Shown: positions 1 through 28,544 of the stretch, in pieces
How positions within the stretch are numbered: position 1 is the stretch's first letter
Layout of the letters: each line of letters opens with the position of its first letter
Source: a virus
Virus record (IMG/VR): IMGVR_UViG_3300045952_000261
Location: 1 to 28,544 of that record
Reading direction: 5' to 3' (one strand)
DNA: 28,544 nucleotides
Made by a program: the position numbers and the translations under genes
The notes under the pieces: generated by a model
Databases searched by the model: none
Told to the model about the DNA's origin: nothing
The model's input: only the letters and a program-made list of their open reading frames with translations

Positions 1-89
1 ATGCACAGGGGGGGTGGATCTTGCGGACCCCTCCCCCCCTCCATCTTTGAATCTCCCCAAGTCTGATTCAGAACTCTTCGAAGCAATTC
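1..89. other. Non-coding G/C-tract region at window edge
   Basis: No gene is visible downstream of the last minus-strand gene. Positions 9-15 (G run) and 39-50 (C-rich) are complementary and could form a hairpin around a GCAA-like turn, so this may be the terminator of the leftmost operon. No clear T tract follows on the minus strand before the window ends, so the assignment is weak. Confidence 0.3.
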
Positions 90-341
90 TCAATCAGGTT
101 CAGGAAACTCTTTCGTAACTTTTCGAAACACACCAAGAACGTTCTCTTGAACGATCTCATCAATCGCTTTGTTCATTGCAATTCTGTAGTCTAAATCAGA
201 AATTTCATCTGATACAACTGCAATCCTCGCAAGCATTCCTGATGTGTTGTAGCCAGCACGCAGATCCCAAGCAAGCCAGGCATCCCATTCATCAAAGGGG
301 GAGTGGGGGTTGTCAACAGTTGTAAGCATTGCTACTTCCAT
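90..341 (-). CDS. Small conserved phage protein, function unknown
   Basis: An 83-residue soluble protein whose start reads MEVAMLTTVDNPHSPFDEWD. I recognise the LTTVDNPxxPFxxWDxW...RAGYxT pattern as a conserved small phage protein without an assigned role. A GTG directly precedes the ATG; the ATG at 341 is preferred because it lies 6 nt from the AGGAGG, while the GTG at 344 would be only 3 nt away. It begins a few bases after the stop of the RNA-polymerase-like gene and so is probably translated from the same message. Its acidic composition (ending in PEPD) suggests no membrane or DNA-binding role. Confidence 0.75.
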   Translation of the reverse strand: MEVAMLTTVDNPHSPFDEWDAWLAWDLRAGYNTSGMLARIAVVSDEISDLDYRIAMNKAIDEIVQENVLGVFRKVTKEFPEPD

Positions 342-352
342 CACAATCCTCC

Positions 353-3163
353 TTACTCTGTTGTCTCTGGATGTAGTGCTCTGTCCAAGGTAGACGAAGA
401 CACACCTAGTGTTGATGCAATCTCTGCCTGGGTGTAGCCCAAAGCTATCATGTCCTTGGCCCGGTTCAACTTGGCGTCGGTCATCTTGATTACTTCACGG
501 GGGATGGCGTGTTGCTTCACCACATCCATGTCCGCCTTTGCCAAGATCTCCCGGAGCTTTGTTTCACTGATGGCCCCGGCTTGAATGGCGTCCCATTCTG
601 AGTCGGTGATCACAACCCTACTGCGTTCTAGCCCCACCAAACGACGGGCTTCTTCAAGGGACTGATTCCTGATCTTCTTCTCAGTCTCTTCGTCCATGTT
701 CGGATTAGCATCTTTCTTCTGCCGAACGATGTCATTAGCCCGCATTGTGGCCTTTCTTTCAAGGGGCCTGTTTCTTTGGATGAGGTCTAGTTTTGCATTG
801 AGGGAGGCCACTTCAGATTCGTAAGTCTTTGCAGCAGCAGCATTCTTTTGGACGGGGGGGAGTTTCAAAGACTCAAGGCGGGCCTGGTTTGCCATAGCCT
901 TAAGCTCATTAGAATGCGTAGCGTAGATGACTTCTATCTTGGTGGGAGGGGGGCCTGATGTGAGGGTGAATGCGTCATCAGTTTCGGCTAGCTTGGTGCT
1001 CTTAACCTTTACTAGTGATTCTTCACCCGTCTTCTTGTTTGTCCGAATCTTCCCCGTTTCGGTATACATCCTCTTTCCAGTGACGGGGTCAATTGGACCA
1101 CCTTCTCTGGCACGTCGTTCAATCCTATCAGGAACACGTGTTTCAGATGTAGCTCTTGAAATGAGGGTAGATGCACCGCGTCTCGCACCACCTTGATACC
1201 TCTCCTTCAACGCAGAGATACCATTGTCAGTTTTTGACTGCTTGTAGTTGAGACTGTGTTTGTCAGAATCGATCACAACCATGGAATGACGAACAGCTGC
1301 AGCTATCTCTGTTTGATTTGCACCCTGAATCGTCATGTCCGTGATCAAGTTCGAAACATCGCCCATCTCACGCTGTTTGGTTTGAAGATTTGGACCCTTT
1401 GGCCCATAGATAACAGACCTGGTTGCCTCATCCCAACGCCCACCATCAATGGTTCTCATCCCATCAACTGGTGGATACGATCTCTTGGTGTCGAAGTTCT
1501 TCAAACCCTCAAGCGATGGAGTGGTTGTGATCTTTCGATGATCGTTTGGGATCACAAGAACAGTATCGCCATCAAAATCAGCGCCTGACAAACGGTTAGC
1601 AACATCGGCGTTGAACCCAACAGCATCACGAGGTTGCAGACCAAGATTTCTCCTAGCCTCAGCATGCTTGTTGTTAACCGTCAGCTCTGGGATCTCAAAT
1701 GTTCCACCATGGGGGTATCTAATTACAGCTACCGTCTCCCCATTGTTGAAGTGTGGAGCATAGATCTCATTGTTGCCAAGAGTATCAACGGGAAGGATAA
1801 CCTGCCAACGTTGACGTGGCAGCGAAGCCGCCTTGAGATGAACTGCTGCAGCATCAGTCTCATCGGCAAACTCTTCCAACAACTTCTTCTTGACTGTTGG
1901 ATTGGTTGTTGCCATGATCTTGGCGAACTCAACCTTCCGACGTTCGAGAGTCATGTTCAACTGATTCTGAGCGAGCTTTGGATCCTGCTTTGAAAGCATT
2001 TGAGAAGATATGGACTTTGTCCACGTGACCCAGTCGCCTTCTTCTCGAACGATGTTCATTGCTGATGTAACACGCTCATTACCATCGTCATCTCTGACCA
2101 TGATTTGACGCTTGAACTGTGCTCCGAACGGATTGTCTGGATCAACCTTCCCAGTCTTCGGATCTCGCATGTCCTTGAAGGCATCACTCTTGTTTCCGGT
2201 GTCCTTCTTGTTCGTGTTGAACATGAGGTCGACACCATCTGGCAAGTCGTCTTTGTAGACGGCCATACCCTTCAAGTAGTGGTGATCATCCACTTTGATC
2301 CGGACTTGGGCATAGCTCGAACCACCAAGAGAAATATCTTCTACGCCAGGTCGAACGTAGATGACGCCGTCAGCACCTGACCCACCCTGATCGCCATAAA
2401 TCACACCGACACGGTCGGAAGAAATAGACAAGGGGGGATGAATTCCGAAGTGGGTGCGCCCACCATCTTCAGAGAAGGATTGCAGCGTGCCAATTCGATC
2501 TTCTCTTGCAGCTTTGGCAGCTTCTGCGAACGTGGTTCCAGGAACACACAGAACCTTGACGTTCGTCTTTTCGCCAGTCCCAGGCTGTGGAACCTTGATG
2601 GTATAGGTGACATACCCAACATCGGTCAACCTACCGATGGCTGTGTTCTTGGTTGTTTCGCTGACGCCCATGTAGTTCTCGTTGCCCGTGCCAACATCGA
2701 GATATGTCTTCGCATCAACCTCGCCTTTGAGCAACTCGGCTGTTCCAACAACCGCCTCCGCCTTGCTGTCTGCTCCTGGCTTGAGAAGGGCACGATATGA
2801 CGATTCAGGAATCCCCATCTTCTCGGCACCAGCAGTGTTGCCATACCCCTTGTCCTTCAGTCTTTGAGCTTCAGCGATTTGCCCAGCTTTGAACTCGGCC
2901 TTCGCAATTCTCTTGACCTCACGAAGTTGAGTGGTAGAACCTTCGCCCTTGTGGTTGACAAGACCAAGAAGCTTTGCGAGTTCTGCTCCGTCATCGAGAC
3001 CAAACTTCGCCTTGAAGTCTTCGTAGACATCAAGGAACTTTCGGCTGTTCTGATATGGGGTGTCTGGGCCATGAGCGTTGTCGCCAGATCCCCATGGATA
3101 CCTACCCGAACGACGAAGGATGCCGTAGTGAGCCAGATATTCGGATTCGTCTAAGATCACCAT
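353..3163 (-). CDS. Double-psi beta-barrel RNA polymerase-like protein with flanking HTH segments
   Basis: A 936-residue protein. Residues 529-533 are DFDGD within RLSGADFDGDTVLVIP, matching the Mg-binding aspartate motif of multisubunit RNA polymerase beta-prime, phage YonO-type single-chain polymerases and QDE-1-type RNA polymerases. Upstream, an RYPHGGTFEIPEL segment resembles the R-x-P...D-I/L segment that precedes this motif in QDE-1-like enzymes. A further upstream segment with WTKSISSQMLSKQ could be the lysine-bearing first barrel. Residues 96-127 (ending GIPESSYRALL) and about 902-930 (YTQAEIASTLGVSSSTLDRAL) look like helix-turn-helix units, which could give promoter or template binding. 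It overlaps the upstream nuclease gene by 7 nt. The catalytic motif is seen directly; RNA polymerase activity is inferred from it. A role in copying other nucleic acid cannot be excluded. Confidence 0.75.
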   Translation of the reverse strand: MVILDESEYLAHYGILRRSGRYPWGSGDNAHGPDTPYQNSRKFLDVYEDFKAKFGLDDGAELAKLLGLVNHKGEGSTTQLREVKRIAKAEFKAGQIAEAQRLKDKGYGNTAGAEKMGIPESSYRALLKPGADSKAEAVVGTAELLKGEVDAKTYLDVGTGNENYMGVSETTKNTAIGRLTDVGYVTYTIKVPQPGTGEKTNVKVLCVPGTTFAEAAKAAREDRIGTLQSFSEDGGRTHFGIHPPLSISSDRVGVIYGDQGGSGADGVIYVRPGVEDISLGGSSYAQVRIKVDDHHYLKGMAVYKDDLPDGVDLMFNTNKKDTGNKSDAFKDMRDPKTGKVDPDNPFGAQFKRQIMVRDDDGNERVTSAMNIVREEGDWVTWTKSISSQMLSKQDPKLAQNQLNMTLERRKVEFAKIMATTNPTVKKKLLEEFADETDAAAVHLKAASLPRQRWQVILPVDTLGNNEIYAPHFNNGETVAVIRYPHGGTFEIPELTVNNKHAEARRNLGLQPRDAVGFNADVANRLSGADFDGDTVLVIPNDHRKITTTPSLEGLKNFDTKRSYPPVDGMRTIDGGRWDEATRSVIYGPKGPNLQTKQREMGDVSNLITDMTIQGANQTEIAAAVRHSMVVIDSDKHSLNYKQSKTDNGISALKERYQGGARRGASTLISRATSETRVPDRIERRAREGGPIDPVTGKRMYTETGKIRTNKKTGEESLVKVKSTKLAETDDAFTLTSGPPPTKIEVIYATHSNELKAMANQARLESLKLPPVQKNAAAAKTYESEVASLNAKLDLIQRNRPLERKATMRANDIVRQKKDANPNMDEETEKKIRNQSLEEARRLVGLERSRVVITDSEWDAIQAGAISETKLREILAKADMDVVKQHAIPREVIKMTDAKLNRAKDMIALGYTQAEIASTLGVSSSTLDRALHPETTE

Positions 3164-3717
3164 TCCCCCCTCAGTTTGAATTCCTCGATTGCTTGGTCGA
3201 ATGCCACAATCTTCTCCATGATTCGTGCGATTGTTTCAGGATATGGCTCGAACACTCGGATGTTGTCATTCTGGTAGATGCGCAACTCAATCCCGATATC
3301 ATGTGGGGACATGATGTACTCGAGACAGAATAACGCTGCGTAGACCTCCAGCTGGTGTTGGGAGCCATCCAAGACTCCGGTCTTCAGGTCGTGTACTCTC
3401 AGAATATCACTACGGAAGCAGAGGGTGTCTGCATGACCATAACAATTCGGAGAGTAGTAAAGCGGTTGCTCAACAGACATGTGAAAGCCAATAGCATCAT
3501 TGACATACATGTTGAGAGTACGCTCCTCGTCTGGTAATCGAATACCAAGACGGATAGCCTCATGAGCAAAGGCGTGGAGCTCAGTTCCACGGACAGCAGC
3601 GCGATGTGCAACATAGCGTGCCTCCAGCTTTTGCTCGTTGTAGTTGATCCAGTGGTAGTTGCTCGGACTCAGGAAGGCGTGCTTACCTGCCAAATCGGAA
3701 TGTGTGTTGAAGTTCAC
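3157..3717 (-). CDS. PD-(D/E)XK nuclease (Cas4/RecB-like)
   Basis: A 186-residue protein with the ordered motifs of the RecB/Cas4 branch of PD-(D/E)XK nucleases: His48 in GTELH, Asp97 in YGHADTL, Asp110-Leu-Lys112 in HDLKTG, and the QLEVY motif (Gln122...Tyr126) that follows the catalytic core. This predicts a metal-dependent exo- or endonuclease acting on phage recombination or replication intermediates. The start is a GTG inside the end of the VRR-NUC gene, overlapping it by 35 nt, and the stop overlaps the polymerase-like gene, so the three are probably translationally coupled. No four-cysteine iron-sulfur cluster pattern is visible, unlike classical Cas4. Confidence 0.8.
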   Translation of the reverse strand: MNFNTHSDLAGKHAFLSPSNYHWINYNEQKLEARYVAHRAAVRGTELHAFAHEAIRLGIRLPDEERTLNMYVNDAIGFHMSVEQPLYYSPNCYGHADTLCFRSDILRVHDLKTGVLDGSQHQLEVYAALFCLEYIMSPHDIGIELRIYQNDNIRVFEPYPETIARIMEKIVAFDQAIEEFKLRGEW

Positions 3718-3979
3718 TCAGCACCGCCTCTTCGATCTCGGGCCAAATATAGGCGGCGAATGACATGCTATGAAACAGATCGATGTAGTAGTCTTGGTTC
3801 GGTCTGCTCGGAGCATTGGCGCTTGTCTTCACCTCCAACATCGCCCAAAACTCACAGTACAAGATCAACAGATCTGGTACACCCTGTAAATATGCAGTGT
3901 CATTCTTCAGAACAACAGCACCAGGGAATCGTCGCTCGATTCGTTGAATCAGTTGCGCTTGGTAATCCCTCTCTCGCAC
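3683..3979 (-). CDS. VRR-NUC domain nuclease
   Basis: A 98-residue single-domain protein with the VRR-NUC signature: an N-terminal acidic/Gln helix (ERDYQAQLIQRIE), then QGVPDLLIL with Pro35-Asp36, and Glu49-Val-Lys51 (LEVK) as the catalytic D...ExK set. Stand-alone phage VRR-NUC proteins are thought to process branched DNA such as Holliday junctions. The start is a GTG 5 nt after a GGAG, beginning right after the stop of the membrane-protein gene. It leads a nuclease, nuclease, polymerase-like gene set read as one unit. Length is typical for minimal phage members. Confidence 0.85.
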   Translation of the reverse strand: MRERDYQAQLIQRIERRFPGAVVLKNDTAYLQGVPDLLILYCEFWAMLEVKTSANAPSRPNQDYYIDLFHSMSFAAYIWPEIEEAVLSELQHTFRFGR

Positions 3980-3981
3980 AT

Positions 3982-4266
3982 CTACTCCTCTGGTTTCTTG
4001 TCCCCCTTGCTCGCTCTACCTGCGATTAGGCCTAGTAGAGCAGCCACCATGCTGGTCAAAGTAGACCAGAGAGCGTCTGAGCCAGCAGAGATGTCAGTAC
4101 TTGGATCAACGAACTTGACGATGACCAACGAGGACGCCGAAACAACGATCACGAACGCAACAACCACCGTGAAGATGATGATCATGGAGTCAGTGATCGG
4201 TCTGTCGAAGAGAAACTCCCGCCAAGTTTTCTTGTCTGAGCTATTCTTCGGCGTTTCCTCGGTCAT
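3982..4266 (-). CDS. Small two-pass membrane protein
   Basis: A 94-residue protein with a cytosolic-looking N terminus rich in charged residues, a strong membrane segment (MIIIFTVVVAFVIVVSASS) and a second, weaker hydrophobic segment (TSMVAALLGLIAG) before a lysine-rich end. The ATG at 4266 follows a GGAGG closely and replaces a much longer upstream extension that runs through the promoter-like element and the next gene. It sits directly behind element copy 1 (4318-4342) and a hairpin, making it one of the cassette-type membrane genes. Holin-like topology is possible, but no specific family is recognised. Confidence 0.8.
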   Translation of the reverse strand: MTEETPKNSSDKKTWREFLFDRPITDSMIIIFTVVVAFVIVVSASSLVIVKFVDPSTDISAGSDALWSTLTSMVAALLGLIAGRASKGDKKPEE

Positions 4267-4282
4267 GTCTCTCACCTCCAGC

Positions 4283-4314
4283 AAAAAAGTCAGGAAGAGT
4301 CGAATTGACTCTTC
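4283..4314 (-). terminator. Hairpin plus T tract between element copy 1 and its gene
   Basis: An 8-bp perfect stem (GAAGAGTC/GACTCTTC, 4294-4314) is followed on the minus strand by a short spacer and six T residues. It lies after the promoter-like element and before the start codon at 4266, so it would act as an attenuator rather than an end-of-gene terminator. Confidence 0.55.
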
Positions 4315-4317
4315 TTT

Positions 4318-4342
4318 CATTATAGGCGTTGTTAGTGCTGCG
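4318..4342 (-). promoter_or_regulatory. 25-bp promoter-like element, copy 1
   Basis: Minus strand: CGCA, GCACTA, ACAAC, GCC, TATAAT, G. It fits the 13-copy element without gaps. No -35-like hexamer is visible upstream. It precedes the membrane-protein gene at 3982-4266. Confidence 0.75.
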
Positions 4343-4355
4343 ACATAGTACTGGC

Positions 4356-4847
4356 TCAGAGAAGCTCGTAAATATGGCCTGTAGGGAAAACGGGACGTCC
4401 ACTGAGGGCTGAGTTGTAGACCAATTCCCAGAGAACGCCATGTGCCATGCCAGCCAACATAGTACTGGCATAGCGCATTCTCGTGGACTGATTCCCGATG
4501 GGAATTCGGTACTCCGGGGGTATTGGATGGCTGAACTGATTCTTGTACTTCCAGGCATACCACCGTGGCCGCCAGGCGAGGTTTTCGTAGTAGTTGTTGT
4601 TCTGATGCCCATCCATGTGGATTGGGACGTCTGAGGGCATTCTAGGGCCCTCTGCGAAGGCCTCAGCTACCAACAGAGCCACCGAACGTGTTGTAGTTGT
4701 CCCTTCTTGGATCAAAGTCACCTTCAAGACCCCAGATTGGTTGAACGACAGAGCGAGACGGCGATTCTTCCACCTCGAGTAGATCTCACCGTGATCTGAC
4801 ACGTCGTAACCGGGAAAATCAGGGATTGGAGCCCATCTTTCACTCAT
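4356..4847 (-). CDS. NUMOD4/HNH-type DNA-binding or homing-nuclease-like protein
   Basis: A 163-residue protein. Residues 5-22 (WAPIPDFPGYDVSDHGEI) are a textbook NUMOD4 start. Around residues 77-90 there is an HNH-like core (His77-Met-Asp79, Asn83-Asn84, Asn89-Leu) followed by RPRWYAWKYKNQF, which recurs in phage HNH proteins. The C-terminal part (TMLAGMAHGVLWELVYNSALSGRPVFPTGHIYEL) is an extra region. The family includes free-standing phage HNH homing endonucleases, but the HNH histidines are not fully canonical and activity is uncertain. The start at 4847 is supported by an AAGGAGG 6-7 nt upstream. A structured leader of three hairpins precedes it. Confidence 0.7.
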   Translation of the reverse strand: MSERWAPIPDFPGYDVSDHGEIYSRWKNRRLALSFNQSGVLKVTLIQEGTTTTRSVALLVAEAFAEGPRMPSDVPIHMDGHQNNNYYENLAWRPRWYAWKYKNQFSHPIPPEYRIPIGNQSTRMRYASTMLAGMAHGVLWELVYNSALSGRPVFPTGHIYELL

Positions 4848-5020
4848 TTCAGCCTCCTTCGGCCACTTGTGGTCATTTGGACGTTTTTGATCGTCCTATA
4901 TTTCTCCCTGAATACATGGGGGATAGTACTGTATGACGATACCCAGTACTATGTACCTTCCAAATAACTTAACAGTATAGGAAGAAATGTCCGTAGGATT
5001 TGGCCATTATGACCAAGGAT
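4848..5020 (-). promoter_or_regulatory. Structured leader of the NUMOD4/HNH gene
   Basis: This 173-nt gap has no gene but several inverted repeats. 4923-4952 is a 9-bp perfect repeat (ATAGTACTG/CAGTACTAT) with an inner ATAC/GTAT match. 4879-4896 forms GGACG/CGTCC, and 4861-4874 forms GGCCAC/GTGGTC just before the Shine-Dalgarno. A near-palindrome TTGGCCATTATGACCAA at 5000-5016 lies right behind the helicase stop. It may combine a weak terminator with a regulated 5' leader. The 25-bp promoter-like element is absent here. Confidence 0.5.
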
Positions 5021-6190
5021 TTACCATTCAGGGAGCTCATCCAGTACTATCCTCTCGTTAAACGACTTCTTTTCCTTCAGCGCAAGCAGAATTGACCGAT
5101 CTATCTGTGCTCCACTTTGGAGGACATAATAGTACAATTTGTCGAATGGAGTGTCCAAACGATCGATTCTGCCAAGGCTCTGCATGAAATTCTTGTACGA
5201 GTACGTCAAGGAGTAGTGAACCATGGCGTCCGTAGACGTTGTCTCCCATGCCTCAGCTCCCGCAATATACTGCACAAGATAGACCCAAGAGTCCCCAAAT
5301 GGGATCGGATCTTTGCGATGACCGTTCCATTCTGCCACTTCTGTCACGTCCGAAAGCTTCCTGAGAAGCTCCAACTCGTAGTTGAAGTTGTAGAATATGA
5401 TCAGCTTCGGGTGGCTCTGGAGCAGCGTTCGGATCATCTCCACACGGCTGGGATCGCTGTTGACGATGCGCCTCATGACACGGAATAACTCACCGACGTC
5501 CTTGATTGGCGCGTCTTCAAATACGTTCCAACGGCTGCGTACGGCCTTGTCCCACAGAGCGTGATCGTACCCACACTCTAGGTAGTTGATGATCCGTTCC
5601 GACTCTCGAATATAGGGCATCTCGACCAACACCTCATTGCGCAAGCGCTCGAGTTTGTCAGTCGCCAGGTATCCCTTGATCAACGGGAATTTCACACGTG
5701 GCGCGTACACCACATGCTTCATCCTGAACTCGGTGATGTTCTTGTACCACCCGTTCGCTATGAAGATGGGGGCGTAATCGATCCAAGTGTCTCCGGGGGT
5801 AGCGCTAAGGAGAATCCAATGATTGCGCTTCGCAATCTTGAGGAAAAACCTGACCCAGGCTCCGTTACCAACCACACGTTGCTCGTCGAAGATGAAGAAC
5901 GCACCGTCAACGTCCACGTATCGTCCAATGTTGTTCCATGAATCGACAGTAAGAGTGCCAGCAAGCGAGACATCTGGTTCGGTCCCAATTCCAAAGTGAG
6001 CAGCTTCTCTGAGCCAATCCAGACTGTCACGTTTCTTTGCAGTGGTAATGACGTAGATGTCACGTGGTGCTTCCTTCTCCATGTAGTAGCCCAAGGCAGT
6101 GAGCGATTTCCCACTACCGACTCCGCCGTACAAGACTCGCCCGTTTGCCAGCTGGGCTATTGCTTCTTTCTGGTGCTCCATTAGTTCCAT
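5021..6190 (-). CDS. SF2 DNA helicase
   Basis: A 389-residue superfamily 2 helicase. Walker A is GGVGSGKS (22-29); motif II is FDEQR (Asp102-Glu103); motif III is LSATPGDTW (SAT at 129-131); motif VI is QSLGRIDR (337-344). DEQR is not the common DEAD/DEAH variant but keeps the catalytic Asp-Glu pair. The overall shape resembles compact phage helicases used in replication or recombination, acting on branched DNA in the cytosol. The ATG at 6190 has an AAGGAGG 6 nt upstream. It follows a terminator from the preceding cassette, and no 25-bp element lies directly before it. Confidence 0.85.
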   Translation of the reverse strand: MELMEHQKEAIAQLANGRVLYGGVGSGKSLTALGYYMEKEAPRDIYVITTAKKRDSLDWLREAAHFGIGTEPDVSLAGTLTVDSWNNIGRYVDVDGAFFIFDEQRVVGNGAWVRFFLKIAKRNHWILLSATPGDTWIDYAPIFIANGWYKNITEFRMKHVVYAPRVKFPLIKGYLATDKLERLRNEVLVEMPYIRESERIINYLECGYDHALWDKAVRSRWNVFEDAPIKDVGELFRVMRRIVNSDPSRVEMIRTLLQSHPKLIIFYNFNYELELLRKLSDVTEVAEWNGHRKDPIPFGDSWVYLVQYIAGAEAWETTSTDAMVHYSLTYSYKNFMQSLGRIDRLDTPFDKLYYYVLQSGAQIDRSILLALKEKKSFNERIVLDELPEW

Positions 6191-6219
6191 TGCTCACCTC
6201 CTTAAGCAGTACTATGTGG

Positions 6220-6247
6220 AAAAAAGGAAAGTACTTGCGTACTCTCC
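6220..6247 (-). terminator. Rho-independent terminator with GCAA tetraloop
   Basis: On the minus strand GGAGAGTAC, GCAA, GTACTTTCC, then TTTTTT. The 9-bp stem has one G-T pair. It closes the membrane-protein cassette at 6255-6455. Confidence 0.85.
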
Positions 6248-6254
6248 CTTAGAA

Positions 6255-6455
6255 TCAACTTTCGTCGTTCTCTTGGTTGCGACGATTCCGCCTCCGGTCA
6301 AGCAGGTTGCTGACCTTCACGTACGCCACGGTACCCCCAACATACAACACTGTCGCACCGGCAATGACGCCGAGTACAACCGCGTTGATCTTGAGCGTAT
6401 CGCGCATCGTGAGGTCTTCTGCCCTCTTGTCCATGATGCTGATCTTCTCTTCCAT
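6255..6455 (-). CDS. Small single-pass membrane protein (cassette)
   Basis: A 66-residue protein: charged N terminus (MEEKISIMDKRAEDLTMRD), one membrane span (INAVVLGVIAGATVLYVGGTV) and a short Arg/Asn-rich tail. I chose the ATG at 6455, which has an AAAGGAG upstream, because an earlier ATG in frame would lie inside the promoter-like element at 6480-6504. Its leader (GGAAGAACTACAAAGGAG) matches those of the genes at 17830 and 20579, so these belong to one cassette type. It is ended by the terminator at 6220-6247. No recognised family. Confidence 0.8.
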   Translation of the reverse strand: MEEKISIMDKRAEDLTMRDTLKINAVVLGVIAGATVLYVGGTVAYVKVSNLLDRRRNRRNQENDES

Positions 6456-6479
6456 TTTCAACTCCTTTGTAGTTCTTCC

Positions 6480-6504
6480 TATTAGAGCAGTTGTAGATTC
6501 TGCG
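6480..6504 (-). promoter_or_regulatory. 25-bp promoter-like element, copy 2
   Basis: Minus strand: CGCA, GAATCT, ACAAC, TGC, TCTAAT, A. A divergent -10-like hexamer. It precedes the membrane gene at 6255-6455 and lies just behind the terminator of the gene at 6554-6946. Confidence 0.7.
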
Positions 6505-6507
6505 AGC

Positions 6508-6547
6508 AAAAAATGAGGAATTGCCCCCGGAGCGTGAACCCCGGGGG
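6508..6547 (-). terminator. Terminator of the 6554-6946 gene
   Basis: A 7-bp all-GC stem (CCCCCGG/CCGGGGG, 6524-6547) is followed on the minus strand by CAATTCCTCA and six T residues. The stem-to-T distance is longer than ideal. Confidence 0.6.
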
Positions 6548-6553
6548 AAATTC

Positions 6554-6946
6554 TCAGATGCTGGGGAGTTGATGACCCTCCTCCGCCGCCAATTCGCTTT
6601 GGCGTTGGAAGTAGTCAGCCACTCTCAGCAATTCTTCCCGGTCAGGAGAAGAAGGGGACAGCTTGATCGCCATGACGATCGCTGCTGCGTACGATGCGAG
6701 GGCAGGTGAGGCGAACAGATCCCGCCGCCTGATGACCACCGCGTCCTCGAGTTCGATCTTGCCGAGGTCTTCCTGCAATGCAGAAGTTGTACCAGCGGCA
6801 TCGACCTTGACCCCGATGAGCTCACCGTTCTCATCCCGCCAAGGCGGAAGGGCATGCTTGCCCAAGAACTGGTAGAACTCGTCCCGCTTGAACGTGATGT
6901 ACTTGTCATCACTGTCCGAGTAGGTAGCACCAATGATGATGTCCAT
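6554..6946 (-). CDS. Hypothetical phage protein
   Basis: A 130-residue soluble protein with no recognised domain. The N terminus (MDIIIGATYSDSDDKYITFKRDEFYQFLGKH) looks like mixed beta/alpha; the C-terminal half is helical and Ala-rich (ASPALASYAAAIVMAIKL, then DYFQRQSELAAEEGHQLPSI). The start at 6946 has a modest GAAAGG Shine-Dalgarno. It is bounded by hairpin-rich non-coding DNA upstream and a GC-rich terminator downstream, so it is likely an independent unit. Confidence 0.7.
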   Translation of the reverse strand: MDIIIGATYSDSDDKYITFKRDEFYQFLGKHALPPWRDENGELIGVKVDAAGTTSALQEDLGKIELEDAVVIRRRDLFASPALASYAAAIVMAIKLSPSSPDREELLRVADYFQRQSELAAEEGHQLPSI

Positions 6947-7072
6947 GCTTGCCTTTCTCTATGAGATCGAAGTGCCCGGCATAGACAAGGCAGTATCTAT
7001 GCTGTACTGTTTCCCTTGGGGGAAGGTTATCAGTGTAGTAGGAGGCCTCCGGGCCAGAGATATCTCCTAAGA
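6947..7072 (-). promoter_or_regulatory. Palindrome-dense leader
   Basis: Non-coding. GGAGGCCTCC (7041-7050) and GAGATATCTC (7057-7066) are perfect palindromes. GCATAGA/TCTATGC (6979-7002) and TTCCC/GGGAA (7011-7024) form hairpins just before the 6946 start. Just to the right, GACTATAC/GTATAGTC (7071-7090) is an 8-bp hairpin spanning the stop of the next gene. Candidate operator or structured leader for the gene at 6554-6946; the 25-bp element is absent. Confidence 0.45.
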
Positions 7073-7348
7073 CTATACTCCTGTATAGTCGTCCGGACCA
7101 GTCTCGTCATTCCGCCCAATGACAACAGACTGACCCTGAGTAACAAGCTGCTTAGCTTGCTCCCCATCGAAGGAACCACCACCTCGATCCTCGTGGATCC
7201 AAACGCTCTTGTCCGAGCCGCCGAAGTACCCGCCTGCTACTTCCTCGTCATCGAGCGTCCAGTAAACCTCTCGGTCACCGAAGTAATGGTCCCTGCTCTC
7301 GATCCGCTTGCAGCGGGCCAAGAACTTCATTGCCTCTTCGAATGTCAC
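7073..7348 (-). CDS. Hypothetical phage protein
   Basis: A 91-residue acidic soluble protein starting VTFEEAMKFLARCKRIES (GTG start, read as Met) with an AAAGGAG Shine-Dalgarno. A central DREVYWTLDDEEVAGGYFGGSDKSVWI segment looks like beta strands with glycine turns. No family recognised. It lies downstream of element copy 3 and the non-coding unit at 7376-7451, so it is read only if transcription passes that hairpin. A strong inverted repeat overlaps its stop codon. Confidence 0.7.
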   Translation of the reverse strand: MTFEEAMKFLARCKRIESRDHYFGDREVYWTLDDEEVAGGYFGGSDKSVWIHEDRGGGSFDGEQAKQLVTQGQSVVIGRNDETGPDDYTGV

Positions 7349-7375
7349 GATTACTCCTTTACTGTGATCGAAGAA

Positions 7376-7451
7376 AATGAGAGGCTTTGTTTGTGCTGCA
7401 AATCATATGCTTCACATAGTACCGCATTGGTACGCTTTCCATCCTCTCATT
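7376..7451 (-). ncRNA. Candidate structured non-coding RNA unit E
   Basis: A 9-bp perfect inverted repeat encloses the unit: minus strand AATGAGAGG at its start (7443-7451) and CCTCTCATT at its end (7376-7384), followed by TTC. Inside, GTACC/GGTAC (7419-7433) makes a hairpin and the rest has no long reading frame. The left arm of the repeat begins inside the TATAAT of element copy 3. The unit resembles those at 19053, 19163 and 19801 in design but not in internal sequence. Existence as a discrete RNA is inferred. Confidence 0.5.
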
Positions 7452-7472
7452 ATAGGCGTTGTAGATCCTGCG
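7448..7472 (-). promoter_or_regulatory. 25-bp promoter-like element, copy 3
   Basis: Minus strand: CGCA, GGATCT, ACAAC, GCC, TATAAT, G. It overlaps the start of non-coding unit E and lies directly behind the stop of the 26-residue membrane peptide. Confidence 0.75.
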
Positions 7473-7474
7473 GC

Positions 7475-7555
7475 TCACCAAATCTTGATGGTGATGAGCA
7501 CAGCCATGACGGCTGTTACGCAGTTTGCCAGCGTATTGAGATTGATGTTTTCCAT
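7475..7555 (-). CDS. 26-residue membrane peptide
   Basis: A very short frame: MENINLNTLANC followed by VTAVMAVLITIKIW, one minimal hydrophobic helix. It has a Shine-Dalgarno (AAGGGGGTG) and starts 9 nt after the stop of the oxygenase gene, so it is probably co-translated. Other short membrane peptides occur in this genome (18931-19014). Too short for family assignment; reality rests on the ribosome site, spacing and hydrophobicity. Confidence 0.55.
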   Translation of the reverse strand: MENINLNTLANCVTAVMAVLITIKIW

Positions 7556-7564
7556 TTCACCCCC

Positions 7565-8140
7565 TTACTTGAAAGAGGGCCCCCACCAACCCATGTTGAT
7601 GGTCTGCCTGCAACCCTTCGTTACGGTCAAGACCTCATGAAGAATCCAGGAAGGGAACACCACGATCGTCCCCTGTGTTCGAGGAATATCGTAGTACTCC
7701 GGCCATGGAAGCACACGGAGCAGCCCTCCTGTGTAGGCAGTCGAGTCTGACAGAATCGCTACTGCTGTCAGCTTTCGGCTCTGCCCAGGTGTGGCATCCG
7801 TATGCATTCTGTAAGCGTCACCAGGCAGATATGTCTGCATGTATGCGCTTACCGAATTGAGTTGGAATTGGAAGTACTTCTCGTTTACCGCTCTTCCGAA
7901 GTGCATGATCGGAATAAGCGAGTTTGGCATCACCTCATCTGGCTCTCTGGTGGTCGCATCACAACCTGGGAATTTGTGTGGCTTGATCTCTGTCATGTCA
8001 GAGATGATTGCTTGACACTGTTCCTTGTCCAAGACAAACTCACGGTACACCGCCCAGGGCATCATGCTTGGAATCATGTGCTCTGGTGTGGCCTCGAATG
8101 CCTGTTGTAGGCGCTTCTCTGAAGGAATTACTACATCCAT
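7565..8140 (-). CDS. 2-oxoglutarate/Fe(II)-dependent oxygenase (prolyl-hydroxylase-like)
   Basis: A 191-residue protein with the double-stranded beta-helix signature of PKHD/P4H-type dioxygenases: iron ligands His113-x-Asp115 (YRMHTDAT) and His168 (ILHEV), and the 2-oxoglutarate-binding Arg178 (CRQTINMGWWG). The TAVAILSD, TGGLLRVL and GTIVVFPSWILHEV strands have the expected order. Such enzymes hydroxylate protein side chains or, in some phages, modify nucleobases; the substrate here is unknown. The ATG at 8140 has an AAGGAG upstream. It is placed in the accessory region beside a secreted protein and a membrane peptide, not within the replication genes. Confidence 0.85.
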   Translation of the reverse strand: MDVVIPSEKRLQQAFEATPEHMIPSMMPWAVYREFVLDKEQCQAIISDMTEIKPHKFPGCDATTREPDEVMPNSLIPIMHFGRAVNEKYFQFQLNSVSAYMQTYLPGDAYRMHTDATPGQSRKLTAVAILSDSTAYTGGLLRVLPWPEYYDIPRTQGTIVVFPSWILHEVLTVTKGCRQTINMGWWGPSFK

Positions 8141-8255
8141 TGGTTCTCCTTAGTGCGATCAGGGTGGCCTGACAGGGGGGCGGTACCCTTGCAGACTGTA
8201 AGCGCATGTGCCCCACCGGCGGGAGGTGCGGACACACTACTTAGCACCCAAATCG

Positions 8256-8414
8256 TCAGTAGGTCAGGGTTCCGTTGCGGATCCCCTCCCCGAGCTGCAC
8301 CTTGTCCTCCGAGGTGAGCGAGGTGATGGCCTCTCGGGCCTCCATCCCCTTCAACTCGAAGAACTTGGCGATCAAGACCGCGTCACTCGTCTGCTTGGTT
8401 GCGGTGTCCGTCAT
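8256..8414 (-). CDS. Small hypothetical protein
   Basis: A 52-residue protein beginning MTDTATKQTSDAVLIAKFFE and ending RNGTLTY. The central LIAKFFELKGMEAREAITSLTSEDKVQLGEGI reads as two helices, reminiscent of small phage helical proteins, but no family is recognised. The start at 8414 has an AAGGAAAG upstream, and the gene begins shortly after the stop of the secreted-protein gene (8428), suggesting co-transcription. Confidence 0.65.
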   Translation of the reverse strand: MTDTATKQTSDAVLIAKFFELKGMEAREAITSLTSEDKVQLGEGIRNGTLTY

Positions 8415-8427
8415 TACCTGTCTTTCC

Positions 8428-9354
8428 TTATCTGGTTGGTGGCAGGAGTTGTGGTGTCGGGACGACGGTTGTCGTCGTGGTGGGTGGGTTCTCGGGGCTG
8501 GCACATGCAGCCGTTGCTGGTGGGTATTCGACGAAGCCCACAACCGAAGGGTTGAAGAAAGCGTCGATGGTCAGACCCTCTCGAAGGATCTCGTCTGTTG
8601 GGTCTTCCTCCCAAATACCGTCCTCGTTCAAGATCCAGCCAGGCCAATCGGGTGGATTGACTGAAGCTCCAGGCCAGATGAACTGTCCTGATAGCGGTTG
8701 GTTCTCCAGAACCTGCACGACATTCCCATTGGCATCCAACAAGGTGATCGTCACGCCGTTAGTAGGCTGCGGGCGGTTCTCCACCTCGAGGGAATATGAG
8801 ATGAATGGGAAGTCATTGACACAGATCGGCCCAAGGAACGTGAATGCGAATCGCTCAGGCAGAGTCGTAGTCGTGCTCTCCGGGACCGTGGTCGACGACG
8901 TCGTCGATGAGCTTGTGGAGCTGCTCGTCGTGGAGGACGTCTCCGGGACGCTGCTTGTCGTCTGCGGGACGCTCGATGAGGAAGTGGTGGATGGGGTCGT
9001 AGAGGTACTGCTTGTGCTTGTCGTGGACGACGAGGTGGTCGTCGTGGTGCTCGATGTCGTAGATGACGTTGTCGTTGTCGACGTTGTCGTTGTCGACGTG
9101 TCTTCCGGTTTGCATGCTCCCAAGTAGTCCTGTTCATGCCCCGCTCGGGGCGTTCCGTTCTCGAAGAAATGCCCTGCTGGGCCGAAGGCTGCCGGATATC
9201 CCACAGTGATGGTGTTGTAGTGGGTCGTTCCGTCAAGGCCGGCTGCGTGGCACAGTGTCACTTGCTCTTGCCCATCAGCCAACACCACTCGTGCGGCGAA
9301 GATGATGGAGATGAGAAGAACAAGGATCACCGAGATTGGTGGTACTTTCTTCAT
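8428..9354 (-). CDS. Secreted Ser/Thr-rich two-domain protein
   Basis: A 308-residue protein predicted to be exported. Residues 1-26 form a signal peptide (KK, then ISVILVLLISIIFAARVVLA). Residues 30-80 contain TLCHAAG...ITVGYPA...GPAGH...GHEQDYLG, resembling a Cys-His domain (xxCHATG...) found in exported actinobacterial proteins. About residues 86-168 are almost pure Ser/Thr with a few Pro, a likely extended or glycosylated stalk. A C-terminal beta-rich domain with Cys residues follows, then a Thr/Pro-rich tail. No LPXTG or lipobox is seen. The start overlaps the upstream stop (ATGA). It may decorate the infected cell surface or the virion; neither is proven. Confidence 0.8.
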   Translation of the reverse strand: MKKVPPISVILVLLISIIFAARVVLADGQEQVTLCHAAGLDGTTHYNTITVGYPAAFGPAGHFFENGTPRAGHEQDYLGACKPEDTSTTTTSTTTTSSTTSSTTTTTSSSTTSTSSTSTTPSTTSSSSVPQTTSSVPETSSTTSSSTSSSTTSSTTVPESTTTTLPERFAFTFLGPICVNDFPFISYSLEVENRPQPTNGVTITLLDANGNVVQVLENQPLSGQFIWPGASVNPPDWPGWILNEDGIWEEDPTDEILREGLTIDAFFNPSVVGFVEYPPATAACASPENPPTTTTTVVPTPQLLPPTR

Positions 9355-9698
9355 TCAGTGTTCCCTTCTGGGGTCTCGCCATCACTCTTTAGGAATTCCA
9401 CCCAAGTGGTGATGTTTGGTCCGTTCTCCACGAATTGCTCCATGAAGACCTTGCGGCTGTAGCAACGAATATGGTCGCCCATCCGAGTTAGGAAGAACCC
9501 AGGGTAGACCTTGAAGATGTTGGGAACCAGATGACGATCGACAGAAATGAATGGCGTGCCATCCTCCTTCGATCTAAGCTCTCCAACGTAGTTCGCCAAG
9601 ACTGTCTTGACGTACTCCGCCACTTCAGCGATGTTTTCCTCTGTCACTTCGATGGCCTCCACAACGAAAGGCCGCCGAACGAACTCGGTGAATTGCAT
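9351..9698 (-). CDS. Conserved small phage protein, function unknown
   Basis: A 115-residue soluble protein starting MQFTEFVRRPFVVEAIEVTE. The FVVEAIEVTEENI...VDRHLVPNIFKVYPGFFLTRMGDHIRCYS pattern is one I recognise from phage hypothetical proteins; no function is known to me. The gene is coupled to the secreted-protein gene by an ATGA overlap and has a GAGGAG ribosome site. No membrane segment or catalytic motif is visible. Confidence 0.75.
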   Translation of the reverse strand: MQFTEFVRRPFVVEAIEVTEENIAEVAEYVKTVLANYVGELRSKEDGTPFISVDRHLVPNIFKVYPGFFLTRMGDHIRCYSRKVFMEQFVENGPNITTWVEFLKSDGETPEGNTE

Positions 9699-9731
9699 GA
9701 TTACTCCTCGTTTAGTTGAATTCGGTTGTTG

Positions 9732-10286
9732 TTACTCGTCGACCACGGGGGACAACTCGGCGATTGCTTTGTTACCCCACATGCATGTTTCCTCGAGGTG
9801 CGTCAGGGCAAGGCTCTTGGCCCGACCCTCTGGCAGAATGGAATCGAGAGCTCGTCCGAGCTCCATGCACTGCTGCCGCCACAGCTGATGCGCATGTGCA
9901 GCACTGTCACCGGCTGGCTTGTGGTAGCCCATCCGGTGTCGGATCTCCATCGGCCCAAATGTCGTGTAGTCACGCATTGTGTCGTATGGTCCGATCGTGT
10001 TGTCTTCCAGCTCGTCGTACTCAGCCATGAATGTGATCTCCTCGGTGATCGTGACTGTTGTTTCCTCGACAACTTCTCCTGCGAGAAATTCTCGGATGAT
10101 GCGAATGGCGCATTCCACTGCGCCCTCAGACTGACTCGGCTCACCAGGCACCTCCTCCATGATGAACCGAGCCAGCTTTTCGATTTGCGTCTCTGCGGTG
10201 GAATATGGATTCGTGTCTTCGAGACTCCAATCGTACGATCGGCTTGTTGCCTCTCGAATCCCGTCATGGCGACGAGGTTCACTCAT
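9732..10286 (-). CDS. Protein with C-terminal Acb2/Tad1-like hairpin domain
   Basis: A 184-residue protein in two parts. Residues 25-70 (KLARFIMEEVPGEPSQSEGAVECAI...) form a helical region seen in other actinophage proteins. Residues about 116-178 (RHRMGYHKP...LWRQQCMELGRALDSILPEG-RAKSLALTHLEETCMWGNKAIA) match the two-helix Acb2/Tad1 hairpin pattern: an xxYHxP entry, a helix with LA/LG, P-x-x-R-x-K-S-x-A-L and LEExxMWxNxAIA. Known Acb2/Tad1 proteins form oligomers that sequester cyclic oligonucleotide or ADP-ribose signals of CBASS and Thoeris defence. Function here is inferred; some phage proteins carry this domain without a tested role. It overlaps the SSB gene by 8 nt. Confidence 0.65.
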   Translation of the reverse strand: MSEPRRHDGIREATSRSYDWSLEDTNPYSTAETQIEKLARFIMEEVPGEPSQSEGAVECAIRIIREFLAGEVVEETTVTITEEITFMAEYDELEDNTIGPYDTMRDYTTFGPMEIRHRMGYHKPAGDSAAHAHQLWRQQCMELGRALDSILPEGRAKSLALTHLEETCMWGNKAIAELSPVVDE

Positions 10287-10755
10287 TCGCCATGTCTCCG
10301 TCTGCGACGGCGTACTTCAGCTCCAGGTCGTCCTCCTCGATGGTGACGAACATGGTCTGGAGATACGCCTTGATTCCCGTCTTCCCGTTGACCTCCCAGC
10401 TGTGGGAGCGGATGATGAGATCGACGAGTGCGATGTCGGCATAGTCGAGCACTTCCACCGTGGACTCATCCAAGATGGTGCGTGCTGTGGACGTGATCAT
10501 CGTGATGCGAGGTGGGCGAATATCGAATCGCACAGCCACCTGGATGATGGGACGATCCGGATCTCCCTCCTCTCGAGCGTCCAGGAGACGGACATTCCAT
10601 CCGTCCGCAACCATCTGGTCCGCCAACTCCTGTGGCAAGACCACGGAGAAATGGCGCTGTCCCGCCTGGTTGTACTTCCCCTCCTTCCCTGAGAAGTTGG
10701 GGAAGATGATCTCTGCATCTTCGATCTTGACTGTCATGACGTCTTCACGAGGCAT
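10279..10755 (-). CDS. Phage single-stranded DNA-binding protein
   Basis: A 158-residue protein of a phage SSB type: IIFPNFSGKEGKYNQAGQRHFSVVL near residue 16, then WNVRLLDARE...IIQVAVRFDIRPPRITMIT, and a closing YADIALVDLIIRSHSWEVNGKTGIKAYLQTMFVTI with an acidic tail end. The fold is expected to be an OB-like barrel coating single-stranded DNA during replication. It starts 4 nt after the stop of the polymerase fusion, sharing the message. An internal Met at residue 7 is an alternative start, but the first ATG has the better-spaced GGAAAGG. Confidence 0.8.
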   Translation of the reverse strand: MPREDVMTVKIEDAEIIFPNFSGKEGKYNQAGQRHFSVVLPQELADQMVADGWNVRLLDAREEGDPDRPIIQVAVRFDIRPPRITMITSTARTILDESTVEVLDYADIALVDLIIRSHSWEVNGKTGIKAYLQTMFVTIEEDDLELKYAVADGDMANE

Positions 10756-10758
10756 GGC

Positions 10759-13700
10759 TTACCTTTCCACGAATTGTTCGTAAGAGCCGTAGTTGTTGAT
10801 GGCATCGAGAGCTCGCTGCCTGAGGTGTTCGAAATATGAGTAGTCGACATTGAGGGCATTGTTGTCCTTACGGAACTGTGCAACCTCACGCTGCACCCAC
10901 GAATATCCCTTCGTGCCAGCCACTGCATACTGTTTGTCGTCCTTGACTCGCCAGAGTTGACCTCCGCCGTCGAGAACTGGAACAAAGCTGCCGGTGCGTC
11001 CGACATGGACCATCATGGTTCCTCCATCCACAGGATCTGCGATCTCGAGGTACATGAGCCCAACCGTGACGCTCCTCGTCTCACAGAGATCGTCGAACTC
11101 GATCTCCTCGTGACTGAACAGCTGCTTGAAGACGTATGGATGTTGGAACTGTGAGCCAACCGCTGTCCACTTGTCGCCCTCTCGAGCAATATAGACAGCA
11201 TCATTGACAAGACAGAACTTGTCGTACACACCTTCGAGCTCGAACTCATAGCCGTACTCAGCACCGAAGCCAACGACAAAGTCGATGATCTCCTGTGTCG
11301 CATGAGGGATCTTGATCGAGTCGGTCTTGATGTGAGCTACGGTGAACCCACGATCCTGAACCGCCTGTCTCAGATCGATCATGAAGAGCGCGCCTCGTTT
11401 GGCAACAATGTTGTCCTTATTACGGTTATCCCGAAACGAGTTCTCAAATCGAGCGCTAGTGAGTCCATAGACGATGTTGATGACGATCTTGAGTGCGTAC
11501 GATAGAGCCGCAACACTTTCAGACCGGTCTTCAGCGTCAACCAGATGCTTGGCGAGTCGACCGCCAAGGAGACTACGGGCGTTCTCGTAGTCCTTGCGCT
11601 TAATTGCCAAGCGCGCTTCTTTGAGGGCTGAGAAGTTGGCTGTGTAATCTCCGAAGAGATTAAGCCGTTCGATACTCGTCGGATGCATACTCGCCACATC
11701 CAGAACGGTAACTTCCTCGTATATGCCTGGTTCGGCATACACATAACCCCCCTCACCGACGATTTCTCCATGGTACGTGCTTTCCTTTCCATCAAATTGG
11801 TACCCTGGGAATTGCTGTGTGAGATCCGTGTAGATGAACTTGGCCTGTGGGTGCTTGTCATCTCCAAATATGATCCGAGCTGTGTGCTGCTGCGTCGTGT
11901 GATTGACCGTGAGGCCCGAAATATCCGCAAGGATCTCTCGTGCCACGAAGTCTTGACGACGTGATTCGAACACTGCTTCCGTCGAGAGCACATCGTTGCT
12001 GCAATACTCGATGACCTGAGGCCACTTCTCTACTGGGACCGGTTGGTCCCAAGCCAAGTCGAGCTCCATGTGATGGATGCCCAACTCGATCTGGAACTTC
12101 TTGAGTCCTTGCTTCTTCGAACTGAAGTCGAAAATATCCGTGTAGGACAGATTGTACGCTTCACCGAAGAGTGCACTTGACTTGTCTGCGATCAAGTCCT
12201 GACTGAGCTGGTACAAGCGAGCGTTGTCGTAGCCCAAATACCGACCATAGAGAATATGGTTGTCGTAGCGACGGTTGTTGAACCCGATCAACTTGAGATT
12301 GAAGAGAGGCTCAATCTCCTGTGCCGACGGATTCACCATCTTCGCAACTGGTCCACCCTCTGGTTTCCAACACACCACGAAGAGGTTTGGGTAAACCTCC
12401 ACATCGAAGAACACCAACGGACTGCCGTCTTCGGTTGACGGCGCAGGCATGTCGTTCTTACCGACGAATTTCATCGTCTGCACGATCTTGATGCAGTCCA
12501 TGGAATGGTGCGAACTCTTGGCTGCAAACGCCAGAATCTTCGGGCGCATGTCCAAGATGTTGTAGCTCAGACCTGAGTCGTAAGCCTCTTCGAGAATATG
12601 GTGGATGAAGTCCACGGATGGCTTGGTACCTGGATGGATCTCCTTACGGAGGTTCCTCTCAATGAGTTCACGAAGAGCCTTCTCACTCTTCATGCTCTTT
12701 TCTTCGATCACTTTGCGCTCCTTCTTCGGAAGCCCAGAACTGATCTCGGCGATGTCGAGATCGTTGCATTTCGTGAGCTTTCTACGAAGCGACTGATCAC
12801 CAAGGAGAGTCTTCACCTCAATGCCTACGTCGTAGACGCTTGCCAGCTCATGGACATCCCCAGTGTAAATATAGTGTAGGTGTACACCGAATCCACTCTG
12901 GGAGAGTTCTGTGTATGTCGGAGGCCACTTGGCTGCCTCCGCCAGGTTCTGCTCGAGGTCCTTTTCCCCGTTCTCGTCGACCAAGTCGAAGTCGATCACA
13001 ATATGGTTCTCAGGAACCTTGACCCAGTGAAGCTGTGTGGTGTCAAGATCTTCAAGAACCGTTGTGCATTGAGCCCACCTGTATCCAGGGAACCCACTGT
13101 CCTTTGCGTACTGAGCCGGTGCACTGGCGTAGCCACCGTTGAAGACGGACTCGCCTTCGAAGTCATGCAGCTCGATGGAATATGGCGGAAGATGGACCAG
13201 TTGTGGCTTCATCTTGAACACGTCCTTGTATCCACTGAACCAATTCCGGTGACGCTCACCTTCGATGGTTGCTCGTTCCTCGACATGGTCGAAGTAGTTC
13301 TCGAGCTCAGCACGGAATTTGTACATGGGCCAGCGACTGACGCCGGACTCCTCGCAGTACTGCTTGTACATCTCCCATGCCTGCTTCAACGACACACCGT
13401 CCTGAGACCTGAACACGTCGTGACAAGACTCAACGTAGTTGAAGAAGAAGTCAGTCTGGTACTGCATCTTCGTCGGTGCGTAGTCGCTGTAGTAGTTGGC
13501 TCCCAACGTCTCGTAAACCTCGAGACAGTGATGCGCAATACCACCAAGCTCGAACCCGATCTTCGTGATCAAGTCGTGGTACCGACCATTCTCGATCAAA
13601 CTGCCTGACGGACTCACGTCAATCAAGCGTCGAATCACACCAGCTTTCGCATTGCGGATCTTGACAGGCTCGTTCGTTCCGATGAAGAGGAAAGCCTTAG

Positions 13701-14502
13701 GCACGATCGCCACAGGCTTGATGTACTTCTCGTTGATCGAGATCTCTTCGTGCGCCGTAATCGTATTGAGAAGCGTGTTGTCCTCGATACGAGACATGTC
13801 ACCATCGTGCTGGATTGCCACGAGTGGATTGTGCTTGAACGGTGCTGTGGCGAACGTGTTGTTCAGCCCTGTCAGATCCTTGGCATTGAATATGGTCGTG
13901 TAGCCCTCGAACAGATCCTCAATGATGTTGAGGACAGTCGACTTGCCACTACCTGGCGGACCGTAGAAGACGAGGAACTTCTGAATGTTGACCGAATCAC
14001 CAGAGACAACTGCTCCGATGGCCCATTCGATCTTCTGTCGTTCCTCTTCCACGTAGAGAGTCCCTACCAACTCCTCCCAAGCCTCGTAGCCACTTGGCTC
14101 GAGAGAATATGGCAGCCGACGAGTGGCGTAGTCTGTCTTCTTCGTCTCTGTGTTTTGGAATACCAGCTTTCCATCAAGATCCCGCCTGTTCTCAGGAAGG
14201 CTCTCGATGAATCGCTGGATCCCAACCCACATCTTGGAGTCCCAGTTACGGAGGTACTTGACCCACGTCGGTGCTCCCGTCTTCTCCTGGTACTCTCGAT
14301 TGAATCGACGAAGATCTTCGTCGATCAAACGCTGTAGGTCGTACTCATCCCTCGACCACAATCCTGTCGCTTCATCCCAGACCGCCTGGAATGAACCATG
14401 GTTGACCAAGACATCAGTGATTCGTCTGTCGATGACCCACTCAGGATATATGACGTGGGTTCCGTCTTTCTCACGAGTGACTCGAATGTCGTAGAAATCC
14501 AA
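10759..14502 (-). CDS. SF3 helicase - PrimPol primase - family B DNA polymerase fusion
   Basis: A 1247-residue single chain with three replication enzymes. Residues ~130-460: SF3/D5-type helicase with Walker A GPPGSGKS (from 181), Walker B-like LVAIQHDGD and motif C AFLFIGTNEP. Residues ~460-640: archaeo-eukaryotic primase (PrimPol) with Asp504-x-Asp506 (VIDFDL), the SGFGVHLHY motif and a third-motif candidate DIAEISSG. Residues ~690-1247: family B polymerase, with 3'-5' exonuclease motifs (FFDVEVYP, Asp700/Glu702; GFNNRRYD; YCSNDV), motif A DVASMHPTS (Asp935), motif B KIVINIVYG and motif C IKTDS (Asp1061). The start is TTG at 14502, 5 nt after AGGGAGG. All key residues are present, and the reading frame is open throughout, so this is not an assembly join visible by frameshift. 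Confidence 0.9.
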   Translation of the reverse strand: MDFYDIRVTREKDGTHVIYPEWVIDRRITDVLVNHGSFQAVWDEATGLWSRDEYDLQRLIDEDLRRFNREYQEKTGAPTWVKYLRNWDSKMWVGIQRFIESLPENRRDLDGKLVFQNTETKKTDYATRRLPYSLEPSGYEAWEELVGTLYVEEERQKIEWAIGAVVSGDSVNIQKFLVFYGPPGSGKSTVLNIIEDLFEGYTTIFNAKDLTGLNNTFATAPFKHNPLVAIQHDGDMSRIEDNTLLNTITAHEEISINEKYIKPVAIVPKAFLFIGTNEPVKIRNAKAGVIRRLIDVSPSGSLIENGRYHDLITKIGFELGGIAHHCLEVYETLGANYYSDYAPTKMQYQTDFFFNYVESCHDVFRSQDGVSLKQAWEMYKQYCEESGVSRWPMYKFRAELENYFDHVEERATIEGERHRNWFSGYKDVFKMKPQLVHLPPYSIELHDFEGESVFNGGYASAPAQYAKDSGFPGYRWAQCTTVLEDLDTTQLHWVKVPENHIVIDFDLVDENGEKDLEQNLAEAAKWPPTYTELSQSGFGVHLHYIYTGDVHELASVYDVGIEVKTLLGDQSLRRKLTKCNDLDIAEISSGLPKKERKVIEEKSMKSEKALRELIERNLRKEIHPGTKPSVDFIHHILEEAYDSGLSYNILDMRPKILAFAAKSSHHSMDCIKIVQTMKFVGKNDMPAPSTEDGSPLVFFDVEVYPNLFVVCWKPEGGPVAKMVNPSAQEIEPLFNLKLIGFNNRRYDNHILYGRYLGYDNARLYQLSQDLIADKSSALFGEAYNLSYTDIFDFSSKKQGLKKFQIELGIHHMELDLAWDQPVPVEKWPQVIEYCSNDVLSTEAVFESRRQDFVAREILADISGLTVNHTTQQHTARIIFGDDKHPQAKFIYTDLTQQFPGYQFDGKESTYHGEIVGEGGYVYAEPGIYEEVTVLDVASMHPTSIERLNLFGDYTANFSALKEARLAIKRKDYENARSLLGGRLAKHLVDAEDRSESVAALSYALKIVINIVYGLTSARFENSFRDNRNKDNIVAKRGALFMIDLRQAVQDRGFTVAHIKTDSIKIPHATQEIIDFVVGFGAEYGYEFELEGVYDKFCLVNDAVYIAREGDKWTAVGSQFQHPYVFKQLFSHEEIEFDDLCETRSVTVGLMYLEIADPVDGGTMMVHVGRTGSFVPVLDGGGQLWRVKDDKQYAVAGTKGYSWVQREVAQFRKDNNALNVDYSYFEHLRQRALDAINNYGSYEQFVER

Positions 14503-14515
14503 CGGAACCTCCCTT

Positions 14516-15046
14516 CTAGCCTGTTTGTTCTTGGTCTTCCAAATATGCGAAGAACTGATACCAGATCTGCATCGCTCGTAGGTCGTACTTGTGCGTGGTC
14601 AAAGGGAACAAACCTCCGTTGCCGAGTTCGTCGTATTCTCTCCAAACGAATTTGTAGAGAATATCATCAACCTCGTCTAGGTTGAATCGTGCGTCGTTGT
14701 GCTCGGCTAGATGCAAGTTCCCCAAGAACTCCCAAAACCAGACACTGATGGATCGTCTTACTTGAAAGTCCGCCCGACGAGCAAAAGCGATAAGCACCTC
14801 GAATACAGAGCATCCGAAGTGTCGCCATTCCTCATCGGGTTCGAACCCTGACTCAAGCAAGAACTCATCTCTGAGATCTAGTCCGTCTGCTGCTCTGCTG
14901 TCATCGCCAACAACCAACCATACGAATTCTGTCTCATACAATCGTCGGAACAACTTCCAGTAAGTAGTAGACGGACTATGGACCTCAAGATATAGGACTT
15001 TTGCGCAGAGCCAGTTGAAGTAGATGTGTTCAAGAGGCTCTTCCAT
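14516..15046 (-). CDS. Conserved phage protein of the core block, function unknown
   Basis: A 176-residue soluble, Trp/Phe-rich protein. Its YWKLFRRLYETEFVWLVVGDDSRAADG start, the GCSVFEVLIAFARRADFQ middle and the WFWEFLGNL...FVWREYDELGNGGLFPLT end are patterns I recognise as conserved in phages, always without known function. It begins just after the 15050-15826 gene and ends just before the replication fusion, whose TTG start follows within 14 nt. The GGAG ribosome site lies in the end of the preceding gene. Confidence 0.75.
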   Translation of the reverse strand: MEEPLEHIYFNWLCAKVLYLEVHSPSTTYWKLFRRLYETEFVWLVVGDDSRAADGLDLRDEFLLESGFEPDEEWRHFGCSVFEVLIAFARRADFQVRRSISVWFWEFLGNLHLAEHNDARFNLDEVDDILYKFVWREYDELGNGGLFPLTTHKYDLRAMQIWYQFFAYLEDQEQTG

Positions 15047-15049
15047 GAG

Positions 15050-15826
15050 TCACTCCTGTCGGAACTTCCGAGGAGAGTTCTCATGCTTGACGTCTTGACG
15101 TCGAGCCCTTTCTTCCACCTGCCCGCCCAGGACCTCCACCTCGTACGAACCAGGATCCCTCAAGACCTCGTACTCAGTCTGCAGTCGCTCGTTGCGAATA
15201 TAGCAGACATTCGGGTCCTTGGATCCGTGTCCGAACTTGAGTTCACCTACGACTGAAATCCAGTCATAGATCGGAACGTCGTGTGAGTCAGTCAGGATCT
15301 GGTCTCCCTCATACCACGTCAGCGTGGATTGACTCTCCCACTCGTTCTCATCTGCCATGTACTCGTCTATGTGAATCACATAAACAGATTGACGACGACG
15401 TTCGTTGAGCTCGATGGCGTAGTCCCACTCGTCTCCGGCTTGATCGAAGACGTTCTTGGTGACGACGACTGGTTCGTCCTCTTCGTCTGGCTCCGGCTCC
15501 ACCCGCTCGGGTGCATGAGCTTCGCCATTTGCAGAGACGTTGAGTCCTTTGACGCTCTCGAGGAATCGTTGTCCATGTTCTCTCAGCTCTCTTGACACAA
15601 GAGCAGCTTGCTGGATCTGCAAGTTGAACTCCTTGTCCTTCTCGGCCCGCTCGAAGTCGAGTTCGAGCTGGACTTGTTTGATGTCCTCCACTTCGGTCTC
15701 AGCGGCTTGGACCTTCTTCCTCGAGAGGAAATATCCGATGCCGATGCCGAGACCAACGCCCAAAAGGCCGGAGCCAATGGAGGCAGTCCACCGGCTCCGA
15801 CCGATCTTGATGAGTTGGTCGTTCAT
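15050..15826 (-). CDS. Membrane-anchored conserved phage protein
   Basis: A 258-residue protein: short basic N terminus, one membrane span (IGSGLLGVGLGIGIGYFLS, ~17-35), a charged coiled-coil-like stretch (about 40-90), an acidic linker and a conserved C-terminal domain (YVIHIDEYMADENEWESQ, LTWYEGDQIL, FGHGSKDPNVCYIRNE). The C-terminal domain recurs in phages of Gram-positive hosts next to the same neighbours; its job is unknown. It starts 10 nt after the DUF6353-like gene with an AGGAGG between. The topology puts the C-terminal domain on one face of the membrane. Confidence 0.8.
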   Translation of the reverse strand: MNDQLIKIGRSRWTASIGSGLLGVGLGIGIGYFLSRKKVQAAETEVEDIKQVQLELDFERAEKDKEFNLQIQQAALVSRELREHGQRFLESVKGLNVSANGEAHAPERVEPEPDEEDEPVVVTKNVFDQAGDEWDYAIELNERRRQSVYVIHIDEYMADENEWESQSTLTWYEGDQILTDSHDVPIYDWISVVGELKFGHGSKDPNVCYIRNERLQTEYEVLRDPGSYEVEVLGGQVEERARRQDVKHENSPRKFRQE

Positions 15827-15835
15827 TCCACCTCC

Positions 15836-16696
15836 TCAGAGCTTATTGATGATGACTCCGTCGACGTTGAAGTCGAGCAGAATCACCGGTTCGATTCCGT
15901 TGATGAACTGGATGGACTGTGGATCGAAGATCCCGAAGTCCACGTAGTTGTCGCCCTCACCCCCGAGGTACCAGCCGACCGCCTGGCCGGCAGATGTCTC
16001 CGGAATATCGAGCGCTTGGTAGACCTCGTTCAGGAACACGAAGCCTTTGGCTTGCAGCTTCTGGTTGAAATATGTCTGCTGAACCTGGAGGAAGATCCGG
16101 TTCATCTCGACATCCTTCTTCCAGTTCGCTGAACTGGCGTCGAAGAACTTTGCGTACGGAGACCACTTCGACGGATCAGCGGTCTTGACCATGATGGCCC
16201 GACCTTTCTCATCCGTGTCCGGAGTCTTCTTGACTCCGTAGTAGATCTCCCGTTCCTCGTCCACACCGACCGAAGCCCGAACCCTCTCTCGGTACTCCAT
16301 GAAGGCGATGTGCAGGGCAGAATATGCTGCCGTCAGCGCATTGTTGCGCTTGGTCAGCTGGACGTGTCCTCCGGCGAGGCAGGCGACTGAGACTGCCCCA
16401 ACTGTGAGAGCTGGTGCATACACTTTTGCAAGGCGACCAGCGCTTCTGATGTAGGTATGAGCAACGTCACTACGAGTGACTTTGCCTTCCTGCTCCTCGT
16501 CACCAGCCTTGACCTCCTCGATGTCGTGCTGAATCTCGTCCAGCACCTTCTGAGCCTTGAGCGTTGCACGGCAGGCCAGCACCGTGCTCACACCGATGCC
16601 GACGATGCCTACACCGAACAGAATATGCGGGCTATTCTGCTTGACGGACAACTGCGTACGACCAGCGAACCTGGTCAAGCTTTGCTTGATTGACAT
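15836..16696 (-). CDS. DUF6353-like membrane protein, paralogue 1
   Basis: A 286-residue protein with a hydrophobic segment at ~22-40 (SPHILFGVGIVGIGVSTVLA) and another around 105-120 (VGAVSVACLAGGHV), then a long helical stretch (YSALHIAFMEYRERVRASVG) and a C-terminal domain (ALDIPETSAGQAVGWYLGG...PVILLDFNVDGVI). It aligns along its length with the protein at 18061-18816: SPxIxxGxxIxGVxxTAxLxxRAxLKAxK, then the second span, then AxxxxxxAYSEYK/AFMEYR, then GLD/ALDIP...VGW. I assign DUF6353 from memory with moderate certainty. The start overlaps the upstream stop (TGATG). Confidence 0.75.
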   Translation of the reverse strand: MSIKQSLTRFAGRTQLSVKQNSPHILFGVGIVGIGVSTVLACRATLKAQKVLDEIQHDIEEVKAGDEEQEGKVTRSDVAHTYIRSAGRLAKVYAPALTVGAVSVACLAGGHVQLTKRNNALTAAYSALHIAFMEYRERVRASVGVDEEREIYYGVKKTPDTDEKGRAIMVKTADPSKWSPYAKFFDASSANWKKDVEMNRIFLQVQQTYFNQKLQAKGFVFLNEVYQALDIPETSAGQAVGWYLGGEGDNYVDFGIFDPQSIQFINGIEPVILLDFNVDGVIINKL

Positions 16697-17334
16697 CAGA
16701 CCTCCTCGGTCGACGGGAGATCGAGCAGGTATCCGTCACGGACCTGCCTCACCTCTGCTTGGTTCAAATATGTCCAGCCCCACTTGTTCTCGATCGGGCT
16801 GACTGGCAGACCCATCAGCTGATGGAGATCTGCAATGGACGCGACTCCGTACTTGTCGATGATGTCGACAAGACGCTCGAGGACAGTATCTGCCTCCGCC
16901 CTTGACGCCAGGACGTAGTCGTTGGTCTCACGACGTACCTGACGCATCGGACGCTGGTCCGGTAAGAACCCCGGGCGATACCGTGGGTCACGAGCCGATT
17001 GCGGTCCGGAATATTGCCAAGCACCTCTGTAGTCGGTGTGATGTGATGGGCGCCGTGAACGAGTGGCCTCGCCATAGACGAGTCGCTCGAGCCCCCGGCT
17101 CCCGCTGTCGAAGAGCATGTTGCGCAGACCTGGCAGAAGCACGTCCGCAGCCACGAACTTCAGTGACGACTTGAACTCGCCTCCGAAGAATATTGACTTG
17201 AACTTGGTTCCGAAGGAACGCTCCCGCTTGATCACCTCTCCAGTGACAACGGGCTCGATCTCCTTCTTCTTCTCTTCTGCGTCCGCAGCCTCTTTGGCTC
17301 GCTTGCTGTTTCCTTGGTAATCCATCTCGGGCAT
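16696..17334 (-). CDS. Conserved phage protein of the core block
   Basis: A 212-residue protein. Lys/Glu-rich N terminus, a FKSSLKFVAADVLLPGLRNMLFDSGS region with an amphipathic membrane-binding look, an Arg/Tyr/Gly-rich unstructured middle (97-140), and a conserved C-terminal domain (RAEADTVLERLVDIIDKYGVAS, then WGWTYLNQAEVRQVRDGYLLDLP). I recognise this domain pair from phages, without a function. The start MPEMDYQG at 17334 was chosen because its ATG abuts the upstream stop (TGAAATG); a longer frame upstream is only the shadow of the 17336-17755 gene. Confidence 0.75.
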   Translation of the reverse strand: MPEMDYQGNSKRAKEAADAEEKKKEIEPVVTGEVIKRERSFGTKFKSIFFGGEFKSSLKFVAADVLLPGLRNMLFDSGSRGLERLVYGEATRSRRPSHHTDYRGAWQYSGPQSARDPRYRPGFLPDQRPMRQVRRETNDYVLASRAEADTVLERLVDIIDKYGVASIADLHQLMGLPVSPIENKWGWTYLNQAEVRQVRDGYLLDLPSTEEV

Positions 17335-17335
17335 T

Positions 17336-17755
17336 TCAGGCTCCTTGCACCGGTGGCGGCAGTTGAGCAGCGTCCATACGCTTGATCTCTTCCTGCATGT
17401 CTTTGGGCAAGATGCCCTGGATGAACGTGGCTGCTGCTGTGTCGCTCGTTGCGAGCTCGATGAAGAGCTCGTCGAATGCAGCCGTCTGTGAGAACTCCTC
17501 ACGCAGAGCGTCGCTCTTGATGAATCGCTTCCCGTCCTCAGACCTTTGGCCATAGGACAGCAGAATGATCCGCTTGAATTCAGCGACGAGCGCTGCGTTG
17601 TCTTGCGTCTTGACGATGTCCCTGATGAACTCGTCCAGTCCGCCCTTCTTTCCGACCTCCAACTCCACGACCTCTGCACGTGTGAGGTTGAAGTGGAAGG
17701 TTTCGGTGTGCTCCACACCGTCAAAGTCGGTGTACTTGATCGGTCGAATTAGCAT
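17336..17755 (-). CDS. Conserved phage protein, tail-assembly-chaperone-like
   Basis: A 139-residue protein starting MLIRPIKYTDFDGVEHTETFHFN. The KYTDFxGxExTExFxFNLTxAE opening, the middle FKRIILLSYGQRSEDGKRFIKS and the FIELATSDTAAATFI end are conserved in phages of Gram-positive hosts. The domain shape (beta-rich start then helices) is like tail assembly chaperones, which normally lie immediately upstream of the tape measure gene. Here it lies about 7 kb downstream of it and leads the core block, so that role is doubtful. AAGGGAT ribosome site. Confidence 0.65.
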   Translation of the reverse strand: MLIRPIKYTDFDGVEHTETFHFNLTRAEVVELEVGKKGGLDEFIRDIVKTQDNAALVAEFKRIILLSYGQRSEDGKRFIKSDALREEFSQTAAFDELFIELATSDTAAATFIQGILPKDMQEEIKRMDAAQLPPPVQGA

Positions 17756-17783
17756 GTGATTATCCCTTGGTGTTGGTTGTGTG

Positions 17784-17821
17784 GAAAAAGAGAAAAGAAG
17801 ATAGTGCTTGTGACACTATCT
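17784..17821 (-). terminator. Terminator of the 17830-18009 cassette
   Basis: Stem AGATAGTG/CACTATCT (17799-17821) with a 7-nt loop, followed on the minus strand by a broken T-rich tract (TTCTTTTCTCTTTTT). Confidence 0.75.
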
Positions 17822-17829
17822 CCTTTGGA

Positions 17830-18009
17830 TCAACTCTCTGATCCGCGATTGGTGCGAAAGTTCCTGATCGCCCCCAGCCCACGGAGGTAGCCTTGCTCAG
17901 CACCCTTGCTCGCCACCATGCCTGCTAGTGCGCAGACGATGGTGATGGCAACTGTGTGACCAATGACCGCTCCCTTTGACTGGTTTGCGAACATTTCGTT
18001 CCTGTCCAT
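17830..18009 (-). CDS. Small single-pass membrane protein (cassette)
   Basis: A 59-residue protein: MDRNEMFANQSKGAVIGHT, one membrane span (VAITIVCALAGMVAS) and a basic tail (LRGLGAIRNFRTNRGSES). It has element copy 4 and an AAAGGAG leader upstream and a hairpin terminator behind: a complete promoter-gene-terminator cassette. No family recognised. Confidence 0.75.
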   Translation of the reverse strand: MDRNEMFANQSKGAVIGHTVAITIVCALAGMVASKGAEQGYLRGLGAIRNFRTNRGSES

Positions 18010-18033
18010 TTCACTCTCCTTTGTAGTTCTTCC

Positions 18034-18058
18034 TATTATAGGAGTTGTGATTCTTGCG
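18034..18058 (-). promoter_or_regulatory. 25-bp promoter-like element, copy 4
   Basis: Minus strand: CGCA, AGAATC, ACAAC, TCC, TATAAT, A. It starts 2 nt after the stop of the DUF6353-like gene, and no terminator separates them. Confidence 0.75.
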
Positions 18059-18060
18059 GC

Positions 18061-18816
18061 TTACCTCGTCAAACCCTCGTAGAGGATCTTGTAGTAGTTG
18101 TACGAAAATGCCAGGCATGGACGTCCGTCTGGCGTGATAACTGGCGTGAACTCCAATTCCAGCATCTTGTCTGAAGTCCATCCAACATCCGCCGAAGATG
18201 ACGTTGGATCCAGACCGACAAGGTAGTAAAGGTCGTCCATCGTGCAGCTATCTCGTTGAATGAGCTGTGCATTGATGTCATTCACGGACTTCCGGAGAGT
18301 CTCCATATCGCTCGTAAAGTAGCGCCCTGTGTAGAGCTCGCAACACAGTACGTTCCCCGGGCCGGATATCAGCATAGGCGGATTGGCAGCAATTTGCTTC
18401 TCGGCAAGCTTCGCCCTGAGCGCCTCCTCCTTCTTCTCGCCGATCTCCTCGATCACTGCGTCCTTGTATTCGGAATATGCACGCTCTGTCAGAACAAACG
18501 CCGCCTGTGCGGCAGCGGCACGGTTGTGCCCGATACGTGCTGTCCCGATAACGCAACCTGAGGTCAAGACTCCGGCTACAACTGGCGGAATATAGCACTT
18601 CCATACCAGCTTTGCGTGACGCTTGCGCCTGTCTTTTGGGAACTCCGCCGGTCCTCCTGGATGCCGGTTGTAGTCCGCCATTCTGATGATCTTGTCAGCC
18701 TTGAGTGCCGCCCGTGCTGACAAATATGCAGTCGCAGCCACACCGATGATCGCACCACCGGTGCAGATGGCTGGAGACTGTCGACGAACGCTTCTGATGA
18801 CTGATTCGAAGTTCAC
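18061..18816 (-). CDS. DUF6353-like membrane protein, paralogue 2
   Basis: A 251-residue protein starting VNFESVIRSVRRQSPAICTG. Hydrophobic segments at ~16-35 (GGAIIGVAATAYLSARAAL) and ~80-100 (VVAGVLTSGCVIGTA), a helical AYSEYKDAVIEEIGEKKEE stretch, and a C-terminal domain (YYLVGLDPTSSSADVGW...LAFSYNYYKI) matching paralogue 1 at 15836. The GTG start overlaps the upstream stop (GTGA) and is preferred over an ATG 48 nt upstream inside the preceding gene. It ends the short operon that begins at 19014. Confidence 0.75.
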   Translation of the reverse strand: MNFESVIRSVRRQSPAICTGGAIIGVAATAYLSARAALKADKIIRMADYNRHPGGPAEFPKDRRKRHAKLVWKCYIPPVVAGVLTSGCVIGTARIGHNRAAAAQAAFVLTERAYSEYKDAVIEEIGEKKEEALRAKLAEKQIAANPPMLISGPGNVLCCELYTGRYFTSDMETLRKSVNDINAQLIQRDSCTMDDLYYLVGLDPTSSSADVGWTSDKMLELEFTPVITPDGRPCLAFSYNYYKILYEGLTR

Positions 18817-18938
18817 CTGTTGCGCATCTCCCTGACGAATACCCAGATGAGCCAGAGACCGCACGTGAACAGCGTCATGAAGCAGTCTCCGAGAAAATGG
18901 AAGAAGCCGTAGTGCCTACGGCCATAGCAGTCACGCAT
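18813..18938 (-). CDS. 41-residue membrane protein
   Basis: A 41-residue frame starting MRDCYGRRHYGFFHFLGDC and continuing MTLFTCGLWLIWVFVREMRNR. The H...MTLFTCGLWxxW segment resembles a small actinobacterial and phage membrane protein family I recall. It overlaps the 27-residue peptide upstream and the DUF6353-like gene downstream (GTGA), which supports translational coupling. Confidence 0.65.
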   Translation of the reverse strand: MRDCYGRRHYGFFHFLGDCFMTLFTCGLWLIWVFVREMRNR

Positions 18939-19014
18939 CTGCCTTCACCTTCCACACGAACAGACCCGCCAGCGCAGCGATCAGGACGATCGCCAGTGTG
19001 ATGACCTTCTTCAT
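18931..19014 (-). CDS. 27-residue membrane peptide
   Basis: MKKVITLAIVLIAALAGLFV then WKVKADA: a minimal signal-anchor. AAAAGGAG lies 6-8 nt upstream. It overlaps the next gene by 8 nt and follows non-coding unit A and element copy 5. Short, but start, ribosome site and coupling all agree. Confidence 0.6.
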   Translation of the reverse strand: MKKVITLAIVLIAALAGLFVWKVKADA

Positions 19015-19052
19015 TGTGTTCTCCTTTTGGTTTGTTGGTTGAAGAAGAGAAA

Positions 19053-19135
19053 ATGAGAGAGTATTTGTAGAGCCCCCATTTCTGTTAAGACTCTACGCCG
19101 AACCCCATTTCTGTTAAGTTCGAATACTCTCTCAT
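19053..19135 (-). ncRNA. Candidate structured non-coding RNA unit A (two arms with identical loops)
   Basis: An outer perfect inverted repeat of at least 13 bp (ATGAGAGAGTATT at 19053-19065, AATACTCTCTCAT at 19123-19135) closes the unit. Inside are two hairpins: CGAAC/GTTCG (19099-19122) and GTAGAG/CTCTAC (19067-19096). Both display the same 16-nt sequence, CTTAACAGAAATGGGG on the minus strand, at 19074-19089 and 19103-19118. The unit ends with TTTTCTCTT, so it may self-terminate. It starts inside element copy 5. No reading frame is present. The RNA is inferred from structure only. Confidence 0.6.
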
Positions 19136-19157
19136 TACAGGAGTTGTAGATCCTGCG
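19133..19157 (-). promoter_or_regulatory. 25-bp promoter-like element, copy 5
   Basis: Minus strand: CGCA, GGATCT, ACAAC, TCC, TGTAAT, G. It overlaps the first bases of non-coding unit A and follows unit B. Confidence 0.75.
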
Positions 19158-19162
19158 AGAAA

Positions 19163-19293
19163 ATGAGAGAGCAGTTGTCGGGCCCCTTTAAGACCCGACC
19201 CAGGACCCAATAAGTCCTGACTGCTCTCTCGAGAGGCTGTTCATCTGCATCTACTAAGCTTTCGCTGTTCTGCTGCACCTACTGATCCCTCTC
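19163..19293 (-). ncRNA. Candidate structured non-coding RNA unit C/B
   Basis: Two adjacent stem-closed parts between element copies 6 and 5. Part C (19231-19293) is closed by GAGAGG/CCTCTC and holds a 20-nt near-repeat (AGTAGGTGCAGCAGAACAGC, then AGTAGATGCAGATGAACAGC) around a GAAA turn. Part B (19165-19230) is closed by 11 bp GAGAGAGCAGT/ACTGCTCTCTC. It has two arms, CAGGAC/GTCCTG and GTCGGG/CCCGAC, the second with TCTTAA...GGGG as in unit A. It ends ATTTTCTC. No coding frame. Confidence 0.55.
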
Positions 19294-19317
19294 ATTACAG
19301 GAGTTGTCAATCCTGCG
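19293..19317 (-). promoter_or_regulatory. 25-bp promoter-like element, copy 6
   Basis: Minus strand: CGCA, GGATTG, ACAAC, TCC, TGTAAT, G. It overlaps the last codons of the 19307-19762 gene, whose stop (TGA) lies inside the element. Confidence 0.75.
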
Positions 19318-19762
19318 AACGCAGATCAAACCCTCCGCCGTTGTTCGGTCCAAGATCGAGCAATCTACGATCACCAAGGCTTGGCGTATTCAATCCACGA
19401 AGGTTGTTGATGATTGTTGGTCTTGTCACGCCCAGAGCATCTGCAGCTTTCTGGATGCTTCTCCAATTATCGCCTGTCGCCGGGTCATAGATGATGTTCC
19501 CAGGATGACCAGCTTGTGCTAGCTGCGTGATGATCGTCGTCGAATTGTCCACCGACTTGTAGTTGAGCTTCCACGGGCGAGCAACTTGCTTGTTCGACGG
19601 ATCGTCGAGGAACGCCTGTCGCACAAGCAGTGTTCCTACGATCGACACACCAGCGATGATGTACCGATCCTTGTTGCGTGAAATATGACCCGTTGTCATC
19701 TTCACGGCTTCGTTCTCCTTCACGGTTCTCTTGAACTCGTGCCATCTGTCTCTCATGGTCAT
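19307..19762 (-). CDS. Membrane-anchored helix-turn-helix protein
   Basis: A 151-residue protein: basic N terminus, one membrane span at ~34-50 (YIIAGVSIVGTLLVRQA), then a segment NYKSVDNSTTIITQLAQAGHPGNIIYDPATGDNW and a helix-turn-helix of NUMOD1 type at ~101-122 (SIQKAADALGVTRPTIINNL). A membrane anchor joined to a sequence-reading motif could tether phage DNA to the membrane or sense a signal; this is inference. The start at 19762 has an AAAGGAG 8 nt upstream. Element copy 7 and unit D precede it. Confidence 0.75.
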   Translation of the reverse strand: MTMRDRWHEFKRTVKENEAVKMTTGHISRNKDRYIIAGVSIVGTLLVRQAFLDDPSNKQVARPWKLNYKSVDNSTTIITQLAQAGHPGNIIYDPATGDNWRSIQKAADALGVTRPTIINNLRGLNTPSLGDRRLLDLGPNNGGGFDLRSQD

Positions 19763-19800
19763 TTGGTTTCTCCTTTTGATTGTGTTGACCGGGAAAGAAA

Positions 19801-19912
19801 AATGAGAAGCGTGGGCTCACGATCCAACGTAAATCGTGATTAGCTAGCTTTTTGCTAGCGCCGGGTGGGTAGGTCTCTTCGCCTACACTTACGTGTCTCA
19901 CCCCTTCTCATT
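19801..19912 (-). ncRNA. Candidate structured non-coding RNA unit D (multi-armed)
   Basis: A closing 9-bp inverted repeat (AATGAGAAG at 19801-19809, CTTCTCATT at 19904-19912) surrounds three clear hairpins: TCACGAT/ATCGTGA (19817-19839), GCTAGC/GCTAGC with a 5-nt loop (19843-19859) and GTAGG/CCTAC (19869-19886), plus a weak ACAC/GTGT. It ends with TTTC on the minus strand. The shape is cloverleaf-like, but arm spacing and the missing CCA-type acceptor argue against a tRNA. It begins inside element copy 7. Confidence 0.55.
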
Positions 19913-19933
19913 ATAGGAGTTGTCAATCCTGCG
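19909..19933 (-). promoter_or_regulatory. 25-bp promoter-like element, copy 7
   Basis: Minus strand: CGCA, GGATTG, ACAAC, TCC, TATAAT, G. It overlaps the stop of the 19923-20162 gene, as copy 6 overlaps the stop of its upstream gene. Confidence 0.75.
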
Positions 19934-20162
19934 AGATGATTCGGACGAAGTCCATGTCCTCGGCGATCCTCTCCTTGAGCTCCTCGCTGGTGAGCTCTCT
20001 GTTTGCGATCTTCTCTATGTACTCGCCCACAAGGTTGACCACGATTGGCTGCGCGCCTCGAACCTTCTTCACTACCTGCTTGTGTTGGTACTTCGCTCCG
20101 AGCACAAAGCCTGTGGCAAATATGATCATGCCACCTCCTGCTACTAACGCCGCCGTTCCCAT
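19923..20162 (-). CDS. Small membrane protein
   Basis: A 79-residue protein starting MGTAALVAGGGMIIFATGFV: one N-terminal span (LVAGGGMIIFATGFVLGA), then a basic patch (KYQHKQVVKKVRG) and a helical, acidic C-terminal region (EELKERIAEDMDFVRI). The start at 20162 was chosen over an upstream in-frame ATG because it has AGGA just before it and leaves only a 19-nt overlap with the preceding gene. Confidence 0.7.
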   Translation of the reverse strand: MGTAALVAGGGMIIFATGFVLGAKYQHKQVVKKVRGAQPIVVNLVGEYIEKIANRELTSEELKERIAEDMDFVRIISQD

Positions 20163-20281
20163 CGTTCCTGATCCTTCCTTCTCTTGTTTTCCATTCTGAT
20201 CTTGAACACTTCCCACGTGACGTCGATGATCAGGACGCCGGCAAGGACGACAACGAGGAATTCCATTGCATCTGCGCTCAT
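20144..20281 (-). CDS. 45-residue membrane protein
   Basis: MSADAMEFLVVVLAGVLIID then VTWEVFKIRMENKRRKDQERWERRR: one membrane helix followed by a very basic, helical tail. AGGAGGGCGC precedes the ATG. It begins right behind the terminator of the 20333 cassette and lacks its own 25-bp element, so it is presumably expressed by read-through. Confidence 0.7.
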   Translation of the reverse strand: MSADAMEFLVVVLAGVLIIDVTWEVFKIRMENKRRKDQERWERRR

Positions 20282-20295
20282 GCGCCCTCCTGGAG

Positions 20296-20322
20296 AAAAA
20301 AAGGAAGTACTTTCGTACCTCC
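20296..20322 (-). terminator. Terminator with GAAA tetraloop
   Basis: On the minus strand GGAGGTAC, GAAA, GTACTTCC, then seven T residues. It closes the 20333-20503 cassette; the next ribosome site follows immediately. Confidence 0.85.
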
Positions 20323-20332
20323 TCTTCTGGAG

Positions 20333-20503
20333 TCAGTTATTGACTCGGTAGTTAACCTGCTTGGCGTATGCCCGGCGTCCCTGGGCCGCGCTCAGTGCGT
20401 CGATCAGCTTGGCTGCAGCTACTACTGCAACGGCTGTCACCGCAATGACCTCGACCGGGTTCTGCTCGAACTTCCGCTTGAGCTGGTTCCATCCCTTTTT
20501 CAT
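20333..20503 (-). CDS. Small single-pass membrane protein (cassette)
   Basis: A 56-residue protein: MKKGWNQLKRKFEQNP, one span (VEVIAVTAVAVVAAAKLIDAL) and a polar tail. The AGGAGG ribosome site directly abuts the TATAAT of element copy 8, leaving no room for a standard 7-nt promoter-to-start distance that keeps the Shine-Dalgarno. This geometry is one reason to suspect a non-standard start site. Confidence 0.75.
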   Translation of the reverse strand: MKKGWNQLKRKFEQNPVEVIAVTAVAVVAAAKLIDALSAAQGRRAYAKQVNYRVNN

Positions 20504-20516
20504 TTCGTTTACCTCC

Positions 20517-20541
20517 TATTATAGTCGTTGTAATTCTTGCG
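20517..20541 (-). promoter_or_regulatory. 25-bp promoter-like element, copy 8
   Basis: Minus strand: CGCA, AGAATT, ACAAC, GAC, TATAAT, A. Directly followed by the Shine-Dalgarno of the 20333-20503 gene. Confidence 0.75.
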
Positions 20542-20543
20542 AG

Positions 20544-20571
20544 AAAAAACCTAAGCACTTGCGTACTTAGG
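20544..20571 (-). terminator. Terminator with GCAA tetraloop
   Basis: On the minus strand CCTAAGTAC, GCAA, GTGCTTAGG, then six T residues. It closes the 20579-20743 cassette and abuts element copy 8. Confidence 0.85.
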
Positions 20572-20578
20572 CTCAGGT

Positions 20579-20743
20579 TCACTTTTCGTTCTTGTTCTTC
20601 CGAAAGCCCACCTTGACTGTGACCACCCGCTTCACAGCGAGGACCGCAACGGTGACTGCAACTCCGGCAATGACGCCCTTGTTCCACCCATCCTTGTAGC
20701 CCAGCGCGTATGACGCGAGCAGGTTTGTCTGGTTCGTTTCCAT
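20579..20743 (-). CDS. Small single-pass membrane protein (cassette)
   Basis: A 54-residue protein: METNQTNLLASYALGYKDGW, a span (GVIAGVAVTVAVLAVKRVV) and a basic tail (KVGFRKNKNEK). It shares its leader (GGAAGAACTACAAAGGAG) with the genes at 6255 and 17830. Flanked by element copy 9 and a strong terminator. Confidence 0.75.
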   Translation of the reverse strand: METNQTNLLASYALGYKDGWNKGVIAGVAVTVAVLAVKRVVTVKVGFRKNKNEK

Positions 20744-20769
20744 TTGAATTTCTCCTTTGTAGTTCTTCC

Positions 20770-20794
20770 TATTATAGGAGTTGTAATTCCTGCG
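20770..20794 (-). promoter_or_regulatory. 25-bp promoter-like element, copy 9
   Basis: Minus strand: CGCA, GGAATT, ACAAC, TCC, TATAAT, A. It starts immediately after the T tract of the preceding terminator. Confidence 0.8.
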
Positions 20795-20822
20795 AAAAAA
20801 GAAAGAGCCTCAGTTGAGGCTC
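20795..20822 (-). terminator. Terminator of the 20837-21196 cassette
   Basis: On the minus strand GAGCCTC, AACT, GAGGCTC, then TTTCTTTTTT. Confidence 0.85.
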
Positions 20823-20836
20823 AATCTCTCACGACA

Positions 20837-21196
20837 CTAAAACATGTCGCCGACCACATCGTCGTCGTACCATTCCTTAAAATCCTCTAGTGATATCGGA
20901 TTTGGTTCATCGACCGGTATAGCCTCGTTATGCCACGCTACGTAATCTTCATACCGCTGCTCTAGATATTGATCTAACCACTCTTCATCTTGAGCGACTA
21001 GTTCATCTATCCAAGCAGTGTGATCCTCTGCGTCTCTAATTCTTTGCACATACCTGTGATTTACAACCAATCCCGCTATAACTCCCTGAGTTATTGCTGA
21101 TACAATTGCGACGGTGTACCTTACGGCGTTCCGCTTTAAATGTTGCTTGATTTTGCTTACTTTTCCTTCAGCTCTTTCCTTTTCATTCTCGTTCAT
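20837..21196 (-). CDS. Single-pass membrane protein with acidic C-terminal domain (cassette)
   Basis: A 119-residue protein: MNENEKERAEGKVSKIKQHL, a span (RYTVAIVSAITQGVIAGLVV) and a strongly acidic, Trp/Tyr-rich C-terminal domain (EEWLDQYLEQRYEDYVAW, ending WYDDDVVGDMF). The start at 21196 has AAAGGAG 8 nt upstream; an upstream frame extension would run through element copy 10. Its codons are visibly more AT-rich than those of its neighbours, and it lacks the AATAT pentamer found throughout them, which suggests recent acquisition. Confidence 0.75.
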   Translation of the reverse strand: MNENEKERAEGKVSKIKQHLKRNAVRYTVAIVSAITQGVIAGLVVNHRYVQRIRDAEDHTAWIDELVAQDEEWLDQYLEQRYEDYVAWHNEAIPVDEPNPISLEDFKEWYDDDVVGDMF

Positions 21197-21225
21197 TTCA
21201 CTCTCCTTTGTTGTGAACGATCTCT

Positions 21226-21250
21226 CATTACAGAGGTTGTAGATCATGCG
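21226..21250 (-). promoter_or_regulatory. 25-bp promoter-like element, copy 10
   Basis: Minus strand: CGCA, TGATCT, ACAAC, CTC, TGTAAT, G. Abuts the T tract of the upstream terminator. Confidence 0.75.
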
Positions 21251-21281
21251 AAAAAACCTCAGTACTTGCTATGTACTGAGG
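21251..21281 (-). terminator. Terminator of the 21289-21516 cassette
   Basis: A 9-bp perfect stem CCTCAGTAC/GTACTGAGG with a 7-nt loop, then six T residues on the minus strand. The stem is identical to that at 21571-21595. Confidence 0.9.
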
Positions 21282-21288
21282 CCTTTGA

Positions 21289-21516
21289 TCAGATGTTCTG
21301 ATTCAGTGTGCTCGTTATCCGAAGACGTAGCTTCTTGTCTCCAAGCACAGTATTCGGGTCTTTGAGCAACTGTTGCAGTTGCTGCGGTGACAGACGCACT
21401 GTACCGTCAAACTTTCTCAGTTTCATTCCGATAAACGCGCCTGCGAACGCAGCAGCACTGCCCGCTGCTATAAGCATCGAATCTCTGTACTCTTCCTTGA
21501 ATTCGTCCCAGGTCAC
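21289..21516 (-). CDS. Small single-pass membrane protein (cassette)
   Basis: A 75-residue protein starting VTWDEFKEEYRDS (GTG), with one span (MLIAAGSAAAFAGAFIGMKL) and a C-terminal polar domain (VRLSPQQLQQLLKDPNTVLG). The GTG at 21516 has an ideal AGGAGG 4-5 nt upstream; the longer frame would begin inside element copy 11. Confidence 0.75.
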   Translation of the reverse strand: MTWDEFKEEYRDSMLIAAGSAAAFAGAFIGMKLRKFDGTVRLSPQQLQQLLKDPNTVLGDKKLRLRITSTLNQNI

Positions 21517-21539
21517 TTGCCCTCCTTTCGTAATCTTCT

Positions 21540-21564
21540 CATTACAGGAGCTGTTGATCATGCG
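21540..21564 (-). promoter_or_regulatory. 25-bp promoter-like element, copy 11
   Basis: Minus strand: CGCA, TGATCA, ACAGC, TCC, TGTAAT, G. Confidence 0.75.
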
Positions 21565-21565
21565 G

Positions 21566-21595
21566 AAAAACCTCAGTACTTGTTAGGTACTGAGG
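21566..21595 (-). terminator. Terminator of the 21603-21800 cassette
   Basis: Stem CCTCAGTAC/GTACTGAGG (21571-21595) with a 7-nt loop, followed by five T residues on the minus strand. Confidence 0.85.
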
Positions 21596-21602
21596 CTTCC
21601 TT

Positions 21603-21800
21603 TCAGTTCTCTTCGACGATTCTGTAGAACTCCAGGTCCACCAGGAACTGATCGGTGTTCTTGATGACCTTCTTGATCTCTGCGATACGAGCCTTCCTCG
21701 CCTTCCGGTATCTCCGGTAGCGGTTCAGCTCTCGCACAGTCATGACGGTCGCAAGACCACTGATCGTTCCGATCAGGACCTTCTTCTGTTCATCTCTCAT
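21603..21800 (-). CDS. Small basic protein with hydrophobic segment (cassette)
   Basis: A 65-residue protein: MRDEQKK, a short hydrophobic stretch (VLIGTISGLATVMTV), a very basic region (RELNRYRRYRKARKARIAEIKK) and a C-terminal helix. The Shine-Dalgarno AGGAGG directly abuts element copy 12, as in the 20333 cassette. The basic region could bind nucleic acid or the inner membrane face. Confidence 0.75.
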   Translation of the reverse strand: MRDEQKKVLIGTISGLATVMTVRELNRYRRYRKARKARIAEIKKVIKNTDQFLVDLEFYRIVEEN

Positions 21801-21812
21801 CTGATTACCTCC

Positions 21813-21837
21813 TATCTAAGGGGCTGTCAAATATGCG
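21813..21837 (-). promoter_or_regulatory. 25-bp promoter-like element, copy 12
   Basis: Minus strand: CGCA, TATTTG, ACAGC, CCC, TTAGAT, A. The most divergent copy, still without gaps. Confidence 0.65.
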
Positions 21838-22040
21838 AATTGCTCTCCAGAATCTTCCCCCCGGGGATTTTTTGGCCTTGAAAATGGCGATTCCTTCGGA
21901 AAGGCCCCTATTTGCCCTCAGGAGCGACGAAAGGAAATCTGCGCACCTTTGATACCCCCCACACCCTTTTCGTGGCTTAGAACGCAACACAGAGGGGTGT
22001 TTCTTACGAAAGAGGCAAAAAATGTCAGCAATTGTCGAGA
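21838..22040. other. Non-coding stretch with G/C tracts
   Basis: About 200 nt without a credible gene. On the minus strand it holds a purine-rich run (AAAGGGTGTGGGGGG, near 21955-21970), then GGGGCC...GGCC and GGGGCCTTTCC/AAGGCC-type pairing and CCCCGGGGGG near 21858. It is the only such region between the tail genes and the membrane cassettes. A short frame (21805-21990) crosses element copy 12 and has no ribosome site. It could hold a replication origin, packaging signal or structured RNA; none can be assigned. Confidence 0.4.
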
Positions 22041-22079
22041 AAAACAGAAAGGCCGTGCTGAATTCTCTTCAACACGACC
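22041..22079 (-). terminator. Terminator behind the 22122-22406 gene
   Basis: A 12-bp stem with two G-T pairs (GGTCGTGTTGAA/TTCAGCACGGCC, 22051-22079) and a 5-nt loop, followed on the minus strand by TTTCTGTTTTT. Confidence 0.85.
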
Positions 22080-22121
22080 TCTCCGCCTTGTTTCAACCTT
22101 TGGGGTTGAATCCGTCTTCTG

Positions 22122-22406
22122 TTACCTCGTTTTGAGGAACATCTGGCGTGCGTTCGACGTCACGACATGCTTCTGTTCGTACGCGACCATGATGAGGATT
22201 CCCATCAAGTTCCCAGCTACTATCGCCAGTGTGTCGTTACTGATCGGTTTGTTGGCCTTCTCAGCCTTCATCCGTGTCAGTCTCTCCAACTGGTCTAGTA
22301 GTTTATCGAACTCTGGGTCCTCCACACCATAGGTGCGCATACCTTCCAGAACTTTGTCGATCGGTTCGTCGTACACCGATGTTCGCTTCCTTCTTGGCAG
22401 CTTCAA
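22122..22406 (-). CDS. Small membrane protein (cassette)
   Basis: A 94-residue protein: basic start, a helical charged region (IDKVLEGMRTYG...LLDQLERLTRMKAEKANK) and one span near the C terminus (LAIVAGNLMGILIMVA). I recall similar proteins from actinophages, with no function. The start is TTG at 22406 with AAAGGAG upstream. It follows element copy 13 and is the first cassette after the holin-like gene. Confidence 0.75.
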   Translation of the reverse strand: MKLPRRKRTSVYDEPIDKVLEGMRTYGVEDPEFDKLLDQLERLTRMKAEKANKPISNDTLAIVAGNLMGILIMVAYEQKHVVTSNARQMFLKTR

Positions 22407-22431
22407 CGTGACTCTCCTTTCTTGTTTCTCC

Positions 22432-22456
22432 TATTATAGGAGTTGTTGAATATGCG
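22432..22456 (-). promoter_or_regulatory. 25-bp promoter-like element, copy 13
   Basis: Minus strand: CGCA, TATTCA, ACAAC, TCC, TATAAT, A. It lies just behind the stop of the holin-like gene and is the first copy met after the tail module. Confidence 0.75.
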
Positions 22457-22461
22457 GAAAG

Positions 22462-22821
22462 TCAGTCAGCACGTGTTTGAACGACACGGAACGTGATCCT
22501 GGCCTTGTCAGCTAAGACTTCCGGGTCCTTCTCGAGAACGAGGGCGAAATCGCTCGCACCGCCCCCATCCTGCTTCACGACGAATTGCCCGTCGAGTCCA
22601 GCGTCGGATTCCTCGTATCGCTTCCTGCTGACCTCAACCGTGCCTCCGAGCACAGTTGATAGGATAGCAATCGACCCCAACACCTGTTCCACTGCAGGGA
22701 AGCCCCAGATCGCCGATAAGCCGAAATATAGCGATCCGAGCAACGGCAGAACGACGAGAACGGTCTTCTTGACCGTATCGTACGCATCATTCGTCAGAAT
22801 TGGTTTCTGTGTGTCTGCCAT
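22462..22821 (-). CDS. Holin-like protein
   Basis: A 119-residue protein: MADTQKPILTNDAYDTVKK, then two close hydrophobic segments (TVLVVLPLLGSLYFGLSAIW and VEQVLGSIAILSTVLGGTV) separated by GFPA, and a hydrophilic C terminus. This matches the r1t-type holin layout that forms membrane holes for lysis. The start at 22821 follows the tail gene stop (TGAAATG). No endolysin is adjacent, so lysis genes are probably split. Confidence 0.7.
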   Translation of the reverse strand: MADTQKPILTNDAYDTVKKTVLVVLPLLGSLYFGLSAIWGFPAVEQVLGSIAILSTVLGGTVEVSRKRYEESDAGLDGQFVVKQDGGGASDFALVLEKDPEVLADKARITFRVVQTRAD

Positions 22822-22822
22822 T

Positions 22823-23935
22823 TCAGCTCCCAAGGATTTCGAGTGTTGGATGTGAGCTTTCTCCCGTTTCGTCGACAATCTCGACATACTCCACGACGCG
22901 CATCGTTGAAATCGGTCCGTAACTGCTGTCAACGGACACAATATCGCCCATGTTGTAATCACGGCGATACGAGTAGGTTGGTGTACGCGAAATATCGGTA
23001 CGAGAGAGCTGTAGGCGCTTTTGCGCTTGTAGGGCCTGATTACCTCGAGTGGTCATAGCCGTACGTACGCTCGTCAACGTTGCTCCAGTCGGAATAACGT
23101 CGTATACGCCATCGATGTCACTGCCGTCGACCAGCATGACACGTCGATCCAGTCCTGTCTCCGGTCCATGCACCATTTGCTCGACATAGCGTCCTGAGAC
23201 GAGAGCCGAGGTCTTGAGCTTCTTGATGGACCAGAGATAGTCCGCTGAATCGATGTCTCCGTTCTTGGTGGAGAAGACCACTTGACTACGACGATCGTCC
23301 CCATCGTGGATGAGAAGCGTCGCATTGGCTCCTGGTTGTGGCAGGCCGGCAACGTTGTGCGGACGGATCCCCCTCAACCCAAGGTCATTGACCTCGAGAA
23401 TATCGACGAGCTCCTTCATCACATTGTTGCGCTTGACCGTTCTCGCCTCACTGACGCCAGTACCAGACACATCGTTTGCTCCAACCAAAGACGGAATACC
23501 GTCACCAGCATTGATGACAGTGCCCACCCGTATGTGGTCGTTGATGAGCGTCGTACCTTGAATCCACGTGTAGTTGGCTGGCAAGGTGTAGAGCGACACA
23601 CTGATGCTGGCAGGCGGAGAGGCCCAGTTGTTGTTCTGTCCGACAATTCGACTCTCGAGAAGCGTCTGCAGGCTTCGACCAGTGATGGTCAAGAGAGGAT
23701 CTGAGTCCACATCCTCGGCAATCTGATGATTCTCCACCACCATGACTTCGAGAGTCTTGTGATGGGAAATAAGAGTGCCGAGTGGAAGGAAGTCACGCAA
23801 TCCTGAGCTCAGTTTGGCTTTGATCTCGAATTCGCCAGGATCCCTGTACCTCTCTGTCCAAGAAGCGCTGTCCCATTCGTCGATTGACTCTCCGCTGGTG
23901 AACGTACTGGAGTTGTTGAAACGGAACAGATCCAT
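22823..23935 (-). CDS. Gp37-like tail protein (ReqiPepy6 family)
   Basis: A 370-residue tail protein. The opening MDLFRFNNSSTFTSGESIDEW, with WTERYRDPGEFEIKA close behind, and the middle LTITGRSLQTLLESRIVG match the ReqiPepy6 Gp37-like family, which sits after Dit in actinophage and Firmicutes siphoviruses and forms part of the tail tip hub. The C-terminal half (YRRDYNMGDIVSVDSSYG...ISTMRVVEYVEIVDETG) is typical. The ATG at 23935 shares a base with the Dit stop (TAATG), so a longer frame upstream is rejected. Confidence 0.8.
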   Translation of the reverse strand: MDLFRFNNSSTFTSGESIDEWDSASWTERYRDPGEFEIKAKLSSGLRDFLPLGTLISHHKTLEVMVVENHQIAEDVDSDPLLTITGRSLQTLLESRIVGQNNNWASPPASISVSLYTLPANYTWIQGTTLINDHIRVGTVINAGDGIPSLVGANDVSGTGVSEARTVKRNNVMKELVDILEVNDLGLRGIRPHNVAGLPQPGANATLLIHDGDDRRSQVVFSTKNGDIDSADYLWSIKKLKTSALVSGRYVEQMVHGPETGLDRRVMLVDGSDIDGVYDVIPTGATLTSVRTAMTTRGNQALQAQKRLQLSRTDISRTPTYSYRRDYNMGDIVSVDSSYGPISTMRVVEYVEIVDETGESSHPTLEILGS

Positions 23936-24780
23936 TACACCCCCCAGTACGCTACATCGAAGCGGAGTTCCTCCCACGTCATGGCCGCAAGGTTCACGAA
24001 GTGGAACTCGTTGAACCCCGGAAACACGAGCGGCTGAACAGAAGTCGGGTCGATTCGATCGAGTAGATGCGTTGTCGCACCACTACGAACCATGTACAAA
24101 TATCGGTTCGTGAACTCGCTCGAGAAGTAGATCACGTCATTCGCCTGGAATGGCGAGGCTGGCGTGACCTTGAAGTCCCATGTTGGATTCGTCGCTTTGT
24201 CCTGGATCGTGAAGCTCGGAATCGTGCTCGTGATCTTGAACCGCATGGTGAATCCATGAGGAGCCGTGGAAATGCTGTCTGCGACGACAATCGGGTTCAC
24301 GGTTGGCAGATCGTCCACGGTCATGACAACCGGGTTGATGCCTCGGAACATCGGGTCGTTGCATCGGATGGTGATCTGAAGTTCAGGCGTCTTCGAGAAA
24401 TATGGCACCTCGAACTTGATCATGTGGCCTTCGATCTTGGCGACCGTGGCTGCACCAGAGATGAATTGGAGCGTGAGTTTCCCCGATCTCGTTGCAGAGA
24501 TCACTCGGTACAAGTTGTCCCGAATATAGGAGATGGACTCATTCAGGTTGAACCGAGGGTTCAAGACAATTCGAATGATGATGTCTCGAGCCTTCAGTCT
24601 GAAGTCGTAGAACCGATCCGACCCATCCTTGCTGAAGCCATAGAATCGAGGAGTGATCTCCTCAGCGTCCAGGCCGACGATCGTCCGCACCATGTACGGC
24701 GATTGGGAAGACACATTCCTGAGATCGAAGCTGATTGCCTCTGACTCGTTGGAATATAGACTGACACTTGTCACTCTCAT
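23935..24780 (-). CDS. Distal tail (Dit-like) protein
   Basis: A 281-residue protein directly after the tape measure gene. The N-terminal part (VGLDAEEITPRFYGFSKDGSDRFYDFRLKARDIIIRIVLNP, then ISYIRDNLYRVIS) and the central PYFSKTPELQITIRCNDPMFRGI are characteristic of the siphovirus Dit N-terminal domain, which forms the ring linking tail tube and tip. Its start overlaps the tape measure stop (ATGA). The C-terminal beta-rich region (PIVVADSISTAPHGFTMRFKI) is a likely galectin-like domain. Confidence 0.75.
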   Translation of the reverse strand: MRVTSVSLYSNESEAISFDLRNVSSQSPYMVRTIVGLDAEEITPRFYGFSKDGSDRFYDFRLKARDIIIRIVLNPRFNLNESISYIRDNLYRVISATRSGKLTLQFISGAATVAKIEGHMIKFEVPYFSKTPELQITIRCNDPMFRGINPVVMTVDDLPTVNPIVVADSISTAPHGFTMRFKITSTIPSFTIQDKATNPTWDFKVTPASPFQANDVIYFSSEFTNRYLYMVRSGATTHLLDRIDPTSVQPLVFPGFNEFHFVNLAAMTWEELRFDVAYWGV

Positions 24781-27700
24781 GGGATTGCCAGCTCCTCCTT
24801 CGCCATCGTGATCTGGTTACGGGTCTGCTTGTAAATATCACCCGTTGACAGCTGTGTTGGGGCGTTGATCGTCTGATTGAACACGACATCGCCACCAGGG
24901 GTGGTTCCTGCCGCTGCGGTTTCGTCCTCAACCGGAGTCGACGTCCTGGCGATCGTCTGCGCCTGAATATACGCAGGATTGAATGGGATGCTCGCCGGTG
25001 GCATCATTGTGCCAATCAGCGCTGCATCCTTTCGCACCTGTGTAAGGTCAAGTACAGGAGTGATCGTCGGGTTGATCGCCTCAATATCACCGACCATGTT
25101 GTTGAAATCTTTGAGCTTCGACTTCACGCTGTCAGTGAGGGTTGAGAACTGCTTGTCCATCGCCTTTTCTGGGTTGTTGTTCTCCTCAACTCCTACGGCC
25201 ATACCTTGCATCATCAGGTCGCCAATCTCCATGAAGAGCTTGGATGGTGATCCAATCCCCAAGAAGCTACCGATCGAGCCGACAGCAGACCTGAGTCCAC
25301 CGACAATGCTCGAGCCGATGTTTGCGACCTTCCCAGCGAGTCCGAACGTCATACCATCGAGAATCGCCCCGACAAGACGTCCACCAGCAGCACGAAGCTC
25401 GCCGGAGTGCGTCTCGACAGAGGAAGCCAAAGAGTCGACGAACGTGACAACCGTCTCCATCGCAGCGTCCGCAATATCGCCAGCAGCTTCGCCAATGCCG
25501 GTGATCAGGTCAATGATCACATCAGTACCAGCTTGGATGATGTCGCTTGCCTGATTGCCAACTTCAGTGATGAATGTCGTGATCAACGTCCCCACAGCCG
25601 TGACAACCTTCGACAGGTTGGTTGTCATGCCCTCGAGGAAGTCAACCAAAGCATCCGTACCGGCTCTGGCAATCTTCGTTGCGTTGTTACCGACAGCTGT
25701 GACGAATTTGGCGATCATATCGCCAACGGCGTTCACAACCTTAATGAGGTTGTCTGTGATACCGCTGAGGAACTTGATCAACGCGTTCACACCAGCTGTG
25801 ACGATCTGTGTGTGCATTCCAACAATGGTGTTCAACAACGTCGTGATCACGGTGACAACGGCTGTCGCCACCTTGGCCAAGTTGTTGGTGAGACCACTGA
25901 GGAACTTGATCAACAGATTCACTGCTGAATCGATGATCAGTGACAGATTTGCAGCGATGGTGTTGATGAACGTCACAATCAGGTTGACAATCGCACCAAT
26001 ATACAAAGGCATAGCCGCAGCGATGCCGTTGATGAAGTTGGTGATGATCTCAACGCCGACTGTTACGATCTGTGCGATGTTGTCCCGAATACCTGTCAGC
26101 AGTGCAAGAATCAGCTCCATGCCAAGCGTGACAAGCTGCGGAATAAGCGTACGGATCGTCTCGATGATCATCGTGAACACAGCGATCAGTGCCTCTTGGA
26201 TCTTCGGCATGACCTCGATGATGAGTTGCAGCAGCTCCAGGAGGAGCAGCTTGAGTGCTTCGACAAGGATCGGTAGCCCCTCGATGAATACGGTGACCAT
26301 CTCGAGCATCCCAACAGCCAACTGTGACATCAGCATCGGGATTCTCAGGATGAGTTGATCCGCAATATCGAGTAGAGCTTGAATCGCTGCCGTACCAGTT
26401 CGTGCAAGGATCTCCAGCGCTTTAGCGATCGACAATATGCCGACGCCGGCCAGAGCCAACCCTGCTCCAAGGAGGACGATTGCAACGCCCAGTGCGAGAA
26501 GTGCTGCAATAGCACCTGTCGCCATGATTGCGTACGCAACCGCTGCGAGAACTGCAAGAGCCGCAGCCAATGCAACCAACGCAGTGATGATCTCAGCAAT
26601 GCTGAGACTAGCCATCTCCTTGATGACCTTTGCCAGAATAAGCAACGACGCAGAGACGATGGCGATAGCAACAGCTCCGCCAATAGCTCCGTTCATTGCG
26701 TGTGCGCCGAGCGCCAGCACCAGAAGCGCTGCACCCATGGCTACGATTCCCTTGGCGATCTCTCCCCATGACATGCCACCGAATGCGTCCATCGCCTTGG
26801 CGATGAGCAGCAACGAGACAGACACAGCGAGTAGACCTGCACCGACGAGAAGCATGTTCCCCGGCATGAGACGCATACCAATGGCGATTGCCACGAGTCC
26901 ACCTGCGACGCCGGCAAGACCCTTCGCCATCTGACCCCACGACAACGCAGCAAACGCCTCGACGGCATTTGCCAGAATACGAAGGGACACAGCGATGAGT
27001 ACGAGCCCAACGCCCTGTGCAGCCAAGCCTTTCGGCATGAGACGCATTGCTCCAGCCATGATCAGCAGCCCAGAGGCGATACCAACCATGCCCTTGCCCA
27101 TCTCTGCCCACGACATCGTCGCAAATATCTTCACAGCAGCTGCGAGGATGTTGAGCGCTACGGCGATCAGCAGGAGACCAGCGCCCATGCGGATCATGCC
27201 ACCTGAGGTCTTCGACATGATGGCGGTTGCTACGGTTAGGACACCGAGCAGAACCGTTACACCAATTAACCCCCGGAGCAATTCTCCCCAACTCATTGAG
27301 CCAAGAATCTTGACTGCAACGGAAAGGATCACCATCGCTGAGGCGAGAAGGATGAGACCACCGGCGATGATCCCAAGCTTTGCCGCAGATATGGTGCTGA
27401 ACCCGACCTTGTTGAGAAGGGCAAACGCGCCGATCAGCTGACCGAAGCCAACCGCCATTGCGCCTAAAGCCCTGGTCAGAGCAGCCGAATCGATCATGGA
27501 CAGGACAACCAGAGACGCCGTGAGGATACCGATCGCAATTGCGATCTTCATCAAGGCCTCTGCTTTGAGGTTGGTCTGCATTGCGCCGAGCACACCAGTC
27601 AACTGGTCCAGAGCGTCAGTGATCCCTCCAAATATCCCGCCACTCAAGTCGACACTGAGGCCGTTCTTGAGGAATTGACGGAGAATAAGGACAAGACCGC

Positions 27701-28544
27701 CGAGCAATCCGGTGTTGAGTGTGTCCAGTGCCTTGCTGAAGTCACCTTCGCTGAACGCTTCGGAGAACTTGTCCCCGAGTTCACCGAGCCACTTGGATAC
27801 CTGTTCCCAAATATCCCCGAGGACCTCGCCGACACGTCCGAAGAGCTTGCTCAGCACCTCTCCAATGCTGCCAAGCGCCTTCCCGAGGTTGTCGAATCGA
27901 GCAGATATGCGATCAACGGCACCTTCAGCTGCGTTACCAGCTCCACCAGTGAAAGCGGAGAAGAACTCTCCGATGAGACCGATCAGTTCACGAACGAACT
28001 GGACCGGACCCTTCACTGCTGCGGTCAGACCTTGGAAGAATCGCTTGATTGCTCCGCCCTCGACAAGCATCTCACGAAGCTTGGAAACGAAGTCGCCAAT
28101 ACTTGCGATGCCCTCCATGATCTTGCCACTACCGAGCCCAAGAAGCTCTGAAACCAAGGAGGCGATGAACTTCACGCCTTCCTTGATGACTTCCCAGCCG
28201 ATACTGAGAACTGAGAACAGCCCAGTGAATATGCGCTTGATTCGCTCAAGCGTCTCTGCCGACGGCGTAAGCCGTTGCATGAAGTCACCGAACGCTCTGG
28301 TGAGTTCCATCAGCCTTTCAGCGGTCATCGGAGGAAATACCTCACGGAACGCATCCTTGACTGCCGTCAGAACCTTCCCTAGTGCCTCGAATCCAGTCTT
28401 CAGACCGATGATCAGTCGATCACGTCCACCAAGATCCTTCCAACCTTGGAGCAGTTCGTTGCGAGCGTCCGAAGACTTCTTCACGAAGTCGCCGATTGAC
28501 GCACCGATGCCGCCCCAGAGTTGCTTCGCTTCATCGAAGTTACC
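24777..28544 (-). CDS. Tape measure protein (5' end outside window)
   Basis: At least 1255 residues; the frame stays open to the window edge, so the true start is outside. N-terminal visible part: helical with LIGLIGEFFSAF-type hydrophobic stretches. Middle: five or more tandem ~38-50-residue hydrophobic units with an MSWGE/AxxKG signature (for example MSWGEIAKG, MSWAEMGKG, LSWGQMAKG). Then four or more ~50-residue repeats of the form I..AG.dalI.FL.Gi..NL.KVv.AVg. C-terminal region: LGIGSPSKLFMEIGDLMMQG, typical of phage tape measure proteins. It sets tail length and is packed inside the tube. Its tail assembly chaperone is not adjacent in this window. Confidence 0.9.
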   Translation of the reverse strand, partial: GNFDEAKQLWGGIGASIGDFVKKSSDARNELLQGWKDLGGRDRLIIGLKTGFEALGKVLTAVKDAFREVFPPMTAERLMELTRAFGDFMQRLTPSAETLERIKRIFTGLFSVLSIGWEVIKEGVKFIASLVSELLGLGSGKIMEGIASIGDFVSKLREMLVEGGAIKRFFQGLTAAVKGPVQFVRELIGLIGEFFSAFTGGAGNAAEGAVDRISARFDNLGKALGSIGEVLSKLFGRVGEVLGDIWEQVSKWLGELGDKFSEAFSEGDFSKALDTLNTGLLGGLVLILRQFLKNGLSVDLSGGIFGGITDALDQLTGVLGAMQTNLKAEALMKIAIAIGILTASLVVLSMIDSAALTRALGAMAVGFGQLIGAFALLNKVGFSTISAAKLGIIAGGLILLASAMVILSVAVKILGSMSWGELLRGLIGVTVLLGVLTVATAIMSKTSGGMIRMGAGLLLIAVALNILAAAVKIFATMSWAEMGKGMVGIASGLLIMAGAMRLMPKGLAAQGVGLVLIAVSLRILANAVEAFAALSWGQMAKGLAGVAGGLVAIAIGMRLMPGNMLLVGAGLLAVSVSLLLIAKAMDAFGGMSWGEIAKGIVAMGAALLVLALGAHAMNGAIGGAVAIAIVSASLLILAKVIKEMASLSIAEIITALVALAAALAVLAAVAYAIMATGAIAALLALGVAIVLLGAGLALAGVGILSIAKALEILARTGTAAIQALLDIADQLILRIPMLMSQLAVGMLEMVTVFIEGLPILVEALKLLLLELLQLIIEVMPKIQEALIAVFTMIIETIRTLIPQLVTLGMELILALLTGIRDNIAQIVTVGVEIITNFINGIAAAMPLYIGAIVNLIVTFINTIAANLSLIIDSAVNLLIKFLSGLTNNLAKVATAVVTVITTLLNTIVGMHTQIVTAGVNALIKFLSGITDNLIKVVNAVGDMIAKFVTAVGNNATKIARAGTDALVDFLEGMTTNLSKVVTAVGTLITTFITEVGNQASDIIQAGTDVIIDLITGIGEAAGDIADAAMETVVTFVDSLASSVETHSGELRAAGGRLVGAILDGMTFGLAGKVANIGSSIVGGLRSAVGSIGSFLGIGSPSKLFMEIGDLMMQGMAVGVEENNNPEKAMDKQFSTLTDSVKSKLKDFNNMVGDIEAINPTITPVLDLTQVRKDAALIGTMMPPASIPFNPAYIQAQTIARTSTPVEDETAAAGTTPGGDVVFNQTINAPTQLSTGDIYKQTRNQITMAKEELAIP

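Follow-up and report, generated by a model that had tools for sequence, protein, structure and literature searches.

A single-chain phage replicase with predicted SF3 helicase, AEP primase and family B polymerase domains, homologous to GP55 of lactococcal phage 1706

Can a helicase, a primase and a proofreading polymerase be carried by one viral protein and, if so, is such a fusion a new kind of enzyme? This question is raised by a viral DNA of 28,544 nucleotides (IMG/VR record IMGVR_UViG_3300045952_000261; hereafter the window, meaning the whole stretch analysed), in which the minus strand from 14502 to 10759 reads as a single uninterrupted frame of 1247 residues and the plus strand of the same interval has stops throughout. 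The replicase start codon is the TTG at 14502, and this start position is common to most relatives, which have MDFY-, LDF- or VDF-like N-termini there in an alignment of 19 members. From motifs and predicted folds, the domain order is helicase, AEP, aHD, exonuclease and polymerase, with the following features.

10759..14502, minus strand: helicase-primase-family B polymerase replicase, 1247 aa, TTG start (ORF; phrog_4210; GP55 identity)
14508..14515, minus strand: Shine-Dalgarno-like AAGGGAGG, 5 nt ahead of the replicase TTG (direct reading)
13219..14205, minus strand: SF3 (D5-like) helicase module, about residues 100-428, with Walker A GPPGSGKST (181-189), Walker B-like VAIQHDGD (228-235), sensor N277 and Arg finger candidates R291/R292 (PF19263, E 1.6e-13; fold; invariance)
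12712..13185, minus strand: predicted AEP primase catalytic domain, about residues 440-597, with DFD (504-506), SGFGVHLHY containing H541, and E562 (model, fold match, invariance)
12445..12705, minus strand: four-helix aHD-like domain, about residues 600-686, with Y647 and F659 (model helices; GP55 mapping)
11863..12423, minus strand: 3'-5' exonuclease domain of PolB, about residues 694-880, with D700, E702, D789 and D837 (invariance; GP55 mapping)
10762..11862, minus strand: family B polymerase domain, about residues 881-1247, with motif A D935, motif B K1005...Y1012 and motif C K1059-T-D1061-S (motifs, fold)

The frame could in principle be an artefact of assembly or of a frameshift that joined separate genes. 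No support for this was found; in one relative (L180), a 1.2-kb insert (12691-13878) containing an HNH-like ORF interrupts the replicase at about residue 894. Isolated phages, and most of the viral and genome-derived loci that were found, have the same fusion in a single frame, and because of this recurrence the artefact was rejected, its probability being close to nil. Rfam gave no match in the window and no intron or other match in the L180 insert. In two relatives, Streptomyces phage pSt2402 (L183, 2504-2959) and a second locus (L089, 7215-7655), a short (about 150 aa) stand-alone paralogue of the SF3 core lies upstream of the full replicase; it is internally shortened and retains the Walker A motif. 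The original prediction had described three modules with their key residues in one 1247-residue frame, and all of the residues that it cited were confirmed: Walker A G181-K187, D504/D506, D700/E702, D935 and D1061 are invariant among 19 aligned members including GP55. In a wider alignment (n = 75 family members), the catalytic residues tested were again invariant, and the remaining ones checked were invariant or nearly so.

The fusion itself is not new. The original prediction regarded a proofreading PolB behind a helicase-primase as unfamiliar, and this claim fails because many described homologues carry the same domain order. First, the only PHROGs family found for the replicase, phrog_4210 ('DNA polymerase'), spans residues 1-1246 with 1777 bits, and in the phage collection 403 records match the protein, 252 of which cover at least 80% of it, mostly annotated as 'DNA primase/polymerase' or 'DNA polymerase'. 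Profile scans for relatives drew on the best 80 of 435 matches in viral contigs and the best 80 of 149 in bacterial genome contigs. Second, a PolB group with SF3 helicase and PrimPol domains fused N-terminally has been named HelPrimPolB in a 2020 study that credits a 2016 survey with the earliest description of the fusion, and its divergent PolB, with an altered motif C and KxY, was placed in the EpsilonN-like clade (PMC7544198). The window protein shares the N-terminal SF3 helicase and PrimPol, the divergent PolB and the altered motif C with this group, and no difference from it was found; the EpsilonN-like placement is that of PMC7544198. Third, a 2025 study of purified GP55 from lactococcal phage 1706 demonstrated helicase, RNA primase, PolB and 3'-5' exonuclease activities, together with strand displacement and de novo synthesis on ssM13, and reported more than 1000 homologues (PMC12205980).

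Using the GP55 sequence from NC_010576, we found by BLASTP 39% identity to the window protein over 1206 columns (E 0, residues 1-1171), and phrog_4210 covers GP55 residues 1-1312 with 1799 bits. Both proteins have the order helicase, PriS-like AEP, aHD and exonuclease/PolB, as well as a KTDS motif C, and the window protein is 70 residues shorter. All seven mapped GP55 positions where mutation abolishes an activity (PMC12205980) are conserved as identical residues, with K189, D509, Y655, F667, D712, E714 and D949 of GP55 corresponding to K187, D506, Y647, F659, D700, E702 and D935, respectively. Closer relatives, about 48-56% identical to the window protein from end to end, occur in many records of actinophages (Gordonia OhMyWard, Rhodococcus ReqiPoco6, and Arthrobacter, Streptomyces and Microbacterium phages), where they are annotated by name only as 'DNA primase/polymerase'; the literature searched described no biochemistry or assay of these relatives or of the window protein.

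Among the Pfam families, DUF5906 (SF3-type ATPase region, PF19263) alone was above the cut-off (E 1.6e-13), and the NCBIfam matches to the P4-primase C-terminal region and to Pol II were both sub-threshold. Since Pfam, NCBIfam and PHROGs resolve few domains of the replicase, the folds were tested by structure, using AlphaFold2 models compared with Foldseek and VIA-align, and SF3, AEP and PolB folds were each matched. A near-full-length model (residues 52-1247) had a pLDDT of 83 and a pTM of 0.49, a value at which the arrangement of the domains is not reliable and was therefore left uninterpreted. Its first 370 or so residues (about 52-425) match SF3 helicases of the SaPI5, NrS-1 and D5 type with Z 17-21, and its last 550 or so (about 692-1240) match family B polymerases with Z of about 14.8.

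For the primase, a fold comparison was needed because a PDB-chain sequence-profile search with the AEP and aHD alignment gave no AEP match. A separate model of residues 440-694 (255 residues, from an alignment of 75 sequences) reached a pLDDT of 93. Its first 150 residues matched NrS-1 PrimPol in Foldseek with E of about 1e-4, followed by pRN1 ORF904, and residues 447-595 aligned with NrS-1 PrimPol (6a9w) at a VIA-align Z of 10.0 over 143 residues and 3.4 A. Failure of this segment to model as an AEP had been named beforehand as a result that would count against the prediction; the segment did model as an AEP. D504, D506, H541 and E562, which represent the DxD, sxH and acidic third motif of AEP, were each found in 75/75 members. 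The predicted AEP assignment rests on these motifs, the fold match and GP55.

Between the primase and the exonuclease lies the four-helix part, absent from the original prediction. It gave only low-Z, unrelated structural matches, and it fits the aHD reported in GP55, a domain that primer synthesis requires there (PMC12205980). At the two mapped positions, residue 647 is Y in 67/75 and F in 8/75 members, and F659 is found in 75/75. The primers made by this primase are probably RNA, as are those of GP55. That the AEP module is instead a true PrimPol, making dNTP primers or serving gap or damage tolerance beyond laying RNA primers for the fused polymerase, is suggested by the closest fold, that of NrS-1 PrimPol, a dNTP polymeriser. 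However, GP55, with like motifs and aHD, makes RNA primers from NTPs without incorporating deoxynucleotides and gives no significant product with dNTPs alone (PMC12205980), and we regard a true PrimPol as improbable. Because of this dNTP result for GP55, the label 'PrimPol' should be used with care, and it may be a loose one for the RNA primase that we favour here.

The NrS-1 and pRN1 ORF904 proteins also have an AEP fold and a helicase on one chain. Their AEP is N-terminal and their helicase C-terminal, the reverse of the order in the window; they have an HBD instead of the aHD, and they are without PolB or exonuclease. Membership of this type was rejected because of the domain order, the helicase of the window protein preceding the AEP and PolB following it.

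In the C-terminal PolB, D700, E702, D935 and D1061 are invariant and the motifs are intact. Motif C has Lys in place of the first Asp (KTDS, not DTDS), a substitution that the original prediction had passed over and that is in line with the divergent motif of the EpsilonN-like clade PolBs. The absence of this Asp, together with the unusual Walker B (QHDGD), could indicate that at least one module, such as the polymerase or the helicase, has lost its catalytic activity and remains as a relic or scaffold. But K1059 occurs in 75/75 members and also in GP55, a proficient polymerase (PMC12205980), and with the near-invariance of the other catalytic residues a dead module is very unlikely.

The surroundings of the replicase contain the following genes, the first four of which have counterparts in phage 1706.

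10279..10755, minus strand: phage ssDNA-binding protein, directly downstream of the replicase (PF24083, E 4.6e-55; phrog_4787, as GP66 of phage 1706)
5021..6190, minus strand: separate helicase (phrog_62), counterpart of phage 1706 GP67 (PHROGs)
3157..3717, minus strand: exonuclease (phrog_3953), counterpart of phage 1706 GP69 (PHROGs)
353..3163, minus strand: RNA-polymerase-like protein, 936 aa, with an ADFDGD motif, counterpart of phage 1706 GP75 (phrog_4291, 'RNA-dependent RNA polymerase'; motif by eye)
15836-16696 and 18061-18864, minus strand: two DUF6353 copies (PF19880, E 2.5e-66 and 8e-61)

The SSB stands next to the replicase, as originally described; in phage 1706 it lies about 4 kb off. 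Replicase, SSB, helicase, exonuclease and RNA-polymerase-like gene follow the order of the window in 66/66 scanned loci that have all five, including phage 1706, whose PHROGs and order are the same. Among loci in which six or more of the eight module genes occur, the full order was kept in 111/118 and a single strand in 118/118. The RNA-polymerase-like protein is reminiscent of YonO-type single-chain RNA polymerases, and a PDB sequence search with it gave no match. Immediately upstream of the replicase, a small gene of phrog_4678 (14516-15046, minus strand) is present in 163/179 loci scanned, and the DUF6353 copies, also upstream, have counterparts near the replicase in most relatives. A putative NUMOD4/HNH-type endonuclease (4356-4847, minus strand) is located inside the replication module. 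Other minus-strand genes encode a 2OG-Fe(II) oxygenase (7565-8140; PF13640, E 1.2e-10), a possible surface protein (8428-9354) whose N-terminus is signal-like and which has long low-complexity tracts rich in Thr and Ser, and a protein with a C-terminal Acb2/Tad1 hairpin domain fused to an unrelated N-terminal part (9732-10286; PF24729, E 1e-16). The Acb2/Tad1 hairpin domain occurs in phage anti-CBASS and anti-Thoeris sponge proteins.

A difference from GP55 that may matter lies in the ATPase site of the helicase. K187 is invariant (75/75), but the Walker A is GKST in the window protein and 71/75 aligned members and GKGT in GP55, and the Walker B is QHDGD in the window protein and most aligned members and DADSD in GP55. 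The GP55 helicase is UTP/dTTP-dependent (PMC12205980); with a site unlike that of GP55, nucleotide use may differ and this dependence may not carry over. Because both Walker motifs differ, we tentatively propose, as a possibility on the doubtful side, that the helicase of the large clade holding the window protein, the actinophage proteins and many other relatives may use ATP, or an NTP set other than UTP/dTTP.

In conclusion, the window protein is a further example of a known, biochemically characterised kind of enzyme, and it is almost certainly a HelPrimPolB-type replicase of a tailed phage, with homology to GP55 along its whole length. This reading draws on what was observed here, namely the gene, its three folds and aHD, the kept catalytic residues and the conserved neighbourhood. 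If it works as GP55 does, the N-terminal SF3 module would unwind DNA and promote dimerisation, so that the replicase is possibly a dimer, the AEP and aHD would lay down short RNA primers, and the C-terminal PolB would extend and proofread them. From the genomic context, the nearby SSB would coat displaced strands, and the phage may depend little on the host replisome. The original view of a protein able to prime, unwind, copy and proofread, with an adjacent SSB, thus keeps its functional part, backed by motifs, folds and GP55, and loses its implied novelty. Unwinding, priming, copying and proofreading by a single chain is striking and potentially useful for isothermal amplification, as already reported for GP55. 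What this work contributes is a family member with about 39% identity to GP55, whose clade differs in the ATP site of the helicase, together with a replication-module gene order, RNA-polymerase-like gene included, that is strongly conserved. If the proposed nucleotide use is true, one scaffold would carry differently fuelled helicases within one replicase family.
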